Below, piece after piece: positions 1 through 64,000 of a DNA stretch of 64,000 nt. The translations under genes and the position numbers were made by a program. Positions within the stretch are counted from its first letter, which is position 1. Each line of letters opens with the position of its first letter. This DNA comes from Sandaracinus sp. (GTDB lineage Bacteria > Myxococcota_A > Polyangia > Polyangiales > Houyiibacteriaceae). The stretch covers positions 1-64,000 of the forward strand of contig PABA01000235.1 in NCBI GenBank assembly GCA_002699025.1, in the 5' to 3' direction. The notes beneath the pieces are model-generated. The model did not search any database and was not told the origin of the DNA. It saw only the letters and a list, made by a program, of their open reading frames with translations.

Positions 1-189
1 CCGCGCCCCGCTCCCGCCGAAGAACCGAGGCGGACGGCGGAAGGCGGAAAGCGGACGGCAGCGAGCGCAGCGAGCGGCAGCGAGCGGCAGCGTGGAAAGA
101 AAAACGAGAAACCCGTGAACCGATCGGCGCGCGTCGTCACTGCCGGGGTGCGGGGGCGCCGAGGTGCCCCGCGCTTCGACTGAAGGAGC
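1..189. other. Intergenic start of window, simple repeats
   Basis: No gene is seen. The stretch contains GGCGGA-type and GCGAGCG/GCAGCGAGCGGCAGCG simple repeats (about 30-92), a motif family found between several genes in this window. A short match, GAAGAACCGAGG (20-31), recurs at 56327-56338 inside the right arm of the large inverted repeat, so this could be the tail of a related element cut by the window edge. That link is only a suggestion. Confidence 0.4.
183..188 (+). promoter_or_regulatory. Ribosome binding site that argues for the ATG at 196
   Basis: AAGGAG lies 1 nt before the ATG at 190 but 7 nt before the in-frame ATG at 196. Normal Shine-Dalgarno spacing therefore favours 196 as the true start of the hydrolase-like lipoprotein. 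Confidence 0.5.
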
Positions 190-195
190 ATGACG

Positions 196-2598
196 ATGGG
201 TTCGATGGGATATCGTTCGAGAGCGCCGCGGGCCGGCGTTTCCGGGGCTGGACGAAGCGGCCTGCGCGTCCTGATGGTGCTGGGAGGCGCGCTCGCGAGC
301 GCCTGCCTGGCCGGAGGCCCGGTCGACGAGCCGGGCGGCGCGAGCGCGGGGCTCGACGTGGAGCCGTCCATCTGCGGGCCCGAGGATCCGGGCTTCCTCT
401 GCGAGGGCCGGCTCTGGGTGCACCAGGGCGACGACGCGATGGCGCTCCCCTACTGCGCCAACGGCGACCTCGACTCCGTGAACGACCGCGGGCAGCGCAA
501 CCCACCGCTGCCCCACACGCGGCTGATCATCGCCCAGCACGGCCGCGGGTCGGACGCCGGCGCCTACCAGAGCATCCTGCAGAGCGCGACCTGGCAGGCC
601 ATCCTCGCCGACCTCGCGGAGCCGGGGGAGACCCTCGTGGTCGCGCCCCAGTTCCTCCAGCCCGACTACGTCTGCTCGAAGGGCATCCCCAACGAGGATC
701 TCGAGGACATCTTCCTCTGGAGCGAGGGCGGCGTCGACCACGACTACTCCGTGGGCGGGCGCTCCTCGAAGCCCGGGGAGGCCTTCCAGATGAGCTCCTT
801 CGAGCTCTACGAGCGCCTCCTCGACAAGGCCATCGCGCGCATGCCGGACCTCGAGGAGGTCGTCTTCGTCGGCCAGTCCGCCGGCGGGCAGCTCGTCCAG
901 CGCTTCGCCGCGCTCAACGATTATCCCTTCGGCAGCCGCGTACGCGTCCGCTACGTCCCCGCCAACGCCTTCGGCTATCTCTACACCACCCATCGGCGAC
1001 CGAAGGTCGGCGAGGACGAGTTCGTACCGCTGCTGAACGGCATCGCCCCCGCCTACCCGGACCCCGAGGTCTGCGACGCGCTGCCGGGGGAGCTGTGCGA
1101 CGAGTACGACGACTACGCGACCGGCCTCGACGCGGTCCCCGGTGGCCACGCCGCCGCGCTGATGACCCCCCTCGATCAGGTCGACGCCAGCTACATGCAG
1201 CGCGAGGTCACCTACCTCGTCGGCGAGGCGGACATCGCGCACTGGGAGCAGTGCTACTGCCACCTCCAGGTGCAGGGCGAGCACCGGCGCGCGCGGGCGG
1301 AGCACCTCTCGCGCTACATGCGCGACGTGCGCGGCGCGGCTCACCACCAGGTCGTGCGCCTGCCCGACTTCGCCCACGGCAACGACGCCCTGAAGCAGCC
1401 TTGCGCCGCGGCCGCCATCTTCGGCGCGCCCGAGCTCTGCGATGCGCTCGAGGATCACGTCGTCGGCGCGGACATCGGCGGCACGGTGCTGGACGTCGCC
1501 TTCGGCAACGTCGACGACGATCCGGCCCAGGAGATGGCCATCATCGAGTGGGCCGGCTGGCGCACCCGGGTGCGCGTCCTCGACGACCACGGGGCGGCCT
1601 ACGCCGAGCTCTACGAGCCCTCGGCGAGCTGGGGCTGGCTCGACCAGGCGCAGGCGGTGGCCTTCGGCGACGTGGACGGCGACGGCCGCGACGAGCTCGC
1701 CGTCGGCCGGCGCGCCTTCAGCGGCGACCCCTGGCTCATCTACCGGCGCACGGGCGCGAACGTCTGGTCCGTCGTCGACAGCGGCGGCGCCGACTGGGAG
1801 GCGCCGCGGACGGCCGGGGCGGTGGCCTTCGGCGACCTCGACGGGGACGGGCGCGAGGAGCTCGGCGTCACGCGCCGGGCGAGCTCGGGCGCGCGCTGGT
1901 ACGTCTACTCCCACGTGCTGCCGGGCGGCGTCCTCCCGCTCCACCCGATGGAGCTGGTGCGGAGCTGGAGCTGGGGCGCGCCGACGCTCCCCACGGATCT
2001 CGCCTTCGGCGACTTCGACGGCGACGGCGAGGACGAGCTCGCGGTCTCGAACGATGGAACGAGCGGCGACCGCGTGGTGGTCTACGACTTCGCGGGCTGG
2101 CTGATCCTGACGCGCGGCCTCGGCGCCGACTGGGGCCCGGCCACGGTCGTGCGCCAGCTCGCCGCGGGCGACCTCGACCGGCTGGACGGCGAGGGCGACG
2201 AGCTCGTCGTGGGCAGCGACTTCCCGCGCTGGACGATCCTCGACGACGCCTCGAACGACTACGAGACCGTCCTGGACAGCGGCTTCGGCGAGGGCGAGTG
2301 GAGCGGCGCGAGCGCGACCTCGCTGGCGCTCGGGGAGATCGACATGCAGGGCGACTACCTGGTGCTCGCCGCCGTCGCCCAGGGGCCCGCCGGGAGCCTC
2401 CTGGAGATCCTCACCTTCGACGGCCGCGACGGCGGCCCGGTGGTCGCCGACTACGCGCGCCCGGATCTCGGCGGCGTCGCCGAGCTCGGCCCGGTCGCCT
2501 TCGGTGACGTGGAGGGCCTGGGCGGCGGCGAGATCGTGCTCGGCGTCGCCAACCCGGGCGAGGCCGGCTACGGCCTGCGCGTGCTCCCCGCTCCCTGA
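196..2598 (+). CDS. Secreted lipoprotein: esterase-like alpha/beta hydrolase with FG-GAP repeats
   Basis: This is an exported protein of 800 residues. The N-terminus is basic, followed by a hydrophobic run and a lipobox-like LASAC, so it is probably lipid-anchored. Around residue 230 there is a nucleophile-elbow motif, GQSAGG (GxSxG-like), in a hydrophobic strand-turn-helix context, and a later DFAHGND may supply the His; both fit a polyhydroxybutyrate-depolymerase or esterase-like alpha/beta hydrolase. From about residue 435 onward come repeats of the type FGDxDGDGxDELAV (at least four), typical of FG-GAP/VCBS beta-propellers that bind calcium. I infer a surface or extracellular hydrolase with a propeller for binding or anchoring. 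The substrate is unknown. The start at 196 is preferred over 190 because of the ribosome-binding-site spacing. The gene stands alone and ends before a strong hairpin. Confidence 0.7.
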   Translation: MGSMGYRSRAPRAGVSGAGRSGLRVLMVLGGALASACLAGGPVDEPGGASAGLDVEPSICGPEDPGFLCEGRLWVHQGDDAMALPYCANGDLDSVNDRGQRNPPLPHTRLIIAQHGRGSDAGAYQSILQSATWQAILADLAEPGETLVVAPQFLQPDYVCSKGIPNEDLEDIFLWSEGGVDHDYSVGGRSSKPGEAFQMSSFELYERLLDKAIARMPDLEEVVFVGQSAGGQLVQRFAALNDYPFGSRVRVRYVPANAFGYLYTTHRRPKVGEDEFVPLLNGIAPAYPDPEVCDALPGELCDEYDDYATGLDAVPGGHAAALMTPLDQVDASYMQREVTYLVGEADIAHWEQCYCHLQVQGEHRRARAEHLSRYMRDVRGAAHHQVVRLPDFAHGNDALKQPCAAAAIFGAPELCDALEDHVVGADIGGTVLDVAFGNVDDDPAQEMAIIEWAGWRTRVRVLDDHGAAYAELYEPSASWGWLDQAQAVAFGDVDGDGRDELAVGRRAFSGDPWLIYRRTGANVWSVVDSGGADWEAPRTAGAVAFGDLDGDGREELGVTRRASSGARWYVYSHVLPGGVLPLHPMELVRSWSWGAPTLPTDLAFGDFDGDGEDELAVSNDGTSGDRVVVYDFAGWLILTRGLGADWGPATVVRQLAAGDLDRLDGEGDELVVGSDFPRWTILDDASNDYETVLDSGFGEGEWSGASATSLALGEIDMQGDYLVLAAVAQGPAGSLLEILTFDGRDGGPVVADYARPDLGGVAELGPVAFGDVEGLGGGEIVLGVANPGEAGYGLRVLPAP

Positions 2599-2620
2599 GC
2601 GCGCCCCGAAGAACGCGCCC

Positions 2621-2669
2621 GGAGCCGCCGGCGACGCCGCCTCGACCGAGGCCCGTCGCCGGCGGCTCC
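2621..2669. terminator. Perfect 16-bp hairpin between convergent genes
   Basis: GGAGCCGCCGGCGACG (2621-2636) is perfectly complementary to 2654-2669. The 17-nt loop contains a further CCTCG/CGAGG pairing. It lies between the plus-strand lipoprotein gene and the minus-strand PhnD-like gene, so it can end transcription in both directions. No U-tract is seen, which is normal at this GC. Confidence 0.7.
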
Positions 2670-2713
2670 GACGCGTGCATAGCGAGCGTGAGCGAGCGGA
2701 AGACGCCGCTCTC

Positions 2714-3499
2714 TCACGCGAGGACGGAGGCGAGGGCTTCGCGGACCACGTCGTAGCGGGTCGCGCTCGTCGGGCGGAGGCCGCTCGCGCCGAAGAGCGA
2801 CTCGAGCAGCGCCGGGCCGTCGGACCGCTCGGCGAGCGCGGTGAAGGCGCCGAGCAGCGTCGGCGCGAAGGAGGGGGCGAGCTTCGCCGTCCCGACGATC
2901 ACGTCCGCCGGGATCGGCCGCGAGAGCACCAGCGCCTGCATCGGCGCGCCCGCCTTCGCCCACGCCGCCGCGCGGAGCCGGTCGCCCTGCGTGTGCACGT
3001 AGCAGGCGCCGGCGTCCACCTCGCCCTCGGCCACCGCCCGCACCACCGCCTCGTGGCTCCCGTAGTAGCGCTCGTCGGCGAGCACCTCGCTCGGCCGGAC
3101 GCCGGCCTCGAGGAGGGCCAGCCGCGGGAAGAGGTGTCCGGAGGCGGACTCGGGCGCGACCCAGCCCATGCGCGCCCCGTCCAGGTGCCCCACCCCGGCG
3201 AAGGGGCCGTCGGAGCGGACGAAGATCGCGCCGCGGTAGGTCAGCCCCTCGCCCCGGTCGAGCGCGGCGAGCGTCCAGAGCGGCTGACGCGATCGGGCGC
3301 GCACGTAGACGGCCGGCGGCAGCCAGGCCAGGTCGACCTCGGGGAGCGCGTCGAGGAGCGCCTCGTAGGTCGCGTAGGCGCGGAGCTCGACGGGCTCGCC
3401 CAGCGCGCCCGTGAGCAGCCAGCCGAGCGCGTCGCGTATGCGCTCGGTGCTCTCGCCGGAGCCCGACGGCCCCGTCGCGAAGATGCGACTTCCACCCAC
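2714..3499 (-). CDS. PhnD-like phosphate/phosphonate ABC-type substrate-binding protein
   Basis: The protein matches the periplasmic-binding-protein fold of the PhnD/TauA type. It opens with SRIFATGPSGSGE, followed by VDLAWLPPAVYV, then YRGAIFVRSDGP, GARMGWVAPESASGHLFP and GSHEAVVRAVAEGEVDAGACY; these are the usual ligand-cleft strands of the family. No permease or ATPase gene is next to it, and with this start there is no signal peptide. It could therefore be a solitary binding or sensor protein, or the export signal may lie upstream. The GTG at 3499 is chosen because the fold begins right there (261 residues). An upstream GTG at 3640 has a good GGAGG and would add 47 residues, so the start is uncertain. 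Confidence 0.6.
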   Translation of the reverse strand: MGGSRIFATGPSGSGESTERIRDALGWLLTGALGEPVELRAYATYEALLDALPEVDLAWLPPAVYVRARSRQPLWTLAALDRGEGLTYRGAIFVRSDGPFAGVGHLDGARMGWVAPESASGHLFPRLALLEAGVRPSEVLADERYYGSHEAVVRAVAEGEVDAGACYVHTQGDRLRAAAWAKAGAPMQALVLSRPIPADVIVGTAKLAPSFAPTLLGAFTALAERSDGPALLESLFGASGLRPTSATRYDVVREALASVLA

Positions 3500-3877
3500 C
3501 GGCGTCGAGGATACCCTGCGCCGCCCCCTTCGCGCGAGGAGGAAGAACACGTTTCGATCGCGTTTGGCGGGGGATTCCGCGAAGGGCGTTCGGTTCGCGA
3601 GCGGCGCTCGGACGGCGGATTCGTTGGCAGCGGGACCCACGCCGCGGACCCTCCGGCGAGCGAGCCCGCCCGTCGCGGTCCTCTCGTGACCATCCGACGT
3701 CGGTTACGGCGACCTCAGGCGCCGGTGGCGTCTACCCGGCCAGGCGCCGGTGGCGTCTGGCCGGTCGGGCGTCTCCCCGGTCGGGCGTCTCCCCGGTCAG
3801 GCGCCGGTCACATCTCGCCGGTCACATCTCGCCGGTCACATCTCGCCGGTCACATCTCGCCGGTCACATCTCGCCGG
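3500..3877. other. Intergenic stretch between phnD-like gene and purT
   Basis: The left part may be the 5' end of the PhnD-like gene if the GTG at 3640 is used. From about 3715 it is made of degenerate repeats (GGCGTCTCCCCGGTCGG types) that lead into the clean 14-bp array described separately. No other gene is seen. Confidence 0.5.
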
Positions 3878-3889
3878 TCACATCTCGAC
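3806..3889. repeat. Six 14-bp tandem repeats overlapping the purT stop codon
   Basis: The unit GGTCACATCTCGCC starts at 3806, 3820, 3834, 3848, 3862 and 3876. The last unit ends in CTCGACC and carries the final codons of purT: read on the minus strand, the unit is GAGATGTGACCGGC and contains Glu-Met-stop. The array therefore looks like an amplification of the gene's own 3' end. Confidence 0.9.
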
Positions 3890-5077
3890 CGTGACGGCCT
3901 CGGCGACCGCCTTCGCCTTCGCGCGCGCCTCTTCGAGGGTGGCGCCACGCGCCAGGCCCACGCCGAGGCGGCGCTCGCCCTTCACCTCGGGCTTGCCGAA
4001 GAGGCGCAGGCTCGTGTCCGGCTTCGTCAGCGCGGCCGGATCGATGGAGAAGGCCGGCGCCTGGCTCTCTCCGTGCCCCAGGATCACGTAGCTCGCCCCC
4101 GGTCCGTGCGGGTGGATGTTCGGGATCGGCAGCCCGAGGATCGCCCGCGCGTGGAGCGCGAACTCGCTCAGGTCCTGCGTGATCAGCGTGACCATGCCCG
4201 TGTCGTGGGGCCGCGGGGAGACCTCGCTGAACCAGACCGTGTCGCCCTTCACGAAGAGCTCCACGCCGAAGAGGCCGCGCCCGCCCACGTCGTCGGTCAC
4301 GGCCTTCGCGATGCGCTGGGCCTCCGCGAGCGCCGCCTCGCTCATGGGCTGGGGCTGCCAGGACTCGTGGTAGTCGCCGCCGACCTGCCGGTGCCCGACC
4401 GGCGCGCAGAAGCTCGTCGTCGGCTCACCGGCCCCGTCGAGGTGCCGCACCGTGAGCAGCGTGATCTCGTAGTCGAAGTCGATGAAGCCCTCGACGATCA
4501 CCCGCCCGCTCGTGCCGCGGGCGCCCTCGATGGCGGTCTTCCAGGCCGCGTCGATCTCCGACGCCTCGCGGATCGTGCTCTGCCCCTTGCCGGACGAGCT
4601 CATGATGGGCTTCACGACGCAGGGCAGGCCGATGGCCTCGACGGCGGCGCGGAACTCGGCCTCGGTCTCGGCGAAGCGATAGGGCGAGGTGGGCAGGCCG
4701 AGCGTCTCGGCGGCGAGGCGGCGGATGCCCTCCCGGTCCATGGTCAGGCGCGCGGCGCGGGCCGTGGGGATGACGGTGTGGCCCTCGCGCTCGAGCGTGA
4801 GGAGGGTGTCGGTGGCGATGGCCTCGATCTCCGGGACGATGAAGTCGGGCTTCTCTTCTTCGACCACCGCGCGGAGCTTCTCGGCGTCGAGCATCGGGAA
4901 GACGTGGCGCGCGTGGGCGACCTGCATGGCCGGGGCGTCGTCGTAGCGGTCGCAGGCGACGACGTGGACGCCGAGGCGCTGGAGCTCGAGGGCGACCTCC
5001 TTGCCGAGCTCGCCGGAGCCGAGCAGGAGGACCTTCGTCTTCGTGGCGGTGTTCGGGGTGCCGAGGCGGATCGTCAT
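3878..5077 (-). CDS. purT: Formate-dependent phosphoribosylglycinamide formyltransferase (GAR transformylase 2)
   Basis: PurT uses ATP and formate to formylate GAR in the third step of de novo purine synthesis, without folate. The protein is 399 residues, close to the E. coli length of 392. It shows the N-terminal pre-ATP-grasp loop [17 protein letters not shown], the ATP-grasp segment [15 protein letters not shown], the substrate-loop motif [20 protein letters not shown], and the characteristic [18 protein letters not shown]. Full length and intact motifs suggest an active enzyme. The ATG at 5077 gives the standard MTIRLGTP start. It is monocistronic; no other pur gene is adjacent. Its stop codon lies within the 14-bp tandem array. 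Confidence 0.95.
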
Positions 5078-5438
5078 GGGCGCGCATCCAACCACGGGGG
5101 GCGCTCGCGCGCCACGCTCGCTGCGCTCGCGGGGTGCGCTCGCTTCGCTCGCTGTGGGTGCGCTCGCTTCGCTCGCTGTGGGGGCCAGGGGACTCGGGCG
5201 TGGTGATCGGGTGGGTTGCTCGTGAGGCACGTCGGGGGCGTGGGGTGGGCTCGCTGCGCTCGCGGGTGCGCTCGCAGGGGACTCGGGCGTGGTGATCGGG
5301 TGGGTTGCTCGTGAGGCACGTCTGAGGCGTGGGGTGCGCTTGCTTCGCTCGCTGTGGGGGGTCGGTGCTCGGTTCGGGGGTAGGGGCGGGGTTGCTTTGG
5401 CTCTTCGTTCCCCGGTACGTCTCGTTCGAGGGGGCGCG
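5078..5438. repeat. Divergent intergenic region with GCGAGCG motifs and a 48-bp direct repeat
   Basis: No gene is seen in this 361-nt gap between divergent genes. It holds several copies of GCTCGCTTCGCTCGC/GCTCGCTGCGCTCGC and a 48-bp sequence present exactly twice (5186-5233 and 5275-5322, period 89 bp), which begins CAGGGGACTCGGGCG. The similarity continues imperfectly past the second copy. Promoters for purT and for the zinc-ribbon gene must lie here but are not distinguishable. Confidence 0.75.
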
Positions 5439-7124
5439 ATGAGCTTGGCGAGCGTGATGTACGAGCTGTCGATCGGCTGTCCGAGCTGCAAGCAGCCGCT
5501 GCCGATCAACGGCGCCACCGAGAGCGTGCTCTGCGCGCGCTGCCACACCACCGTCGAGACCCCACCGGAGCTCTTCCGGACGGCGCTCGGCGAGCCCACG
5601 GCCACCGCCATCGGCTACGCGGAGGGCGAGGGGCGCAACTCCACCATCCTCGGCCAGTGGCGCGTGCAGCTCACCTACGGGCGCCTGAAGGCCCGCTGCG
5701 AGCCCGACTGCAAGGAGCCCTTCCCGGAGGATGCCCTCCGCGAGCGCCTCGCGGCCGGCGGCGGCGAGCTCTTCTGCGGCGCCTGCGGCAAGGGCGCCAC
5801 CGTGCGTCCCCCGCCCCCCTGGTTCCGCGAGGCCACGCACCCGCTCGTCATCGGCGTCTTCGGCGAGACGGCCGGCGCGGAGCGGGTCGAGGCCGCCGAC
5901 CCGAAGTCCATCCGCTTCCACTGCTACCACTGCGGCGCCGCCTTCCCGCTCTCGAAGGACATGGAGCGGAGCCCGACCTGCGCCTACTGCGACAACGCCA
6001 TGGTGGTGCCCGACGAGATCTGGCTCCGGCTCCACCCGGTCGCGACCGTGCAGCGCTGGTGGGCCCTCCTCGACGTGGCCGGTGGCGTGGGCGTGCTCCC
6101 GAGCGACTGCAGCGACTTCGCCGACTTCACCATCACCGCCGAGGGCGAGCTCATCGTGGCCTGGGAGGCGGACGACGACGGCGAGGTCGGCCACCCGGCG
6201 CGCGTCGCGCGCGTGGGCGACGCGGGGCTCCTCCGCTGGATCCAGGACGGCGTCGAGTTCAGCGAGGACGCCGAGCTCCAGGTCGCCAAGCGCTCGGGCC
6301 TGGTCGTGCTCGTCGACAAAGGCGAGTGGTCCGACGACCCTGACTTCGTGCGCCTCCTCGACCCGAAGGACGGCGCCCCCGTGCGCACGCTCGACGGAGT
6401 GCGCGTGAAGGACCTCCGCGGCTTCGCCCTCGACTGGGACGACACGCTGCTCGTGCACCGCACCTGGGAGGAGGACGGCGACGAGCGGGCCTTCCGGCGC
6501 TTCTCCCTCGACACGGGCGAGCGCCTCCCGCTCTGGAGCGGCGCGTCCAAGGCGCCGAGGGAGGGCCGCGCGCCGAGCTGGGGCAAGCTCGGGGACTTCC
6601 CGGTCTCTCCGCCGGGCTCGAGCGACCTCTTCGGCTTCGGCTGGGACGGCGTCTTCTACCTGGTCGCCGAGGACGGCACGCGGCTCGCGCGCTACGGCCG
6701 CGACGGGCGCCTGATGGCCGAGCAGGCCCTGGTCGTGCCCGGGCTCCACGACGACCTCGAGGCCTTCGCCGTCACGCGCGACGGGACGATCTACCTGCTC
6801 GGCGAGCACGCGCCCTCGGACGCGCTGAAGGGCGAGCGCTGGGCGCATGTCTGGAAGCTCGCGCCCGGGGCGAGCGAGGCCGCGCTCTTCCTCGGGCCCC
6901 TCGCGCCCGGCGAGCCGCTCATCGACCAGTACGAGGACGCGCTCGAGGCGCATCCGGACGGGCGCGTCTACCTCGGGCGCGAGCTCGAGGGGCTGCGCGT
7001 CTTCGGCCCGGACGGCGCCGTGCTGTGGAAGAGCACGGCCACGAAGCAGCACGAGCAGAGCTGGCTCCTCGAGCACGTGGCGAAGCTCCGCCGCGGCAAG
7101 AAGCTCGCCGAAGATCGCGAATGA
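5439..7124 (+). CDS. Zinc-ribbon and beta-propeller-like protein, function unknown
   Basis: The 561-residue protein has three cysteine-rich modules: CPSC...CARC (residues about 14-35), CEPDC...CGAC (about 87-119) and CYHC...CAYC (about 162-183), each able to bind zinc. The remaining 370 residues are a series of strand-rich segments such as [21 protein letters not shown] and [19 protein letters not shown], which resemble the blades of an NHL or quinoprotein-type propeller. There is no signal peptide or membrane segment, so it is probably cytoplasmic. The ATG at 5439 is preceded by GAGGGGGC at good spacing; MYELS at 5457 is an alternative start. A possible role is as a scaffold or sensor, but none can be assigned. 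Confidence 0.6.
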
Positions 7125-7224
7125 CCCGCTCTCGCCCCGTACCCGCGCCCGCGCGCAAGCGCGAGGCGGGGGACGTGGAGATCCTCCCCTCGCGCTCGGG
7201 TCCCGGGGGTCCTAGGTTCCGCCC

Positions 7225-8628
7225 ATGAGCTCGCAGGCCGAGAAGCACGTCGTGATCGTCGGGGCCGGGTTCGGGGGCCTGAAGGCCGCCCAGGAGCTGG
7301 CGGGCTCGCCGGTGCGCGTGACGGTGGTCGACCGGCAGAACCACCACCTCTTTCAGCCCCTCCTCTATCAGGTGGCCACGGCCGGCCTGGCGCCGGGGTC
7401 CATCGCCGTGCCCATCCGCGGCGTCCTCTCCAAGCAGGACAACGCGCGCGTGGTCCTCGGCGAGGTCGTCGGCGTCGACACGGACCGCCGCGAGGTCGCG
7501 CTCCGCGACGGCACCCACCTCGAGTACGACTGGCTCATCCTGGCCTGCGGCGCGAAGACGAGCTGGTTCGGCAACGACCAGTGGGCCGAGCACGCCTGGG
7601 GCCTCAAGAACCTCCGCGACGCCTTGAGCATCCGCGAGCGCGTGCTCCTCGCCTTCGAGGCGGCCGAGCGCGAGCCGGACGCCGCCACCCGCCGCAAGCT
7701 CCTCACCTTCGTCGTCATCGGCGCCGGCCCCACGGGCGTCGAGATGGCCGGCGCCATCAGCGAGCTCGGCCGCCAGGTCCTCGTCGGCGACTACCGCAAC
7801 ATCCACCCCGAGGACATCCGCGTGCTCCTCGTGGAGATGGCCGACCGGGTCCTCACGCCCTTCGAGGAGGAGCTGAGCCACTCGGCCCAGCGCCAGCTCG
7901 AGGACCTCGACGTGGAGGTGCGCCTCTCGACCCGGGTGGAGGACGTGGACGCCGACGGCGTGCGCCTCTCCCCGGTGGACGCCGAAGACGGCGCCGAGGA
8001 GCGCGTCGACGCCTCGGTCGTCGTCTGGGCCGCGGGCGTGCGCGCCGTCTCGCTCCCCGAGGAGATCGGCTTCACCGTCGACTGGGGCGGGCGCGTCCTC
8101 GTCGACGAGACCTGCGGCGTGCTCGGGCACCCGGACGTCTTCGCCATCGGCGACGTGGCCTGCTTCGTCCCCGAGGGGGAGGAGGACCCGCTCCCCGGCG
8201 TGGCGCCCGTCGCCATCCAGCAGGGCGAGCACGTGGCCAAGCAGATCGGCCGCGAGGTGCGGCGCCTGCCCCGCCAACGCTTCGAGTACTTCGACAAGGG
8301 CATGATGGCGACCGTCGGCCGCTCCCGGGCCGTCGTGCAGGGCCCCTTCCAGCTCACGGGCTTCCTCGCCTGGCTCGCCTGGTGCTTCGTGCACGTCCTC
8401 TATCTGGTGGGCTTCCGGAACCGCTTCATCGTGATCTTCAACTGGTTCTGGTCCTACGTGACCTTCAAGCGCGGCGCGCGCCTCATCACCTCGCGCTGGC
8501 ACGACGGCGAGGTGCCCGCGGAGCTGCAGCCGACCTCCGGCCCGAGCCCCCTCGAGCCCCAACCCGCCGAGCCCGCCGCCGAGCCCGCCGCCGAGCCCGC
8601 CTCCGAGCCCGTGGCCGCCCGTCCGTGA
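7225..8628 (+). CDS. ndh: Type II NADH dehydrogenase (NDH-2), membrane-associated
   Basis: NDH-2 oxidises NADH and reduces quinone at the cytoplasmic face of the membrane without pumping protons. The protein has the FAD-binding VVIVGAGFGGLKAAQEL at the N-terminus, HHLFQPLLYQVATAGL, the second dinucleotide site VVIGAGPTGVEMAGAISEL (about residue 160), the flavin-proximal VFAIGDVACF, and the quinone-site-like GVAPVAIQQGEHVAKQI. A hydrophobic C-terminal stretch (FLAWLAWCFVHVLYLVGFRN) would attach it to the membrane. It is 467 residues, slightly long, because of a C-terminal tail of repeated EPAA units. It starts with ATG 100 nt after the preceding gene and is not coupled to complex I genes. The assignment is firm. 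Confidence 0.9.
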   Translation: MSSQAEKHVVIVGAGFGGLKAAQELAGSPVRVTVVDRQNHHLFQPLLYQVATAGLAPGSIAVPIRGVLSKQDNARVVLGEVVGVDTDRREVALRDGTHLEYDWLILACGAKTSWFGNDQWAEHAWGLKNLRDALSIRERVLLAFEAAEREPDAATRRKLLTFVVIGAGPTGVEMAGAISELGRQVLVGDYRNIHPEDIRVLLVEMADRVLTPFEEELSHSAQRQLEDLDVEVRLSTRVEDVDADGVRLSPVDAEDGAEERVDASVVVWAAGVRAVSLPEEIGFTVDWGGRVLVDETCGVLGHPDVFAIGDVACFVPEGEEDPLPGVAPVAIQQGEHVAKQIGREVRRLPRQRFEYFDKGMMATVGRSRAVVQGPFQLTGFLAWLAWCFVHVLYLVGFRNRFIVIFNWFWSYVTFKRGARLITSRWHDGEVPAELQPTSGPSPLEPQPAEPAAEPAAEPASEPVAARP

Positions 8629-8695
8629 GCCCCCCCTTTATCCCGGCCCGACCCCGCGATAGCGTGGCGACCGCGCCCGTCGAATTGCGCCGACC

Positions 8696-9862
8696 ATGAC
8701 GCTCCTCCTCGTCTACATCGGCATCGCCCTCGGCTTCAGCTTCCTCTGCTCGATCCTCGAGGCGGTGCTCCTCAGCGTGACGCCCTCCTACGCGGCCCAG
8801 CTCGAGGAGGAGAGTCCGAAGGTCGGCGCTGCCCTGAAGGCCATGAAGGCGAACGTGGACCGCCCCCTCGCGGCGATCCTCAGCCTGAACACCATCGCCC
8901 ACACGATCGGCGCGGCGGGCGCCGGCGCGCAGGCGCAGGTCGTCTTCGGGAGCCAGTGGCTGGGCGTGGCCTCGGCCGTGCTCACGCTGCTCATCCTCGT
9001 GGTCTCGGAGATCATCCCGAAGACCATCGGCGCCGTGTACTGGCGGCGGCTGGCGCCCTTCTCGGCGCGCATCCTGCCCTGGATGATCAAGGCGCTCATC
9101 CCGCTGGTGCTGATGAGCGAGCTGATCACGAAGGCCATGAAGGCGCGGCACCACGGCACGACGATCTCGAAGGAGGAGATCGCGGCGCTGGCGCGGCTCG
9201 GGGAGGAGCAGGGCGTCTTCGACGCGAAGGAGTCGCGCGTCCTGACCAACCTCTTCCGCATCGGCTCGCTTCGCGCGCGCGACATCATGACGCCGCGCAC
9301 CGTGATGTTCGCGCTCCCGGCGACGACGCGCGTCGGCGATCTGGTCCCGCGGGGCGCGCGGGAGACGGGCGAGGACGACACGCGGCAGCGGAGCACGATG
9401 GTCTTCAGCCGCATCCCCGTGTACCAGGACTCGCTCGACGACATCATCGGCTACGTGCTCAAGGACGAGCTCTTCCTGAAGGCCGCGCAGAACGAGCTCG
9501 ACCGGCCCGTCTCCGGGCTGGTGCGCGAGCTCCACGTGGTGCCCGACACGCTGCCCGTGGCGACGCTCTTCGAGCAGCTCGTCGAGACGCGCGAGCACCT
9601 GGCCCTGGTCGTCGACGAGTACGGGGGCGTCGACGGCATCGTCACCATGGAGGACGTGATCGAGACGCTGCTCGGCCTGGAGATCGTCGACGAGGCGGAC
9701 CGCACCGTGGACATGCGCGAGATGGCGCGGCGCCGCTGGCGCGAGCGGCGCAAGAAGATGGGCACGATCCCGCCGCCCCCGGGGGACCCGACGGGCGCGG
9801 GCGAGGGCGAGGCCGCTCCCGATCCGAAGGAGGCGCCGGCCGTGGAAGGAGGCGGCGCGTGA
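8696..9862 (+). CDS. CNNM (DUF21) membrane protein with paired CBS domains
   Basis: The protein belongs to the CNNM/HlyC/CorC-associated family, thought to act in magnesium or cobalt efflux or transport regulation. The N-terminal third has three to four hydrophobic helices, beginning LLLVYIGIALGFSFLCSILEAVLLS, with the family signature SLNTIAHTIGAAGAGAQA. Two CBS motifs follow: RIPVYQDSLDDIIGYVLKDELF and LALVVDEYGGVDGIVTMED, which bind adenine nucleotides. The usual C-terminal CorC/HlyC domain is absent; the protein ends in a charged tail (388 residues). Its stop overlaps the start of the next gene by 4 nt (GTGA), so the two are translationally coupled. Confidence 0.85.
   Translation: MTLLLVYIGIALGFSFLCSILEAVLLSVTPSYAAQLEEESPKVGAALKAMKANVDRPLAAILSLNTIAHTIGAAGAGAQAQVVFGSQWLGVASAVLTLLILVVSEIIPKTIGAVYWRRLAPFSARILPWMIKALIPLVLMSELITKAMKARHHGTTISKEEIAALARLGEEQGVFDAKESRVLTNLFRIGSLRARDIMTPRTVMFALPATTRVGDLVPRGARETGEDDTRQRSTMVFSRIPVYQDSLDDIIGYVLKDELFLKAAQNELDRPVSGLVRELHVVPDTLPVATLFEQLVETREHLALVVDEYGGVDGIVTMEDVIETLLGLEIVDEADRTVDMREMARRRWRERRKKMGTIPPPPGDPTGAGEGEAAPDPKEAPAVEGGGA
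9846..9852 (+). promoter_or_regulatory. Ribosome binding site fixing a GTG start
   Basis: AAGGAGG lies 6 nt before the GTG at 9859 and inside the end of the CNNM gene. This near-perfect site fixes the start of the DUF4178 gene. Confidence 0.75.
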
Positions 9863-11781
9863 CCCGCCAGGCCAACTGCCCCAACTGCGGCGGGCCCATC
9901 GCCTTCGAGCTGGGCGCCTCCTACGCGAAGATCTGCCCCTTCTGCCGCTTCTCCGTGGTGCGGAGCGGGGCGGCGCTCCAGGCGATCGGCCAGGTCTCCG
10001 ATCTGGTGCCGACGGCGCCCGAGCTCACGGTGGGCGACCGCATCTACATCGACGGCCAGGAGCACGTCGTGGGCGGGCGGCTGCAGCTCGACCACGGCCG
10101 CGGGCCCTGGGACGAGTGGTACATCGAGAACACGCAGACGCGGCAGTGGGGCTGGCTCGCGAAGGCGCAGGGGCAGTGGTACGGGCTGCTCCCACGGCAG
10201 ACGAGCGGCCCCGTGCCGGCCTGGCAGCAGCTCCCGCCGGGGGCGCAGGGGCCCTTCCTCCCGGGCGTGCCCGGCATGTGGGCCGTGAACGAGCAGGGCC
10301 AGTCGCGCGTGCTCTCGGCCGAGGGCGAGCTGCCCTTCGGCGTGCGCTCCGGCGAGCAGGGCTGGTACGTGGACCTCGCCGGGCCGAACGGCGCCTTCGC
10401 GACCATCGACTACGGCGACGGGAGCGAGGCGCCGAAGGTCTACGTGGGCGAGGCGCTGCCCATGGCGCGGCTCCGCCTCGAGCGCTCGGCGGCGCAGCGG
10501 CCCGTGCAGGAGGTCGACGCCTCCCGGCTCCGCTGCCCGCGCTGCGGCTCGCCCGTGCCGCTCCAGGTGCCCGACCAGACGCAGCGCGCGGCCTGCGGGG
10601 CGTGCAACGGGCTCCTCGACTACCAGGCCGGGCAGCTCCAGCTCCTCGGCGACATCCAGGAGGCGACGCTCGGCGCGCTGATCCCGCTCGGCACGAAGGG
10701 GAAGCTCGAGGGCGAGGACGTCATCTGCATCGGCTACGTCGAGCGCTCGACCGTGAGCTGGGGCGAGACCTTCCGCTGGCGCGAGTACCTGCTCTACGCC
10801 GAGGGGAAGGGCTACCGCTGGCTCATGGAGGACCAGGGCCACTGGACTTGGATGAAGCCGGCGCATGCGGGGGACGTCGCGCGGACCGCCGATGGGGCCG
10901 TGCTCCGGAGCCGTTCCTACAAGCTCTTCTCGCGGCAGGCGGCGCACGTCGAGCACGTGGTGGGCGAGTTCTACTGGCGCGTGGAGGCCGGGGAGACGGC
11001 GCAGACCACCGACTTCATCGCGCCGCCGCACTACCTCGGCGAGGAGCGGAACGACCGCGAGGTCGTGTGGACCGAGGGCAAGTACATCGAGCCGAAGAAG
11101 GTGTGGAAGGCCTTCGGGCTCTCCGGGAGCCCGCCGGCGCGGCTCGGCGTGGGCTTCTGCCAGCCGAACCCGATCTCGCTCGGCTGGGTGGCCGCCGTGG
11201 GCGGGGCGCTGATGGTGGCGCTCGGGGTGCTCTTCGGGGTCTTCGAGGTGGCCAAGGATCACCCGAAGGTGGCCGTGCTCGACGTGCCCATGCCGCCGGC
11301 GCCGACGAGCGACGTGAGCCCGCAGTACGTGGCGACGAGCACGCCCTTCGAGGTGCCGCCGGGGGCGTCGACGATCGGGCTCGAGCTCGCGACGAGCGCG
11401 GACAACCAGTACGTGGGCCTGGTGACGACGCTGGTGAACCAGACCACCGGCAGCCAGCACGAGCTCTACGTGGAGACCGGCTACTACCGGGGCTACGACG
11501 GCGGGAGCTGGAACGAGGGCTCCAAGTCGTCGACCGCGTACGTGGACGGCCTCGAGCCGGGCCAGTACGTGCTCCAGACCCAGCCGCTCTGGGAGCGCTA
11601 CCCCCAGCCCGGCGGCCCGGCCGGCCTGGTGCCGCCAACCGTGCGCCTGGTCGCCGAGCTCAACGACCGCAGCCCGGGCACCATCCTCCTCTGCTTCGGC
11701 CTGCTCCTCGCGCCGCTGATCCTGAGCGTGATGCGGCACTCGGCCTTCGAGAAGAAGCGCCAGGAGAACTCGAACCTCTGA
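9859..11781 (+). CDS. DUF4178 zinc-ribbon membrane protein
   Basis: The 640-residue protein begins with a CPNC...CPFC zinc ribbon, followed by a DUF4178-type domain (TVGDRIYIDGQEHVVGGRLQ ... WDEWYIEN). A second zinc ribbon (CPRC...CGAC, about residue 225-252) precedes a second DUF4178 unit (KGKLEGEDVICIGYVERST ... FRWREYLLYAEG). The C-terminal third has a membrane helix (GWVAAVGGALMVALGVLFGVF), a beta-rich extracytoplasmic-looking stretch and a last helix (TILLCFGLLLAPLILSVM). Two repeats of the same ribbon+DUF4178 unit suggest internal duplication. The role is unknown; DUF4178 proteins are often found beside membrane-associated genes, as here next to the coupled CNNM gene. Confidence 0.75.
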   Translation: MTRQANCPNCGGPIAFELGASYAKICPFCRFSVVRSGAALQAIGQVSDLVPTAPELTVGDRIYIDGQEHVVGGRLQLDHGRGPWDEWYIENTQTRQWGWLAKAQGQWYGLLPRQTSGPVPAWQQLPPGAQGPFLPGVPGMWAVNEQGQSRVLSAEGELPFGVRSGEQGWYVDLAGPNGAFATIDYGDGSEAPKVYVGEALPMARLRLERSAAQRPVQEVDASRLRCPRCGSPVPLQVPDQTQRAACGACNGLLDYQAGQLQLLGDIQEATLGALIPLGTKGKLEGEDVICIGYVERSTVSWGETFRWREYLLYAEGKGYRWLMEDQGHWTWMKPAHAGDVARTADGAVLRSRSYKLFSRQAAHVEHVVGEFYWRVEAGETAQTTDFIAPPHYLGEERNDREVVWTEGKYIEPKKVWKAFGLSGSPPARLGVGFCQPNPISLGWVAAVGGALMVALGVLFGVFEVAKDHPKVAVLDVPMPPAPTSDVSPQYVATSTPFEVPPGASTIGLELATSADNQYVGLVTTLVNQTTGSQHELYVETGYYRGYDGGSWNEGSKSSTAYVDGLEPGQYVLQTQPLWERYPQPGGPAGLVPPTVRLVAELNDRSPGTILLCFGLLLAPLILSVMRHSAFEKKRQENSNL

Positions 11782-11856
11782 GCCCGGAGTGGCCGCGGGA
11801 GACGCGGGCGCGCTTCGACGAGGCGGCCCGCGGAGCGCCGCCAGGCCCGGTCGCCT

Positions 11857-12183
11857 TCAGGGCGTCTCCGAAGGGTCGACCCTCTCCGCCTCGCGCAGCT
11901 CCTCGGGCCGGTAGGCCTGCCGCGCGGCGGCGCGGGCCAGCAGGTGGGAGGCGACCGGGAGGGTGAAGACCAGGAAGCCGAGCAGGAGCCCGACGCGGAT
12001 CCAAACGGCGCCGTCGTTCGCCTGGAGGGCGACGCCGAGGAGGACGAGGCCGAGCGCGAGCGTGCTGCTCTTGGTCGCCGCGTGCTGCCGCGCCAGGGCG
12101 TCCGGGAGCCGGAAGAGCCCGAGCGCCGAGACGACGAGGAGCGCCACGCCGAGGCCACCGATGGCGAGCGCGACGAGGCTCAC
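11857..12183 (-). CDS. mrpG: Na+/H+ antiporter subunit MrpG (MnhG)
   Basis: The 108-residue protein has three membrane helices and the MnhG/PhaG signature ALGLFRLPDALARQHAATKSSTLAL. It is a small subunit of the Mrp multi-subunit Na+/H+ antiporter in the cytoplasmic membrane. It is last in the operon; the GTG start overlaps the mrpF stop (GTGA). The acidic/basic C-terminal tail ends 75 nt before the convergent DUF4178 gene. Confidence 0.9.
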   Translation of the reverse strand: MSLVALAIGGLGVALLVVSALGLFRLPDALARQHAATKSSTLALGLVLLGVALQANDGAVWIRVGLLLGFLVFTLPVASHLLARAAARQAYRPEELREAERVDPSETP

Positions 12184-12521
12184 GCGCCCTCCTCCTTCGA
12201 CTCGTCCACCGCCGCCGCCGTCTCGGCGGTCTCGGCCGTCTCCGCCGGCGCCTGCACCAGCGCCTCCTCGGCCGAGGCCGCGAGGAGCCGGGCCCACACC
12301 ATGGTGGCCACGAAGCCCACCAGCGAGAGGCCCACGCCGATGTCGAGGAAGAGCGCGCGCCCGGTCGCGAGGGTCGCGGCGCCCGTGAGCGCGACGCTGG
12401 CGGCGAAGGTCACGTCGAGGGCCACGACCCGGTCCGCCTCTTGCGGCCCCGAGAGCAGGCGCCCCACCGCGAGCCCGATCGCCACCAGCGCGCCGGCTCC
12501 GATCGCCAGGGCCAAGGTCAC
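12180..12521 (-). CDS. mrpF: Na+/H+ antiporter subunit MrpF (MnhF)
   Basis: The 113-residue protein has three predicted helices, with the MnhF/PhaF pattern GPQEADRVVALDVTFAASV followed by RALFLDIGVGLSLVGFVATMVWARLL. The conserved Asp of the DRVVALD motif is present. The C-terminal tail is unusual: AETAETAETAAAVDESKEE, low-complexity and acidic. The GTG start overlaps the mrpE stop by 4 nt and the stop overlaps mrpG in the same way, so subunits are made in a coupled series. Confidence 0.9.
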   Translation of the reverse strand: MTLALAIGAGALVAIGLAVGRLLSGPQEADRVVALDVTFAASVALTGAATLATGRALFLDIGVGLSLVGFVATMVWARLLAASAEEALVQAPAETAETAETAAAVDESKEEGA

Positions 12522-12877
12522 GCGGCGCTCCCCGCGGAGGCCGGGAAGATCCTCCGCAGCGGCGCCTCGAAGCGCCGGCGGATCGCTCGCGCCGCGGCCT
12601 CGGGATCGGAGCGATCGAGGAGGTGCAGGAGCAGCTCGCCGCGGCCGCTCTCCTCGTCGAGGGCGATGTCGAGGGTGGTGGTCCCGGGGGTCAGGGTGAT
12701 CATCGCGCCGAGGACCGAGGCGCCCCGCGCGTCCAGCCCGGAGAAGGGCATGCGCAAGAGCCCCGGCGTCGGCCGCGGCCCCGGACGCACGATGAGCCAC
12801 GCCGTCGAGAGGCCGGAGCGGACGACGTCGCTCAGGAAGAGCAGCACGAGCTTCGCGCCGACGAGGAGACGGGTCAT
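12518..12877 (-). CDS. mrpE: Na+/H+ antiporter subunit MrpE (MnhE)
   Basis: The 119-residue protein fits MnhE: an N-terminal hydrophobic segment (LLVGAKLVLLFLSDVVRSGLS), then the diagnostic core MITLTPGTTTLDIALDEESG and a short amphipathic C-terminal region. It is somewhat shorter at the N-terminus than many family members (about 160), with one main membrane segment instead of two. The ATG overlaps the mrpD stop (ATGA). Confidence 0.88.
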   Translation of the reverse strand: MTRLLVGAKLVLLFLSDVVRSGLSTAWLIVRPGPRPTPGLLRMPFSGLDARGASVLGAMITLTPGTTTLDIALDEESGRGELLLHLLDRSDPEAAARAIRRRFEAPLRRIFPASAGSAA

Positions 12878-14349
12878 CGCGTCAGCCCCTCCGGGAGGGC
12901 GGCGGGGAGCTCTTCGGCGGCGAAGGCGGCGAAGCGCAAGAGCGGCTCCGGGGAGAGGCCGATGAAGAGGGTCACGAGCGCCAGGACCCCGGCCGCCAGC
13001 CACGCCGGGCCGAGGCGCGTGTCGGTGGGCGGCGTCCAGTCGTCGTCCGGGTGCGGCTTCCAGAAGGCCCCCATCCAGATCTTCGCCATCGAATAGAGGG
13101 TCAGCGCGCCCACCAGGAGGGCGACGCCCGCGAGGGCCCAGCGCCCCTGCGCGAGGGTCTCCTGCACCACGAGGAGCTTGGCCCAGAAGCCGCTGAGCGG
13201 AGGCACGCCGACCAGGGAGAGGGCCGGCACGGCGAAGAGGGCCGCGAGCGCGGGGCGGGCGGTGAAGAGGCCGCCGGAGCGCCGGAGGTCGTAGCTGCCG
13301 GTGTGGCGGGCGATGAGCGCCACGATGAGGAAGAGGTTCGCCTTCACCACGATGTGGTGGACGACGTAGAAGATCGTGCCCAGCTGCCCCCGCTCCGACG
13401 CCAGCGCCACGCCGAGCAGCATGTACCCGATCTGGCTGACGATGTGGTAGGCGAGGATGCGCCGCATGTCCCAGTGGTAGGCCGCGCCGAGCACGCCGAA
13501 GAGCATGGTCGCGGCGGCGATCCAGGCGAGCGCCTCGAAGACGAAGGCCGAGGTCATGGGGAACACGCCGCCGAAGAGCCGCAGCAAGGCGTAGACGCCC
13601 ACCTTGGTCAGCAGCCCGGCGAAGAGCGCCAGCAGCGGCGCCGGCAGGGTGGGGTAGGAGGCGGGCAGCCAGGCGAAGAGGGGGAAGGCGCCCGCCTTGA
13701 CGAGGAACGCCAGGGCGACGACCACGACGAAGGGGGTGAGGGACCCGGCCTCGGCGTCGCGCGCCGCCGCCGCCAGGGCGCCGAAGCCGAGGTGGCCGGT
13801 CGCCGCGTAGAGGTACGCCACCCCGGCGAGGAGCAGCAGGGTGCCGATGGCGTTCAGGACGAAGTACTTGAGGGTCGCCTCGAGGTGCCGGACGCCCGCC
13901 TGGTAGACGAGCAGGCCGAGGGAGGAGACGAGCATCAGCTCGAACCACACGTAGACGTTGAAGAGGTCGCCCGTGAGGAAGGCGCCGGTGACCGCTGCGA
14001 GCATCGCGTGGGTCATCGGGAGCAGGGTGGGGTGGTCCGGCGCGGGGTCGGCGTCGGCGAGCTGGAAGACGAGCACCGCCGCGCCCATCAGCGCCGTGAT
14101 GACGACCATGCCGGCGCCGAGCGGATCGGCCACGAGCTCGATGCCGAAGGGCGCCGGCCAGCCGCCCATCGTGGAGCGCAGGGTGCCCGCGCGCCCGACG
14201 TGGACCAGCAGCGCGACGGCGCAGGCGAAGAAGGCGGCGACGCCGGCCAGGCTGAGCGCGCGCTGGGCCCGCGGCCGGGTGCCGAGGAGCGCCGTCCCCA
14301 GGCTCGTGGCGAGGGGGACGAGCACGCAGGCGACGAGGAGCGCGCTCAT
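12874..14349 (-). CDS. mrpD: Na+/H+ antiporter subunit MrpD (MnhD), NuoM/N-like
   Basis: The protein is a 491-residue polytopic membrane subunit homologous to the complex I antiporter-like subunits. The conserved glutamate sits in FNVYVWFELMLVSSLGLLVYQ and the key lysine in FAGLLTKVGVYALLRLFGG, both needed for ion translocation in this family. Other family motifs are FPLFAWLPASYPTLPAP and ILAYHIVSQIGYMLLGVAL. The last 40 residues form a soluble tail. Start ATG at 14349 overlaps the mrpC stop by 4 nt (ATGA). Confidence 0.93.
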   Translation of the reverse strand: MSALLVACVLVPLATSLGTALLGTRPRAQRALSLAGVAAFFACAVALLVHVGRAGTLRSTMGGWPAPFGIELVADPLGAGMVVITALMGAAVLVFQLADADPAPDHPTLLPMTHAMLAAVTGAFLTGDLFNVYVWFELMLVSSLGLLVYQAGVRHLEATLKYFVLNAIGTLLLLAGVAYLYAATGHLGFGALAAAARDAEAGSLTPFVVVVALAFLVKAGAFPLFAWLPASYPTLPAPLLALFAGLLTKVGVYALLRLFGGVFPMTSAFVFEALAWIAAATMLFGVLGAAYHWDMRRILAYHIVSQIGYMLLGVALASERGQLGTIFYVVHHIVVKANLFLIVALIARHTGSYDLRRSGGLFTARPALAALFAVPALSLVGVPPLSGFWAKLLVVQETLAQGRWALAGVALLVGALTLYSMAKIWMGAFWKPHPDDDWTPPTDTRLGPAWLAAGVLALVTLFIGLSPEPLLRFAAFAAEELPAALPEGLTR

Positions 14350-14774
14350 CGGGGCTCCCCCTCGTCTTCGGGCGGCAGCTCGAGCTCGGGGTCCCGCTCG
14401 AGCGCCGGCTCCCCGTCGTCCTCGGGCGGCGGCTCCGCGGCCCGCAGGTCGTGGGCGTCGCTGGTGCCGGTGCGCTGCTTGAGGGCGAGCACGACGATGA
14501 GCGAGAAGCAGGTGAGCGAGAAGCCGATCACGATCGCCGTGAGCACCAGCGCCTGAGGCAGGGGCGTCGCGGCGGCCGCGTCCAGGCGCTCGAGGCCCTC
14601 GGGGATCACCGGAGGCGAGGCCGGGCGGGCCCCGCCCGAGGCGAGCACGACCAGGTTGGCGGCGGCCGCCAGCACGGAGATGCCCACGACGCAGCGCAGG
14701 AGGTCCCGGCTCATGGCGAGGTAGGCGCCCGCGCTCACGGACGCACCGATGCCGATGGCGAGCAGCCAGATCAT
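14346..14774 (-). CDS. mrpC: Na+/H+ antiporter subunit MrpC (MnhC), NuoK-like
   Basis: This small NuoK-like subunit has three helices: IWLLAIGIGASVSAGAYLAM, LLRCVVGISVLAAAANLVVLA and ALVLTAIVIGFSLTCFSLIVVLAL, with the family segment PLPQALVLTAIVIGF. The C-terminal 35 residues form a very acidic tail rich in Pro, Glu and Asp, beyond the usual length of about 113. The ATG at 14774 overlaps the stop of the repeat micro-ORF upstream, and its Shine-Dalgarno AGGAGG lies inside that micro-ORF. Confidence 0.92.
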   Translation of the reverse strand: MIWLLAIGIGASVSAGAYLAMSRDLLRCVVGISVLAAAANLVVLASGGARPASPPVIPEGLERLDAAAATPLPQALVLTAIVIGFSLTCFSLIVVLALKQRTGTSDAHDLRAAEPPPEDDGEPALERDPELELPPEDEGEPR

Positions 14775-14911
14775 CGCCCGGTCCTCCTCACGGCGCTGCT
14801 GCTCACGGCGCTGCTGCTCACGGCGCTGCTGCTCACGGCGCTGCTGCTCACGGCGCTGCTGCTCACGGCGCTCCAGCTCACGGCGCTGCTGCTCACGGCG
14901 CTCCAGCTCAT
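14771..14911 (-). CDS. 46-residue SSSAV-repeat micro-ORF coupled to mrpAB and mrpC
   Basis: ATG at 14911 overlaps the mrpAB stop (ATGA) and the TGA at 14773-14771 overlaps the mrpC start (ATGA), so this ORF exactly bridges two subunits. It encodes Met followed by eight pentapeptides, S-[S/W]-SAV, and the tail RRTGR. Whether the peptide is made is unknown. It has no membrane segment and resembles nothing I recognise. Its function may be to carry ribosomes across the 133-nt gap and to deliver them to the AGGAGG before mrpC. It may also be a by-product of repeat expansion that selection has kept in frame. Confidence 0.5.
   Translation of the reverse strand: MSWSAVSSSAVSWSAVSSSAVSSSAVSSSAVSSSAVSSSAVRRTGR
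14783..14788 (-). promoter_or_regulatory. Shine-Dalgarno of mrpC, inside the micro-ORF
   Basis: On the minus strand AGGAGG precedes the mrpC ATG (14774) by 8 nt. It forms part of the Arg-Arg codons at the end of the repeat micro-ORF, directly after the last 15-bp unit. Confidence 0.8.
14787..14906. repeat. Eight 15-bp tandem repeats between mrpAB and mrpC
   Basis: The unit CTCACGGCGCTGCTG (plus strand) occurs eight times without spacers; units 6 and 8 end in CTCCAG instead of CTGCTG. On the coding strand each unit is GTGAGC[A/T]G[C/G]AGCGCC, so every unit holds a GTGA, the same overlap signal used at most gene junctions here. The length of 15 bp keeps the frame. Confidence 0.95.
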
Positions 14912-17757
14912 GACCGGCTCTCCGCGGGGCGGGTCGTGGGCACTGGGTCGATCGCCGCAGTGTCGATCGCCGCAGTGTCGGTCGTCGCCGGGTCGGTCTC
15001 CGCCCGCTCGGGCTCCAGCGGCCGCTCGGTCGCCGCCGGCCCGGTCGTCCGCTCGTCGAGGCCGATCATGCGCGCCGCCAGCCCTCCGAGCGCTCCCCAG
15101 ACCGCCCCGAAGACCCCGAGGTCGAAGGCGAGCACCGTCGAGAGCTTGTACTCGGTGAAGCCGAGGGGGACCGTCGTCCACAGGTGCGTCATGTAGGGCT
15201 CGCCGAGGAAGAGCGCCGGGAGGCCGCTGGCCAGCGAGAGCAGGGCGCTCCCGACGGCGAGGCGCTGGGGCCCGAAGGGCATGCGCTCGAGCGCCGCGTT
15301 CGCGCCCCGCGCCACGGCGAGGGCCGCCGTGGCGGCGACCGCGATCATGCCGCCGATGAACCCGCCGCCGGGCTCGTTGTGCCCGCGCAGCAGGACCACC
15401 GCCGCCGCGACGAGCATCACGGGGTAGATGCCGCGCACGGCCACGTCGAGCATGACGGCCCGGTCGCTCAGGCCGGTCTCTCCCGGCGGACGGGGCGCGC
15501 GTCGCTGCCGCCGCAAGAGGCGCAGCAGGGGCAGGGAGGCCAGGAAGGTCAGGGTGACCACGATGATCTCCCCGAGCGTGTCGACGGCCCGGTAGTCGAC
15601 GAGGATCACGTTGACCACGTTGCGTCCGTAGGCCTCGGGGACGCTCCGGGTGGCGAAGAACTCGGTGAGCGCGGGGTCCGGCGAGAAGCGGCTGCCGTAG
15701 AGGACGAGGCCGGCGACCGTGCTGCCGAGGGCGAGGGCGAGGGCGGCGCGGAGCAGCCGATGCCCCCGCGGGGAGGGCGCCGGCTCGCCGAGGGAGAGGC
15801 GCCGGACCCGGAGCAGGAGCGCGGCGAGCACCACCACGAAGGCGACCTCCACCGTGAGCTGGGTGAAGGCGACGTCGGGCGCGCCGAGCGCCAAGAAGAG
15901 GAGCGCGGACGAGAAGCCCACCAGGCCGCTCACCAGCAGCATGAGGAAGCGATCCCGGACCACGCAGACGCCGATGGAGGCCGCCACGAGGAAGACGAGC
16001 GCGCCGGCCGCGACCACCGAGGAGGCGTCGGCCTCGAAGGCGAAGCCCGGCCAGGCCGAGGTCGGGCCGCCCCGGGCGAGGAGCAGGCCGGCGGCCAGCA
16101 GCGCGAAGGCGAGGATCGTCCCGACGTAGACGGGGAGCCGTCCCCCCGAGAGGCTCCGGGTGGCGACCGACGCCACGCGACGGATCCCCTTCATCATGCC
16201 CGCGTACCAGCCCGAGGCCTGAAGGGCGCGCGGGCTGGGGAGACGCACCTGACGGCGGTGGATGCGGTCCCAGGCGAAGAAGATGCTCACGCCCAGCACG
16301 ACGGTGACGCCGAGCGCGACGTAGCTCGCGGTCTCGTCGGAGCGGAGCCCCTGGAGGGACGCCGCGGGGCCCATCGCGTGGGCCGCGTCGCTCAGGAGCG
16401 GGTCCACCAGCCCGGGGAAGAGCCCCAGGGCCATCCCGAGGCTGGCGAGGAGGAGCGGCGGGAACCAGGTGGTGGGGGGCCCCTCTTTCGCGTGGGCCGG
16501 CCGGGTCGTGTTCCGGCGCCAGAAGACCCGCACCGTGGCGACCCCCGCCGCCGCGATCGACGCGGCGCTCACGAAGACGCTCGCGTAGGTCACCCACTGG
16601 AAGATGTCGGTGTCCGACTTCGCGATCTTGATCACGTCCTTGGCGACGTAACCGAAGGAGAGCGGGACCCCCGCCATGGAGAGCCCGGCCATCCACGCCG
16701 CCGCGGCGGTGAATCGCATGCGGCCGCCGAGGCCGCCGATCTCGTCGAGGATGCGGGTGCCCGTCGCGTGGTCCACGTTGCCCACCGCGAAGAAGAGCGG
16801 CGCCTTGTAGAGGGCGTGGGCGAGGAGGAAGGCGGCGGTCGCGGTCGCGGCGCCGGGACCCGGGAGGCCGATCAGGAGCACCAGGGTCCCGAGGGCGGAG
16901 ACCGTGGACCAGGCGAGGATGCGCTTCAGGTCCCGCTCGCGGAAGACGAGCACCATGGGCCAGACGCTGCTGGCCGCGCCGACGATGACCAGGGTGAGTT
17001 GCCAGAGCGTCAGCTCCCCGAAGGCGGGGTGGAGCCGCGCCAGCAGGTAGACGCCCAGCTTCACCATGGTCGCCGAGTGGAGGTAGGTGCTGACGGGGGT
17101 CGGCGCCGCCATCGCGCCGGGGAGCCAGAAGTGGAAGGGCACCTGGGCGGACTTGGTGAAGGCCCCCGCGAAGATGCAGATCAGCGCCCCGGAGACCTCC
17201 GGCTCGTCGACCCAGCTGGGCGCGGTCGCGATCAGCTGCTGGATCGAGGAGGTGCCGGCGACGCGGCTGAGCAGGATCACCCCGGCGAGGAGGGCGAGCC
17301 CGCCGCCGGCGGTGATCATCAGGGCCTGCTGGGCCGACTGGCGGTTCTCCTCCTTGCCGAACTTGAAGCCGACGAGGAGGAAGGAGAGCACGCTGGTGAT
17401 CTCCCAAAACAGGAAGAGGACGAAGAGATCGTCGGTGGTGACGCAGCCGAGCATCGCCACCATGAACGCGAAGAGGAAACCGAAGAGCCGCGCGCGCCCG
17501 GGGTCCCCGGCGGAGTAGCCGGCCGCGTAGACGAAGACGAGCGCCCCGATGCCGGTGATCAGGAGGACCAGCAGCATCGAGAGGGCGTCGACGTGCACGC
17601 CGAAGGAGATGCCCAGCGAGGGGATCCAGTCGACGTGCGCGGTGAGCGGGAGGGCCCCGCTCACGTACGCCCAGAGGGCGAGGCCGAAGAGGGCCAGGGG
17701 CACGAGGGCGAGAAGCCCGAGTCGCGACGGCGCCGGGTCGGCTGGCTGCTCGCTCAT
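14908..17757 (-). CDS. mrpA: Na+/H+ antiporter subunits MrpA and MrpB fused (MnhAB)
   Basis: This 949-residue polytopic protein is the main subunit of the Mrp antiporter. Residues 1-500 are the NuoL-like part, with the essential Glu in LFLFWEITSVLSFLLVGFK and the Lys in LHSATMVKLGVYLLARL. A middle part carries the MrpA C-terminal motif DYRAVDTLGEIIVVTLTFLA. From about residue 764 the MnhB domain follows in the same chain (SDRAVMLDVAVRGIYP, HNEPGGGFIGGM). Fusion of A and B is known in several phyla. The C-terminal tail is soluble with a short DTAAI repeat. This is the first gene of the A/B-C-D-E-F-G operon; the start ATG has AGGGGAGC just upstream. Confidence 0.93.
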   Translation of the reverse strand: MSEQPADPAPSRLGLLALVPLALFGLALWAYVSGALPLTAHVDWIPSLGISFGVHVDALSMLLVLLITGIGALVFVYAAGYSAGDPGRARLFGFLFAFMVAMLGCVTTDDLFVLFLFWEITSVLSFLLVGFKFGKEENRQSAQQALMITAGGGLALLAGVILLSRVAGTSSIQQLIATAPSWVDEPEVSGALICIFAGAFTKSAQVPFHFWLPGAMAAPTPVSTYLHSATMVKLGVYLLARLHPAFGELTLWQLTLVIVGAASSVWPMVLVFRERDLKRILAWSTVSALGTLVLLIGLPGPGAATATAAFLLAHALYKAPLFFAVGNVDHATGTRILDEIGGLGGRMRFTAAAAWMAGLSMAGVPLSFGYVAKDVIKIAKSDTDIFQWVTYASVFVSAASIAAAGVATVRVFWRRNTTRPAHAKEGPPTTWFPPLLLASLGMALGLFPGLVDPLLSDAAHAMGPAASLQGLRSDETASYVALGVTVVLGVSIFFAWDRIHRRQVRLPSPRALQASGWYAGMMKGIRRVASVATRSLSGGRLPVYVGTILAFALLAAGLLLARGGPTSAWPGFAFEADASSVVAAGALVFLVAASIGVCVVRDRFLMLLVSGLVGFSSALLFLALGAPDVAFTQLTVEVAFVVVLAALLLRVRRLSLGEPAPSPRGHRLLRAALALALGSTVAGLVLYGSRFSPDPALTEFFATRSVPEAYGRNVVNVILVDYRAVDTLGEIIVVTLTFLASLPLLRLLRRQRRAPRPPGETGLSDRAVMLDVAVRGIYPVMLVAAAVVLLRGHNEPGGGFIGGMIAVAATAALAVARGANAALERMPFGPQRLAVGSALLSLASGLPALFLGEPYMTHLWTTVPLGFTEYKLSTVLAFDLGVFGAVWGALGGLAARMIGLDERTTGPAATERPLEPERAETDPATTDTAAIDTAAIDPVPTTRPAESRS

Positions 17758-17949
17758 GCTCCCCTACAGGTCTCCCGCCCGCGTCCATGTGGCGCAGCAG
17801 GGGGGGGTGTCAAGTAGGGACCGACCTCGTCCCGGCCCGGCTCCGGCGCGCGTCCGGGGAGGCCGTGGGGGAGCCGCGGCGGGCTGGCCTGCGCGGAGCG
17901 CGAGGGTGGCGCCCCGCCGAGCGGGCGCGTGAGCGCTGGGCTGGGGGAG

Positions 17950-18390
17950 TCAGAGGCAGGGCCAGGCCGATTCGTGGTCCATGAAGTCGAGGGCCACGAG
18001 CGTCCAACGACCGCGGCGCCGTTCGAAGACGTATTGGTGCAGCGTCGAAGAGCCGGGGATGACGGCGTGACGCTGGCGTGTGACGACCACCGCTTCGTCG
18101 CCATCGACGCCGGACGCCTCGATCGCTTGGCGTGACGGATCGTGCGACGGCGGGTTGCTGATGTGCATGGGCTGGGGGTCGCGCGGCGCGGCTTCGTGTT
18201 TCTCCAAGAGCTCGGCGTAGCGTCGGCGGGCCAGCTCCATGCGCTCGGCCGTCGGGCACTCGTAGGCCTGGACCTCCAGCGCGTGCAAGTCCGCGATGAG
18301 GGCTGTCACGCGCTCCAGCAACTCTTGGGGCGCAGCGGGCCAGCTGGCGACCTCGGCCAGTCGCCGTTCGCCGTAGTGCGTGGGTGGCAT
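17950..18390 (-). CDS. Small protein with possible NTF2-like fold
   Basis: The 146-residue protein has an N-terminal helical half (ERRLAEVASWPAAPQELLERV) and a C-terminal beta-sheet half with GDEAVVVTRQRHAVIPGSSTLHQYVFERRRGRWTLVALD, a pattern seen in NTF2-like domains, including immunity proteins of toxin systems. That likeness is by eye only. ATG at 18390 gives MPPTHYGERR; no Shine-Dalgarno is visible, and longer in-frame starts up to 18528 exist. No toxin gene is adjacent. Confidence 0.45.
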   Translation of the reverse strand: MPPTHYGERRLAEVASWPAAPQELLERVTALIADLHALEVQAYECPTAERMELARRRYAELLEKHEAAPRDPQPMHISNPPSHDPSRQAIEASGVDGDEAVVVTRQRHAVIPGSSTLHQYVFERRRGRWTLVALDFMDHESAWPCL

Positions 18391-18546
18391 GGGGGGGGAG
18401 TCTAGGCGATCCTCCCCGTCAGAGCGGGACGGGGCTCGGTCGTCCCGCACGTCGTCGACCCGAGTGATCGGGACTGGAGGTCGCCTCACCCAGAGGCCGA
18501 AGACGCAGGCGGGCGACCTCCGAGCCAACAGTCCATACTTGCCGCC

Positions 18547-19005
18547 GTGAGCACCCCCAGCCTCTCCGAGACGGCTTTCGCCGTCCGCTTTCAGGCCTTG
18601 CTCGACGAGGTCGCAGATGCGAGCAGCCGGTCGCGTGGCAAGTTTCGCCCGCTCGAGAGCTGGCTCTCCGAGGTGGCCGGCGTTCGCGCGAAGGCCACGT
18701 TCCTCAGCAGTCTACGCAAGCAGTACGCAGCTCGCGTGGGTCAGACGCTGTCCGCGCTGCCGGAACTGGTGGTGCTTCTCAGCCCGGAATCCTGGGCCAA
18801 GCGGCAATCCTCCGGCGAGCTTTATGTGGAGCGCCTCGAGGCTCTCGTTCGCTATGCGACGGGGCTTCAGGCCGTGGTGGCCTGCGTGGGACAGGAGCAC
18901 CGGTGGACGGTGGAGTACGTCGTCGGTCGTCAGGGGGTTCCGCTGCGCGCCTATCTCGGACGCGCTCTCGGGCCCCACGTAGACCGTCCTGTCACGCCTG
19001 ATTGA
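18547..19005 (+). CDS. Hypothetical protein beside the defence operon
   Basis: The 152-residue protein is not recognised. It begins with GTG at 18547 and is mostly helical, with a basic segment (ATFLSSLRKQYAARVGQ) and no signal peptide or membrane segment. Its end overlaps the 3' end of the convergent vsr gene by 14 nt, so transcription of the two may interfere. It could belong to the defence island or be the first host gene beyond it. Confidence 0.45.
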   Translation: MSTPSLSETAFAVRFQALLDEVADASSRSRGKFRPLESWLSEVAGVRAKATFLSSLRKQYAARVGQTLSALPELVVLLSPESWAKRQSSGELYVERLEALVRYATGLQAVVACVGQEHRWTVEYVVGRQGVPLRAYLGRALGPHVDRPVTPD

Positions 19006-19438
19006 GTTCGGAGTGCAGCCGTTCGCGCAGTGCTGCCAGGTCGCCCTTCGTCTCACACTCCCACACGACGACCACCGTGAACCCCAGCTTCCGCAGAGCG
19101 GCGGCCGACTCCGCGTCCCTCTCGACGTTGCGAGCGAACTTGGCCTCCCAGAAGGCTCTATTGCGTTTCGGGGTCGTCGTCGCTTTGCAGCCGTGCCGGT
19201 GCCAGTAGCAGCCGTGGACGAACACGGCCCAGCGGCGGCTCCGGTTCGCCACGTCCGGGCTACCCGGAAGGTCACGGTTGCGAACCCGGTACCTGTGTCC
19301 GAGCTCGTGGAGGAGCTTTCGGACGACGATCTCCGGTTTCGTGTCCTTCTGCCGGATGCCCCGCATCCGATCCGAAGTCTTCGAGTCGACCCGGATGACG
19401 TGACCGTCCCTGCGTTTCTGGACGAGCTGGTCGCTCAC
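18992..19438 (-). CDS. vsr: Very short patch repair endonuclease (Vsr)
   Basis: Vsr nicks DNA at T:G mismatches that arise when 5-methylcytosine deaminates, and so protects sites methylated by its partner methyltransferase. The 148-residue protein shows SDRMRGIRQKDTKPE, then DLPGSPDVAN with the metal-binding Asp, AVFVHGCYWHRHGC with catalytic His and zinc ligands, NRAFWEAKFARNVERD, and WECE near the end. The GTG start at 19438 overlaps the methyltransferase stop (GTGA), so the two are translationally coupled, as expected for partners. It is the last gene of the seven-gene operon. Confidence 0.92.
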   Translation of the reverse strand: MSDQLVQKRRDGHVIRVDSKTSDRMRGIRQKDTKPEIVVRKLLHELGHRYRVRNRDLPGSPDVANRSRRWAVFVHGCYWHRHGCKATTTPKRNRAFWEAKFARNVERDAESAAALRKLGFTVVVVWECETKGDLAALRERLHSELNQA

Positions 19439-20664
19439 GTCGCGGTTGATACCGAGTCGAGGTGTCGCCTCACTGCCGGGAGGAAGCCCTCCACGAAGCG
19501 GAGGGAGCTGTTCTCGGCTCGCCGCAGGAATCCGCGAGTGGCGCGCTCCGAGAGAGGCTTGGGCTCGTGCCGAAGGAACTCCGTGAGCGAAGGTCTCCGG
19601 AAGCGCTTCGGCCACTCCGACATCTCGGCCGTCCACCGTTCGCCGCCTTCGCTCCAAGCGTTCGTCGGCCAGGACTTGCCCTCCACCACGCGGCGTACTT
19701 CGTGTGTCTCGAAGTCCCTCGGCTTGGACAGGCACTTCCCGACCCACTTGGCGACCCGCACGCTGACCGCGTTGCCCACGAGCTTCCACCGGTGGCGCGG
19801 GGCAGCGACGCGCTCCGCGGCGATGGTCCAGTTCGCCTTGAAACCCTGGAGTCGTTCGGCGTCGCAGATGTGGGGAGTGACGATACGGCCGTCTGGCATC
19901 CAAATGGCTGGCGGCGAGGGAACGCCTACCGAGGAACCACCCTTCAGCGTGGGGACGGCATCGACCGCCCAGCCGAGGCCCCGTGTTCCCTCGGTCCAAT
20001 AGAAGCCATAGGCGGTGTCTGCCGTCTCGTTGGGGGTGGCTGGACCTGCGTCATCCGGAAAGAGAACCGTTCGTGGCTCCTCTTCCAGGCTCGCGACAAT
20101 CAGCACGCGTCGACGGCGCTGCGGCAGGCCGAACGCCCGCGAATCGACGACCCGGTATGCCCACTTGTATCCGAGCGACTCCAGCTTCGTCACGATGACG
20201 TCCAAAGCACGGCCCTTGGACAGCTGGAGCATGAAGGGCACGTTCTCTAGAAGCAGCCAAGGAACGCGCTGGTCCTCCACGAGCCGAAACACCTCGGAGA
20301 TGAGGCCGGACTTGGCGCCGGCCAGCCCGGCTGTCCGTCCGGCCTGGGAGAGATCCTGGCAGGGGAATCCTCCCGCGAGGAGCTCCGTGTCGGCGGGTAG
20401 GGCGCGCAGCTCTGCCACGTCTCCATGAAGAGGCAGGTCTGGGAAGCGGTGGGCCAACACGGCTCGGGCCGTCCCGTCGACCTCGCAGAGCCCGAGGGAA
20501 GGGTGTCCAGCGCGCGACAGTCCCAGCTCGATCCCTCCGACACCGGAGAAGAGGCCCATGGTGGGCAGTTGCCGCGGAGTCTGCTCCGCCGCGGCGTGTC
20601 CTCGCTCCACCCGAGACACCTCGAGGGTCAGCTGCTCCGCTTCCGCCGCAACACCCCGGTCCAT
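19435..20664 (-). CDS. DNA (cytosine-5) methyltransferase
   Basis: The 409-residue enzyme transfers a methyl group from S-adenosylmethionine to cytosine C5. Motif I is MGLFSGVGGIELGLSRAG (residues 36-53). Motif IV is GGFPCQDLSQAGR with catalytic Cys at about 102, motif VI is LLLENVP (Glu 140), motif VIII is FGLPQRRRRVLI, and motifs IX/X are ERLQGF and VGNAVSVRVAKWVG. The target recognition region lies between motifs VIII and IX, so the site cannot be read from sequence. Here it probably marks host DNA for the neighbouring ATPase/nuclease genes. A start at 20664 fits an AGGGTGG; Met36 is an alternative. Confidence 0.93.
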   Translation of the reverse strand: MDRGVAAEAEQLTLEVSRVERGHAAAEQTPRQLPTMGLFSGVGGIELGLSRAGHPSLGLCEVDGTARAVLAHRFPDLPLHGDVAELRALPADTELLAGGFPCQDLSQAGRTAGLAGAKSGLISEVFRLVEDQRVPWLLLENVPFMLQLSKGRALDVIVTKLESLGYKWAYRVVDSRAFGLPQRRRRVLIVASLEEEPRTVLFPDDAGPATPNETADTAYGFYWTEGTRGLGWAVDAVPTLKGGSSVGVPSPPAIWMPDGRIVTPHICDAERLQGFKANWTIAAERVAAPRHRWKLVGNAVSVRVAKWVGKCLSKPRDFETHEVRRVVEGKSWPTNAWSEGGERWTAEMSEWPKRFRRPSLTEFLRHEPKPLSERATRGFLRRAENSSLRFVEGFLPAVRRHLDSVSTAT

Positions 20665-20684
20665 CGGGCCACCCTACCATGTGC

Positions 20685-21482
20685 TCAGACGGCAGCACGC
20701 CGACGGGAGGCCCCTTCGAGCGCCTTCACCGACTCGGCGACGAGCTCCCGCGCAACCATCCTCATCTCCTCTGGGTCGAGTGCCTCGTAGTTGATCAGTG
20801 CGCCACGCCGCAGGAATCGCTTCATCACGTCTCGGAACAGCTCCATGCGGCTATCCACTTGGTCTCGAGCGGCCGCCCGCATGGTCTCGCGCGCGACCGC
20901 GACGGCGGTCTGTCGGGACATCACGGCTCTGGCTCGTTCGACGAACCCGACGATCTCGTCGTCCTTGAGTACGTGCACGAGTTCGTACGGCTCCCGATCG
21001 GCCCACCAGTCGTCTCGAAGCAACTCGCCGCGCCACCAGAGTCGGCCGAAGGTGTTGCGTAGGCCGCGGTCGCCTCCGAGGAAGCGATCCACTGGGCTCT
21101 TTTGGCCACCTCCCCAGCGCCATCGCACGACGTCGGGCAAGAGCACACAGCCGAAGAACGCCCAGACATCCTCCCGGGACGCTTCCGTGGGCGGGATTCC
21201 CGCCTCTCGGTGCAGGAACACGGCGCACTGTCCGTCAAAACTGCTGGCCTGTCGGGTCCGGATGGGTTCCGGAAAGGCCATCCGGTCGGCGATTCGCCGG
21301 ATGGAGTCGGCCAGCTCCTCGAGCTCCTCCGGCCGAACGGGGTTTCCTCCAGTAGGCCCGTAGGAGGCCAGCGGGTGACTCGTGGCCGCACGCTCTTGCG
21401 CCGCGAAGTTGGTTGCCTCGCAGAGCTCCGCGGCAAGCTCGCGAGCAACGACCCGCGGGAGGCGAGGAAAGAACCGAATCAT
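20685..21482 (-). CDS. DUF6339-like protein of the Z1/GHKL defence operon
   Basis: The 265-residue protein starts MIRFFPRLPRVVARELAAEL and continues TNFAAQERAATSHPLASYGPTGGNP, a pattern I recall from DUF6339 proteins found in Z1-type operons. Other features are a Trp-rich middle (VWAFFGCVLLPDVVRWRWGG, RLWWRGELLRDDWW) and a helical C-terminal half. No catalytic motif is evident. The ATG at 21482 overlaps the preceding stop (ATGA). Its role is unknown; a structural or adaptor part of the defence complex is a guess. Confidence 0.65.
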   Translation of the reverse strand: MIRFFPRLPRVVARELAAELCEATNFAAQERAATSHPLASYGPTGGNPVRPEELEELADSIRRIADRMAFPEPIRTRQASSFDGQCAVFLHREAGIPPTEASREDVWAFFGCVLLPDVVRWRWGGGQKSPVDRFLGGDRGLRNTFGRLWWRGELLRDDWWADREPYELVHVLKDDEIVGFVERARAVMSRQTAVAVARETMRAAARDQVDSRMELFRDVMKRFLRRGALINYEALDPEEMRMVARELVAESVKALEGASRRRAAV

Positions 21483-22393
21483 TCGGCGCCCCCGGCTTCG
21501 GTACCCGCTTCCACGTAGCCGAGACTGGCCTGCAGCTGGGCTTCGAACCGACCAGGGTTGGTAGCGAGTAGGTCGCGAACTGCGCTCGGAGACCGATGGG
21601 AGAAGACGCTGCCGAGGAGTCGGCGCACGATCGCGCCGACCGTGTCTCCCCCGAAGGCGCCGGGGTCCTCCATGAACTCTCTCGACTGGAGAGCACCGAC
21701 CATCATCTGTCGGGCAACGTCCAGCCGGATCCGCTGCCACATGCGCCGGACGTGCTTCTCGGCGCCTTCGGTCGCCTTCTTCAGCTCGGTGTGGCCCGAA
21801 TTGAGGTAGAGCCGCATTCCTCCGAGAACGGAGCTATCTGGCTGATGCGGATCCCAGTCGAGGTACCAGGCGGCCTTTTGGGGAAAGCCTCGCGTCGCGC
21901 CGAAGTCGACCCATTGAACGGGGAACCGCGCCGACGAGTCTTCGAGGTCGACGCGGACGGCGTCTCGCCAGAGCGTCGCCCCCTTCGCTTCGGCCGCCTC
22001 TGAACGAGCGTCCTTGGCTTCCATGAGAACGATGGCCGTTTCGAGATCGACCCACGAGGCCACGTGTGAGCCGTCGATCTCGATCCGAAGCTCCAGGGCC
22101 TCCTGCTCTCCCATCCGAAGAACCACGTCGCGTTTGCACGTCCGAGTCCGAGTCCGAGTGGCGTCGCAACGCCAGCACGCGATGACTCGTATCCGTGAGC
22201 CGGCCCCGAGAGCGGTCTCTTCGATCACACGGTCGTGGTCCAGTCGAAGACTGCGGCAGAGTCCAAGGCTCACGGACGGATCCCATTGCGTAGCCACGTC
22301 CTTCAGGGCATCTGGGTCCTCGGTGCCCAGCAGTCGCCACGGGTCTAGGTCGGCGAGTTCGAGGGTCGGATAGGGGGGAGCGACGACTTTCAC
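21479..22393 (-). CDS. Unrecognised protein of the Z1/GHKL defence operon
   Basis: The 304-residue protein is not a family I recognise. It begins MKVVAPPYPTLELADLDPW. In its N-terminal half is CWRCDATRTRTRTCKRDVVLRMG, a possible zinc knuckle, and next to it a strand-rich stretch with EIDGSHVASWVDLETAIVLMEAKDA and later VQWVDFGATRGF. The segment LETAIVLMEAK has the look of the E-x-K strand of a PD-(D/E)XK fold, which would make it a second nuclease-like protein, but this is speculative. Start overlaps the GHKL gene stop (ATGA). Confidence 0.6.
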   Translation of the reverse strand: MKVVAPPYPTLELADLDPWRLLGTEDPDALKDVATQWDPSVSLGLCRSLRLDHDRVIEETALGAGSRIRVIACWRCDATRTRTRTCKRDVVLRMGEQEALELRIEIDGSHVASWVDLETAIVLMEAKDARSEAAEAKGATLWRDAVRVDLEDSSARFPVQWVDFGATRGFPQKAAWYLDWDPHQPDSSVLGGMRLYLNSGHTELKKATEGAEKHVRRMWQRIRLDVARQMMVGALQSREFMEDPGAFGGDTVGAIVRRLLGSVFSHRSPSAVRDLLATNPGRFEAQLQASLGYVEAGTEAGGAE

Positions 22394-24285
22394 GGCGTCG
22401 ACTCTCCTTCCGCGACGACATCGACGGCCACCAGTGCTGAGCGCGGCATGGCCACGCCGAGCTCCCAGGTTCCTTCCTCGACTGCGTCTACCGAGTCGGT
22501 ATCGTCGAATCGCTCGCCTGACGGGGAGCCCCAGAAAGCTACCCGTGGCTTTCGAGCCCCTCTCGGCGGTGTGGATTCCACTCCTCCCCCGAGGAGCGAG
22601 ATCGACAGCTTCGCCGTGAGCCGGGATGCGCGGCTTCCTTTGGCGTGGCGCAGCTCCACCTCGAACAGTCGCGTGGGCAGGCCCTCGCCTTGTGAGAATC
22701 GTCGGGTGTCGTGGACTCGCACCTTGGGCTTCGGGCCGCGTCGTCGTCCGCCCCCCTTGCCTCCTCCAGCCGAGGAGGCTTCCTGCTCTGGTGAGCTGCC
22801 GGCCCCGATGAGCACCTCCCCCAGATGCTCCGCCAGTTCGGCGAGCGGGCCGCCGGCGACCGCGTCCGGTTGCTCACGGTGCGGCTCGATGAACTCCGCG
22901 ACCTTCTCGTCGATCCGTTTGAACGTGGTCCTCACGAACGTCTTGTGACGTCGGTCGGCGATGATTTCGGGCGACCAGCTATCGTGCGTCGGAGGCTCTG
23001 CCCCGGCGAACACGCGATCCATGTCCGGGTCTGCGAGAAAGACTCCCGCGTATCCGATCGTGTCGGAGGGCAACGCAGGGAACTCCTTGTACTCGACGAC
23101 CAGCTCGGGACGACGAAGCAGCGCGACGTGGTGTGCTCGGGTGTGAATGTCAGGGACCGTTCCTGCTTCTGCGAAGTCGGAGAGACCGGTTCGCTGAGTT
23201 GGTGTCCGAACCGCCGCGAACCGGCCCACCCTCCTCTTCGGGCGGAGACAGAACAGCTCTTTGGATGCGTCCCCCGTCTTCTCTGCCTCGCGTACTTGCT
23301 GCAGTGCGCGAACAAAGCCGTCGAAGGGAGGTGTGTCCGCGGGCCCTGGCATCGCGACGGTTTTGCCTTCCCAGCTCAGCTCGAATCGCATGCTGGCCTG
23401 CTTCTCCCCAGGCCACGGCACCATCTTGGGCCACAGATTCAAGAGCAGTTGCCACGACATGTACTCGAACGCGCGCTCGGGCTCCTCCTCCCAGGGATCG
23501 AAGTGGGGTGCCAGGATTCCGATCGTAGTCCCGGTCGAGTTGCGCTCGAACGATGGAAACCCGAGTAGGTCGGCCAGCTGGTCAGCCTGCTCGCCAACGA
23601 GTGGATCGACGATCCCGGACTTGGGATCCCGCCGACCCCACCAATGGCGCCCCGTGAGGTTTCGGCCCTCGTGGGAGTAGTGATTGGTGAGTCCCGAGCC
23701 CATGAACCGCGACTGCAGGCCGTCATCGGTCCGGCATCGCGTATGCACGAGAAGGGTATGGACCTCGCTGCTCAAGTAGAGGGCCGCCTTGCCGTACCCG
23801 AAGGTGCCGCCTCCGCGCGCCTTGTCAGGGGGCGTTCCAATGTTCCGGAAGAAGTCGACGAAGTCTCGAGGCTGGTCCGTACGAAGGCTATCAGCGCGGG
23901 TGGGCCCTCCGAGGCCGGATGTGCCGCGGTCGTAGACCGCCAGCATGACGATGCCCTCGCCGTCACGAACCTTGGCGGCACGCTCCCGTAGCGTGTCTCC
24001 CAGGGCCGCTGCCTCCGTCACGTCGTAGGCATGGCGAGGTGGCCGTTGCGCGAAGACTGTCTTCTGGAGCGCACCGAACTGCTTCGCGTTCAGCGTCCAC
24101 CCTTGAAGCCCGAACGTGACCGATGTGGCGCACTCACTCTTGGCATCCCAAGAGTTCTGCGCTGCTTCTCGCACGAGTAGTGAAAGCCGGTCGAGCCGCG
24201 GTCGACCCAACTGGTTTCGCATACCCTCCGATGCGATGTTGCCGGTGGCGACGTAGGGCTCAGCCTGCATGTCGAGGGGCTTCAC
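22390..24285 (-). CDS. GHKL ATPase of MutL/MORC type in a restriction-like operon
   Basis: The 631-residue protein carries the Bergerat ATP-binding fold at its N-terminus. The N box is LVREAAQNSWDAK (Glu40, Asn44, Asp47), the G1 box is VYDRGTSGLGG (Asp119), the glycine-rich lid is ARGGGTFGYGKAALYLSS (about 157-173), and STGTTIGIL follows. The middle resembles the transducer domain of MutL, Hsp90 and MORC proteins. A charged Ser/Gly/Lys-rich linker (SSAGGGKGGGRRRGPKPK) precedes a C-terminal beta-rich domain. ATP-driven clamping on DNA is the likely role, inferred from the family. Both ends overlap neighbouring genes by 4 nt. Confidence 0.85.
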   Translation of the reverse strand: MKPLDMQAEPYVATGNIASEGMRNQLGRPRLDRLSLLVREAAQNSWDAKSECATSVTFGLQGWTLNAKQFGALQKTVFAQRPPRHAYDVTEAAALGDTLRERAAKVRDGEGIVMLAVYDRGTSGLGGPTRADSLRTDQPRDFVDFFRNIGTPPDKARGGGTFGYGKAALYLSSEVHTLLVHTRCRTDDGLQSRFMGSGLTNHYSHEGRNLTGRHWWGRRDPKSGIVDPLVGEQADQLADLLGFPSFERNSTGTTIGILAPHFDPWEEEPERAFEYMSWQLLLNLWPKMVPWPGEKQASMRFELSWEGKTVAMPGPADTPPFDGFVRALQQVREAEKTGDASKELFCLRPKRRVGRFAAVRTPTQRTGLSDFAEAGTVPDIHTRAHHVALLRRPELVVEYKEFPALPSDTIGYAGVFLADPDMDRVFAGAEPPTHDSWSPEIIADRRHKTFVRTTFKRIDEKVAEFIEPHREQPDAVAGGPLAELAEHLGEVLIGAGSSPEQEASSAGGGKGGGRRRGPKPKVRVHDTRRFSQGEGLPTRLFEVELRHAKGSRASRLTAKLSISLLGGGVESTPPRGARKPRVAFWGSPSGERFDDTDSVDAVEEGTWELGVAMPRSALVAVDVVAEGESTP

Positions 24286-25313
24286 GTTGCCACCAGCTCC
24301 TCTCTCAGCTTCTCGACTTCGGCAGCTGACAGTTCGCAGTGCGCCGCCGCGCCGAGATCGATCGAGTAGCTGAGCTGGGAGATGGCCGAGTGGAGAGGCG
24401 CGGCAAGCTCGGCTGGAGTCAGCCGAGGGAAGTCTTCTCTGACTTCAAAGACGCTCTCATCGCGTAGGCAGAAGCGGGCCTGCCGAGCCGCGGACTCGCT
24501 TGGGTCAACCCCCTGCTTTGCCAGCTTGTCGAGGAGAAGCTCCTGATCCGCACCCATCGAAGCGAGCGATCCCAGTAGCTCCCCAATGTTCTCTCCGTTA
24601 CTCGCGCGGTCCAGAGTGACGACCGCCAGAGCGAGGCGTCCGCCGGGGGCTGCGACGAGCTGTCGGAGACCGTTGATTCGGACTCGTTGACCGCGTTGGC
24701 TTCGCGCCTTCACTTCGATCGCGATTCCGCCCGACTCCAAGTCATGCACCTCTCCGTCTGGTCCTCGCCAGCACCTGGCCGACATCGGGTTGATACGGAT
24801 GAGCTCGCGCAGCTGTAGGAGCTCGGCGTACACACCAAGTAGCCGTTGCTCACTGACCGGACGGGACGCCCGTGCCAGGAGTTCGCGCCAGTCCGCCAGT
24901 GTCTCGGAAGCGCGAGTCGACACGTCGCTCTTACCGTCGAGTCGCGTTAGCAGGTCTTCAGCGACGAGGAGGAACAGCCGTCGGAGCCGCGGAATGCGGC
25001 ATACCAGATCCACGAAATGCCGCCGCTTCCCGCCGTCCATCAGCTCTCGCGCTTCGACTTGTATTCCCTTGCTTCCCTTGTCCGGCTGGATCTCCTCGTG
25101 CGCCTTCGCTGGGACGAGCACATGCCATGTGCCGTCGATTCCACAGCCAGCGAACCAAGGCCCATCGACGTCCCCAATGAAGAGCTCCCGGACCTCGAGA
25201 CCTTGGTCCTCGATGGGCTTCTCGAGTACATCGAAAGAGCGCTGCAGCGACTTGCGAACCTCAGCCTTCGTCGGCTTCGTCATCCTCGAACTCGTCTTCT
25301 TCGTCGAACTCAC
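24282..25313 (-). CDS. PD-(D/E)XK motif protein (DUF4420-like nuclease)
   Basis: The 343-residue protein has a nuclease-like core: LLGVYAELLQLRELI (Glu164), then CWRGPDGEVHDLESGGIAIEVKAR with the Asp191...Glu200-x-Lys202 signature of PD-(D/E)XK enzymes, then RVRINGLRQLV. This matches the DUF4420 family that accompanies Z1 proteins. It is the best candidate for the DNA-cutting component. The GTG at 25313 is used here and overlaps the Z1 gene by 53 nt. An ATG at 25283 (MTKPTKAEV) is an alternative with a 23-nt overlap. Its stop overlaps the GHKL start (ATGA). Confidence 0.82.
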   Translation of the reverse strand: MSSTKKTSSRMTKPTKAEVRKSLQRSFDVLEKPIEDQGLEVRELFIGDVDGPWFAGCGIDGTWHVLVPAKAHEEIQPDKGSKGIQVEARELMDGGKRRHFVDLVCRIPRLRRLFLLVAEDLLTRLDGKSDVSTRASETLADWRELLARASRPVSEQRLLGVYAELLQLRELIRINPMSARCWRGPDGEVHDLESGGIAIEVKARSQRGQRVRINGLRQLVAAPGGRLALAVVTLDRASNGENIGELLGSLASMGADQELLLDKLAKQGVDPSESAARQARFCLRDESVFEVREDFPRLTPAELAAPLHSAISQLSYSIDLGAAAHCELSAAEVEKLREELVAT

Positions 25314-27846
25314 CAGTGGGCTCGGGGAGCAATACGCGTACGTACTTCTTCCCGATGGGTCGTTCCGACTTGGGAAACTCGAACGCTACCGCCAGGACGT
25401 CCTCGGTCGCATCGAGCGGAATACGCGGGTCCGCTGCTTTAGTCGCCTGCTTTTCACTAGGCTTCGAGTTCTTTGAAATGGGATATAGGACGAGAAGAGG
25501 GGGGTCTTCAGGTCCGCGTTTCTTGCGTCCATCAGGCAGGCCTGCTCGGAAGTCCATCTGTGTGGAAACCGTGCCTACGGTTGCATGTGTGTCCTCGGAT
25601 CGCGTGGGTTTCCGACGAGAACGGTTCAGGAGGTTGACCTCGAGCCCGCCGATCTCTCGAACGCCTGCCACCTGGTCTTCGTGACGACGGCCAGACAGTA
25701 CGACCGTCCAAGAACTCAGGCCACCGTACTCGATCTCCGATTCGATGTAGGAAGTCAGTGCGTCGCTGGTAAGGTCGACCAGCCGAGGGTGGAAACGATA
25801 GCGGCGGACGAAGTCGATGACCTTTTCGGCGGGGACACCCGTCCATACATATCGTCCTCCCAAGCGCTCGTTGTGAGGGCCGAGGGATTCGATGAGGGAA
25901 TCTGCGGCGTCAATGTTGTTGCTCAAAAGGTCGCGGTCCACCCTCTCGTATATATGTGTTTGTCTTGTCGTTCCACTGTAGGAGATGTCGCATTCCTCGG
26001 CGTGGTGCATCTTCAGGGAGTTGGTGACAGCGAGGCTCGGGTGAACACGGATTCGCACTCCGAACTGCTCTGGGGTCATGTCCTGTGTTTCATACTTCCG
26101 TATGTCCTCACGGATCTCCGCCTCGACAGTCGCGAGTTGGAAGAACGCCTCCTTGAGCTCGTTGGACATCCAGATGCGAGGCAGATCCTCGTACCCAAAT
26201 CGATACCCAAACCATCGGCCCATCTGAAGTAATGTGTCGTACGCGGAAGCGGAGCGAACGAAGTAGCTAACCGTGAGACCCTCGAGAGTGAGGCCGCGAG
26301 AAAGTGTGTTGCCTCCGATGGCTATCTGTGTTCTTGGAGTGTCGTCGTATACAAGGCGATCGAGGCTAGATCCGTGCTCTGCGATGACGGATGCTTCATC
26401 GAGAACGCTTCGGAGAAACGGGTGTAGCTCTTCGAATGATGTTTTCTTCCGACTGAATACCTCAGCTGGAACGCGGCGGCATTCCCTCTCCCATAGGTCT
26501 TCTAGTTCGCTGATGACCTTCTTGTTCCGTGAGGCGACACGGCTGCGGAGAACAAGCCAAGCATCCTCGACCTCGCGCTGCAGTTTGTCGTGCGAGTCTA
26601 CGTACAATGTTGTGTGGATAAGCATGGACTCGTGCGAGCGAGGTGCACGAGCACGCCTCGCCGCACAGGTCAGAAGGAAGTAGCGAATGGCTTCGTCCAA
26701 ACTGGGTGGAACTGAGGCCTCGAAGGATGCTCGGTCAGAGGTGCCTTTGGGGCGAACGAGAGAAATGTCCTCATCGGGAACTTCTCGGATCATGTCCAGT
26801 TCGGCGTTCCGCACGTCCTCGACGTCTGACTCATCCATCGGTAGCTTCTCGCGACCGAAGAGGCGCTCTGCGCCGAAGTAGCCGGGAGGGCGGGGCAGTT
26901 CGACGATGAAGTCTTTGGGGTAGAGGTCGTCGCCCTTTGGGTTGACGAGGACATTCGCGAACGGTGTCGCCGTGTAGCCGATGTATGCGGCTTTGGGTAG
27001 CGTCCCGATGATGCCGAGAAGAAGCTTGTTGATCGCTGTCCGCTCGTTCGGGTTCTTGTGAGCGTTCAGTCCAGCCTGGTCCGCTTCGTCGTCTATGATG
27101 AGAGTGGGGCAGTCGCTGAGGATCCGATCGCTGCCTTGGTCCAACCACTTTCTCAGTCGTCTCAATACGTGAGCGTTCTTCTTTGCGACGCAGAGGATCC
27201 GCATCCGGCTGTGGTCGGAAAGGAAGGCGTCTGTATTTCCGGTTGTAGAGGCTCGAAAGTCTTCGCTCTCTGCGGTAAGCGATACCCATAGAGTTCGGTT
27301 GAGATCCTGTAGCTCCGCCGATAGGCGTCGTTGAGTCTGTTGTCGAAGAGTGTTGTGGACTCCTGCGAGGACGATGAATAGTCGGTATCCAACGTCCGCC
27401 GCTTTGGCGATTAGTGCTGTGTAGTTCGCCGTCTTTCCGCTTTGGACGTGGCCGACGACCAGTCCTCGGGTGTCGATCTCTCCCATGCCAGCAGGCTGCA
27501 TATGCGAGAGGATCTTCGTCGTGGACCGGTTAATCGAATCGACCGTCGCAGCAGGCCAGCCCTTGTCCTCTCGAAGATACTTCTCGAGAGCGGGCCAGCA
27601 CTTGTCGCCGGGCTGTGGACCGGCGTACCAGGCGCGGAGCCCTCGGTGGATGACGGGTGGGTCGTCCATTCTTCGAATACGACCCGCCCGCTCCTCGAAC
27701 ACCCGGAAGGCAGCCTTGGCGTCGGCCTGAGGAATTCCCATCTCTACCAAGTGGTCGTAGGCATCACTTGGTGTCTGCCCCCCGCGGACGGTCAGCGCGA
27801 GCATTTTGACGAAAGGTTCGAGCGTCTTCTGGTTCGTATTGGCCAC
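25261..27846 (-). CDS. Z1 domain superfamily II helicase-like ATPase
   Basis: The 861-residue protein has an N-terminal helical region, then Walker A VVGHVQSGKTANY (residues 131-142) and Walker B TLIIDDEADQAGLN (about 248-261). Motif III-like AYIGYTATPFANVLVNP follows, and a classic Z1 segment with QIAIGGNTLSRGLTLEGL and YDTLLQMGRWFGYRFGY corresponds to helicase motifs V and VI. Z1 proteins probably move on or remodel DNA using ATP. It is the first gene of the operon. The GTG at 27846 follows GGGGAG at 5 nt. Its DNA is clearly richer in A/T than its neighbours, with codons such as ATA and AGA, and suggests recent transfer. Confidence 0.9.
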   Translation of the reverse strand: MANTNQKTLEPFVKMLALTVRGGQTPSDAYDHLVEMGIPQADAKAAFRVFEERAGRIRRMDDPPVIHRGLRAWYAGPQPGDKCWPALEKYLREDKGWPAATVDSINRSTTKILSHMQPAGMGEIDTRGLVVGHVQSGKTANYTALIAKAADVGYRLFIVLAGVHNTLRQQTQRRLSAELQDLNRTLWVSLTAESEDFRASTTGNTDAFLSDHSRMRILCVAKKNAHVLRRLRKWLDQGSDRILSDCPTLIIDDEADQAGLNAHKNPNERTAINKLLLGIIGTLPKAAYIGYTATPFANVLVNPKGDDLYPKDFIVELPRPPGYFGAERLFGREKLPMDESDVEDVRNAELDMIREVPDEDISLVRPKGTSDRASFEASVPPSLDEAIRYFLLTCAARRARAPRSHESMLIHTTLYVDSHDKLQREVEDAWLVLRSRVASRNKKVISELEDLWERECRRVPAEVFSRKKTSFEELHPFLRSVLDEASVIAEHGSSLDRLVYDDTPRTQIAIGGNTLSRGLTLEGLTVSYFVRSASAYDTLLQMGRWFGYRFGYEDLPRIWMSNELKEAFFQLATVEAEIREDIRKYETQDMTPEQFGVRIRVHPSLAVTNSLKMHHAEECDISYSGTTRQTHIYERVDRDLLSNNIDAADSLIESLGPHNERLGGRYVWTGVPAEKVIDFVRRYRFHPRLVDLTSDALTSYIESEIEYGGLSSWTVVLSGRRHEDQVAGVREIGGLEVNLLNRSRRKPTRSEDTHATVGTVSTQMDFRAGLPDGRKKRGPEDPPLLVLYPISKNSKPSEKQATKAADPRIPLDATEDVLAVAFEFPKSERPIGKKYVRVLLPEPTGEFDEEDEFEDDEADEG

Positions 27847-27969
27847 CCCAACTCCCCATGCCGATTAGTCGCCAGATGGTGAAGGCTCGGATGGTACCGA
27901 GACGACGCGTATTGATCGAGTCTGACTGTTTTCTTTCCCGTGTTTGGGGGAGGCGAGCGGCGTGCGGGG
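27847..27969 (-). promoter_or_regulatory. Likely promoter region of the defence operon
   Basis: This 123-nt gap upstream of the Z1 gene is A/T-rich for the window, with a minus-strand GGGAAAGAAAACAGTC followed by CGATCAATACGCGTCG. It is the only gap before the seven coupled genes and should hold their promoter. No exact -35/-10 pair can be fixed. Confidence 0.35.
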
Positions 27970-28338
27970 TCATCCCGCCCGAGGCAGCAGGGCGTCTGCC
28001 AGGTCCCAGCACTTCTCCAGGAGCGGCTTCGCGTGCGGGGTGCGGAGGCGGTCGCTCGCGTTGTGGAGCTCGACCGTGCGGCCTGCGAGCTCGATGCGGA
28101 GGCGCTCTTCGCCCATGGCGTAGAAGTCGCCCTGGACGAGCTCTTGCTCCTCTTGCCGGACGGCGGCGGCGAGGGGGCGGAGGACGTCGAGGTCGGCCTC
28201 GGAGAGGGGGGCCTTCGCGTGGCGGGTCTGGCCGCCTACGCGGCGCTCGATCTCGAGCGTGCCGGCGCCGAGGTCGATGAGGACGCGGTGGGTGACCCAG
28301 CTGCTCGCGACAATCGCCTCGATGCGCTCCTCGCTCAC
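27970..28338 (-). CDS. Hypothetical protein, 122 residues
   Basis: The protein is not recognised. It begins MSEERIEAIVASSWVTHRVLIDLG, has a beta-rich N-terminal part, a central helix (ADLDVLRPLAAAVRQEEQEL) and a second small sheet with RLRIELAGRTVELHN. There is no signal or membrane segment. It ends just upstream of the defence operon and begins 10 nt after the stop of the hydroxylase-like gene, so it likely belongs to that host transcript. Confidence 0.5.
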   Translation of the reverse strand: MSEERIEAIVASSWVTHRVLIDLGAGTLEIERRVGGQTRHAKAPLSEADLDVLRPLAAAVRQEEQELVQGDFYAMGEERLRIELAGRTVELHNASDRLRTPHAKPLLEKCWDLADALLPRAG

Positions 28339-28347
28339 GCGAGCAGC

Positions 28348-28980
28348 CTATCCGCGGCCGCGGCCGCTGCGCAGGAGCCAGTCGAAGAGCGGCGTGCTGA
28401 TGCCGAAGGAGTGGCCCTCGCCGCCGGGGGCGTGGTGGCGGAGGTGGTGGGCGCGGAGCGCGCGCAGGAGGCGACCGCCGCGGGGCCCGTGGTGGATGCG
28501 GTGGTGGATCGCCTCGTAGGCGAGGTAGGCGAGGAGGCCGCCGGCGAAGGCGACGGGCCAGCGCGCGAAGAGCGGGCGGACGATCGCCGCGAGGGCGAGC
28601 ATGGCGAGGGCGGCCTGCCAGGGGGTGGCGGCGAGCCGGCGCGGGTCGTCGGGCGTGAGGTGGTGGTGCTCGTGGACGAGCAGGCGGAAGCCGCGGGCGC
28701 GCTCGCCGTCGCCGGGGAGGTGGAAGAAGAAGCGGTGCATGGCGTACTCGAGCGCGGCCCAGAGGAGGGCGCCAGCGAGGGCCGGGCCGAGGTCGGCGAG
28801 GCGCAGCGGGCGCGCGGCTTCGAGGGCCCAGGCGAAGGCGGGGCCGGCGAGCACGCAGAGCGCGAGCGGGTGCGAGCGGGTCAAGGCCTCGGCCCAGCCG
28901 GCCCGGAAGAGGCGCACGCGCGCGCCCTTGCGGGGGCGGAGCGGGCCCTCGAGGGCCTGCCGGGCGGCGTCGGTGAGCAC
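28348..28980 (-). CDS. Fatty acid hydroxylase superfamily membrane protein
   Basis: The 210-residue protein shows the histidine clusters of integral-membrane di-iron hydroxylases: HRFFFH, HEHHH, HHRIHHG and HHLRHH, arranged between membrane helices such as LALCVLAGPAFAWALEAA and MLALAAIVRPLFARWPVAFA. Family members hydroxylate fatty acids, sterols or carotenoids; the substrate here is unknown. The GTG at 28980 is chosen because no Met lies nearby and residues before it are not family-like, but the Shine-Dalgarno is too close. It is divergent from the kinase gene. Confidence 0.75.
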   Translation of the reverse strand: MLTDAARQALEGPLRPRKGARVRLFRAGWAEALTRSHPLALCVLAGPAFAWALEAARPLRLADLGPALAGALLWAALEYAMHRFFFHLPGDGERARGFRLLVHEHHHLTPDDPRRLAATPWQAALAMLALAAIVRPLFARWPVAFAGGLLAYLAYEAIHHRIHHGPRGGRLLRALRAHHLRHHAPGGEGHSFGISTPLFDWLLRSGRGRG

Positions 28981-29164
28981 CTCCGCAGTATGGGGGCGAC
29001 GGGAGGGGGCGCCCACGGGCGCGTGGGATGTCGCCGAGTGGGGGCCCCGACGCCCGCGTGATAGGCTCTCGGATCGGAGGGCACCGCTGGAAGCCGAGCG
29101 AAAACAGGCGGATTCGACCGCTCCCGGGCCTGACGAGGCGTCGGGGGAGGCGGCGCCGAGCGCG

Positions 29165-30774
<1,610 letters not shown>

Positions 30775-30778
<4 letters not shown>

Positions 30779-32151
30779 TTCGCCTTTCTTCGCGCCTCCG
30801 GGCGCTCCTCCTCAGCCTCGCCTTCGCGCTCGCGCCGCTCCCCGCCGCGCCGGCGCCGGCTCACGCCCAGACGGCGGACGTGAACGCCGAGGCGCGCGTC
30901 TACTTCGAGCGTGGCAACCGGCTCTTCGAGCAGGCCGGGCGCGCGCGGGGGCGGCGGCAGCGGCAGCTCCTCGAGCAGGCCCTCGAGGCCTACGTGGCGA
31001 CGCTGCGCATCGTCCGCAGCCGGAACGCGCTCTTCAACGCGGCGATCGTGCTCGAGCAGCTCGAGCGGCCGAACGAGGCCTTCGCCTACTACACGGAGTA
31101 CCTCGCCATCCCCGGCCTGACGGAGCAGGAGCGGCGGGACGGCGAGCAGCGCATCGGCGCGCTCCGGGAGCGGGTGGCCGTGGTGGCCCTGACGAGCACG
31201 CCCGAGGGGGCGCAGGTCTTCGTGGATCGGCTCGACCTCGCCCCGCGCGGGCGGACGCCGCTCGAGCTCGCGCTCCCGCCCGGGCGGCACGTCGTCTTCT
31301 TCCGGGCGCCGCACCACGCGGACCGGCGCCTCGAGCTGGAGGCCGTGCGCGGCGAGCGGGTGGAGGCGGAGGCGACGCTGGAGGCGGAGCCCGTCGAGGT
31401 CGTCTTCGAGCTCGCCGGGGAGCTGGGGGAGGCGCCGACGCTCACGCTCGACGGGGAGCCCATCGAGCCGGGGCGGCGGGAGCTCGCGCCTGGGACGTAC
31501 GTGGCGCGCCTCGCGACGGCGGACGGGCGGGCGCGGGAGGAGCGCTTCGTGCTCGAGCCCGGGGACGAGGCGCGGACGGTGCGGCTCGAGGCGCCCTCGC
31601 TGACGACGGCGACGCTGCTCGTGCGGAGCGTGCGGCCCGTGGACGTGATCGTCGACGCGGCGCCCGTGGGGAGCGGGACGACGGTGCGGGTGGAGGTGCC
31701 GCCGGGGGCGCGGCGGGTGGAGGTGCGGAGCGAGGGCTGGGCGCCCTACACGCGGCTCGTGACGGTGGAGGCGGGCCAGACGGCGACGCTGGACGTGGAG
31801 CTCGGGGAGCGGCGCGAGGGGCGGCGCCTCGGGGCTTGGCCGCACGTGATGCTCGGGCTGACGGCGGCGGCGGCGGCGAGCTGGGCGGGCGTCGGGGTGC
31901 GGGCGCTCCGGCTGAACGACGACTTCCGGGAGCAGTGTCCGGACGCGCCGGACTGCCAGGACCGCTTCGACGCGGTCGAGCGGCACAACCTCGCGGCGGA
32001 TCTCTTGCTCGGCGCGACGGGGGCGCTCGCGATCACGACGCTGATCCTCTATCTGCGCAACGACCGGCTCGGGGACGCGCCGGGGGAGGGGCGCCTCGAG
32101 CTCTCCTTCGGACCGGGCGGCGGGCAGGTCGGCTGGCGGGGGGCGTTCTGA
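30775..32151 (+). CDS. Exported PEGA-domain protein with TPR-like N-terminal region
   Basis: The 458-residue protein has a clear signal peptide ending AHA-Q (residues 1-32). A helical TPR-like part (YFERGNRLFEQAG ... LEQLERPNEAFAYYTEYL) is followed by PEGA units beginning TSTPEGAQVFVDRLDLAPRGRTPLEL, with further beta-rich repeats. Two hydrophobic helices lie near the C-terminus (WPHVMLGLTAAAAASWAGVGV and DLLLGATGALAITTLILYL). It is probably an envelope protein that works with the kinase, whose external PEGA domain is similar. The GTG start overlaps the kinase stop; the stop overlaps the next ATG by 1 nt (TGATG). Confidence 0.75.
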
Positions 32152-34382
32152 TGCGGGGCGTTCCGATGCGGCCTCGTGGCTCGGTGCGGCGCGGCTCGGT
32201 GCGGCGCGGCTCGGTGCGGCGCGACTCGGTGCGGCGCGGATCGATGCTCCCTCGCCGGTCGCTCGGCGTGGAGGGCGTCCTCGGCGTGCTGGCGCTCGCG
32301 TTCCTCGCGGGGTGCTCGCTGCTGAACGCGCCGGACGAGGACCTGCTCGAGGCGGACGCGGGCATGGACGGCGGCTTCGACGCGGGGGACGGAGGCGACG
32401 CCGGCGACGCGGGGGACGGAGGCGACGCGGGCGATGGAGGGGACGCGGGCGACGCCTGGGTGCCGCCGCCGGAGGACTGCGACAACGGCGTCGACGACGA
32501 CGAGGACGGCCTCGTGGACTGCGAGGACTTCGAGTGCGCCGAGGCGGAGGGCGCGGCCTGCTGCGGCGTGGTCGACACGCCCCTGCTCGCGCTGAGCGCC
32601 TGGCCCCCGGACCTGACGGCGGACTGGAGCTCGAGCCGGCCGGCGGACGACATCTACCCGCGCGTCGACGGCGGGCGCCTCGTGGAGTTCGACGACCCGG
32701 AGCCCTTCGCGGCGGTCTGGGAGGACTGCGTCCCGCTCGCCCTCGGCGCGAGCTTCGAGGCGCGCTTCCGGCCGCTGGGCCCGGACGGGCACGGCTGCGA
32801 GGAGGGCGGGCGCTGCGAGGACTTCGCGGCCTGGGTGCTCAGCCCGGTGGAGGCGCAGCTGGCTGGCGCCCGGCTCCTCGACGAGGTCGCCGTGACCGTC
32901 TTCGCGAACGGCCGGCTCGAGGTCACGCAGGCCGGCGACGTCTTGGCGAGCGAGGCGCTCGAGCCGCTGGCGGTCGGCGACTACGTGATGACGGCGACGC
33001 TCACGCCGACCGTGCGCATGGACGGGCGCGCGGGGCTCCAGGTGGCCGTGGAGGTCGTGAGCTCGCGCGGGGGGGCGCCCGTCTTCGAGTGGGTCGGCGC
33101 GCCCATCGAGCTCGCGAACCTGATCGACGACGCGCTCGGCTGCCGGCAGGTGCCGGGGCTCTTCCTGGCGTTCGAGGGGCGCGGGGACGGAACCGAGGTC
33201 GGCGAGCGGGTGCGCGTGGAGCCGCTCGAGTGCGTGAACCCGAGCCAGTTCGAGCAGACGCTGCGGCCGCTCACGGCGGGGGAGGTCGCGGGGGCGGAGA
33301 CGGCGAGCCTCGGCTTCGAGCCGCCGCCCGGGACGGGCACGGGGATCTCCTGGGCCGACGAGGCGATCCGCGCGCCGACGCTGCTGGGCACCGGCGAGCC
33401 GGGGAGCGAGCAGTGGCACGTGATGGTCGAGGGGACGAACGACCAGCCCGAGCTCGAGCTCAGCGTGCGCGTGGGCTACGCGATCGGGCACGCCTTCGAG
33501 GACGTGGACCGCTGGAACACGGACGAGTGGAGCGACAGCTCGGGCGTGCCGCGGCTCGGGGCGCAGCCGCCCTCCTGCGCCGACATGAGCTGCCCGGGGG
33601 AGCCGCCGGCGACGAGCTATCGCGAGCCCTACCTCTTCGAGACCGAGGACGGGAGCCGCTTCGTCGCGTTCGCCGTGGAGCTCGGGGAGGCGAGCGAGGT
33701 CTTCGGGCTGGCCTACGCGGAGGCGGATGGGCTCGGGCGGATCGCGTCGAGCTTCATGCTGCTCGAGCCGGGCGACGTGGCGGCGCTGAGCGAGGACGGG
33801 GCGAGCTGCCGGTCGCTGCGGGACCCGGCGATCGTGCCGCGGGCGGGGATGGGCGGGCGCTACTGGCTCTTCTTCACCTGCGAGACGGAGGGAGGGTCGA
33901 CGATTCGGGCGCAGGCGCTCCGCTCGAACCTCGGGCCGCTCGAGCCGGACGAGAGCGTGGAGGGCGTGGAGGTGCTGCCCGGCGGGCTCGAGCTCGGGGA
34001 GTTCGCGCGGGACGGGGTGTACGGGCCGGAGCTGATCGTCGACCCGCAGCGGGGCGAGGTGAACCCGGTCTTCCGGCTGTGGTTCCTCGGGCGCTCCAAC
34101 CTGGCGGGCGCGAGCGTGGGGCTGGCGGTCGGTCAGGCGAAGGGGGCGGCGAGCGAGCTGCCGGACTTCCAGGCCTACCCGGCGAACCCGGTGCTCCGGC
34201 CGACCGATCGGGCGCTCCGCTCCTGCGCCGAGTGCACGATCCAGGGCTTCGCGGTCGCGCGGCATCCGGACGACGTGGGGGCGCTGCGCTTCCTCTTCGG
34301 GCTGCGCGTGCCGGAGGCCGATGGGCGGCGCTACGAGCTCCTGCCGCTCGACCAGCCCTGGCGGCCGGAGGCGGCCGAGTGA
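32151..34382 (+). CDS. Cys-rich lipoprotein with propeller-like C-terminus (paralog 1 of 4)
   Basis: The 743-residue protein has an N-terminus with four xSVRR repeats (residues 10-29), then a signal sequence with lipobox LAGC at about residue 55. A DAGDGG-type linker of about 30 residues leads to an acidic Cys module: CDNGVDDDEDGLVDC, CAEAEGAACC. The middle resembles a concanavalin-like lectin fold. The C-terminal half has segments like RDPAIVPRAGMGGRYWLFFTCETEGG and YGPELIVDPQRGEVNPVFRLWFLG, which recall five-bladed propellers of the GH43/GH32 type; no catalytic residues can be assigned. It starts in the PEGA gene stop. ATGs at 32166 and 32244 are alternatives. Confidence 0.65.
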   Translation: MRGVPMRPRGSVRRGSVRRGSVRRDSVRRGSMLPRRSLGVEGVLGVLALAFLAGCSLLNAPDEDLLEADAGMDGGFDAGDGGDAGDAGDGGDAGDGGDAGDAWVPPPEDCDNGVDDDEDGLVDCEDFECAEAEGAACCGVVDTPLLALSAWPPDLTADWSSSRPADDIYPRVDGGRLVEFDDPEPFAAVWEDCVPLALGASFEARFRPLGPDGHGCEEGGRCEDFAAWVLSPVEAQLAGARLLDEVAVTVFANGRLEVTQAGDVLASEALEPLAVGDYVMTATLTPTVRMDGRAGLQVAVEVVSSRGGAPVFEWVGAPIELANLIDDALGCRQVPGLFLAFEGRGDGTEVGERVRVEPLECVNPSQFEQTLRPLTAGEVAGAETASLGFEPPPGTGTGISWADEAIRAPTLLGTGEPGSEQWHVMVEGTNDQPELELSVRVGYAIGHAFEDVDRWNTDEWSDSSGVPRLGAQPPSCADMSCPGEPPATSYREPYLFETEDGSRFVAFAVELGEASEVFGLAYAEADGLGRIASSFMLLEPGDVAALSEDGASCRSLRDPAIVPRAGMGGRYWLFFTCETEGGSTIRAQALRSNLGPLEPDESVEGVEVLPGGLELGEFARDGVYGPELIVDPQRGEVNPVFRLWFLGRSNLAGASVGLAVGQAKGAASELPDFQAYPANPVLRPTDRALRSCAECTIQGFAVARHPDDVGALRFLFGLRVPEADGRRYELLPLDQPWRPEAAE
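32178..32237. repeat. Four 15-bp tandem repeats in a lipoprotein signal region
   Basis: The unit GGCTCGGTGCGGCGC occurs four times (the fourth begins GACTC). It encodes GSVRR and DSVRR in the positively charged n-region, before the hydrophobic part of the signal peptide. The repeat adds two Arg per copy and keeps the frame. Confidence 0.9.
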
Positions 34383-36142
34383 GCGCGGGGGCCCGGGGGG
34401 CGCTCTTCGTCGCCGCGATGCTGGTGGGCTGCGCGGCGTTGGACGAGGGGCCGAGCGGGGCCGGGGGCGATGGGGGGCCCGGGGACCTGGCGCGGGACGG
34501 CGGCGGGGGACTCGCGGACGCGGGGGTGCCGTCGATCGACGCGGGGGCGGCCGAGCCCTCGCCGGGGGTGCCCGCCGATCCGGACCGCTCGGGGGACTTC
34601 TCGGAGGCGCCGCCTTCGGGCGTCGACGGGGCGGGAGACGTCGCCGGGCGGCGCTCTTGCTACGACGGCGCGGACAACGACGGGGAGGGCGGCGAGGACT
34701 GCGAGGACCCGGGCTGCGAGGGGCTGGCGAGCTGCTGCGTGGGCGACGGGGATTGCTGCGGGCCGGACCCGGCGGCGGTGGCGCTCGGGGGGTCGTACGT
34801 CGGCTGCGCGGATGCGGAGAGCTGCCTGCGCGCGGAGGACGTGCCCTTCGGCGAGGGGGTGCGGGGGAGCGCGCGGGGGATCGTGCCGGCGGGGGACGCG
34901 GGGGGCGATGGGGGCTTCGCGTTCGGGGCCTTCGACCTCTCGACGCGGCGGGTGGTGCTGGACGCGGTGATCGATCCGGCGACGGAGTGTGGCGTGGGGT
35001 GCCTCGAGACGCTGGGCGTGGGCGTGGGCGTGGCGGCGCCGCCGAGCGGGTCCGGGCAGGTGGTCTCGGCGTCGGTGGCGCTCGTGTACGCGGGGGCGCG
35101 GGACGAGGTGGGGCTGCAGCTCGGGGATCGGCTCGTGCGGCGGGTGGCGCGGGAGGGGGCGACCGAGTGGGGGCTCGTGCTCCGGCCGACCGGGGCCGTG
35201 GCGCTGACGCGGGGTGGGGTGAGCGTCGTGGAGGTCGCGGGGGCGTTCGCGCCCGGGCCGGCGGTGGGGCTGGTGTACGGGCGGAGCCGGAACCCGGGGG
35301 CCACGGCGCCGGCGCCGGTCGCGCTGGCGTCGCTGGGGGTGGAGACGGAGCTCTGCGACGTGCCGGGGACCTGGCGCGAGCGGCGGGCGCTCGGGCAGAC
35401 CGGGGAGGCGCCGAGCCTGGCGCGGCGGGATGGGGAGACGTGGATCGCGTGGGCCGAGGCGGGGGCGCTGCGCGTGGCGCGGGAGGGCGTCGAGGGGGCG
35501 CTCGAGCGGCTCGAGGGGCCGGTCGTGGACGCGGCCTGGGCGGCCGGGGGCGTCGGGGATCCGGAGCTCTGGCCGGGGGAGGAAGGCTGGGAGCTCTACT
35601 TCACCGCGCGGGGGGCGGACGGGACGTCGGAGATCGGTCACGCGGCGCTCGGGGAGGGGGGCTGGGAGGTCGAGCGGCTCGGGATCGGGGGGGCGGCGCC
35701 GACGGTGGCGGAGGCCGGGGATGGGACGCGCGTCTTGCTGGTGCGCGATGCGGCGGCCTGGCGGGTGTACACGGGGGCCGGGGGCGCGTGGGCGGCGCTC
35801 GGCGGGAGCGACCTCGACGTGGTGACGGCGCCGGCGGAGGACGAGGTGCTCGGCGGGGCGTCCCTGGTGGTGCACGACGGGGCCTGGCAGCTGCATCTGG
35901 CGCGGCGGCGGGGGACGCGCTGGCGGGTGGCGCTCTATGCGTCCGACGAGCTGGTCGCGTGGCGGCCGCTCGGGGTGGGGCTCGAGGGGGACGGCGAGGG
36001 CTTCGACCGGCTGGGGGTGCGGGCCGTGGACGTGTGGGCCGAGGGGCCGCGGCTCGAGGCCGTGTACGTGGGCGACGACGGGCAGGGTGGCGCGGCGCTC
36101 GGGCGGACCTGGCGCCCGGCCACGGACCAGGGGTCGCGCTGA
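34379..36142 (+). CDS. Cys-rich lipoprotein with propeller-like C-terminus (paralog 2 of 4)
   Basis: The 587-residue protein has a signal peptide with lipobox LVGC, a Gly/Asp-rich linker, then the family Cys module SCYDGADNDGEGGEDC...GLASCCVGDGDCC. A conserved middle motif reads YGRSRNPGATA, and the C-terminus has LARRRGTRWRVALYASDELVAWR. The segments GDPELWPGEEGWELYFTARG suggest propeller blades. It shares these motifs with the two downstream paralogs more closely than with the upstream one. The GTG start overlaps the previous stop (GTGA). The DNA is extremely G-rich. Function unknown; a surface binding protein is inferred. Confidence 0.65.
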   Translation: MSAGARGALFVAAMLVGCAALDEGPSGAGGDGGPGDLARDGGGGLADAGVPSIDAGAAEPSPGVPADPDRSGDFSEAPPSGVDGAGDVAGRRSCYDGADNDGEGGEDCEDPGCEGLASCCVGDGDCCGPDPAAVALGGSYVGCADAESCLRAEDVPFGEGVRGSARGIVPAGDAGGDGGFAFGAFDLSTRRVVLDAVIDPATECGVGCLETLGVGVGVAAPPSGSGQVVSASVALVYAGARDEVGLQLGDRLVRRVAREGATEWGLVLRPTGAVALTRGGVSVVEVAGAFAPGPAVGLVYGRSRNPGATAPAPVALASLGVETELCDVPGTWRERRALGQTGEAPSLARRDGETWIAWAEAGALRVAREGVEGALERLEGPVVDAAWAAGGVGDPELWPGEEGWELYFTARGADGTSEIGHAALGEGGWEVERLGIGGAAPTVAEAGDGTRVLLVRDAAAWRVYTGAGGAWAALGGSDLDVVTAPAEDEVLGGASLVVHDGAWQLHLARRRGTRWRVALYASDELVAWRPLGVGLEGDGEGFDRLGVRAVDVWAEGPRLEAVYVGDDGQGGAALGRTWRPATDQGSR

Positions 36143-36829
36143 GAGCTCCCGGCGCGCGGGCCCGAGCTCGTGCTGTCGTGGGTCCCGCCGTGGCTCCGGC
36201 CCTGGGGGACCGGGCCGAGGTCCGTTCGGGCGCGGACGCCGCCCGGGAGTCCTGCGGACGCCGCCCGGGAGTCCTGCGGGCGCCGCCCGGGAGTCCTGCG
36301 GACGCCGCCCGGGAGTCCTGCGGACGCCGCCCGGGAGTCCTGCGGACGCCGCCCGGGAGTCCTGCGGACGCCAGCCCGGGAGTCCTGCGGGCGCCAACTC
36401 GGAGTCCTGCGGACGCCGCCCGGGAGTCCTGCGGACGCCAGCCCGGGAGTCCTGCGGGCGCCAACCCGGAGTCCTGCGGACGCAGTTTCGAGCGGGGCTG
36501 AGATGACGCAGGGTAAGCCACTGGAATTGTTGGATTCACCTTCGAAGCGGGGAGGAGGTGAAGGGCTGGCTGGTATCGTTCGTGATTGTCTCGTTCGGAT
36601 TTGTTGAACGAAGCGGGCGTATGTTCGACGGGTGGGTGAAACGAGATGGCGAGGCGGGGCTCCGGCCCGCGGGCGAGGGCGGATGGGCGCGGGGCCGCCA
36701 GCGCGCGGCCGCGGGAAGGCGCGTTCGGATCGTGGCTGCGCGGATCCGCCCCGGGATGGGCGGGCTGGCACGGCGTGGCACGCTGGGGCGGCCCTCGCCT
36801 CTGGTACGGCGCGTGAATAAGCTACGAGC
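36143..36829. other. 687-nt gap with a 22-bp tandem array and a less GC-rich tail
   Basis: No convincing gene is present. The left half holds the 22-bp array described separately. From about 36500 to 36640 the sequence is visibly less GC-rich (for example GGAATTGTTGGATTC, CGTTCGTGATTGTCTCGTT), which fits a promoter region for the lipoprotein pair downstream. A 107-codon ORF at 36558 lacks family features and is not called. Confidence 0.6.
36231..36485. repeat. 22-bp tandem array, about 11 copies
   Basis: The unit GCCCGGGAGTCCTGCGGACGCC repeats head to tail with a 22-bp period from 36241 (units at 36241, 36263, 36285, 36307, 36329, 36351), then with 1-nt slips and small changes (AACTCGGAGT, AACCCGGAGT) up to about 36485. 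Each unit contains GTCC-TGC-GGAC, a small inverted repeat. The period is two helical turns. There are no spacers. Confidence 0.9.
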
Positions 36830-38608
36830 GTGCGTCTCCTCCTCCCGCTGCTCGCAGTCGCGCTCGGATGCGCCGGCCTGAGCGAGCCCCTCTCCCGCGA
36901 TGACGGCGGAGACGGCGGCGCGTCGCCGGCCGACGCGGGCAGTCCCGTCGAGCAGCAGGACGGGGGGCCGGGCATGGGGCTGGACGCCGGCGCCGGCGCG
37001 GACGCGGGGCCGAGCGTGCCCGCCTTCGAGGGCATCCCCGCCGATCCGGAGCGGTTCCTGGACGGCGCCGCCGAGGACCCGAGCCTCGGCGCCACACCCG
37101 GGGCCGGCCGCGCGACCTGCTACGACGAGCTCGACAACGACGGCTTCGGCGGGCTCGACTGCGCCGTGGATCGCTGCCGGGCCCTCGCCTCCTGCTGCGT
37201 CGACGCGGGCGACTGCTGCGCCCCCATGGGCGCCGAGGCGCCGCTCCCCGCAGAGCTCGTCTTCGACTGCGGCGACGCGCCCCTCGAGAGCTGCCTCGCC
37301 GTCGAGCCCTTCGGCCAGCCGCGGCCCTTCGTGGACGACGCGGCCCTCGCCTTCGGTGGCGACGCCGAGTTCGACAGCGGCCTCCTCGTCGGCGCGCCCG
37401 TGGACCTCCGCACCACGCGCGTCCGCGTGGGCGCCCGCTTCGCGCACGGGGCCTGCGAGGGGAGCTGCCTCGAGAGCGCGGCGATGGGCTTCACGGCGCA
37501 GGCCGCGCTCGACGACGAGACCCATGTGCGGCCCCTGGTGGCGCTCCAGCTCTCGCCCTCCCGCGAGGCGGCCCACGTGCTGGTCGGCGACGCCGTGGTC
37601 GCGCGCCTCCCGCTCGGTGAGGAGGAGGCGCGCTGGGAGCTCGAGCTCCGGCCGACGGGGGAGGCCTTCGTCTGGCGGGACGAGACGCAGCTCGCCCGGG
37701 TCCGCTACGCGACCGTGCGCGAGGCGCGCCTCGTGCTCTGGGGCCACAGTCGCAACCCGGGGGCGACGGACGTCCAGCGCGCCCGCCTGCTCGAGCTCGA
37801 CGCGAGCGCCGAGCGCTGCGGCATGGCCGACGCCTGGGAGGGGCCGAGCGAGCTCGGGCTCGACGCCGTCTCCGAGCCGGCCCGGGTGTCGGTGGTCGAG
37901 GCCGCCGGCGCGCGCTGGATGCTGGTGCTCGGCGAGGGCTCGGGCGCGGACCTCTTCCGCGACGACGCCGCCGTGGAGGCCGCGGCGCTCCCGGAGGGGG
38001 CGAGGGAGGCGACGCTCGCGGCCGGCCCGAGCGGAGAGCTCGAGCTCTGGTACCTCGCCGGCCCGGACGCGCGCCTTCACCGGGCGCCCTGGACCGAGGC
38101 CGAGGGCGCGGCCGGCTGGGGCGAGGCCGAGGACGTGGGCGCGCCGCTCCCGGAAGGTTTCGCGGCGCCGAGCGTGCTCCATCACCGCGGCCACGAGATC
38201 GTCGTCGCCGAGGGGGCCGGCGGCCTCGTGCTCCTCGCGCGCGGCCCGGCGACGATGGGCGCCTGGCGCGACCTCTCGGAGGGCCTCGGGGGCGTGCCCG
38301 CGGGCGCTCGCGCGCCGAGCCTGATCGTCCACGGCGACGCCTACCTCCTCCACTACGGGACCCGCAGCGGCACGCGCTGGTACGTGGGCCTCCTCGCGAG
38401 CGACGAGCTCCTCGCCTGGCGCGACGTGGGCGCGCGGGTCTTCGCCGGCGGCGCGGCCTTCGACGCACGCGGCGCCAGCGCCCCGAGCGTGCTCTCCGAG
38501 GGCGACGCGCTCCGGCTCCACTACGTCGCGCACGACGGCGTCACCCGCCACCTCGCCACGACGCGCCGGGTCGCGCCGCGGGCTGCCCGCTTCGAGGAGG
38601 CCTCGTGA
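36830..38608 (+). CDS. Cys-rich lipoprotein with propeller-like C-terminus (paralog 3 of 4)
   Basis: The 592-residue protein starts with a short signal peptide and a lipobox-like ALGC, then an Asp/Gly-rich linker. The Cys module is TCYDELDNDGFGGLDC...ALASCCVDAGDCC. The middle shows WGHSRNPGATD and the C-terminus LHYGTRSGTRWYVGLLASDELLAWR, in the same order as in paralogs 2 and 4. Blade-like stretches such as GELELWYLAGPDARLHRAPW are present. The GTG at 36830 begins right at the signal peptide; no clear Shine-Dalgarno is seen. Its stop overlaps the next gene (GTGA). Confidence 0.65.
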   Translation: MRLLLPLLAVALGCAGLSEPLSRDDGGDGGASPADAGSPVEQQDGGPGMGLDAGAGADAGPSVPAFEGIPADPERFLDGAAEDPSLGATPGAGRATCYDELDNDGFGGLDCAVDRCRALASCCVDAGDCCAPMGAEAPLPAELVFDCGDAPLESCLAVEPFGQPRPFVDDAALAFGGDAEFDSGLLVGAPVDLRTTRVRVGARFAHGACEGSCLESAAMGFTAQAALDDETHVRPLVALQLSPSREAAHVLVGDAVVARLPLGEEEARWELELRPTGEAFVWRDETQLARVRYATVREARLVLWGHSRNPGATDVQRARLLELDASAERCGMADAWEGPSELGLDAVSEPARVSVVEAAGARWMLVLGEGSGADLFRDDAAVEAAALPEGAREATLAAGPSGELELWYLAGPDARLHRAPWTEAEGAAGWGEAEDVGAPLPEGFAAPSVLHHRGHEIVVAEGAGGLVLLARGPATMGAWRDLSEGLGGVPAGARAPSLIVHGDAYLLHYGTRSGTRWYVGLLASDELLAWRDVGARVFAGGAAFDARGASAPSVLSEGDALRLHYVAHDGVTRHLATTRRVAPRAARFEEAS

Positions 38609-40428
38609 GGCCGACGCTCCTCCTCCTGCTCGCGGTGGCGTTCGGCTGCAGTGACGACGGCGGCGCCGCCGACTCCGACGCGGGCCTGCCGCCGGGCGCC
38701 GACGGTGGCGTCTTCGGGGACGCGGGCCCTTCGCCGGCCGCGGACGCCGGCATGGAGTCGCCTGCCGAGGGGGAGCCCCTGCCGACGGCGCCGGACTACG
38801 ACCTCGGCTCGCGCTTCGAGGGCGCGGACGACGGCGCCGGAGCCGGCTCCTGCTTCGACGGCGAGGACAACGACCGGGGCGTCGACGCGAGCGAGCCCGA
38901 CGGCATCGACTGCGAGGACGCCGACTGCGCGAGCTTGCGGAGCTGCTGCGTCGGACGCGCGACCTGCTGCGAGCCCATCGCGGCGCCCATCGGCTTCGCG
39001 GCGGGCGCGCTCGCGGGCTGCGACGACCTCGAGGCGTGCCTCCCGGAGGCGACCCCCTTCGGAGACCCGGCGCCCTTCCTCGACGGCGACCCGGCGGGGC
39101 TCGGGCTGGCCGGGGACTCGGAGTACGACAGCGGCCTCCACTGGGACGCGACGACGGACCTGCGCACCGAGGCCGTGAGCGTGGAGGCCACCTTCCAGCC
39201 GCCCGGCGACTGCGGCAGCACCTGCCTCGAGAGCGTCGCCTTCGGTTTCACGGAGCAGCAAGGCCTCGCCGATCGGGAGCACGTGGAGCCGCTGGTGGCG
39301 CTCGTGGCGAGCGGCGCGCGCTCGGAGGTGCGGCTCCTCGCCGACGGCGCCGAGATCGCGCGCTGGGACGAGCCGGCGACCGGGCCCGTGCGCTGGACCC
39401 TCCGCCTCGCGCCCACGGGCGCGCTCGAGGTGGAGCGCGAGGACGAGCTCCTGCTCGCGCGCGCCGGGGGCTTCCGGCCCGCCGCGGCGCACCTCGTCGC
39501 CTGGGGCCACAGCCGAAACCCCTCGGCGAGCGACCCGATGGGCGCGCGCCTCGAGGAGCTCGCGGTCACGGTCGAGCGCTGCGACATGCCCCGCGCCTGG
39601 AGCGCTCGCGAGCCGGTCGAGCTCGCGCTCGCCGGCGCCCTGACCTTCGACCCGGCGGACGCGGCGAGCCCGAGCGTCGCGCGCGACCTCGCGGGGCGGC
39701 TCACGCTCGCATTCCTCCACCAGGGCGACCTCTTCGTCGCGAAGCGGCCGAGCGAGGCGGAGCCCGCGCGCTTCCTCCTGACGACGGCCCGCGACGAGCC
39801 GGCGCTCCCGGACCCGGGCAGCGGCCCCGAGCTGGTCGAGGCCGACGACGGCTTCTGGCTCTACACCGCCGGGCCCGAGGGGATCCGCCGACGCACGATG
39901 GACGACGCGGCGGAGGTCTTCGGTGACGCCGAGCCCGTGCTCTCGCCCGTCCCGCTGGGCGCGCTGCAGGTGGACGCGCCGACCGTCGCGGAGGTGCCCG
40001 CGACCACCAGCCGGCCCGAGCGCTGGGCCATGGTCGTGCGCGCGGACGAGACCCGGCTCGTGGCCGTGGCGTCGACGGACGGCCGGAGCTGGCGCTACTG
40101 GAGCGAGGTCCCCGCATCGCTCCTGAACGTGGACGCCATCGGCGAGCCCTCCTTGAGCGTGGGCGGGGGCGTCTATCAGCTGCACGTGGCGGTGCGGCGG
40201 GGCACGCGCTGGCGGGAGGCGCTCTTCGTGAGCGACGAGCTGCTCTACTGGCGCCTGGTCGACGAGGCCGCGCTGGGGCCCGACGCGCTGCCGAGCGATC
40301 GGGTGGGCGTGCGCGCGGGCGACGCGGTGGTCGGCGACGGAGAGGTGGAGGTCTTCCACCTCGGGCTCGACGGCCAGCGCACCACGCTCCAGCGCGCGGT
40401 CCGGCCGCTCCCGACGCCTTCGCTCTGA
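38605..40428 (+). CDS. Cys-rich lipoprotein with propeller-like C-terminus (paralog 4 of 4)
   Basis: The 607-residue protein starts MRPTLLLLLAVAFGC, a compact lipoprotein signal, and has a linker rich in Asp, Gly and Ala. The Cys module is SCFDGEDNDRG...GIDCEDADCASLRSCCVGRATCC. WGHSRNPSASD and LHVAVRRGTRWREALFVSDELLYWR repeat the family motifs. It differs from paralog 3 mainly in linker length and loops. The GTG start overlaps the stop of paralog 3. It is convergent with the pheA-like gene; the 184-nt gap between them holds short TCGCCTGCTCGGCGCT-type repeats. Confidence 0.65.
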   Translation: MRPTLLLLLAVAFGCSDDGGAADSDAGLPPGADGGVFGDAGPSPAADAGMESPAEGEPLPTAPDYDLGSRFEGADDGAGAGSCFDGEDNDRGVDASEPDGIDCEDADCASLRSCCVGRATCCEPIAAPIGFAAGALAGCDDLEACLPEATPFGDPAPFLDGDPAGLGLAGDSEYDSGLHWDATTDLRTEAVSVEATFQPPGDCGSTCLESVAFGFTEQQGLADREHVEPLVALVASGARSEVRLLADGAEIARWDEPATGPVRWTLRLAPTGALEVEREDELLLARAGGFRPAAAHLVAWGHSRNPSASDPMGARLEELAVTVERCDMPRAWSAREPVELALAGALTFDPADAASPSVARDLAGRLTLAFLHQGDLFVAKRPSEAEPARFLLTTARDEPALPDPGSGPELVEADDGFWLYTAGPEGIRRRTMDDAAEVFGDAEPVLSPVPLGALQVDAPTVAEVPATTSRPERWAMVVRADETRLVAVASTDGRSWRYWSEVPASLLNVDAIGEPSLSVGGGVYQLHVAVRRGTRWREALFVSDELLYWRLVDEAALGPDALPSDRVGVRAGDAVVGDGEVEVFHLGLDGQRTTLQRAVRPLPTPSL

Positions 40429-40612
40429 TCGCCGACGAGAGGAGACGCCCGCGGCGCGCCACGCGGAGGCCGGCGGGCGGACGGGACGGCGGGCGGACGG
40501 GACGCCCGCGCCGACGACGCGCTCGGGATGAGCCGCTCGCCTGCTCGGCGCTCGCGTGCTCGGCGTTCGCCTGCTCGACGTCCCCCACTGGGCACCCGAC
40601 GACGTCGAGCGC

Positions 40613-42562
40613 CTACTGGATGACGTCGCCGAGCGCCTCGAGCCCCTCGAGCGTGGGGAGCACGACGCCCGCCGCGCCGGCGGCGATGGCGGCCCGCGCG
40701 AGAGCCGCCCGGCCCTCGGGCGCCGAGGAGCCGAGGTCGACCAGCACGGGGAGGGCGGCCCGCGCATGCACCTCGGGGAGCGCCGCCAGGTCGGGCGCGA
40801 GCCGATCGAAGAGCCGCACGCCCGCGTCGAGGAGCACGACCCGCCCGTTGCCGTAGGAGCGCAGCTGCGCCGCCGCCTCGAGCCACTCGTCGAGCGTCGC
40901 CGTGGGCGCCCGCGTGAGCACGACGCCGCAGTCCACCCGGCCCACCTCGCGGAGCAGGGCGCCGTCGTGCATGTGCTGCCCGTCGACGACGAGCAGATCC
41001 GCCCGGACCGCGAGCCGCGCCACGTCCGCCGGGTGGTTGCAGCGCACGGCGAGGGGCAGGCCGGCCGTGGCCGCCGCCGAGGTCAGCACCGCGAGCGCGT
41101 CGGTCTCCCCGGCGCGCTCCCGCGGGTCGAGGTGGCCCGCCCAGAGCGCGTCCGCGCCGCTGCCCCGCGCCCGCCGCGCCGCCGCCTGGGTCGCCGCGAC
41201 GTCGCCGAGCTGCTCCGGCCCCGCGAGGAGGAGCGGGCCCTCGCCGAAGGTCAGCCCGGCCACGCGCGCCGGCCCCTGCACCGGCGAGGGCGCCGGGGTG
41301 ATGCGCCGCCCGCGCCGCGGCCGCGCCGGCTGCGCCTCGTCGCTCGTCCGCGAGGGGTAGCACCCGAGCACGCGCAGATAGCTCGTCTCCGCGGCGAAGG
41401 CGTCGAGCCCCTCGCGCACGGCCGGGTCCGCGAGGTTCCCCTCGAAGTCGAGGTAGAAGCGGTACTCCCAGGGCGTGTTCGGGCGCGGCCGCGACTCGAG
41501 CTTCGTGAGGTTCAGGCCGTGCTCGGCGAGCAGCGCGATGCCCCGCGCCAGCGCGCCCTTCTCGTGCCGCGTCGCGAAGACGAGCGACGTCTTGCAGGGG
41601 ATCCGCGGGTCGAAGCTCTCCGCCTCGCGCGCGACGACCACCATGCGCGTGTAGTTCTCGCGCTGGTCCTGCACGCCGCGCCGCAGGATCGGCAGGCCGT
41701 GCACGCGCGCCGCCTCCTCGCTCGCGATCGCCGCCTGCGAGAGGTCCTGATCCGCCTTCACCTTCGCCACGGCGAGGGCCGTGTCCTCGAAGGCCTCGGC
41801 GTGGACGTGGTCGAGGCTCGCGAGGAAGGCGCCGCACTGGGCGAGCGCGACCGGGTGCGAGTAGACGCGGCGGATGCGCGCGAGGGGCACGTCCTCGAGG
41901 CCGATGAGGCAGTGCTCGACCTTCTGCACCTCCTCGCCGACGAGGTGCAGGTCCATCTCCGCGAGCAGGTCGTAGCTCTCGTTGATCGAGCCCGCCGTCG
42001 TGTTCTCGATGGGCAGGAGCGCGAAGTCGACCTTGCCGTCGCGCACGGCCTCGAGCATGGGCCGGAAGGCCGAGAAGCCCTGGAAGACGGCCTCGCCGCG
42101 GGCCGCGAAGCAGCGCTTGGCCGCGAGGTGGCTGAAGGCGCCCTCGCCGCCCTGGAAGCCGACGACGAGGAGCTTGCCGGCGCGGCTCGGATCGCGGCGC
42201 GTGGCGAGGAGCTCGTGCTGGAGGCGGAGCGAGTGGTCGAGCACCTCGCGGAAGACGCGGGTGACGAAGAAGGGCTCGAGGCCGATGTCGCGGCCGAGGT
42301 CCACGAGGCGACCGAGGAGCGCCTCCTCCCGGCCCGGGTCGCGCACGACCGAGCCGCCGCCGCCCTTGATGCGCGCCACTTCGCGGACGGCCTCCTGCCG
42401 CTCGGCGAGGGCCTCGAGGAGGCGCCGGTCCACGCCATCCAGCTGGCGCCGGAGGGCCTGCAGGGCCTTGGCGGTCGGCGCAGCGGCCTCGTCGGCGGCG
42501 CCCTCTGCGCGCTCTCCCTCGGCGGGGCCCGGGCCCTTCGCCTCGTCGCGGTCGTCCGTCAC
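40613..42562 (-). CDS. pheA: Chorismate mutase / prephenate dehydratase / ACT protein with C-terminal pseudo-DAHP synthase
   Basis: The 649-residue protein makes phenylpyruvate from chorismate. Residues 33-120 are an AroQ chorismate mutase with all E. coli active-site equivalents: R38, R55, K66, D75, R78, E79, S111, Q115. Residues 131-312 are prephenate dehydratase (GFQGGEGAFSHLA, PIENTTAGSINESYDLL, SHPVALAQCGAFL), with a TRM in place of the usual TRF at 305-307. Residues 323-400 are an ACT domain with GAL (336-338) and ESRP (356-359), the Phe-binding motifs. Residues about 440-649 align with type I DAHP synthase but lack its catalytic Cys, Lys and His. The GTG at 42562 follows GAGGGA at 5 nt. 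Confidence 0.88.
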   Translation of the reverse strand: MTDDRDEAKGPGPAEGERAEGAADEAAAPTAKALQALRRQLDGVDRRLLEALAERQEAVREVARIKGGGGSVVRDPGREEALLGRLVDLGRDIGLEPFFVTRVFREVLDHSLRLQHELLATRRDPSRAGKLLVVGFQGGEGAFSHLAAKRCFAARGEAVFQGFSAFRPMLEAVRDGKVDFALLPIENTTAGSINESYDLLAEMDLHLVGEEVQKVEHCLIGLEDVPLARIRRVYSHPVALAQCGAFLASLDHVHAEAFEDTALAVAKVKADQDLSQAAIASEEAARVHGLPILRRGVQDQRENYTRMVVVAREAESFDPRIPCKTSLVFATRHEKGALARGIALLAEHGLNLTKLESRPRPNTPWEYRFYLDFEGNLADPAVREGLDAFAAETSYLRVLGCYPSRTSDEAQPARPRRGRRITPAPSPVQGPARVAGLTFGEGPLLLAGPEQLGDVAATQAAARRARGSGADALWAGHLDPRERAGETDALAVLTSAAATAGLPLAVRCNHPADVARLAVRADLLVVDGQHMHDGALLREVGRVDCGVVLTRAPTATLDEWLEAAAQLRSYGNGRVVLLDAGVRLFDRLAPDLAALPEVHARAALPVLVDLGSSAPEGRAALARAAIAAGAAGVVLPTLEGLEALGDVIQ

Positions 42563-42567
42563 GCTCG

Positions 42568-42573
42568 TCCCTC
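42568..42573 (-). promoter_or_regulatory. Ribosome binding site fixing the pheA GTG start
   Basis: GAGGGA on the minus strand lies 5 nt before the GTG at 42562. This supports that start over the many upstream in-frame codons. Confidence 0.6.
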
Positions 42574-42688
42574 GTGCTCCGGGTCTCGCGCGACCCGATC
42601 GGCCGACGTGTAGCATCCTCCAGGCGAGATGCGAGAGAAACCTCACAAATCCGCCCCCGAGCGCGACCGGCTGGGGGAGCATCCGGGG

Positions 42689-44467
42689 ATGCGCGCGCTC
42701 GCCCCGATCGCTCTCGTGCTGCTGCTCCTCGCCGCGGGCCCCGCGCGCGCGGACGAGACCCACTCCCAGACCTTCCTCATCGGCGAGCGCGCGCTCGGCA
42801 TGGGCGGCGCGGCGACGGGCGTCGGGGACGAGCCAGCGGCGGTGCTCTACAACCCGGCGGGCATCGCGCTGCTCACGGCGGACGCGGTCGGCGGGAACCT
42901 CTCGATCAACGCCTTCGACGAGCGCGAGATCGAGGGCGGCTACAGCACGCCCATCGGCCAGCGCGATCTCGTGGCCCGGAGCCGCCCCGGCGTGCCGCTC
43001 TTCGCGACGATGGTGAAGCGCTTCGGCCCGCGCGACGCGAACCGGGTGCGCCGCCACGCGCTCGCCTTCTCCACGCTGAACCCGGTGCAGCGCCGCCTCC
43101 GCTACGACGTCGACGTGCTCAACGAGGCGACGAACGTGCGCGAGACGCTGAGCATCGACCACGACGATCGCATCACCTACTTCGGGCCGAGCGTCGGCTT
43201 CCGGCTGCGCGACGACCTGGCCGTCGGGCTGAGCGCCTTCCTGGCGACGCGGCGGCTGCGGCATCGGGAGGACCAGATCGTCGTCACGGAGATCCGCTTC
43301 GACCCGGACACGGGGACCTTCGTGAACGACACGCTGAGCGTGCGCGAGAGCGTGGCGAGCCTGACGACGCGGCACGCGCTCTTCCGGCTGGGCGTCGCCT
43401 GGGAGCCGAGCGCGCGCTGGCGGCTCGGGCTGATGTTCCAGCCGCCGGGCATCGAGCTGACGGACTCGGCGCGCCTGCAGGACCGGCGGAGCTTCGCGGA
43501 CACGCTCGCGTCGCCGGCCTACGCGACCTACTTCAACGCGGACCAGGGCGGGCTCCCGGCGGCGTCGCCGATCCCCTGGGAGCTACGGATCGGGGCGAGC
43601 TGGGCGGCCACGCCGGCGCTCCTCTTCGCGGCGGACGTCTCGCTCTACGGGCGGAGCGGCGGACCCGACGAGCCCATCCGACCCTTCGGGACGCCGGAGC
43701 CGGACCCGGAGACGGGCGACCTGCCGCAGGCCGGGGACTACCTCGCGACGAGCTGGTACCGGCAGTACAACGTGAACGTCTCGGTGGGCATGGAGGGGGT
43801 GATCGCCGGGCGCGTGCCCGTGCGGCTCGGCTTCTTCACGGACCGGTCGAGCGCGCCGCCGATCGAGGGGCCGACCGACCGCTACCGGATCGAGCACGTG
43901 GACCGCTACGGGGCGACGGCGAGCGTGGGCTACCGGAGCGACGACTACGACCTGAGCGTGGGCGTGGCGGTGCTCTTCGGGCGGGGGGACGCGATGCGCG
44001 AGAACCCGCTGGCCGTGGATCCGATGGAGGCCTACGTGCCGACGGAGGTGCGGGACCGGACCGTCTATTTCTTCCTGAGCGGCGCGAAGCGGGCGGCGAG
44101 CCGGCTGGCGCGCGACGTGTATCGCGAGCGGGTGAGGCCGTGGATGCGCGGGCGCGGGGACGAGGAGCGGCCGGAGGGCGAGGGGGAGGAGCCGGCGGCG
44201 CCGGCGGAAGCGGAAGCCCCCGCCGAGGCTCCAGCCCCAGCCGAAGCTCCAGCCCCAGCCGAAGCTCCAGCCCCAGCCGAAGCTCCAGCCCCAGCCGACG
44301 CTCCAGCTCCAGCCGAAGCGGAAGCCCCAGCCGAAGCGGAAGCTCCAGCCCCAGCCGAAGCTCCAGCCTCAGCCGAAGCTCCAGCCTCAGCCGAAGCGGA
44401 AGCCCCAGCCGAAGCCGAAGCCGAAGCCCCCGCCGGAGCGAACGCCGAGGCCCGAGCGGGCGAGTGA
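42689..44467 (+). CDS. FadL/OmpP1-type outer-membrane beta-barrel protein
   Basis: The protein has a signal peptide ending ARA-DE, then GERALGMGGAATGVGDEPAAVLYNPAG, the N-terminal hatch signature of FadL/toluene-transport proteins that carry hydrophobic compounds across the outer membrane. The body has alternating barrel strands (for example FRLRDDLAVGLSAF, LRIGASWAATPALLFAADVSLYG). The last 75 residues are a tail of AP/AE repeats that follows the barrel, unusual because outer-membrane barrels normally end in a terminal Phe strand. The ATG at 42689 with GGGGGAG upstream puts the signal peptide at the very start; 42629 would add 20 residues. Confidence 0.75.
   Translation: MRALAPIALVLLLLAAGPARADETHSQTFLIGERALGMGGAATGVGDEPAAVLYNPAGIALLTADAVGGNLSINAFDEREIEGGYSTPIGQRDLVARSRPGVPLFATMVKRFGPRDANRVRRHALAFSTLNPVQRRLRYDVDVLNEATNVRETLSIDHDDRITYFGPSVGFRLRDDLAVGLSAFLATRRLRHREDQIVVTEIRFDPDTGTFVNDTLSVRESVASLTTRHALFRLGVAWEPSARWRLGLMFQPPGIELTDSARLQDRRSFADTLASPAYATYFNADQGGLPAASPIPWELRIGASWAATPALLFAADVSLYGRSGGPDEPIRPFGTPEPDPETGDLPQAGDYLATSWYRQYNVNVSVGMEGVIAGRVPVRLGFFTDRSSAPPIEGPTDRYRIEHVDRYGATASVGYRSDDYDLSVGVAVLFGRGDAMRENPLAVDPMEAYVPTEVRDRTVYFFLSGAKRAASRLARDVYRERVRPWMRGRGDEERPEGEGEEPAAPAEAEAPAEAPAPAEAPAPAEAPAPAEAPAPADAPAPAEAEAPAEAEAPAPAEAPASAEAPASAEAEAPAEAEAEAPAGANAEARAGE
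44215..44440. repeat. 18-bp-type Ala/Pro/Glu repeats at the end of the barrel gene
   Basis: Units such as GCTCCAGCCCCAGCCGAA (18 bp, APAPAE) repeat in frame through the 3' end of the barrel gene, mixed with 12-bp variants (GCGGAAGCCCCAGCC). They give a flexible Ala/Pro/Glu tail. Confidence 0.85.
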
Positions 44468-44855
44468 GCGGGCCGGGCGTCGCGGCAGCCGGTCACGCCG
44501 CGCCCGCCGCGGCAGCCCGAAGAGTCTGAAGACCCTGCACCACGGGGCTCGGTTCCCCGACCCCCACGCCGCCCGACCACCGCGAAGCGCCGCCGTCTCC
44601 GTCTCCCCCGAGCCGCCGCCGGCTCCCGCAGCCGCCCCACCGAAAGCGAGCGCTCCCCCTGCACGGCGCGGGGAGGCCGAAGCGGCTGGCAGGTGGCACG
44701 ACGCGGCTCGGTTCCCCGACCCCCACACCGCCCGACCACCGCGAAGCGCCCCGTCTCCGTCTCCCCCCGAGCCGCCGCCGGCTCCCGCAGCGGCCCGACC
44801 GAAAGCGAGCGAAGCGAGCGCTCCCCCTGAGCGGTGGCGCCGAAGGCGTCGCCGC
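44468..44855. repeat. Intergenic duplication of about 125 bp between convergent genes
   Basis: No gene is seen. A sequence from about 44538 to 44661 recurs at 44697-44829 with few changes. Both copies contain GGCTCGGTTCCCCGACCCCC and CCGAGCCGCCGCCGGCTCCCGC and end in GCGAGCGCTCCCCCTG. The second copy has an extra GAAGCGAGC, which makes it GCGAGCGAAGCGAGCG, the motif repeated elsewhere in the window. Confidence 0.85.
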
Positions 44856-44856
44856 T
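44830..44856. terminator. 12-bp imperfect hairpin between convergent genes
   Basis: AGCGGTGGCGCC and GGCGTCGCCGCT pair at 10 of 12 positions around a GAA loop. It lies between the barrel gene (plus) and the stop codon of the minus-strand ATPase-like gene, which overlaps its last base. It may serve both transcripts. Confidence 0.45.
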
Positions 44857-47342
44857 CAGGCCGGGCTGGCGTCCGCGATGCGCGCGGCTTCCTCGTCGCG
44901 CCCGAGCGTCTTGTAGCAGGCCGAGAGCGTGTGCAGCGCCGCCGCCTCGCCCCGCGGATCCTTCAGCGTCCGCGCCGCCGCCAGCGCGTCCAGCGCCGCC
45001 CGGATGCTCTCCTCGGCGTTCCCTGCGTGCAGGAGGATCCACGCGAGCGTCAGCGAGGCCCGCGCCCGCGTCCGGTCGTCCCCGCTCGCCTTCTCGCGCG
45101 CCCGCCGGAACGCCTCCATGGCCGCGCCGGTCTCGCCCTTCGCCAGGTAGGCCATGGCCCGCACCCGGTCCGCCGCCGCCAGATCCCGCCCCTCGGCGAT
45201 CGCCGCCTCGATGGTGCGCTCGACCGTGTCGAGGTCGCCGGAGAGGAGCGCGCTCACGGCCACCTGGGACACGCGCTCGACGACGTCCTCGCCCTCGCGC
45301 TCGCCCCCGGCGCCCCGGCTGATCGCCGCCGCCGCCGTCCGCGTCTCGCGCGTCGGGTGCACCTGCACCGCCGCCGCCGCGAGCCGCCGCGCCGGCCGCT
45401 CCATCGCCGCCCCGCGCGCCGCCTCCGCCGCCGCGAGCAGGTCCCGGGCCCCCGCCGCCTGATCGCCGCCCTCGGCCCGATAGAACCCGCGCGTCCCGCG
45501 CGTGAGCTCGCCCCGGCAGCTCTCCGCCTCGCCCATGGCGCGCGCGCAGAAGCGGTAGAGCTCGGCCTGGCGCGCCGGCGGCATGTTCTGGATCACCAGC
45601 CGCCGGAGCATCTCCGAGGTCGGCGCCGGCGCCCCGACCCGCTCGAGAAAGGCCTCCTGCCGCAGCCGCCCGAGCGCCTGCGCCTGCGCGTCCGGATCGA
45701 GCCCGTCCCGCGCGGCCACCGCCTCCACGAGCGTCGGCGGCGTGCCGAGCGGCAGCACGCAGACCGCCTCGAGCATGCGCAGGGGCCCGGGCTCGAGCGC
45801 CGTGAGCCGCTCCTGTAGCAGCGCGTCCAGCGGGATGGCGCGCACGCCGGCCCGGGGGCTGAGGCGCCAGACGAAGTGCTCTCCGTCGTGGACGAGGTCG
45901 CCGGCCGCGATGAGCGCGCGCGCCGCCTCCATCACGCCGAGCGGCGAGTCTCCGCCGAGCACGGCCACGCGGCGGACGATGTCCTCGTCGGCGTCGCCGA
46001 GCGTCTCCTGCGCGACGGCCTTCGCGTCGTCGATGCGCAGCTGCGGGAGCACGAGGTCCCGGAAGGGGAGGGCGCGGAGCGGCGGCGGCAGCGTGGCGTC
46101 GACGGGCGCGCGGGCGACGAAGAAGGCGCCGCCCCGCTCGGCCACCTCGGCGAGGAGCGCGAGGGTCGCCCCGTCCACGCTCGGCACGGGGTCGACGACG
46201 AACCAGGGGCGCGCGCCGAAGGCCTGGGCGGCGGCCTCCACGGCTTCGGTCCAGGGCACGGGCTCGCCGACGGCGACGCGCCCGAGCGTCGGGCCGAGGG
46301 ACTCGGCGGCCGCCTCGGGGGAGCCGTGCTCGCGGAGGAGCGCGAGCCGCAGGCTGCCGAGGGGCTCGAGGGCACCCGGGACGCCGCTGACGCGCACGAC
46401 GCGGGCCGGCTCGAGCCGCTCCCGGAGCGCGTCGAGGAAGGTCTGGGCGCCGGCCCCGCTCGGCCCGCGGAGCGCGAAGCAGGACAGGCCCTCCTCGGCG
46501 GCGCCCGCCTCGAGGGGCGCCAGCGCGTCGCGGAGGGCGGGCGGAGGGCTCGCCGGCTCGAGGTAGGCGATGGCGAGGCGGCAGGCCGCGCGCCGGGGCA
46601 CCTGCCGATCGAGCGTGGAGCCTCGGAGGGCCGCCGCGCCCGTGCCCACGCTCCGGCCGAAGAGGTAGGTCGTCGACGCGAGCTCGCGCGTGCCCGCGTC
46701 GACCACGAGCTCGCCCCGGCGCGCCCGGTTCGCGAGGAGCTGGGCCCGATCGATGGCCGCGCCGAGCACCCGCTCCTCGGCCTCGAGGAGCTCGCCCGTC
46801 CCCGCGCCGAAGGCCACCCGGAAGCCGCCCGGGACCGCGTCGCTCGCCTCCGCCTCGTCGAGGAGCGCGAGGGCGGCGTCGAGGGCGTCCGTGAGCTCGG
46901 TCAGCTCGAAGGCGACGGCGACGGCGCCGCCCAGGCTGCCGAGGAGCGCGCCGCCGGAGGCCTGCAGCCGCGACTGGACGTGGCTGGTCCAGGCGGCGAG
47001 GGCCGCGGGCTCGTCCTGCTCCACGCGCCGCGGCGGGAAGGCCCGATGCCAGAGCACGAGCCGCTCGAGGCCGACCACTGGCTCGAGGGCGGCTGGTTCG
47101 AGAGCGACTGGTTCGAGATCGGCGGGCTCGAGATCGGCGGGCTCGAGAGCGGCGGGCTCGAGAGCGGCGGGCTCGAGATCGGCGGGCTCGAGATCGGCTG
47201 GCTCGACGCTCGGAGGCGTGCTCGCGCCGGGGGCCGCCGGGAGCGCCACGGTCGAGCGCTCGCCGGGCGCACGGGGAGCGTCCGGGCCGCTCGGGCCCTC
47301 CTCCCGCGGCTCCGATGCGCCCGCGCCCCCCTCTCGCTCCAT
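44856..47342 (-). CDS. Large TPR protein with degenerate cyclase-like and ATPase-like domains
   Basis: The 828-residue protein begins with a low-complexity region that includes eight LEPAx pentapeptides (about 47-88). Next is a domain with VAFGAGTGELLEAEERVLGAAIDRAQLL and GELVVDAGTRELASTTYLFG, reminiscent of the second half of a class III nucleotide cyclase. An ATPase-like domain follows: LRGPSGAGAQT (about 293) sits where a P-loop should be but lacks the Lys, and PWFVVDPVPSVDG resembles Walker B. The rest is helical and ends in TPR repeats. It looks like a cyclase-ATPase-TPR signalling protein that lost catalysis. The pspA gene lies upstream in the same orientation. Confidence 0.55.
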   Translation of the reverse strand: MEREGGAGASEPREEGPSGPDAPRAPGERSTVALPAAPGASTPPSVEPADLEPADLEPAALEPAALEPADLEPADLEPVALEPAALEPVVGLERLVLWHRAFPPRRVEQDEPAALAAWTSHVQSRLQASGGALLGSLGGAVAVAFELTELTDALDAALALLDEAEASDAVPGGFRVAFGAGTGELLEAEERVLGAAIDRAQLLANRARRGELVVDAGTRELASTTYLFGRSVGTGAAALRGSTLDRQVPRRAACRLAIAYLEPASPPPALRDALAPLEAGAAEEGLSCFALRGPSGAGAQTFLDALRERLEPARVVRVSGVPGALEPLGSLRLALLREHGSPEAAAESLGPTLGRVAVGEPVPWTEAVEAAAQAFGARPWFVVDPVPSVDGATLALLAEVAERGGAFFVARAPVDATLPPPLRALPFRDLVLPQLRIDDAKAVAQETLGDADEDIVRRVAVLGGDSPLGVMEAARALIAAGDLVHDGEHFVWRLSPRAGVRAIPLDALLQERLTALEPGPLRMLEAVCVLPLGTPPTLVEAVAARDGLDPDAQAQALGRLRQEAFLERVGAPAPTSEMLRRLVIQNMPPARQAELYRFCARAMGEAESCRGELTRGTRGFYRAEGGDQAAGARDLLAAAEAARGAAMERPARRLAAAAVQVHPTRETRTAAAAISRGAGGEREGEDVVERVSQVAVSALLSGDLDTVERTIEAAIAEGRDLAAADRVRAMAYLAKGETGAAMEAFRRAREKASGDDRTRARASLTLAWILLHAGNAEESIRAALDALAAARTLKDPRGEAAALHTLSACYKTLGRDEEAARIADASPA
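47081..47200. repeat. Eight 15-bp tandem repeats encoding LEPAx
   Basis: Units of the type GCTCGAGATCGGCGG repeat eight times in register (47081-47200), with changes at a few positions. On the coding strand they give LEPAD, LEPAA or LEPVA. This is one of four in-frame repeat tracts of 15 or 18 bp in the window. Confidence 0.9.
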
Positions 47343-47357
47343 CCGCCCGGTCGCTCC

Positions 47358-48041
47358 TCAGTCGAGCTTCGACTTCAGCGCGGCGAGCTCGTCCTCGACC
47401 GCCGAGTCCCCGCTCGAGCGCTCGAGCTTGCGGAACTTCGCCTCGAGCTCCGCCGCCTTCACCTCGTCGTCCTCGAGGATGCCGTGCACCTCGACCTCGG
47501 CGTCGAGCTGGTCGATGCGGCCGGCCATGCGCTCGAGCTCGTCGAAGGTGTCCGAGCCGGAGCCGAAGCGGCTGCCGCCCGGCGAGGTGCCCGGCGTCTC
47601 GCGCGCCTTGCGCACCTGCGAGGCGAGGCTGGCCTTGCGCGCCTCGAGGTCCTCGATCTTCTGCTCGATGCGCTCGAGCGTGTCCTTCATCTGCTCGGCC
47701 GTGGAGGCGGAGCCGTTGGCGCGCGCGCGGACCTCCTCGGCCTTCTTCCTCGAGCGCTGCTTCTGCTTCAGGGCCTCGCGCGCGAGGTCGTCGTCGCCCG
47801 ACTTGAGCGCCAGCACGGCCTTGCGCTCCCAGCTCTCCGCCTCCTCCTCGAGCTCGGCGGCCTCCTTGTCGAGGCGCTTGGCGGTGCCGAGCGTCGTGAG
47901 CAGCTCGCGCTTCGCCTTCTTCATCTCCGCCTTCATGTCGATGATCGTCTGACCGATCAGCTTCTCCGGGTCCTCGGCCTTGTCGACGAGGGCGTTGAGG
48001 TTCGACTTGATGACGGTGTTCAGGCGGCTGAAGATGCCCAT
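47358..48041 (-). CDS. pspA: PspA/IM30 (ESCRT-III-like) membrane-protecting protein
   Basis: PspA binds damaged inner membrane and helps keep the proton-motive force. The 227-residue protein begins MGIFSRLNTVIKSNLNALVDKAEDPEKLIGQTI, the standard amphipathic helix and start of this family. Long coiled coils (MKAEMKKAKRELLTTLG, WERKAVLALKSGDDDLAREAL) follow to the end. Length matches the family. There is a good GGAGG before ATG 48041. No pspF or sigma-54 site is visible. The ATPase-like gene follows 15 nt after the stop and may share the transcript. Confidence 0.9.
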   Translation of the reverse strand: MGIFSRLNTVIKSNLNALVDKAEDPEKLIGQTIIDMKAEMKKAKRELLTTLGTAKRLDKEAAELEEEAESWERKAVLALKSGDDDLAREALKQKQRSRKKAEEVRARANGSASTAEQMKDTLERIEQKIEDLEARKASLASQVRKARETPGTSPGGSRFGSGSDTFDELERMAGRIDQLDAEVEVHGILEDDEVKAAELEAKFRKLERSSGDSAVEDELAALKSKLD

Positions 48042-48361
48042 CGATTCCTCCGGGTGCGGGGCCGGTGCCCGCGGGAATGGATGCCCGCGGAGACGATTCT
48101 CGCGGAGATGATTCGCGGAGATTCTACGCGGAGATGTTCGCGGAGAGGGTGGTTCGGGGAGACCGTCTTCGCGGAGACGGGGGTGCCGCGCGAGACCCGG
48201 CGGCCTCACCGCGAACACAGACACGAAAAGCCCGCCGAGAAGCGCCCGCGAGGCGCCTCGACGCGGCCTTCATCGTTTCACGCCTCGCCGGGGATGTAAA
48301 CGCATGGTAACGCCCGGCTCGCGGGCCCACGGCGGCGTCCGCGACGGGGACGGACGAGACG
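48042..48361. other. Divergent intergenic region with CGCGGAGATG repeats
   Basis: This 320-nt gap between pspA (minus) and the epimerase gene (plus) has five to six loose repeats of TTCGCGGAGATG (48085-48180). On the right it has a relatively A-rich stretch (48215-48250). It must contain the promoters of both genes. No sigma-54 consensus was found for pspA. Confidence 0.5.
48047..48051 (-). promoter_or_regulatory. Ribosome binding site of pspA
   Basis: GGAGG on the minus strand, 5 nt before ATG 48041, fixes the pspA start. Confidence 0.75.
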
Positions 48362-49321
<960 letters not shown>

Positions 49322-49505
49322 GGCGCTCGCCCAGCGCCTGCGAAGCCCCCGCCTGCGAAGCCCTGCCGGGTCGGGGGGAAGCCGCGGGACGCGGGAAGCG
49401 CGTGCGGCCGGCCGCGCGCTCCGGCCTGTCGCGCGCTCCGGCCGCACGCGGAGCCGGAGGATATCGTCCACCCGCGCTTGACCCGGTGAGCCGCGGCCAG
49501 TCAGC

Positions 49506-50651
49506 ATGATCGAACCGATGGGTCGCAGAGTCCTCCCGCTGGACGAGGTCCGCGCCGACGGCTGGTTCGAGAGACTCGGAGACGGCGCGCCGCAGTTCCG
49601 GGAGCTCTGCGAGGCCCTGGGCGAGAAGGTGGTGGCGTTCGCCATCGTGGCGGGCGTGCGCATCACGGCCGTGGCCCTCGATCGGCGCGCCCCGGACGCG
49701 AGCGTCGTGAGCTTCTGCCTCGGCGACGAGGAGGACGAGCATCAGCTTCCGCTCGGCGAGCTCCGCCGGCGCCTGGCCTCGAGCCTCCTCGCGGACGAGC
49801 CCTTCCCCACGACGCTCTCCGCCTCCCCGACGGCGCAGGAGCTCCAGCGCTTCATCGGCTACCGCTACCTGCTCCTGGCGCCGCTCTTCGGCCTGACGCT
49901 CTGCCACCTCGAGCTCGCCGACGAGGGCGAGGAGGACGAGGACGTGGAGCCGCCGAGGGTGCTCGTCGACCTCGGCGCCGCGCGCGACCTCGTCCCGCTC
50001 TCCGAGCTCCGCCAGCTGATCAAGGACCGGGTGCGGACGGAGGGCCAGGCCGCCGCGGGCGCCTCTCCCTTCGCCATCGACCTGAACGTCGTGCCGAAGG
50101 CCGCCGAGGCGAACGCGGCGGGCCAGTGGTCGAAGACCATCGAGCTCCTCGGCGCCTGGCCCGGGCCCCTCTCCATGCTCATGCGCACGCGCGAGGGGCA
50201 GGAGCTCGCGCCGGAGGTGAAGGCCAGCCTGGCGCGCGCGCTCGGGCTCCTCGGGACGGCTTACGTGGAGCTGGGCAACTACGAGTGGGCCGAGGAGGTC
50301 CTGCGGCTCGGCATCCAGTGGGGGCAGGCGGTCGGCGGGGACGCGACGGCGGACCTCTTCCGGCGGCTCGGGCACGCCCACGTGATCCGCGACCGGCACG
50401 GGCAGGCCATCGGCCTCCTGCGGCGGGCCCTGGCGCTCGGGGCGGCGCGGGAGGACGTGCTGCCGCTCCTGGCGCGCTCCTTCGTCGCTCGGGAGCGCTT
50501 CGTGGCGGCGGCGATCTGCGTCGAGGAGGCGCGCTCGCTCGGCGTCGACGGCGAGGAGCTCGAGGCCACGCACGACCGGGCGACGGAAGCGCTCGGCGAG
50601 ACCTGGGCGCGCTTCCGGGCCGTGGTGCCGGCGAGCTTCGGAGAGCGCTGA
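49506..50651 (+). CDS. Hypothetical TPR-like protein
   Basis: The 381-residue protein starts MIEPMGRRVLPLDEVRADG. The N-terminal half is a mixed alpha/beta domain not recognised. The C-terminal half has TPR-like helix pairs (YVELGNYEWAEEVLRLGIQWG, GHAHVIRDRHGQAIGLLRRALALG, SFVARERFVAAAICVEEARSLG). There is no signal peptide. Its stop overlaps the next ATG by 1 nt (TGATG), and the following two genes continue the coupling, so this is the first gene of a three-gene operon. A start at 49518 is possible. Confidence 0.6.
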   Translation: MIEPMGRRVLPLDEVRADGWFERLGDGAPQFRELCEALGEKVVAFAIVAGVRITAVALDRRAPDASVVSFCLGDEEDEHQLPLGELRRRLASSLLADEPFPTTLSASPTAQELQRFIGYRYLLLAPLFGLTLCHLELADEGEEDEDVEPPRVLVDLGAARDLVPLSELRQLIKDRVRTEGQAAAGASPFAIDLNVVPKAAEANAAGQWSKTIELLGAWPGPLSMLMRTREGQELAPEVKASLARALGLLGTAYVELGNYEWAEEVLRLGIQWGQAVGGDATADLFRRLGHAHVIRDRHGQAIGLLRRALALGAAREDVLPLLARSFVARERFVAAAICVEEARSLGVDGEELEATHDRATEALGETWARFRAVVPASFGER

Positions 50652-52810
50652 TGGCGGGCCCGGCGACGAGAGCGGCGGCCCGCCTGGACGGGCCGCGCTT
50701 CGATCTCCGCTTCGCCCGGGGCCGGGCGCGGCTGGCCCTCGGGCGGCCGCTGGTGCAGCCGGGCCTGCGCGTCGAGCGGCTCGGCGCCGAGGCGGAGCTC
50801 GACGGCGCGGTGGACGTGCGGCGAGGCGCCGCGGCCTTTCGGCACCGGCGGATGCAGCTCACGGAGCTGGACGCGGAGCTGCGCCTCGAGGACGCCCTGG
50901 CCCGGGGCCCGGCGGCGCGGCGGCTTCGCGTCGAGGCCTTCGCGGGGGGCGCCGCCGAGGACGATCCGCTCCGCGTGACCCTGCTCGTGCGCGACCCCAT
51001 CGGCGTGCTCGGCCTGGAGCTCGCGCTGGCCTTCGACGGCCCCGACCTGCTCCTCTTCCCGACGGCGCTCGCCGCCCTCGACGCCGGGCCACACGGGCTC
51101 GCGGCGCGGGTGGACGCGGCGGCGCGGAGCTTCGGCCTGGAGCTCGACCACGCGCTCGGCGCCCTCCGCTGGCGGCGCCCCGTGCGGCGGCTCCTCGCGG
51201 AGATGCTCCTCCCGGCGGGCTGGCGCCTCCCGGACGAGCGCGCCGCGGTCTTCACGCTCGAGGCCCGGGGTCGCGCGCTCCGCCTGCGTACGGACGCGGC
51301 GGCCGGTGAGCGCGGAGCGGCCCGGCTGCAGCGCGCGCGGGCGGCGGCCACGCCCCTCGACGACGAGCTCGCGCTCCTCGACCTCGAGGCGGTCCCCCCC
51401 GGCGAGGAGGGGGAGGCGCTCGCGGCCATCCGCCGCGCCTGGGGTCCCTGGCTCTTCGCCGAGGCGGCCCTGAGCGCCGCCGAGCGCGCGCCCTCGCAGC
51501 ATCGCGAGCGGGTCGTGGACGCGCTCCTCGCCTGGCCGACCGAGTCGCGCCTCTGGGAGCGGTGGGTCCCGCGGCTCGCCCTCGAGGGGGGCCGCGAGGT
51601 GCTCGTGCTGGCGGAGGCGGCCGTGGCGGGTCCGCTGGCGTCGACGACGCGGGCCCGGCTCGTGGGGGAGGCGCTCGCCGCCTGGCTCGACACCGGGCCG
51701 ATCCTGAGCGAGGCCGACGAGGCGCGGCTCGGTCCCCTGCTCGCGCGGGCGCAGGCGCTCGGGCCGGGCATGCCCGTCGTCGAGGCGGCGTCGGCGGCGC
51801 TGGCGCTCCGCGAGGGGCGCCACCGGGCGGCGGCGGAGGCCTGGCGTCGGGCGGCGGACACGAGCCTCGATCCGCGCGAGGCCGGGCGCTGGCGGCGGCG
51901 GGCGGCGGAGCTGCTGCTCGTCCTGGACGGGCCCCGGGCGGCCGAGCCGCTCTTCCGGCAGGCGCTCGTGGAGTGCGGCGAGGAGCCGACGCTGATCGCG
52001 CAGCTCGCGGGCGTGCTCGGGGAGCGCGGCGACGAGACGGGGGCCGGCGAGCTCTACGGGCGCCTCTTGCGCATGCGGCCGGAGGACGAGGAGAGCTGGC
52101 GGGCGGCGCTCCTGGCGGCGGCGCGGCACCACGTGGAGGCCGGGGCGCCGGATCGGGCGCGGCCCTTCTTGGCGGCGGTGGACGACGCGCCCTCGCTCGC
52201 GGAGCTCACGGGGGAATGGGCGCCGGAGGAGGGGGGCGAGTCGGTGGCGCCGGTCGAGCCGGGCGACGACTACGACGACTGCGAGGACGAGGACGACGAC
52301 GCGCCCCTGGTGCCGCGCGAGGTGCTGGCTTCGGAGGCCTCCGTGGTCCTGCCCGGCCGGCGCTGGCGCGAGGAGGCGAGCGAGGACGAGCCGCCGGACG
52401 ACGCGCTGCGGATCGACGCGGACCTGCTCGACGGCGAGGTGCTCGACGAGGCGAGCGCGTCGGCCGTGCTCGACGCCCTCGAGGACGCGGTGGGCGCGAG
52501 CGAGGAGGACGACGAGGAGCCGCCGGTCGGGCCCGGCGTGCTGCCGCCCTTCCCGGGGGCGTCGGGGCCGCCGGTGACGCTCGTGCACGTGGCCGACGAC
52601 GAGCTCCGGGCGCTGCTCCAGGAGGCGGCGCGGGCGGAGGACCCGGCGGGGCTCCTCGAGGGCGCGCTCGAGGAGGCGCTGGCGGACGCGGACGCGGCGG
52701 GGCTCCGGCGGGTGCTGCGGGTGCTCGATCGGCTGGACGGGGTCGATGGGGAGCGGGAGCTCCGCGAGCGGGCCCAGCGGCTCCTGCGCCGGCTGGGTGA
52801 GGAGCCGTGA
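50651..52810 (+). CDS. Hypothetical large protein with helical repeats and acidic region
   Basis: The 719-residue protein has a beta-rich N-terminal domain (about 1-200) with no recognised family. A helical-repeat region follows with TPR-like pairs (ALREGRHRAAAEAWRRAAD, AAEPLFRQALVECGEEPTLIAQL, AGELYGRLLRMRPEDEESWRAALL). Next comes an acidic stretch (about 530-640, DDYDDCEDEDDD), and last a helical end. No signal or membrane segment. It is translationally coupled to its neighbours on both sides, so its function probably concerns the metzincin-like lipoprotein or the TPR protein. Confidence 0.55.
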   Translation: MAGPATRAAARLDGPRFDLRFARGRARLALGRPLVQPGLRVERLGAEAELDGAVDVRRGAAAFRHRRMQLTELDAELRLEDALARGPAARRLRVEAFAGGAAEDDPLRVTLLVRDPIGVLGLELALAFDGPDLLLFPTALAALDAGPHGLAARVDAAARSFGLELDHALGALRWRRPVRRLLAEMLLPAGWRLPDERAAVFTLEARGRALRLRTDAAAGERGAARLQRARAAATPLDDELALLDLEAVPPGEEGEALAAIRRAWGPWLFAEAALSAAERAPSQHRERVVDALLAWPTESRLWERWVPRLALEGGREVLVLAEAAVAGPLASTTRARLVGEALAAWLDTGPILSEADEARLGPLLARAQALGPGMPVVEAASAALALREGRHRAAAEAWRRAADTSLDPREAGRWRRRAAELLLVLDGPRAAEPLFRQALVECGEEPTLIAQLAGVLGERGDETGAGELYGRLLRMRPEDEESWRAALLAAARHHVEAGAPDRARPFLAAVDDAPSLAELTGEWAPEEGGESVAPVEPGDDYDDCEDEDDDAPLVPREVLASEASVVLPGRRWREEASEDEPPDDALRIDADLLDGEVLDEASASAVLDALEDAVGASEEDDEEPPVGPGVLPPFPGASGPPVTLVHVADDELRALLQEAARAEDPAGLLEGALEEALADADAAGLRRVLRVLDRLDGVDGERELRERAQRLLRRLGEEP

Positions 52811-54387
52811 GGCGGGCCGCCGCGCTCGCGCTCGCGCTCGGGCTGGCGCTCGGGTGCAGCGCGCGCACGCCCCTCGGGGTCGGCGCGCCCTCCGCGGCCC
52901 CCGACGCCGGCGAGCTCGACGACGCTGGCGTCGCGGACGGCAGCGCCCCGGACGGAGGCATCCCGGACGGGGGAACGGACGCCGCCCGACCGCCGCCTCC
53001 CCCGCGGGATGGCGGGACCGACGCGGGCGCGGACGGCGGCCGCGACGCGGGCCGGCCGCCCGACGTGCTCTGCGAGGCCGACGCCGACTGCCCGGCCGAC
53101 CGCCTCTGCCGGCTCGACGACGCGCTCGCCGGCGAGGACCTCGCGCCCGCCCCGCTCGTGTGCGGCGAGGCGAGCCCGGCCGCCCTCGACTTCGAGCGCT
53201 GCGATCTCCCCGCCGACTGCGCCCGCGGGCTCTGCCTCGTCGCCGGGGTCTGCACGCCGCCCTGCCTGGGCGACGCGGACTGCGGCCCGGGCCTGCGCTG
53301 CCGCGAGGTCCATGCGCGTACGGCGGCGCGCGCGCTCCAGCCCTTCCGGGGCTGCGTGCCCGCCTTCGTCCCCCCGGCGGGCGCCACCGTCGAGGCGGTC
53401 GCGGAGAGCCTCGTCGCGCCGCCCGGGGGCGAGGAGCTCGCGATCCCGCTCCGCGCGCCGGGCATGGAGCCCACGCTGCACCTCCTGCTCCCGCGCGAGG
53501 AGGCGCTCGTCTTCCCGCTCCGCCTGACGAGCGGGGGCGAGGTGCTCTCGGACGCCGAGCGCTTCGTCCCGGGCGAGCCGCCGCCGCGCAACCCGGTGGT
53601 CGGCGAGAGCCTGGTGACCGTGCTCCTGCCGAACGCCGGCGGGGCGCCGCCGGCGGGCCCGCTCGAGCTGACGGTGGTCGCCGATGGGCGGACCACGCTC
53701 GACCTCTTCGAGCTCCGGGGCGGTCCCCGGGGGCGCCGGCTGGACGTGGACGTCTTCTACGTGGGCGGGGGCCGGCTGAGGCCCGCCGGCGAGGCCGGGC
53801 CGCCGCGGCTGGCGAGCGCGCTGCGTGGCGCCATGGCGCGGCTCGGGCTCCGACTCGGGCGCGTGCACCAGCACGAGGTCGTCGGCGCGCTGCGGGGCCG
53901 CTACGGGATCCTCGAGGCGGTGGGCGAGCGCATGCCCGAGCTCGGCGACCTCTTCGCGCTGAGCGCCGGCGCGCCGGAGAGCTCCGTGGCCCTCTTCGTC
54001 GTGCGCGACATGGAGCTCGCCCTCGGCATCAGCGGCGGCATCCCGGGCCCCTGGACCGCGCCCGGGACGCGCGCGAGCGGCGTGGCCGTGGCCTTCGACC
54101 TGCTCGACATGCCGGGCTTCCCCCTCCCCCTCGAGCGCGTGCTCGCCCACGAATTCGGGCACTACCTCGGGCTCTTCCACACGACGGAGGCGGACGGGAC
54201 GCGGATCGAGCCGCTCGGGGACACGCCCGCCTGCCCGGTGGAGAACGACGCGGACGGCGACGGCTTCCTGCTCCCCGAGGAGTGCGTGGGGGCGGGCGGC
54301 GACAACCTGATGTTCTGGGCGGCCGGCGGCGACGGGCTGAGCGCGGAGCAGCGGGGGCTCGTGCGCCGGGCGCTGCTCCTCCGCTGA
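52807..54387 (+). CDS. Zinc-metalloprotease-like lipoprotein (metzincin type)
   Basis: The 526-residue protein has a lipoprotein signal with ALGC, a long Asp/Gly/Pro linker (about 30-95), and a Cys-rich module (CEADADCPADRLC, CDLPADCARGLC, CLGDADCGPGLRC). A C-terminal catalytic-like domain follows. The zinc motif LAHEFGHYLGLFHTTE begins near residue 446 (HExxHxxGxxH) and a Met-turn-like NLMFW follows 45 residues later, as in metzincins. The last part contains NDADGDGFLLPEEC, a calcium-loop-like segment. It would act outside the cell. The GTG overlaps the previous stop (GTGA). Confidence 0.75.
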   Translation: MRRAAALALALGLALGCSARTPLGVGAPSAAPDAGELDDAGVADGSAPDGGIPDGGTDAARPPPPPRDGGTDAGADGGRDAGRPPDVLCEADADCPADRLCRLDDALAGEDLAPAPLVCGEASPAALDFERCDLPADCARGLCLVAGVCTPPCLGDADCGPGLRCREVHARTAARALQPFRGCVPAFVPPAGATVEAVAESLVAPPGGEELAIPLRAPGMEPTLHLLLPREEALVFPLRLTSGGEVLSDAERFVPGEPPPRNPVVGESLVTVLLPNAGGAPPAGPLELTVVADGRTTLDLFELRGGPRGRRLDVDVFYVGGGRLRPAGEAGPPRLASALRGAMARLGLRLGRVHQHEVVGALRGRYGILEAVGERMPELGDLFALSAGAPESSVALFVVRDMELALGISGGIPGPWTAPGTRASGVAVAFDLLDMPGFPLPLERVLAHEFGHYLGLFHTTEADGTRIEPLGDTPACPVENDADGDGFLLPEECVGAGGDNLMFWAAGGDGLSAEQRGLVRRALLLR

Positions 54388-54485
54388 ACCTCGACCGCTT
54401 CGATGGGCCCGCTCGCCGACGCGAGGCCCGAGGGGCCCGGCGAGCACGTGGCGGGGCGGCGCGATCCTGGGCTATAGCCTCCCCG

Positions 54486-55826
54486 ATGCGCGCACGCCTG
54501 CAGGGCTGGGGGACCCTGAGCCGGAAGCGAAGCCGGCGGGTGACCTGGTTCGCCGTGCTGGGCGGGCTCGCGTGCCTCTTCGGGGTCTTCTGGGTGCTCA
54601 TGGGCCTGCTCATGGCGATGCGCATCGAGGAGGAGGACGGCGTCGTCATCGGTGGCTTCTGCGCGGTCACCGGGGGCGTGCTCCCCTTCGCCCTCGGGGT
54701 CGTGCTCGTGGGCCTGGCACTCCGCCGACGGGCGGCCCTCGAGCGGCTCGGGGCGCTGGTCGCGTGGGCCGAGCGGCGCGGGCCGGGCTTCGGCCAGGCG
54801 GAGATCGCGCAGGCCCTCGAGCTGGACGCGGAGGACGCCGAGGCGCTCGTGCTGCAGGCCACGACCGAGGGGCTCCTCACCGACGACGAGGTCGGGCCGG
54901 CGCCCCGGGCGGCGGCGCCCGCGGACGAGGGGAGCGCGCCGCGCTGGCGGGCCGACGGAACGCTCGAGCCGGGCGCGCTGCTCGGCGGGACCTGGCGCGT
55001 GGAGCAGCTCCTCGGCGTCGGCGGGATGGGGCAGGTCTACGCGGCGACGCATGCGCGGACCGGACGCCGCTACGCGCTCAAGACGCTCCCGCCGAGCACG
55101 CGGCTGGCGCCGGAGGCCCTCGAGCGCTTCGAGCGGGAGGCGCGGGCCGCGTCGGCCCTCGGGCACCCGGGCATCTGCCCCGTGCACGACTTCGACCGGA
55201 CCGAGGACGGGCTCGCCTACCTGGTGATGGAGCTCCTCGAGGGGGAGACGCTGGAGGAGCGGCTCCGCAAGCGGGGGGCGCTCCGCTGGGAGGAGGCGCG
55301 GCCCATCGCCGTGCAGGTGGCGGACGCGCTCGGGGCGGCGCACGCGGCCGGGCTCCTGCACCGGGACGTGAAGCCGGCGAACGTCTTCCTCCGGCGGGAC
55401 GCGGACGGGGAGCGCGCGGTGCTGCTCGACTTCGGGCTCGCGAAGCCGCTCGACGAGCCGGCCGCGAGCCGGATCACGGCGACGGGGGAGGCCGTGGGGA
55501 CGCCGCTCTACATGAGCCCCGAGCAGGCGCGGGGGGAGGCGCTCGACGTGCGGACCGACATCTATGGGTTGGCGGCCGTCGTCTACGAGATGCTCACGGG
55601 CGCGCCGCCTTTCCTCGAGCCGACGGCGGCGCTCGCCTACGCCAAGCTGCTGAGCGAGCCCTGCCTGCCGGCGAGCCGCGTCGCCGTGCAGCCGGTGCCG
55701 GAGGCGCTCGACGCGCTGCTGCAGGCCGCGCTCTCGAAGGACCCGGAGGCGCGCCCCCCCGACGTCGCCGCCTTCCGCGCCGCGTTGGAAGGGTCCTCCG
55801 GTTTTTCCCTCGCCGACGCTCGGTAG
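54486..55826 (+). CDS. Hanks-type Ser/Thr protein kinase with N-terminal membrane helices
   Basis: The 446-residue protein has two membrane helices at the N-terminus (TWFAVLGGLACLFGVFWVLMGLL and AVTGGVLPFALGVVLVGLAL), a short domain with AEIAQALELDAEDAEALVLQA, then a kinase domain. Its motifs are GVGGMGQVYAAT, ALKTL, HRDVKPANV (His about 292), DFGLAK and SPEQARGE, so all catalytic residues are present. Unlike the kinase at 29165, the membrane part comes before the kinase and there is no C-terminal sensor. It stands alone before a repeat-rich region. Confidence 0.85.
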   Translation: MRARLQGWGTLSRKRSRRVTWFAVLGGLACLFGVFWVLMGLLMAMRIEEEDGVVIGGFCAVTGGVLPFALGVVLVGLALRRRAALERLGALVAWAERRGPGFGQAEIAQALELDAEDAEALVLQATTEGLLTDDEVGPAPRAAAPADEGSAPRWRADGTLEPGALLGGTWRVEQLLGVGGMGQVYAATHARTGRRYALKTLPPSTRLAPEALERFEREARAASALGHPGICPVHDFDRTEDGLAYLVMELLEGETLEERLRKRGALRWEEARPIAVQVADALGAAHAAGLLHRDVKPANVFLRRDADGERAVLLDFGLAKPLDEPAASRITATGEAVGTPLYMSPEQARGEALDVRTDIYGLAAVVYEMLTGAPPFLEPTAALAYAKLLSEPCLPASRVAVQPVPEALDALLQAALSKDPEARPPDVAAFRAALEGSSGFSLADAR

Positions 55827-55948
55827 TTTTTGCTTACCAGCGGGCCCGTGGGGCCCTCGGCGCTCGCTTCGCTCGCGTCACCGGGCTCGGTTCTTCATGG
55901 GTGCGGCAACGCGGCTCCGTGGGGCCGGGCTACGGGGCGGAGATGGGG

Positions 55949-56120
55949 GCGCTCCCCTTCGCAGGGCGGGGACTTCGCCGCTTCGCGGCTGGTGCGCTCC
56001 CCTTCGCAGGGCGGTGACTTCGCCGCTTCGCGGCTGGTGCGCTCCCCTTAGCAGGGCGGTGACTTCGCCGCTTCGCGGCTGGTGCGCTTCCCTTTGCAGA
56101 GCGGGGCGCTTCGCGGCGGG
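55949..56120. repeat. 45-bp tandem repeats, three full copies and one partial
   Basis: Units start at 55949, 55994, 56039 and 56084, each beginning GCGCTCCCCTTCGCAGGG and containing ACTTCGCCGCTTCGCGGCTGG. The fourth copy diverges after about 20 nt. The period 45 keeps reading frames open, but no protein feature supports translation. Confidence 0.9.
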
Positions 56121-56170
56121 CGCTTGCTTCGCGCGGCTCGGTCGCTCGGCGGCGGCTGGCTTCACCGAGG

Positions 56171-56209
56171 GCGAGCGCGGCGCTCCAGGGGTCGGAGCGC
56201 CGCGCTCGC
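56171..56209. terminator. Perfect 16-bp hairpin inside the inverted repeat
   Basis: GCGAGCGCGGCGCTCC (56171-56186) pairs with 56194-56209 around the 7-nt loop AGGGGTC. It lies between convergent genes and is a likely terminator. Confidence 0.55.
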
Positions 56210-56422
56210 TTTCGTCGGTGGCGGAGCAGCGGCCGCGAACGCGGCGAAGCCGGGCGGCTGCGAAGGGAAGCGCCCCTGGCGCCTGCCCCGCAGCTCGGCC
56301 CCACGGAGCCGCGGCACCGCTGCGTCGAAGAACCGAGGCATCTGACGCGGCCGTAGGCCGCGCCGAGGGCCCCACGGGCCCGCTGGTGAGCCAAAGACAG
56401 CGAGCGGTGGCGCGCGGCGTGG

Positions 56423-57007
56423 CTACGAGCTCGGCTGGAGGGAGGCGCAGATCTCCCGGAGCCGGTCGAGCTCGGCGGTCGGGCCGGTGCACTTCGCGCT
56501 TCGCTCGGCCGTATAGACGAAGACGCGCTGGAGCACGCCTTGGGGCGCGAGAACGACCTGGTGGCGGCCGTCCTCGAGGGTCTCGCTCTCGCTCACGCTG
56601 CCGCCCATCATGGTCGCGTCGGCGCGCGCGGCCTCGAGGTTCGCCGCGCCGTAGCCGCGCACCTGCACGTTGAGCTCGTGGAGCCCGCCGGGCAGCGCCT
56701 TGGAGAAGGTCGTGGAGGCGGCCGAGGCGGCGAGCGTGCGCGCGTCCTCCGGCACGGAGAGGGTCACGCCCATGTCGGCCACCTCGCGCGGCGCGAGCGT
56801 GATCGGGGGCGCCTCGTCCTCGGCGGGCTCGGCGGCGGCGCGGGCGGCCGCGGCGGCGGCCTCGGCGGCCTCGCGCGCTTCCTCCTCCGCCACGAAGCGC
56901 TCGAAGTCTTCGCGGCCGTCATCGCAGCCGGCCGCGAGGGCCAGCGCCACCAGGATGGGCCAGGCGCGGGCTGCGCCGCGCGACCTCTTCGTCGTCGGGT
57001 TCGTCAT
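56423..57007 (-). CDS. Small lipoprotein with C-terminal beta domain
   Basis: The 194-residue protein has a lipoprotein signal with LAAGC, then a helical Ala/Glu-rich segment (FVAEEEAREAAEAAAAAARAA) and a C-terminal domain with MGVTLSVPEDARTLA, LHELNVQVRGYGAANLEAA and GRHQVVLAPQGVLQRVFVYTAE. The domain is not recognised. ATG 57007 follows GAGGGA. The gene upstream, also a lipoprotein, ends 8 nt before it, so the two probably form an operon. Confidence 0.65.
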   Translation of the reverse strand: MTNPTTKRSRGAARAWPILVALALAAGCDDGREDFERFVAEEEAREAAEAAAAAARAAAEPAEDEAPPITLAPREVADMGVTLSVPEDARTLAASAASTTFSKALPGGLHELNVQVRGYGAANLEAARADATMMGGSVSESETLEDGRHQVVLAPQGVLQRVFVYTAERSAKCTGPTAELDRLREICASLQPSS

Positions 57008-57015
57008 GGCGTCCC

Positions 57016-57453
57016 TCACTTCGCCGTCAGGCTGCGGCAGGCCTCGACCATCGCCTCGCCCATGGACGAGTCGGTCACGTTCGCCAGCGCGTCCGTCTGG
57101 CAGCTCCATGTCTCGCCCCCCACCTCGACGTTCACGAACGCCCGGTAGAAGGGTCCGCCCAGCGCTTCGAACTCCGTGAGGAGCGCGTCCTCGGCGTCCA
57201 CGGGGATCGCGTAGCGCTCGTTGCCGGCGACCTCGGCCTTCTCGGCGGCGAGGTCCAGCGCCCGCTGGCGCACGAGCAGATCGAAGCCCTCGGCCGTGAC
57301 GTGCACGCCGCCTCCGCGGGCCGCCTCCGCCGACGCCCCCTCGGGCGCCTGCATGGTCGCGGGCAGGCCGGCCGCCTCGAGGTCGAGCTCCTTCATGGTC
57401 GGGCCGCACGCGGCGAGCGCGAGGACGGCCCCGATGAGCGTGATGCGCTTCAT
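57016..57453 (-). CDS. Small lipoprotein of unknown function
   Basis: The 145-residue protein starts MKRITLIGAVLALAACG, a textbook lipoprotein signal (LAAC). The mature part has an alpha/beta character, with VHVTAEGFDLLVRQRALDLAAEK and FYRAFVNVEVGGETWSCQTDAL. No family is recognised. AAGGAG is found about 10 nt upstream of ATG 57453. It is first in a two-gene lipoprotein operon, and the two proteins may be partners in the envelope. Confidence 0.65.
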   Translation of the reverse strand: MKRITLIGAVLALAACGPTMKELDLEAAGLPATMQAPEGASAEAARGGGVHVTAEGFDLLVRQRALDLAAEKAEVAGNERYAIPVDAEDALLTEFEALGGPFYRAFVNVEVGGETWSCQTDALANVTDSSMGEAMVEACRSLTAK

Positions 57454-58079
57454 GGTGGTGTGTCTCTCCTTCCGACCGCGCCCCCGGTCCATCCGAGCGC
57501 CGCGGTCGAGAGGGTCTACGGGGCCCACCCGGAAGCCCCCCATCAAAGCGCGTCAAAGCCGATCAAAGCGGGGCCTCACGAACGAGAAAGGCCCCGTCCT
57601 CGTGCACGTGCACGTGCTCGATTCGTCGGAAGAGACTGCCGACGCGGAGAGCGTGGAGCGCGAGCCCGAGCGTGGAGCCCGAGCCCAAAGCGGGGCATCA
57701 CGAACGAGAAACGCCCCGTCCTCGTGCTCGTGCACGTGCACGTGCTCGATTCGTCGGAAGAGACTGCCGACGCGGAGAGCGTGGAGCTCGAGCACCCAGC
57801 CCCAGCCCCAGCTCCGGCCCAAAGCCCCAGCCCGAGCGTGGAGCGCGAGCCCGAGCGTGGAGCCCGAGCCCGAGCGTCGAGCCCCAGCCCCAGCAGCGAG
57901 CCCCAGCCTCAGCAGCGAGCCCCAGCCTCAGCAGCGAGCCCCAGCCTCAGCATCGAGCCCGAACCCCAGCAACGAGCCCGAGTCCCAGCGTCGAGCCCGA
58001 CCCGCGCGTCGAGCCCGATCGCCTCGGTTCCTGCGGGCTCGGGCTCGGGCGATGCGGGCTCGATGCGCGGCCGCGCCGC
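57454..58079. repeat. Repeat region: duplicated 100-bp segment and GAGCCC/CAGCCC tracts
   Basis: No gene is seen. CAAAGCGGGG... at 57564-57660 recurs at 57686-57787 with small changes; both copies contain GCACGTGCTCGATTCGTCGG and GAGACTGCCGACGCGGAGAG. Three TCAAAGC motifs precede the first copy (57543-57570). From 57788 to about 58070 there are degenerate GAGCCCGAGCG and AGCGAGCCCCAGCCTCAG tracts, the latter in three 18-bp units near 57895-57950. Confidence 0.85.
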
Positions 58080-60056
58080 TCAGCCGGAGCGATCGACCGG
58101 CACCTCGGGATCGAGGCGGTACCCCTCCTCCACCGTCTCGATCACGTCGGCCAGGCCGAGCTTGCGGAGCGTCGACACGGCCACCCGCACGCGATGGGCG
58201 CCGGACTCGGCGCGCACCTTCTGCCCCGGCCAGCCGGCCTCGAGGAGCGCGTCCCAGGCGAGCGCCTCGCCGGGGGCCGCGACGCGCCGCTCCACGAGCG
58301 CCGCCAGCACGCGCCGGAGCGTCGGCCGACGCCGCACGTCCACCACCTCCTCGCCGCGGCGGGCGAGGCCGTCCTCGACGACGAGGGTCGCGCTCGCCGC
58401 CGGCTCGGCCCTCAGCCGCGCGTCGAGGGCGGCCACCTTCGCCGCGTCGCCGAGCTGCTCGGCCAGGCGCCGCGCCTCCCAGAGCCGCGCGCGGCCCTCG
58501 CGCTCGGCCAGCGCCACGAGCGCCGCCAGCGCCTCCCGCGCCTCCGCCGGCCCGGCGTCGGCCACCACGCTCTCGAGCCAGCCGGCCTCCCCGCGCCGTG
58601 CCGCCAGCCAGCGCCGCGCGCGGAGCCCGACCGCGTCGGCCTCGCCAGCGAGCGCCTCGATCGTCTCCGCGTCCTCCTCGGCGGAGGCGCGCAGCCAGCG
58701 CCAGCGACGGCGCCGCGCCGGGTCCGCCGGCTCCGGGGGCACTTCGCCGCGCTCCCCCCGCGCGGCGGCCTCCTCCGCTGCGCCCAGCGCCAGCTCCTCG
58801 AGGAGCGCCGCGTGCGCGCCCTTGGCGGCCAGCGTCGTCGCCGCGCGGCGGTCCGTCTCCGCGCCCGCCGCGTCCCCCCGCGCCGCCCGCGCGCGGCTCC
58901 GAAGCAGGTGCGCCCAGCCGACGAGCTCCACGGAGGCGCCCGAGCGCGCCGTGACCTCCACGAGCGGCTCGACCAGCGCCTCGAGGGCCGCGCTCGAGGG
59001 GCCGACCAGCGCCTGCGCGACGAGCGCCCGGACGACCGCGCCAGCCAGCGGCGCCGGCGCCGCGCTCCGCTCGCCGACCTCGCGCGCCAGGGCGTGCGCC
59101 TCCCGCCGCCCCCAGCCGCAGGGCGGCCGCGCGGCCAGCGCCTCGGCCAGCGCCACGCGGCCCCGCTCCGCGTCCTCCGCGCGCTCCCGGGCGGCCAGCG
59201 CCGCCACGGGCCGCGGGAGCGCGAGCCCCACCTCGCCCCCCACGAGGAGCGAGCGCTCCCGGAGGCGCCCGAGCAGCTCGAGCCCGGGCAGCTCGCCCGC
59301 CACGAGGAGCGCCTCGAGCGCGTCCGCCGGAGCCGGTCCGGCGAGCGGCGCGAGGCGCGCCAGCGCGACCTGCTCCTCGTCCTCGAGCGCTTCCCAGGAG
59401 CCGAGGAGCGAGGCCTCGAGTGAGGGACCGAGGGCGGCGAGGGGCGCGCGCAGCCGGTGATGGAGCGCGCGGAGGCCGAGCAGGCGCGCCCGGCCCGCGC
59501 AGAGCTCGAGCGCGAGGGGGAGGCGCCCGGCGGCCTCCGCGACCTCGGCGGCCCAGGCGCGCTCGTCCTCCTTCGGGGGCGCGCCCCGTACGCGCTCCAC
59601 CAGCTCGAGGAGCAGCGCCGCGGCGTCGTCCCGCGCGAGCGGCCCCAGCTCGAGCACCTGCTCGCCGGCGAGCCCCGGCCGGGTGCGGGAGGCGACGACG
59701 ACGCGCGCGTCGGGGAGGGCGAGGAGCGCCTCGAGCAGCGCGGCCGCGTAGGGAGCTGCGGGGGCGTCGAGGACGAGCGGCGCCGGAGCCTCGGCGAAGG
59801 CCGCCTCGAAGGCCGCCCGCCGCTCTTCGGCCGCGCCCCACGTTTGCGCGAGCGCCGCCCAGGCCTCCTCGATCGTGGCCGCGCCCGCGAGCCGCACGGG
59901 CTCTGCGCCGGCCTCCTCGAGCAGGCGCGTCTTCCCCACACCCGGCGGCCCGGTGACGACGACCAGCGCGCGCTCGCGCCGGTAGACCTCGAGCCGCTCG
60001 AGCGCCTCGCTTCGCCCGACGAAGGGCGCGTCCGGGGTGCGGGGCGTCGAGGGCAT
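58080..60056 (-). CDS. STAND-type ATPase regulator with C-terminal PhoB-like DNA-binding domain
   Basis: The 658-residue protein begins MPSTPRTPDAPFVGRSEALERLE, and its P-loop is VVVTGPPGVGKTRLLEEAG (about 30-48). APLVLDAP fits Walker B and RVVVASRTRPG fits the sensor strand. A long helical region follows (about 200-560). The end is a winged helix of the PhoB/OmpR type (TLRRVLAALVERRVAAPG ... LLEAGWPGQKVRAESGAHRVRVAVSTLRKLG ... YRLDPEVP). It probably regulates transcription in response to an unknown signal. The order ATPase-helical-wHTH is the reverse of the AfsR type. ATG 60056 is chosen as it precedes the conserved VGRSEAL. Confidence 0.75.
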   Translation of the reverse strand: MPSTPRTPDAPFVGRSEALERLEVYRRERALVVVTGPPGVGKTRLLEEAGAEPVRLAGAATIEEAWAALAQTWGAAEERRAAFEAAFAEAPAPLVLDAPAAPYAAALLEALLALPDARVVVASRTRPGLAGEQVLELGPLARDDAAALLLELVERVRGAPPKEDERAWAAEVAEAAGRLPLALELCAGRARLLGLRALHHRLRAPLAALGPSLEASLLGSWEALEDEEQVALARLAPLAGPAPADALEALLVAGELPGLELLGRLRERSLLVGGEVGLALPRPVAALAARERAEDAERGRVALAEALAARPPCGWGRREAHALAREVGERSAAPAPLAGAVVRALVAQALVGPSSAALEALVEPLVEVTARSGASVELVGWAHLLRSRARAARGDAAGAETDRRAATTLAAKGAHAALLEELALGAAEEAAARGERGEVPPEPADPARRRRWRWLRASAEEDAETIEALAGEADAVGLRARRWLAARRGEAGWLESVVADAGPAEAREALAALVALAEREGRARLWEARRLAEQLGDAAKVAALDARLRAEPAASATLVVEDGLARRGEEVVDVRRRPTLRRVLAALVERRVAAPGEALAWDALLEAGWPGQKVRAESGAHRVRVAVSTLRKLGLADVIETVEEGYRLDPEVPVDRSG

Positions 60057-60342
60057 GCGGGCAAGACGATGCCACGCCCCGGTCGGGGACCCCAGGGGAG
60101 CCGAGCGGAGAAAGGGCCGCACGAACCCGAGACCCGTGCCCGTGCCCATGCCCATGCCCGCCGACGCGGAGAGCGCGACCCACGGGCGCCTCGCTCGACG
60201 GCCCTGCCCACGACCCGAGCCTCCGAACGGCTCGGCGCGATTCGCTCACTCGGTCCGCTCACTCGAGCCGCTCACTCGGTCCGCTCACGACCTCCCTTCG
60301 CGCCCTCCGAGCGGGCACGGGTGAACGCCGACGCCTTCGCCG
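60057..60342. other. Intergenic region with short repeats
   Basis: No gene is seen. The segment 60115-60172 (CGCACGAACCCGAGACCC...GCCGACGCGGAGAGCG) resembles the duplicated segment at 57564-57787. From 60243 to 60295 GCTCACTCGGTCCG-type units are repeated (period about 15). The promoter of the STAND gene may be here. Confidence 0.5.
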
Positions 60343-61104
60343 TCAGCGTTCGAGCTCCCAGGTCCCCTGCACCGGCCCGAAGCTCGCCGCGAACCGGCCG
60401 AAGCGCTCGACCTCCACCCAGACGCTCCCCTCGACCGCCCAGGGGATCGCGAAGTGCGGTCGCTCCCCGCGCGCCACGCTCGCCACCGCGTCCTCCGCCA
60501 CGCGCCGGATCAGCGCGCTCATCTGCTCGGCGTCCAGCGCCAGCCGCACACGCAGGAGCACCCGGTCGCCGGGCGCCACGGTTCGCACGCGCAGGTCCGA
60601 GAGCGACGCCTCGCCCCGCGCCGCCGCGACCAGGAAGCCCGCCGTCGCCGCCGCGAAGTCGTCCACGTCCCGGATCTCCGGCGCCTCGCTCCGGCAGGCG
60701 TCTCCGCTCGCGTCCTCGGCTCCCTCCGCCAGCGAGAGGCAGGTCGTGCCCAGCGTCCGCGCCTCGTCGCTCGGGTACGCGGTGAAGGCGACCAGCGCCG
60801 AGACCACGGGCAGCGCGACCGCGTTCCGGTTCGCCACCTCCAGGTCCACGTCGAAGACGAAGCGCAGGTCCTCGACCCGCGGGGTCGGCCCGAAGACCCG
60901 GCAGACGAGCGCCGGCGCGACGCGCGCGCAGAAGTGCCCGGCCAGCTCGGCGTCGCTCGGCGCCTCGGCGAGGCGCACGTCGGCGACCCGCACCTCCGGC
61001 GGGACCGGTGGCGCGCCCCGGCCGGCGACCTGCTCGCTGCCGGGGAAGCCGACGCCGGCGCAGCCGAGGGTGAGCAGGAGGAGGGGGTGGGGTCGCGCTC
61101 GCAT
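60343..61104 (-). CDS. Lipoprotein, possibly LEA-type-2-like
   Basis: The 253-residue protein starts MRARPHPLLLLTLGC, a lipoprotein signal. A mature domain follows with RFVFDVDLEVANRNAVALPVVSALVAFTAYP, resembling the LEA_2/WHy-type immunoglobulin-like fold that is common in myxobacterial envelope proteins. A further strand-rich segment, APGDRVLLRVRLALDAEQM, supports this. The assignment is by eye. ATG 61104 is favoured because of the signal; 61131 is also in frame. It is divergent from the TPR gene. Confidence 0.55.
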   Translation of the reverse strand: MRARPHPLLLLTLGCAGVGFPGSEQVAGRGAPPVPPEVRVADVRLAEAPSDAELAGHFCARVAPALVCRVFGPTPRVEDLRFVFDVDLEVANRNAVALPVVSALVAFTAYPSDEARTLGTTCLSLAEGAEDASGDACRSEAPEIRDVDDFAAATAGFLVAAARGEASLSDLRVRTVAPGDRVLLRVRLALDAEQMSALIRRVAEDAVASVARGERPHFAIPWAVEGSVWVEVERFGRFAASFGPVQGTWELER

Positions 61105-61224
61105 CCGAAGGCTCCGAGAGTGAACGGGCATGCCCCCGAAAAGGGGGCCGGGCGCCATCTTCACGCCACCCAAAACGGAAAGGAAAGTTGTTATGCTCGC
61201 CGCCCGGCGAGGCCAGGGGGTGTG
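61105..61224. other. Divergent intergenic region with candidate promoter
   Basis: The 120-nt gap has an A-rich stretch (61171-61190) followed by TTATGCT (61191-61197). TATGCT is a possible -10 for the TPR gene, but no clear -35 fits it. AGGGGG at 61215-61220 is the likely ribosome-binding site. Confidence 0.3.
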
Positions 61225-64000
61225 ATGCAGAGTGATGATCGCGAGGCGAGCGAGAACGCCGCCGCCGAAACCGACGAGACCTTCGCGGCGGCGGCCGCGG
61301 CGGTGCGAGCGGACGTGGGCGACGAGGACGCCTGGGACCAGCTCGAGGACTTCGCGGCGGCGACGCAGCGGCCCGACGACGTGGCGGCGCTCTATCGGGA
61401 GGCGCTGAGCGGCAGCCTCTCGGACGGCGTGGCCTCGACCATCGCGCAGCGCGCCGTGCAGTTCCACGAGGAGTGGTTCCGCGAGGACTCGCCCGTCCTG
61501 GTCGAGGTGCTCCAGCGCGTCCTCGAGGTCGACCCCACGGCCTCCGAGTGGGCTTTCCAGCGGCTCACGGTCGTCTTCACCGTCGGCGAGCGCTGGGACG
61601 AGCTCCTCGCCCTCTACGATCGCGAGATCGCCGCCGCCGTCGACGAGCACCGCAAGGCCACGCTCCTCGAGGAGGCGGCCCAGACCGCCAAGGACTTCGC
61701 CGGCGCGACCGACCGCGCCATCGGCTACCTCCAGCAGCTGCTCCCGCTCCGCCCCGGCGACAAGCAGCTCGCCTCCGGCCTCGAGCGCCTCCTCGAGCGC
61801 GGCGAGCGCTGGGAAGATCTGATCGCCCTCTGGCGCGACCGGCTCCCGAGCCTCGCCGACGAGGCCGCCGACGAGCGCCGCCTGCGCATCGCCGAGCTCT
61901 ACGTGGAGCGCCTCGGCAAGGCCGCCGAGGCCATCGAAGAGCTCCGCGCCCTCTCCTCGGACGAGGCCACCGCGATGCTCGAGCGCATCGCCAAGGACGA
62001 CGCCCTCGACGCCGACGCGCGCCGCGAGGCGCTCCAGCTCCTGCGCGAGCGCTACACGGCCGAGGATCGCACGACCGCCGTCATCGCGACCCTCGACACG
62101 GCCCTCGAGCTCGCCGACACCTCCGAGCGCATCGCCCTCCACCGGGACGCGGCCGAGCGCCTCCGCGCGGCCGGCGCCCACGCGGAGGCCATGGAGCACC
62201 TCGGCGACGTGCTCCGCCTCGCGCCCGACGACGAGGAGGCGCTCCTCGCCCTCCGCGAGGTCGCCGCGCAGGCCGGCGAGCAGCGCCGCATGGTCGACTA
62301 CCTGATCGCCGCCGCCGACGCCGCCGAGGCGATCGGGGAGCGCGCGACCCTCCGCCTCGAGGGCGCCGAGCAGCTGGTGCGCCTCGGGGAGCCCGAGACG
62401 GCCCTGCCGCAGCTGAAGATGCTCGCGGAGGCCGAGGAGATCGACGGGGAGACGGCCCGCGCCGCGGCCCGGCTCTGGGAGGAGCAGCTCGGCGCGGCCG
62501 GCCGGCGCGAGGAGCAGCTCGGCGCCGTGGAGCGCCTCGCCCAGCTCGAGGACACGCCGAGCCGCCGCCGCGCGGCCCTCGGTCGGGCGGCGCACCTCGC
62601 CGCGGAGCTCGAGGAGGCGGACCGGGCGCTCGCCCTCTGGGAGCAGCGCCTCGAGGAGGACCCGGAGGACGCGGCGGCCCTCGGCGAGCTCATCGCCCTG
62701 CTCGAGCGCGAGGAGCGCTGGGCCGAGCTCGTGCGCGCGCTCCGCCGCCGGGCCGACGGCCCCACGGCGGCCTGGCAGAAGCGCGCGGATCTGATCCGCG
62801 TCGCGCGCGTACAGGCGGAGAAGCTCGAGCAGCTCGCGGACGCCATCGCCACCTGGAACGAGGTCGCGAGCGGCTACGGCGAGGACGCGGCGGTCGCCGA
62901 CGCGCTGGTCGATCTCTACGAGCGCACGGAGCGCTACGAGGAGATGGCCGCCGTGCTCGACCGCACCTCCGCGCGCGAGGAGACGCACCTCGCCATGGTG
63001 CGCGCGCGCCAGGGCGACGCCTTCGGCCAGTACCTCGGCGACCCGGCGCGCGCCCTGACCAGCTACGGCCGCGCCCTCGAGGCGGAGCCCGACCACGCGG
63101 AGGCCCGCGCGGGCCTGGCGCGCCTCTGCGAGCATGCGGAGGTCGGCGCCGAGGCCGTGGAGGCCCTGGCCAAGTCCTACGAGCGAACCGGCGAGTGGGC
63201 GCCGCTCCTCGCCCTCCTCGAGCAGCGCCTCGCCGGCGCCGAGACCGCCTCGCGTCGCGTCGCCCTCCTCCGGGAGGCGGCGACGATCCAGGAGAACGAG
63301 TCCGAAGCCCCCGCCGCGGCCCTCGGCTCCATCGGCCGGGCCCTCGCCGAGGCGCCCGAGGACGAGAGCCTCGAGGCGGACCTGCTCCGCCTCGCCGAGG
63401 CGACGGGCGAGTGGGCCGCCGCCGCCGACGCCCTCCGGGACGCCGCGCCCGCGGCCGAGCCCGTGCGTCAGGCCGCGCTCCGCACGCGGGAGGCGGGCAT
63501 CCGCCAGGACCGCGTCGAGGACCTCGAGGGCGCCTTCGCGGCCGCCGTCGTCGCCCTCCGCGAGGTGCCCCTCCGGGAGGCCTTCGCCGAGCGCGTCGTC
63601 ACCCTGGCCGGCGCCACCGGCGACCTCGCGACGGCCGAGGAGGCCCTCTCCGCTGCCGCCGATCATCCCCACGCGCCCATCGGTCATCTCGAGAAGCTCG
63701 CGGCGATCCAGCGGCGCCAGGTGGAGGAGGAGGCCGAGGGGATCCGCCCGCGCCTCTTCGCGACCTTGATGCGCCTCGCGGCGCTCAAGCCGAAGGACCT
63801 CGACGTCCTCTACGAGGCGGCGGCCCTCGCCGTCGAGAGCCTCCCGGAGCAGGCGACGGCGACCCTCGAGAGCCTCTACGAGCGCGCCTCGGGGCTCTGG
63901 CGTGGCGGCGCCGAGGTGAGCGGCGAGCGCGGGCCCGACGTGCTCGCGACCTGGGCCGCCGAGCAGCTCGTCGGGCGCTACGACGCCGACGAGAAGGCCA
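61225..64000 (+). CDS. Long TPR protein (partial, runs off the right edge)
   Basis: This ORF stays open for more than 925 codons to the window end. It begins MQSDDREASENAAAETDETF with AGGGGG 4 nt upstream. It is built almost entirely from helix-turn-helix repeats of about 34-40 residues, with recurring units such as RWDELLALYDREI, AIGYLQQLLPLRPGDKQLA, RWEDLIALWRDRL and RALTSYGRALEAEPDHAEAR. This pattern is typical of TPR/HAT-like repeats in large myxobacterial scaffold proteins. No enzyme motif or signal is seen. The C-terminal end and any extra domain lie outside the window. Confidence 0.8.
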   Translation, partial: MQSDDREASENAAAETDETFAAAAAAVRADVGDEDAWDQLEDFAAATQRPDDVAALYREALSGSLSDGVASTIAQRAVQFHEEWFREDSPVLVEVLQRVLEVDPTASEWAFQRLTVVFTVGERWDELLALYDREIAAAVDEHRKATLLEEAAQTAKDFAGATDRAIGYLQQLLPLRPGDKQLASGLERLLERGERWEDLIALWRDRLPSLADEAADERRLRIAELYVERLGKAAEAIEELRALSSDEATAMLERIAKDDALDADARREALQLLRERYTAEDRTTAVIATLDTALELADTSERIALHRDAAERLRAAGAHAEAMEHLGDVLRLAPDDEEALLALREVAAQAGEQRRMVDYLIAAADAAEAIGERATLRLEGAEQLVRLGEPETALPQLKMLAEAEEIDGETARAAARLWEEQLGAAGRREEQLGAVERLAQLEDTPSRRRAALGRAAHLAAELEEADRALALWEQRLEEDPEDAAALGELIALLEREERWAELVRALRRRADGPTAAWQKRADLIRVARVQAEKLEQLADAIATWNEVASGYGEDAAVADALVDLYERTERYEEMAAVLDRTSAREETHLAMVRARQGDAFGQYLGDPARALTSYGRALEAEPDHAEARAGLARLCEHAEVGAEAVEALAKSYERTGEWAPLLALLEQRLAGAETASRRVALLREAATIQENESEAPAAALGSIGRALAEAPEDESLEADLLRLAEATGEWAAAADALRDAAPAAEPVRQAALRTREAGIRQDRVEDLEGAFAAAVVALREVPLREAFAERVVTLAGATGDLATAEEALSAAADHPHAPIGHLEKLAAIQRRQVEEEAEGIRPRLFATLMRLAALKPKDLDVLYEAAALAVESLPEQATATLESLYERASGLWRGGAEVSGERGPDVLATWAAEQLVGRYDADEKA

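Follow-up and report, generated by a model that had tools for sequence, protein, structure and literature searches.

We have found that the seven minus-strand genes at positions 18992–27846 of the window (the whole 64,000 nt stretch of DNA analysed), which comes from a genome of marine myxobacterium type, form a single coupled operon. In our judgement this operon likely encodes a modular, multi-subunit, ATP-dependent phage defence of the restriction-modification type that discriminates on 5-methylcytosine (5mC). The genes run in the order Z1, DUF4420 nuclease, GHKL, an unnamed protein here called UNK, DUF6339, C5 methyltransferase and Vsr (Table 1). All the ORFs are present with their catalytic motifs intact, as the first-pass annotation had proposed, and exact 4 nt overlaps occur at four of the six junctions (nuclease/GHKL, GHKL/UNK, UNK/DUF6339 and methyltransferase/Vsr); Z1 and nuclease overlap by 23–53 nt, depending on the nuclease start chosen, and 20 nt separate the DUF6339 and methyltransferase genes. 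Extension of the DUF6339 ORF to 21740 merely adds an in-frame GTG upstream, and a 335 aa ORF with a TTG start at Vsr enters the methyltransferase gene out of frame, Vsr proper being the ORF given in Table 1. The GC content of the operon is 58–67%, against about 70–79% in the flanks. A promoter scan of the stretch upstream of Z1 gave no sigma-70 consensus, and neither Rfam at gathering thresholds nor a tRNA scan gave a match in the whole window.

Table 1. Positions of the operon genes, in gene order, and of the adjoining upstream stretch
Feature	Positions	Strand	Remarks
Z1-domain SF2 ATPase/translocase	25261..27846	-	861 aa; first gene of the operon
DUF4420 PD-(D/E)XK nuclease	24282..25313	-	Probable start ATG at 25283, giving 333 aa
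GHKL (MutL/MORC-like) ATPase, paraMORC2 signature	22390..24285	-	631 aa
UNK, unnamed protein	21479..22393	-	304 aa; N-terminal Ig/Fn3-like beta-sandwich and C-terminal helical part
DUF6339 protein	20685..21482	-	265 aa; all-helical, conserved arginines
C5-cytosine DNA methyltransferase	19435..20664	-	409 aa
Vsr endonuclease	18992..19438	-	148 aa; GTG start
Stretch upstream of Z1, likely promoter region	27847..27971	-	Intergenic sequence

The family assignments made from the sequence at first pass hold for the Z1 helicase (motor), the PD-(D/E)XK nuclease, the GHKL/MORC-like ATPase, the methyltransferase and Vsr. The Z1 protein matches PF10593 in Pfam (E 6.8e-69) and MzaC in PADLOC (E 2.5e-94), and its Walker A (G-VQSGKT), DDEAD, TATP and QMGRWFG motifs are mostly 90–99% conserved among 83 homologues. 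The nuclease matches PF14390 (DUF4420) in Pfam (E 7.4e-43) and MzaD in PADLOC (E 1.5e-9), and residues E164, D191, E200, K202 and Q218 are identical in 80 of 80 homologues. For the GHKL protein there is no Pfam match and the PADLOC model PDC-M33A is matched with E 1e-17; all the GHKL motifs are present, with E40, N44, D47, D119, G124, G127, G160, G163, G165 and T253 invariant in 86 homologues, as is an EPPxHxW motif (EPPTH here) that contains ExxxH (E430 to H434). Because ExxxH has been described as a paraMORC2 feature (PMC2292703), its invariance together with that of the GHKL motifs identifies what, from sequence, is a paraMORC2 signature in this protein. A profile search with E up to 1 gave no credible PDB relative of the GHKL protein, and two scans of viral contigs gave no relatives. 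A collection of one genome per species contains 248 relatives. The methyltransferase matches PF00145 in Pfam (E 4.6e-46) with PCQ, ENV and RRR motifs intact, and Vsr, which carries LPGSPD and HGCYWHRH motifs, scores 121.6 bits against TIGR00632 (cut-off 97.85). The conservation of the catalytic residues of the nuclease and of the ATPase motifs argues for a restriction-type system, as does the fact that the only C5 methyltransferase, the only Vsr and the only Z1 gene detected in the 9.24 Mb assembly sit together in this operon.

Homologous loci are numerous, 89 distinct ones being found across at least nine bacterial phyla. The five core genes (Z1, nuclease, GHKL, UNK and DUF6339) occur in the same order in 78 of these, mostly with 4 nt overlaps, which marks them as one conserved unit beyond chance, and the pairwise identities of the core genes correlate at 0.87–0.95. 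A C5 methyltransferase lies within the fetched neighbourhood in 76 of the 89 loci, the median distance to the cassette being 223 nt. The kept order, the correlated identities and the nearby methyltransferase all favour the restriction-type reading, and so do the low GC content and the cassette copies found on plasmids, both of which fit lateral transfer. The first-pass annotation had staked its proposal on the seven genes being found together in other genomes, and they are: a linked C5 methyltransferase and Vsr accompany 58 of the 78 full cassettes. It is nevertheless conceivable that two independent units are involved, with the Z1/nuclease/GHKL genes forming a defence cassette and the methyltransferase–Vsr pair standing alone for unrelated epigenetic marking, as the position and orientation of the methyltransferase and Vsr vary between loci and 13 of the 89 loci are without a methyltransferase in the fetched neighbourhood. 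We consider such an arrangement quite unlikely, given that the methyltransferase is close to the cassette in the great majority of loci although its class varies (16 sequence classes in all), that the genome's only detected C5 methyltransferase sits in the operon, that four Streptomyces loci encode DUF6339 and a C5 methyltransferase as one fusion protein, and that orthologues of both methyltransferase and Vsr persist, though rearranged, in Enhygromyxa, the nearest relative. Among 11 loci lacking the methyltransferase, 10 are in a genome or record with one elsewhere (in one case below the family cut-off), which also favours the restriction-type reading.

Certain observations count against a restriction-type system. 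None of the five core proteins showed an identifiable target-recognition domain, and examination of local windows in two triples of loci with different methyltransferase classes gave no swap-like region tracking the class; likewise, no core gene departs from expectation when its divergence is compared with methyltransferase class. Vsr was undetected in 29 of the 89 loci within the stretch examined, some of them on short contigs. The N-terminus of the nuclease at one locus (L079) was considered as a swapped segment and rejected as a frameshift.

The two remaining core proteins are less readily interpreted. UNK is without a family match in Pfam, PADLOC, NCBIfam and PHROGs, bearing out the earlier statement that at least one component has none, and it occupies the slot between GHKL and DUF6339 in 85 of the 89 loci. 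Its structure model has a mean pLDDT of 89.5, and in a fold search that barely covered the C-terminal half, residues 9–151 matched common Ig-like sandwiches only (best Z 9.0, rmsd 2.9, 110 residues aligned). The DUF6339 protein matches PF19866 in Pfam (E 4.2e-14) and PDC-M33C in PADLOC (E 3.7e-6); for its model (mean pLDDT 93.7) the best fold match was VIA at Z 6.8, within the range of unrelated helical models, and Foldseek gave nothing with E below 0.1. Neither protein has a credible PDB relative by sequence, and the fold searches gave no functional clue for either, a further point against the restriction-type reading. Four Z1-containing cassettes lack the nuclease gene, and in three of them an alternative nuclease set stands directly after DUF6339, either DISARM DrmABC (PLD) or PDC-M01A/B (an AAA ATPase and HNH). 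Together with the fusion of DUF6339 to the methyltransferase, this placement favours a restriction-type system, and it suggests that the nuclease slot may be exchangeable between PD-(D/E)XK, HNH and DISARM PLD nucleases. The pattern comprises three loci in defence-rich neighbourhoods, which counts against the reading. A bolder version, which we hold tentatively and as well short of probable, is that the Z1–paraMORC2–UNK–DUF6339 core is an immune platform that borrows recognition from its paired C5 methyltransferase via DUF6339 and works with interchangeable nucleases (PD-(D/E)XK, PDC-M01 HNH or DISARM DrmABC).

Several described systems resemble the operon in part. One is the putative Z1 defence system 'Type I', predicted computationally by Miller, Stern and Burstein in 2022, for which that paper gives no mechanism or test (PMC9523054). 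Z1, the PD-(D/E)XK/DUF4420 protein (printed DUF4220) and a C5 methyltransferase are common to both; each has three further genes (here GHKL, UNK and DUF6339), a wide distribution and an association, strong in 'Type I', with DNA-repair endonucleases (here Vsr). The operon thus fits 'Type I', an identity that we infer from gene number and partners, the three further genes being unnamed in the main text (PMC9523054). The MORC/paraMORC neighbourhoods of Iyer, Abhiman and Aravind (2008) combine an SFII helicase with a DThhQXuRhFG motif (DTLLQMGRWFG here), an RE-fold nuclease, a paraMORC ATPase with ExxxH, a C5 methylase and Vsr, whereas UNK and DUF6339, both core genes here, are absent from the relevant description in that paper (PMC2292703). 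The A (GHKL) and C (DUF6339) models of the PADLOC candidate system PDC-M33 match the operon, but PDC-M33 lacks its Z1, nuclease, methyltransferase and Vsr; PDC-M33B matched nothing in the operon, nor any control in that search. Three Z1-less loci (L032, L033 and L038) share the three-gene core and match PDC-M33 more strongly, and their middle gene is homologous to UNK (hhalign 94.7%, E 6e-8). In CglI/NgoAVII, a Z1-containing ATPase, a 5mC methyltransferase and a nuclease are likewise combined, but that nuclease is a PLD-B3 protein and the system is without GHKL, UNK or DUF6339; in Pfam, none of the seven operon proteins gave a PLD or B3 match, the nuclease here being DUF4420. The ATPase activity of the Z1 N-proteins in CglI/NgoAVII depends on dsDNA, and these proteins are required for restriction beside a 5mC methyltransferase (PMC4267653), which supports a restriction role in the present operon.

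The first-pass annotation was right in taking a restriction-modification-like operon as the best reading, but it missed the earlier computational prediction (PMC9523054), and the Mza name that it attached has to be dropped. Homologues of MzaC and MzaD do lie adjacent in the operon, as membership of the MZA system (mzaABCDE) would predict; they are distant, however, with scores of 405 and 60 bits, respectively, where the NCBIfam equivalog cut-offs are 1500 and 420. The MzaB profile and AIPR (PF10592) had no match in the genome in searches in which controls matched, and the profile for MzaA, which is described as a sigma factor (PMC9523054), matched on other contigs only. Mza-like AIPR/MORC variants are also treated as a separate type in that paper (PMC9523054), and we regard membership as highly improbable.

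Our working hypothesis for the restriction-type system is that the C5 methyltransferase tags the cell's own DNA at a short sequence and that the Z1 SF2 ATPase would act as a motor on unmarked DNA, with a paraMORC2 GHKL dimer serving as an ATP-gated clamp, like MutL. UNK, as an adaptor, and DUF6339 may join Z1 and GHKL in a surveillance complex, which DUF6339 might connect to the methyltransferase or its site. The complex would then activate the DUF4420 PD-(D/E)XK nuclease, so that unmarked invading DNA is cut and a defence phenotype results, and Vsr presumably repairs T:G mismatches arising by deamination of methylated cytosines. Alternatively, the operon may be a modification-blocked abortive-infection or nickase system in which the GHKL clamp detects intermediates that arise when unmethylated phage DNA is replicated or repaired, with DNA destruction or cell death rather than site cleavage as the outcome and methylation only silencing it. 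A MutL/MORC-like clamp beside Vsr suggests that DNA structure is read and not sequence alone, in keeping with the failure to find a target-recognition domain in the core proteins. In addition, the Mza-like Type II relatives possess AIPR, which is annotated as an abortive-infection protein (PMC9523054), and loss of a C5 methyltransferase in Caulobacter, where a Vsr-like protein is present, leads to a DNA damage response (PMC12907096). Nonetheless, the seven genes include no cell-killing domain, the PD-(D/E)XK fold is conventional, and the 5mC methyltransferase is present almost throughout, as it is in restriction systems; we regard an abortive mechanism as unlikely.

We found no experimental study of any member of this operon type in the literature. 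What is new here is modest, namely the paraMORC2 assignment, the recurrent family of the fourth gene (UNK), the DUF6339–methyltransferase fusion and the alternative-nuclease loci. The operon type is widespread and unites two ATPases, the Z1 motor and a clamp akin to MutL and MORC. Prokaryotic MORC relatives have been proposed as ancestors of the eukaryotic MORC chromatin ATPases (PMC2292703), and the cassette offers a compact, genetically tractable case in which such relatives occur with nucleases and methylation. The fusion and the alternative-nuclease loci lead to testable hypotheses as to which parts recognize DNA and which cut it, and, if the platform reading were true, there would be a mechanistic link between classical restriction, DISARM and MORC-type ATPases.

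The first-pass annotation had placed seven minus-strand genes in this operon, and all seven are real (see table). Their junctions had been described as almost all 4-nt overlaps; this holds exactly for four of the six, whereas the Z1/nuclease overlap is longer and a 20-nt gap separates the DUF6339 and methyltransferase genes. One component had been thought to lack a family and indeed the fourth gene product, here called UNK, had no match to any family of Pfam, PADLOC, NCBIfam or PHROGs.

Genes of the operon, in order from its 5' end (window positions)
Gene	Position	Strand	Remark
Z1	25261-27846	-	first gene
DUF4420 PD-(D/E)XK nuclease	24282-25313	-	probable start 25283
GHKL ATPase	22390-24285	-	
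UNK	21479-22393	-	304 aa
DUF6339	20685-21482	-	
C5 methyltransferase	19435-20664	-	
Vsr	18992-19438	-	

The operon has a GC content of 58-67% compared with about 70-79% in the surrounding genome stretch, and the single Z1, C5 methyltransferase and Vsr genes detected in the 9.24-Mb assembly all lie inside it. Both observations fit acquisition of the operon as one unit, although in a draft of 238 contigs absence elsewhere is no proof. A flanking Ser/Thr protein kinase gene (PF00069; 28601-30778, plus strand) has a GC3 of 0.96, against 0.66-0.84 in the operon genes.

Relatives of the GHKL protein occur in 12 of 377 Myxococcota-phylum genomes (counting that of the window) and on five plasmids. A one-genome-per-species collection gave 248 stretches with such relatives, and the best 80 of these were retrieved. 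Among the 89 distinct loci compared, GHKL is present in 89, DUF6339 in 88, UNK in 85, Z1 in 83 and the nuclease in 80, counts which describe the companions of GHKL rather than overall prevalence since the loci were chosen through that protein. All five core genes are found in identical order, mostly with 4-nt overlaps, in 78 loci (full cassettes). By record title, the loci belong to Myxococcota, Chloroflexota, alpha-, beta- and gammaproteobacteria, Actinomycetota, Acidobacteriota, Planctomycetota, Spirochaetota and Nitrospinota, with one on a cyanobacterial plasmid. Pairwise identities of the core genes are correlated (0.87-0.95), which indicates that the five are inherited jointly. Z1 motifs (Walker A VQSGKT, DDEAD, TATP and QMGRWFG) are mostly kept in 90-99% of 83 homologues, nuclease residues E164, D191, E200, K202 and Q218 in 80/80, and GHKL residues E40, N44, D47 and D119 with the glycine boxes in 86/86. 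An EPPxHxW motif is likewise invariant in the 86 GHKL homologues, and as it contains the ExxxH given as a paraMORC2 feature by Iyer et al. (2008; PMC2292703), we assign the protein to the paraMORC2 family as a predicted member. One nuclease gene, in a metagenome-assembled genome, is frameshifted near its 5' end (L079:8200-8470; assembly error or pseudogene).

A C5 methyltransferase gene lies within the fetched neighbourhood in 76/89 loci (71 at <2.5 kb; median distance 223 nt), a Vsr gene in 59-60 depending on score cut, and both in 58/78 full cassettes. Enhygromyxa salina has all seven genes (methyltransferase 53% and Vsr 64% identical), with these two upstream of Z1 rather than downstream as in our operon. 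Linkage at 40% identity sorts the methyltransferases into 16 classes, so the requirement for 5mC marking is more conserved than the enzyme itself. Where none was nearby, 10 of 11 loci tested have one elsewhere in the genome or record (one of the 10 below the family cut-off), which is weak evidence because most genomes have one. In 13 loci (including L047, L050, L060 and L066) a second GHKL-type gene, perhaps paraMORC1 or a different defence unit, adjoins a ~700-aa C5 methyltransferase gene near the cassette.

Four Streptomyces loci carry a considerably longer DUF6339 gene, whose C-terminal part encodes a C5 methyltransferase (L058:12814-14670; PF00145, E 3.1e-37, with a PADLOC match); L059, L067 and L074 fall in the same class. 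This fusion connects DUF6339 with the methyltransferase part of the system. Other C-terminal extensions of DUF6339 match no family (L040, 779 aa; L028, 559 aa; L026, L030 and L099, about 424 aa). AlphaFold2 models were confident (mean pLDDT 93.7 for DUF6339, 89.5 for UNK). That of DUF6339, in which several arginines are nearly invariant among homologues, is all-helical and had no convincing fold match among solved structures; that of UNK has a predicted N-terminal Ig/Fn3-like sandwich (best Z 9.0), a common fold type which gives no indication of function, and a C-terminal part containing helices. GHKL-DUF6339 loci lacking Z1 have a middle gene homologous to UNK (hhalign 94.7%, E 6e-8), indicating that GHKL-UNK-DUF6339 is a self-standing module, catalogued in part as the PADLOC candidate system PDC-M33. 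Such three-gene cassettes occur at L038:8905-12645, L032 and L033; a haloarchaeal plasmid carries one of these Z1-less cassettes, and a C5 methyltransferase gene lies close to it.

The DUF4420 nuclease is missing from the Z1 cassette of four loci, and in three of them another nuclease-bearing unit begins directly after DUF6339. L044:977-17571 encodes a UvrD-like helicase, Z1, GHKL, UNK and DUF6339, then DISARM DrmA, DrmB and DrmC (PLD), an apparent hybrid of Z1 cassette and DISARM. DrmA and the DUF6339 stop overlap there by ATGA, and the gene of a DrmMII-like methyltransferase lies upstream on the opposite strand. At L037:9326-17802 and L115:7131-15845 the position is taken by PDC-M01A/PDC-M01B (a PtuA-like AAA ATPase and a weak HNH match), homologues of which were found in none of the remaining loci. 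No replacement nuclease was identified in the fourth, L056. We regard this as a putative association of the cassette with alternative nucleases, which in a small sample of three loci in defence-rich neighbourhoods may reflect chance adjacency. L037:6525-25407, on a Rhizobium plasmid, is a dense defence island with Gabija GajA/GajB upstream and an EcoRII-type set with HNH, Vsr and Dcm genes downstream.

MutL is an ATP-gated clamp that activates nucleases. In CglI and NgoAVII, experimentally studied systems of a Z1-containing ATPase, a nuclease and a 5mC methyltransferase, ATP is hydrolysed on DNA with unmethylated sites and the ATPase is required for cleavage (PMC4267653). By analogy with both, the operon most likely works by marking self: the methyltransferase would shield sites in the host's DNA, the Z1 motor and paraMORC2 clamp, bridged by UNK and DUF6339, would gather on unmodified DNA, ATP hydrolysis would license the nuclease, and Vsr would curb C-to-T mutation at methylated sites. 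No core segment changed with methyltransferase class in a small test (the classes may have a common target), which would fit reading of the target by the methyltransferase itself.

The suggested Mza label was not borne out, Mza profile searches of operon and genome having rejected membership. The composition instead matches that of a putative Z1 system which Miller et al. (2022; PMC9523054) call 'Type I'. It comprises Z1, PD-(D/E)XK, C5 methyltransferase and three other genes, is found in association with DNA-repair endonucleases and is there of unknown function. The described association of MORC-like ATPase, nuclease, methyltransferase and Vsr, mentioned in the first-pass annotation, traces to Iyer et al. 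(2008; PMC2292703), who report motor, nuclease, paraMORC, methylase and Vsr together. No experimental study of any member was found in the open-access literature searched. The proposed phage-defence island stands as a real, conserved and probably functional predicted defence operon, of a type already known from computational prediction; new here are the assignment of its GHKL protein to paraMORC2, UNK as a protein family, the fusion of DUF6339 to a methyltransferase and the putative association of the cassette with alternative nucleases.

Follow-up and report, generated by a model that had tools for sequence, protein, structure and literature searches.

Background

The BOX elements of Streptococcus pneumoniae are described as composite interspersed repeats, in which a variable tandem run of one module stands beside fixed modules (PMC3049150). 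In the part of that account dealing with location and origin, BOX elements are intergenic and over-represented between convergent genes, and the authors deem them parasitic. REP sequences and their BIME and REPIN arrangements are presented as many short palindromic extragenic units, forming composite arrays within one lineage (PMC2817692, PMC3116915). The CGTC-tagged REPs are characterized by an unpaired CGTC tag, loops of mostly 4-5 and CCA tails (PMC3733652). In its part on dispersal, a survey of prokaryote satellites gives transposed non-coding families of long repeats (over 30 nt in its table) only for Leptospira interrogans and Methanocella conradii; families whose repeats are short occur more often, some of them in one species only (PMC6749651).

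Here we describe a tandem array in a 64,000-nucleotide stretch of DNA (the window) from a Sandaracinus sp. genome, and the repeat family to which it belongs. By its architecture this family is nearest to BOX elements and BIMEs. The likeness to BOX lies in the variable tandem run joined to fixed modules, and is one of architecture only, not of sequence. Unlike BOX as described, the present family exhibits a set core-to-dyad distance and several dyad types; the BOX RNA is predicted to fold (PMC3049150), whereas our family exhibits no structure signal. It shares with REP/BIME, as these are presented, the many short extragenic palindromic units confined to one lineage, but its cores run one way where REP/BIME units alternate. 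In contrast to RAYT-driven REPs, it comes with no Y1 transposase match and no visible hairpin constraint. Both the CGTC-tagged REPs and our family are short palindromes without a known dedicated transposase (PMC3733652), but the loop predicted for our core is 3, and no unpaired tag was seen. Terminal inverted repeats as in MITEs are absent from our type I copies, the modules of which are bounded by cores in direct orientation. Like the dispersed satellites of the survey, our repeat is scattered over a prokaryote genome, non-coding, and of a length that is not a multiple of 3 (PMC6749651); unlike the long satellites surveyed there, its unit is below 30 bp and a dyad module is linked to part of the copies.

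The array in the window

Tandem Repeats Finder (TRF) reports a repeat at 36232-36483 with a period of 22, 11.4 copies, 90% matches and a score of 416. Within it we located 11 copies of GTCCTGCGG[A/G]C at 36249-36481 (eight as GTCCTGCGGAC, three as GTCCTGCGGGC), so that the tandem array of about 11 units announced by the original prediction is confirmed. The cores start at 36249, 36271, 36293, 36315, 36337, 36359, 36382, 36404, 36426, 36449 and 36471, and are spaced 22-23 bp (successive steps of 22, 22, 22, 22, 22, 23, 22, 22, 23 and 22 bp). The coordinates of the array and the features around it are collected in Table 1.

Table 1. Features at the array in the window (positions of the window; a dot marks a feature without strand).
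Feature	Position	Strand	Remark
Upstream lipoprotein-like gene	34379..36142	+	stop 103 bp before the array
Tandem array, 11 units	36232..36484	+	17-bp core GGAGTCCTGCGG[A/G]CGCC plus spacer of 5-6 bp
Last core of the array	36471..36481	+	distance to the dyad is measured from here
Module downstream of the array	36486..36682	+	like its counterpart on contig 193 (L040)
Box-like stretch CCACTGGAATTGTTGG	36518..36533	+	faintly like the type I box
Dyad TCGTTC-N9-GAACGA	36591..36611	.	120 bp from start of last core to start of dyad
Downstream lipoprotein-like gene	36830..38608	+	36% identical to the upstream lipoprotein-like gene

The array ends 345 bp before the start of the next gene. No sigma-70-like promoter and no T-run terminator were found between 36100 and 36900, and no tRNA and no Rfam family in the window. 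Judging from their sequences, the four genes around the array probably encode lipoproteins; none of the four exhibits a Pfam family. They had been taken for four paralogues, which holds for three of them (36% identity, E-value = 3e-47; 39% identity, E-value = 8e-66). The first gene, compared with the second gene only, exhibits a mere 35-residue local match (E-value = 0.002). A separate repeat in the window, at 44215-44457, closes the reading frame 42629-44467 with a stretch coding for AEAPAP-like residues.

A dispersed family in the host genome

The host genome (9.24 Mb in 238 contigs, 95.9% complete; the window lies on contig 8), which by its size, GC and kinase/PEGA genes may be that of a myxobacterium-like organism, contains 106 exact copies of GGAGTCCTGCGGRCGCC, far more than chance would give, against none of the reversed pattern. 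The corresponding numbers are 618 against 39 for exact GTCCTGCGGAC 11-mers, and 355 against 6 for tandem pairs. We read 80 stretches of this genome (1.24 Mb, GC 0.74), most of them chosen for holding matches and the rest being contig starts. They exhibit 78 arrays of at least 2 units (593 units); the 69 arrays of at least 3 units occupy 64 gene gaps in 55 stretches. A single family recurs at many unlinked places outside genes, as in a dispersed non-coding satellite. The genes next to the arrays look varied, as judged mostly by their first residues. A special tie between the array and the lipoprotein genes, ahead of a pair of which the original prediction had placed it, is thus not supported; the case is a warning that a tidy array ahead of a gene pair need not regulate that pair.

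Eighteen exact cores stand alone; 16 of them have an array no more than 600 bp away, which in 15 cases is on their own strand. A core on the opposite strand within 200 bp was found for 4 of the 69 arrays, arrays being clustered per strand. Chance would put 3.1% of arrays within 600 bp of a contig end, yet 26 of the 69 stand that close. The counts of units and arrays are therefore probably lower bounds, and for the same reason the arrays may explain part of the fragmentation of the host assembly.

A check in relatives, proposed together with the original prediction, came out negative for conservation. The tandem pair occurs in none of the 182 other genomes of the order, the host being the one of 183 searched in which this short yet abundant unit is found. 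The 17-mer occurs in none of the 32 other genomes of the family, with no congener among the genomes searched; a diverged core would escape both searches. In a search of genome contigs, which may lack the window's own record and those closest to it, the tandem pattern was matched at four loci of Gammaproteobacteria (three genomes) and at one locus of Verrucomicrobiales. A 15-mer core was then counted in four genomes, three of which exhibit 9, 7 and 16 copies and one none; 22 of these 32 copies stand alone. The core matches outside Polyangiales may well be due to convergence. On the gammaproteobacterial contigs (L051-L053, L055) the core is GCGTCCTGCGGACGC, in 2-3 tandem units whose surroundings differ from those of the host genome. 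Viral contigs gave no match to the tandem pattern. A literature search did not find the core string, and a search on myxobacteria returned nothing.

Position relative to genes

Genes called with a simple codon-usage predictor take up 83% of the bases in the stretches read. Yet all of the 69 arrays are intergenic, save for an overlap of about 3 bp between one of them and the end of a gene. Array and upstream gene share a strand in 39 of 58 gaps, each gap being counted once (p = 0.012), or in 42 of 63 cases when arrays are counted; in the other 19 gaps the array runs against the upstream gene. When the strand is shared, the upstream stop codon precedes the array by a median of 47.5 bp. Both neighbours are present for 40 gaps. 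Convergent genes flank 13 of these (background 149 of 885; p = 0.018) and divergent genes 4 (background 154 of 885; p = 0.29).

Core, spacers and helical phase

Steps between units, counted over the family after cutting unit clusters at 60 bp, range from 14 to 58 bp, with 23 bp the most frequent (249 times), followed by 22 (78 times), 21 (41 times), 18-19 (36 times) and others. The predicted 22-bp period describes the window array, where the steps are 22 or 23, but is not kept across the family. Nor is there support for the proposal that a period of two helical turns places every site on one face of the helix. At 10.5 bp per turn the phase of the window units drifts through more than a full circle; little drift is expected at 11 bp per turn. 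Across the range from 10 to 11.5 bp per turn, the family steps favour no particular helical repeat (mean resultant 0.62-0.68). With variable steps and no helical repeat singled out, we reject strict helical phasing.

The inner core is kept better than the spacers. Positions 4-14 are constant at 96-99%, except positions 5 (93%) and 13 (89%). In 207 comparisons of adjacent units with equal step, units differ in 0-2% at positions 6, 9, 11, 12 and 14, in 2-4% at positions 4, 8 and 10, and in 7-11% at positions 5, 7 and 13, compared with 22% at position 3, 10-14% at positions 16 and 17, and 16% in the spacers. Conserved cores are more readily picked up at the search threshold used, but this does not cause the contrast among the inner positions. 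Spacer identity is 0.81 within arrays versus 0.48 between arrays. Since spacers are alike within arrays and unlike between them, units appear to multiply locally. That the array is bound by a sequence-specific protein, one of the two options in the original prediction, is plausible from these patterns: several inner core positions stay fixed while the spacers drift, and the core-dyad distance described below is fixed in related copies. The helical phasing from which the prediction had argued is itself not supported.

Modules and dyads behind the arrays

Sequences behind the arrays resemble each other more often than those in front. Among pairs of downstream flanks, 58 of 1639 exceed every shuffled pair, against 18 of 2004 pairs of upstream flanks. 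By these alignments 26 of 58 downstream flanks form one linked group, 2 form a pair and 30 stand alone; the grouping is single-link, by which module types run together. Inspection of the 58 arrays with at least 120 bp behind them reveals, within 200 bp, a type I dyad at 10, a type II dyad at 5, a type III dyad at 2, a type IV flank at 5, and none of these at 36. Dyads I-III or flank IV thus follow 22 of 58 arrays, against 3 of 69 in the upstream control. The composite build of array plus module is found in a minority of arrays.

The type I dyad TGACYNNGRGTCA occurs at 28 distinct places of the genome, all within the stretches read, against 0 for the control. A core with at most 1 mismatch is found within 200 bp of 27 of these 28 dyads (the strand with the nearer core being used), and the 28th has a weaker core at 117 bp. 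The core-dyad distance is exactly 117 bp in 18 cases (10 loci) and 105 bp in 3, with one case each at 104, 116, 126, 127, 148 and 26 bp. These sites are not all independent: three share one core (L021), some modules are near-identical tandem copies, and a type IV flank encloses one of them (L016). The type I body that links core and dyad is weakly alike from locus to locus (identity 0.41 versus 0.33 when shuffled), with the exception of a box near GCCAA...GAATTCATTGG. Type I modules can stand in series, each closed by one core, so that the loci read as [n]-I-[1], with n mostly 2 to 13 and single cores only at L063, L079 and L087.

Type II comprises GAACNTGACGTCAAGTTC-like dyads at five loci, with centres 120, 148, 148, 153 and 158 bp from the core. 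This spacing is less strict than that of type I, and the nearest core-like string at L030 is a poor one. The type II dyad at L057 is a perfect palindrome of 50 bp. Type IV is a flank of which one copy (561 bases) matches four others at 92-95% over 174-439 bases; these matches are the clearest sign of recent copying. All five copies adjoin an array and all, the query included, stop at contig ends. A sixth match, of 40 bases, is found on contig 100. The type IV reading frame exhibits no Pfam family. We considered a shuffling of cassettes between cores, and discarded it, as no locus mixes types I and II; the label "I+IV", which applies to L016 only, denotes a type I-like string within a type IV flank.

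The array of the window belongs to type III. Its module aligns with that on contig 193 with a local score of 54.8, the best of 1639 shuffled pairs reaching 25.5. Both contain the dyad TCGTTC-N9-GAACGA, which on contig 193 stands 121 bp from the last core. This dyad occurs at four sites genome-wide, against none for the reversed control. The third site, on contig 56 (L104), has two core-like units, the nearer 115 bp upstream; the fourth has no cores and lies between a LysR-family gene and an HPPD-like gene. The window module exhibits no likeness to L104 (score 16.4 versus a null maximum of 25.1), which itself scores 37.8 versus 27.8 with L105. The orphan site L102 gives weak scores of 28.7 and 29.5 on the two strands versus null maxima of 23.4 and 21.1, on which we do not rely. 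L104 is perhaps a fifth module type: next to GTTTCAGGGTGAAAC-like dyads it has two copies of a variant core, GCCCTGCGGAC, at a distance of 88 bp. As for CCACTGGAATTGTTGG in the window, it differs from the type I box at 4 of 12 positions, and 13 of 64 upstream control flanks do equally well or better.

Nature of the element

We consider it probable that the array belongs to a family of composite, dispersed, non-coding repeats which, as far as the search reached, is confined to the host genome. In each copy a 17-bp core (GG[A/C]GTCCTGCGGACGCC, with spacers of mostly 1-7 bp) is repeated in tandem a variable number of times, and in about a third of the copies the cores are followed by a module of some 120-150 bp. 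Three of the four module types hold a dyad-symmetric site at a characteristic distance from the core, and type I modules are sometimes repeated and closed by one more core. This explanation builds on the observed dispersal, intergenic placement, contrast between core and spacer, fixed spacing of type I, and subfamilies, and on closely alike flanking modules at five places. We infer that the element spreads as a non-autonomous mobile repeat, by means of an enzyme acting in trans, after which slippage or unequal exchange would alter the count of core units at each locus. A protein that recognises the core as double-stranded DNA may be what keeps it constant, along with a second factor on the dyad. 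For type I, the TetR-family gene at L021 is a lead as a candidate for this second factor. By default, the element would be a parasite tolerated between genes, mostly behind stop codons. The exact spacing and the slowly changing core suggest a function, which pure parasitism does not need. Some copies follow a build rule, in which cores in variable number precede a dyad at a set distance, and this rule offers a handle for finding both the core-reading protein and the element-moving enzyme.

Two candidates for the origin of the family were set aside. The REP transposase family PF01797 has no match at an E-value of 0.001 in the host genome, the control detecting it in 5 of 14 reference genomes, and an origin through a REP transposase is rejected. 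Plasmid iterons would hardly suit arrays scattered over many contigs.

The same cores and dyads could instead make up a nucleoprotein element used by the host, with a dedicated DNA-binding protein on the cores working together with a regulator at the dyad, serving as an insulator, as a transcription roadblock after genes, or as a chromosome-organising site. We regard this as unlikely, although it accounts for several observations: the spacing of 117 or 105 bp kept across weakly alike sequence, the constraint on the inner core, the bias of arrays to the 3' ends of genes, and the type III dyad next to the LysR-family gene. It would also fit three TGACY-type dyads standing directly before a TetR-family gene at L021. 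However, among the TetR genes listed (150 of 180 candidates were scored) only 3 of 44 adjoin an array in the stretches read, and at L029 and L036 the genes on either side of the type I dyad are convergent. The varied neighbour genes and the lack of the tandem pair in the other genomes of the order also argue against a host-used element.

A further reading is more doubtful still. The repeat may spread ready-made regulator sites, its core being bound by a dedicated protein of the host or of the element, and the dyads of the subfamilies, set at a characteristic distance, would match operators of different host regulators (TetR-type for type I, LysR-type for type III of the window). If so, copies would put new sites behind and between genes all over the chromosome, or act as sinks for regulators.

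That the arrays are a neutral minisatellite, arising and expanding by slippage without mobility or constraint, is highly improbable. The spacers are indeed locus-specific, most arrays lack a known module, and the host genome is rich in other minisatellites: TRF lists 25 non-coding-like rows in 347 kb of the host versus 2 and 12 in 394 kb of two relatives, small samples of contig starts in which an analogous family is still possible. However, one core recurs at dozens of loci with fixed spacing to the dyads, and alike modules shared by unlinked loci, which such an origin would not lead one to expect, already disfavoured it. A further dispersed minisatellite, its unit about 45 bp long (GCTCCCCTTCGCAG..GACTTCGCCGC.TTCGCGGC), lies at 55949-56114 of the window, at about 108-255 of L072 and in L059. 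Its GACTTCGCCGC part is found in 3 of the 80 stretches and GCTCCCCTTCGCAG in 9.

Folding of RNA and DNA

A single unit can fold (-5.9 kcal/mol as RNA; -11.6 kcal/mol for the C3 variant). For the window array as a whole, neither strand folds better than shuffled sequences, be it as RNA (z = -0.56 and -0.03) or as DNA, with RNA and DNA values together spanning -0.56 to 0.84. Covariation is absent for the pairs 3-15, 5-13 and 7-11, and the pair 1-17 does worse than shuffles. The pairs 2-16 and 4-14 exhibit a slight excess, reached by 3 and 30 of 1000 shuffles in a count that ignores relatedness. For type I we aligned 20 of 31 modules, leaving aside near-identical tandem copies, L016, L021 (3), L062 and cut ones, with some right ends cut by hand. 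Their consensus fold contains no compensatory pair, and its best helix is not above column-shuffled controls.

The original prediction had offered structured RNA as the alternative to protein binding. With no fold excess, no convincing covariation and no Rfam match in the window, that part is not upheld, and we reject a structured RNA or a DNA hairpin for the array and the type I modules alike. Transcribed hairpins in 3' untranslated regions, stopping transcription or protecting mRNA, are accordingly the least probable explanation: the foldable unit, the short distance to same-strand stop codons and the two pairs slightly above shuffles would suit them, but not the ordinary folding of the array, the other pairs, the type I consensus, the lack of a T-run terminator at the window array, or the gaps in which the array opposes the upstream gene.

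Perfect palindromes of 50, 40 and 32 bp, which belong to type II, are found around GAACTTGACGTCAAGTTC, at L057 (about 9203-9252), L060 and L028. Their arms differ between the loci yet remain complementary.

Follow-up and report, generated by a model that had tools for sequence, protein, structure and literature searches.

A PheA-type protein of Sandaracinus sp. ends in a DAHP synthase barrel that appears catalytically dead and probably persists as a scaffold for oligomerisation or allostery

The stretch of DNA analysed here (the window) comprises 64,000 nucleotides of contig PABA01000235.1 from a Sandaracinus sp. genome. On its minus strand lies a reading frame with a GTG start at 42562 and a stop codon at 40613-40615, whose product joins chorismate mutase (CM), prephenate dehydratase (PDT) and ACT domains to a C-terminal domain resembling DAHP synthase (DAHPS), as listed in Table 1. 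At 34300-40428 of the window, on the plus strand, similar proteins were read from at least two neighbouring genes (36830-38608 and 38605-40428) and from the end of the frame 32312-36142; they begin like lipoproteins and carry the motifs CYDxxDND / CFDxEDND, and no Pfam family was found in the two tested. Protein-level repeats (PPGSPADAARESCGRRPGVLRT) seen in several frames at 35950-36520 correspond to an array of short DNA repeats that follows a lipoprotein-like gene on its downstream side.

Table 1. Features of the fusion gene, in window positions
Feature	Position	Strand	Remarks
Whole gene, CM - PDT - ACT - presumably dead DAHP-synthase-like barrel (P0002)	40613..42562	minus	649 aa
AroQ chorismate mutase domain, residues 37-116	42215..42454	minus	Pfam CM_2 68.8 bits; catalytic residues intact
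Prephenate dehydratase domain, residues 134-314	41621..42163	minus	Pfam PDT 182 bits; N187/S235/Q242/T305 intact
ACT regulatory domain, residues ~334-405, with ESRP Phe-binding motif	41348..41563	minus	strands and helices in full-length model
Low-confidence linker, residues ~406-431	41270..41347	minus	pLDDT <50 at 406-429; poorly conserved
DAHP-synthase-like (beta/alpha)8 barrel, residues ~432-649	40616..41269	minus	catalytically dead as judged by motif
A447-G-P-E450-Q, replacing AGPC(S/A) (metal-Cys motif)	41210..41224	minus	motif table
L549-T550-R551-A, in place of LKRG	40907..40918	minus	motif table
V608-D-L-G-S-S, replacing DPSH (metal-His motif)	40724..40741	minus	motif table
Best-kept stretch of the barrel, residues 520-579, beta4 to beta6	40826..41005	minus	conservation

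By comparison with E. coli PheA, all seven AroQ CM residues were present (R38, R55, K66, D75, R78, E79 and Q115, equivalent to E. coli R11, R28, K39, D48, R51, E52 and Q88). The PDT residues aligned with E. coli N160, S208, Q215 and T278 were likewise in place, and the ACT domain has its ESRP motif at 356-359; the Pfam ACT match (334-384) was weak, at 18.1 bits against a cutoff of 27. The first-pass annotation had described these three parts as intact, and with all catalytic and Phe-binding motifs in place residues 1-405 do look like a working P-protein. A second CM-PDT-ACT-like protein of the same genome, about 29% identical, is encoded on the minus strand at C19:85151-86275 (locus L149, C19:84000-87500), adjoining a HisC-like aminotransferase gene. 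It has lost several CM residues, and its PDT positions N160, S208 and Q215 are now T, G and A, with ESRP kept. Since six relatives (G032, G033, G038, G049, G054 and G057) share these PDT losses (T, A/G, A), together with ETRP or ETRA, this second protein appears to be either a pseudo-prephenate dehydratase that has been conserved or an enzyme acting on a different substrate.

The relationship of the C-terminus to DAHP synthase, earlier proposed by eye, was borne out by profile searches and predicted structure. The Pfam family DAHP_synth_1 (PF00793) matched residues 488-635 with 49.2 bits (cutoff 25.5), the NCBIfam type I-beta model TIGR01361 matched residues 433-634 (E-value 5e-27, far under its equivalog cutoff), and a phmmer search with the window protein reached solved I-beta DAHP synthases. 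A domain-only AlphaFold2 model (the window domain plus six relatives; pLDDT 91.7, pTM 0.90) contained all eight strand-helix units, a DAHP synthase barrel and not another fold. When this model was searched with Foldseek, I-beta DAHP synthases ranked first in the PDB, and VIA-align gave a Z of 28.4 and an rmsd of 2.2 Å over 222 residues against the Aeropyrum pernix DAHP synthase 1vs1, followed by KDO8P synthases, so that the predicted structure places the domain among the (beta/alpha)8 barrels of the DAHPS/KDO8PS superfamily. The full-length AlphaFold model had a pTM of 0.47, too weak to fix how the barrel is arranged against the other domains.

A table of eight motifs by 58 rows was compiled for the catalytic site. 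Stand-alone I-beta enzymes and PDT-DAHPS fusions were almost invariant in these motifs (AGPC, KPR(T/S)(S/N)P, G(A/S)RN, LKR, CERG and DPSH, plus the metal Glu and the SD/CD segment). In the window barrel they read AGPE, DPRE--, DGQH, LTRA, LDAG and DLG--SS, with gaps thereafter: none of the four metal ligands (Cys, His, Glu, Asp) is present, the substrate motifs KPRTSP, GARN, KRG and CERG have become DPRE, DGQH, TRA and LDAG, and the C-terminal ALSDG segment, bearing the metal Asp, is missing. The replacements read in the first-pass annotation (Cys to Glu450, the KRG Lys to Thr550, His to Ser) were right, D609-LGSS standing for DPSH, and the suspected loss of the metal Glu was confirmed; every residue named there is gone, but the list was too short, since the metal Asp, the KPRTSP E4P loop, the GARN Arg, CERG and ALSDG are gone as well. 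The DAHPS fold combined with the loss of every metal ligand supports the proposal that the domain is a pseudoenzyme; judged by its residues the barrel would be catalytically dead, and DAHP synthase activity is not expected of it.

A survey of homologs, which had been suggested along with that proposal, recovered CM-PDT-DAHPS in a single frame in 13 Myxococcota genomes, in graded states. The barrel motifs were intact in four fusions (G033, G358, G386 and G370), partly decayed in G004 (Cys to Arg and His to Gly, with KRG and CERG retained), partly lost in G044, partly to largely lost in G032, decayed in G256 (Cys to Ser, E4P loop deleted) and wholly lost in the window protein, G007, G008 and G015, and likewise in G003 as far as its contig extends. 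The window protein belongs to this Myxococcota lineage, being fused in one frame and nested among intact fusions. PDT-DAHPS fusions in which no CM domain was detected, with intact DAHPS motifs, were also recorded at loci L087, L091, L095, L123 (G135, G128, G138, G059) and L124 (G255). At L025 (G034) a CM-PDT protein has a C-terminal extension similar in length to the barrel; this 230-aa tail was considered as a possible further-decayed barrel, but no homology was detectable (hhalign probability 1%).

In the tree of I-beta DAHPS domains the decayed f1/f9 domains grouped together, next to the intact G358/G386, and G256 was placed beside G033. A single origin of all CM-PDT-DAHPS fusions was not rejected (AU p 0.44), whereas a single inactivation covering G256 too was disfavoured (AU p 0.04, borderline and involving a long branch). 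The PDT tree agreed with the DAHPS tree in leaving G256 outside the group that holds the intact G358/G386; on these two grounds, therefore, the fused barrel was likely inactivated independently at least twice. It was kept in six of the 34 genomes of the family, in all six as an open frame without stops; by the PDT tree it would have been lost several times. In G011 and G016, whose CM-PDT parts are 72% and 70% identical to that of the window protein, the chains end a few residues past the ACT domain. Absence in close relatives with identical regulation had been named beforehand as evidence against a regulatory role; the absence part of this is what the sequences of G011 and G016 indicate.

An arrangement likely to represent the state before fusion was found in Acidobacteriota (L043 and L049), where a PDT gene immediately precedes an independent I-beta DAHP synthase gene whose product bears its own N-terminal regulatory domain. 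The less decayed fusions have a short 'YxLASR' segment right before the barrel, which resembles the end of the regulatory domain in genes of the L043/L049 type ('PYKLVSR', 'PFKLASR'). This likeness suggests that the fusion may have been born from an adjacent PDT and DAHPS gene pair, with the ACT domain taking the place of the regulatory domain.

Selection was tested in one pair, the congeners G008 and G015, using NG86 omega. The barrel gave an omega of 0.31 (bootstrap 95% 0.21-0.45), compared with 0.12 for PDT plus ACT and 0.07 for CM; neutral simulations of the barrel at the divergence of this pair, run at three mutational GC levels, had median omegas of 0.92-1.36 and a lowest value of 0.49. 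As no simulated value fell below 0.49, the decayed barrel is, in this one pair, under purifying selection, weaker than that acting on the CM-PDT parts. The barrel evolves faster than CM-PDT. In divergent pairs its omega was 0.5-0.8, but these say less, since the GC bias (93% GC3) compresses dS.

The distribution of conserved positions differed between active and decayed barrels. Identity in the active fusions was 0.79 in the catalytic-face loops and 0.61 in the opposite-face loops; the corresponding values in the decayed group were 0.29 and 0.51 (permutation p 0.0025, with the truncated G003 scored as a mismatch at its missing positions). Conservation has thus shifted away from the catalytic mouth, and identity in the decayed group drops to 0.22 in the beta2-alpha2 loop and 0.07 in the beta7-alpha7 loop. 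W474, L478, A505, D533, R568 and D579 are among the residues that are invariant in decayed barrels and different in active ones, and most decayed-group invariants lie in the stretch 520-579 (M531, D533, L536, L537, R551, W560, A563, A564, R568, G571, N572 and D579).

Some of the conserved positions can be related to a known contact. PDB entry 4c1l is an 'interface mutant' of the Pyrococcus furiosus DAHP synthase, mutated at I181; in the column of I181, which falls in a P(D/E)LAxxP segment at beta6-alpha6, each of the four strongly decayed proteins with sequence there has Leu. The modelled D-D interface of the Porphyromonas gingivalis DAH7PS-CM comprises beta2-alpha2, beta4-alpha4, beta5-alpha5, alpha5 and beta6-alpha6 (PMC12202928). 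Its beta4-alpha4, beta5-alpha5 and alpha5 parts hold many residues kept in the decayed group, and its beta2-alpha2 part is erased in the window barrel, a pattern suggesting that a barrel-barrel contact may be what conservation preserves.

The genomes were also searched for other DAHP synthases. The window genome has one intact type II enzyme (C100:72058-73380), on another contig than the pheA fusion, and it is the apparent only DAHP synthase there: PF00793 detected just the fused barrel and one protein in a kds cluster, which looks like a KDO8P synthase. The same search found in the window genome no active type I-beta DAHP synthase with a matching interface, and a heteromer of the barrel with another I-beta enzyme of that genome was rejected on this account. 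An intact type II enzyme was present in all eight decayed f1/f9 genomes; G256 has none, and carries two other PF00793 proteins above the cutoff. The presence of a type II enzyme as a sufficient cause of decay was likewise rejected: redundancy permits decay and does not force it, because G033 and G370 have the type II enzyme plus an intact fused barrel.

Our preferred reading, which we regard as probable, is that the window protein is a PheA whose DAHPS barrel is left over from a trifunctional enzyme and persists as a scaffold of the Phe branch, serving oligomerisation or allosteric control. The ancestor would have been a CM-PDT-DAHPS fusion with a catalytic type I-beta DAHP synthase as its third enzyme. 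Because the barrel follows the Phe-binding ACT domain in intact fusions, in the position of the small regulatory domain of stand-alone I-beta enzymes, Phe binding could in principle have controlled entry to and exit from the pathway jointly. Where a genome had another DAHP synthase, the barrel would then have lost its metal ligands and substrate motifs and remained foldable, and the present barrel would serve CM-PDT by contacts between barrels, made in the area of beta4-beta6 and of the beta6-alpha6 loop; the scaffold role, the oligomerisation and any effect on the response to Phe are what we infer from the conservation described above. An allosteric module, as proposed in the first-pass annotation, would be compatible with these results. 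Against it stands the fact that the barrel has been dispensable over evolution, surviving in so few genomes of the family after several losses, so that it may be useful at most in some lineages; the purifying selection, moreover, could reflect just a requirement that the barrel fold and do the enzyme no damage. More tentative, and in our judgement somewhat doubtful, is the proposition that the dead barrel has acquired a new regulatory task, either in the assembly of the PheA-type enzyme or as a metabolite sensor that tunes the Phe branch; this may have come about separately on two or more occasions in Myxococcota (f1/f9 and G256) and once more in Shewanella.

The main rival to a scaffold is a passive relic, a functionless leftover that stays foldable and in frame only since a bad tail would harm CM-PDT. 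Such a relic would fit the repeated losses in relatives, the relaxed rates of the barrel relative to the CM-PDT part, the graded steps in which motifs were lost and the missing C-terminal segment of the window barrel; it is nevertheless rather unlikely, given an omega well under the neutral simulations and decayed-group invariants (W474 and D579 among them) that differ from the active residues. The stop just after ACT in G011 and G016 means, furthermore, that a way to shed the barrel existed, and this exit was not used in five other genera. That the barrel offers a binding or catalytic site to another small molecule, for instance as a ligand sensor signalling via ACT, would suit its full fold, the group-specific invariants at strands (W474 and D579, for example) and the common regulation of DAHP synthases through accessory domains (PMC5493349), but conservation in the decayed domain is lowest in the loops of the catalytic mouth, which makes this improbable. 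The docking to 'the real DAHP synthase' that had been envisaged from the sequence, by which CM-PDT would be brought to the active enzyme of the genome in the manner of the Mycobacterium tuberculosis CM-DAHPS complex, is poorly supported and very improbable: the activity of the mycobacterial CM is tied to a type II DAHP synthase in their complex (PMC10520331), giving a functional precedent, and both proteins co-occur in the eight decayed f1/f9 genomes, yet the active enzyme is type II, a family different from that of the I-beta barrel, it is encoded on a different contig, and the other PF00793 protein of the window genome is the KDO8P synthase-like one. A misassembly, frameshift or chance resemblance might be suspected in a draft of 238 contigs, but is hardly credible against a stop-free frame in six family genomes, E-values of 1e-13 to 1e-27 between barrel and family in profile searches, and a confident model.

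The fusions provide, in living relatives, a rare series: at one end an intact trifunctional enzyme, whose single chain unites the first and late steps of aromatic synthesis, then half-dead forms, and at the other end a barrel that is fully dead and yet conserved. They make testable the general question of what a pathway enzyme still does once its chemistry is lost. If the barrel does assemble or tune PheA, catalysis would be separable from quaternary or allosteric function in DAHP synthases, and the entry enzyme of the pathway would have turned into a regulator of the exit enzyme on the same chain. There is also a warning for annotation: Pfam fails to detect the barrel of G008, and the window protein could be credited as a DAHP synthase because its barrel passes the Pfam cutoff. 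PLSDB gave no full-length match, and a scan of viral contigs found nothing. In the open-access literature, subscription journals lying outside the search, no paper on a DAHP synthase pseudoenzyme was found, nor a description of the lineage placement, the intact trifunctional fusions, the intermediates or the selection test.

Among known systems, E. coli PheA (the P-protein) has the same CM, PDT and ACT parts, catalytic residues and ESRP motif, and ends after the ACT domain, where the window protein adds the barrel. The type I-beta DAHP synthases of Thermotoga maritima (1rzm), P. furiosus (1zco) and A. pernix (1vs1) share that barrel at 23-29% identity, whereas in the window barrel every metal ligand and substrate motif has been replaced or deleted and the N-terminal partner is a CM-PDT-ACT unit. 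The DAHPS-CM fusions of Listeria (3nvt), Geobacillus (5j6f) and P. gingivalis also place the first and a later aromatic-pathway enzyme on one chain, but they are without PDT or ACT and their DAHPS part is catalytic; the mycobacterial complex consists of separate chains with an active type II synthase, unlike the single chain of the window protein. The nearest parallel in part order is the Shewanella oneidensis aroQ-pheA with a C-terminal inactive aroA-I-beta, called a 'pseudogene' in the 2005 TyrA family paper (PMC1173090), in which CM-PDT is likewise followed by an inactive I-beta remnant, a comparison made here through the literature statement. That case is one sentence about one gammaproteobacterium, whereas the Myxococcota case comes with intact and intermediate relatives and with evidence of purifying selection.
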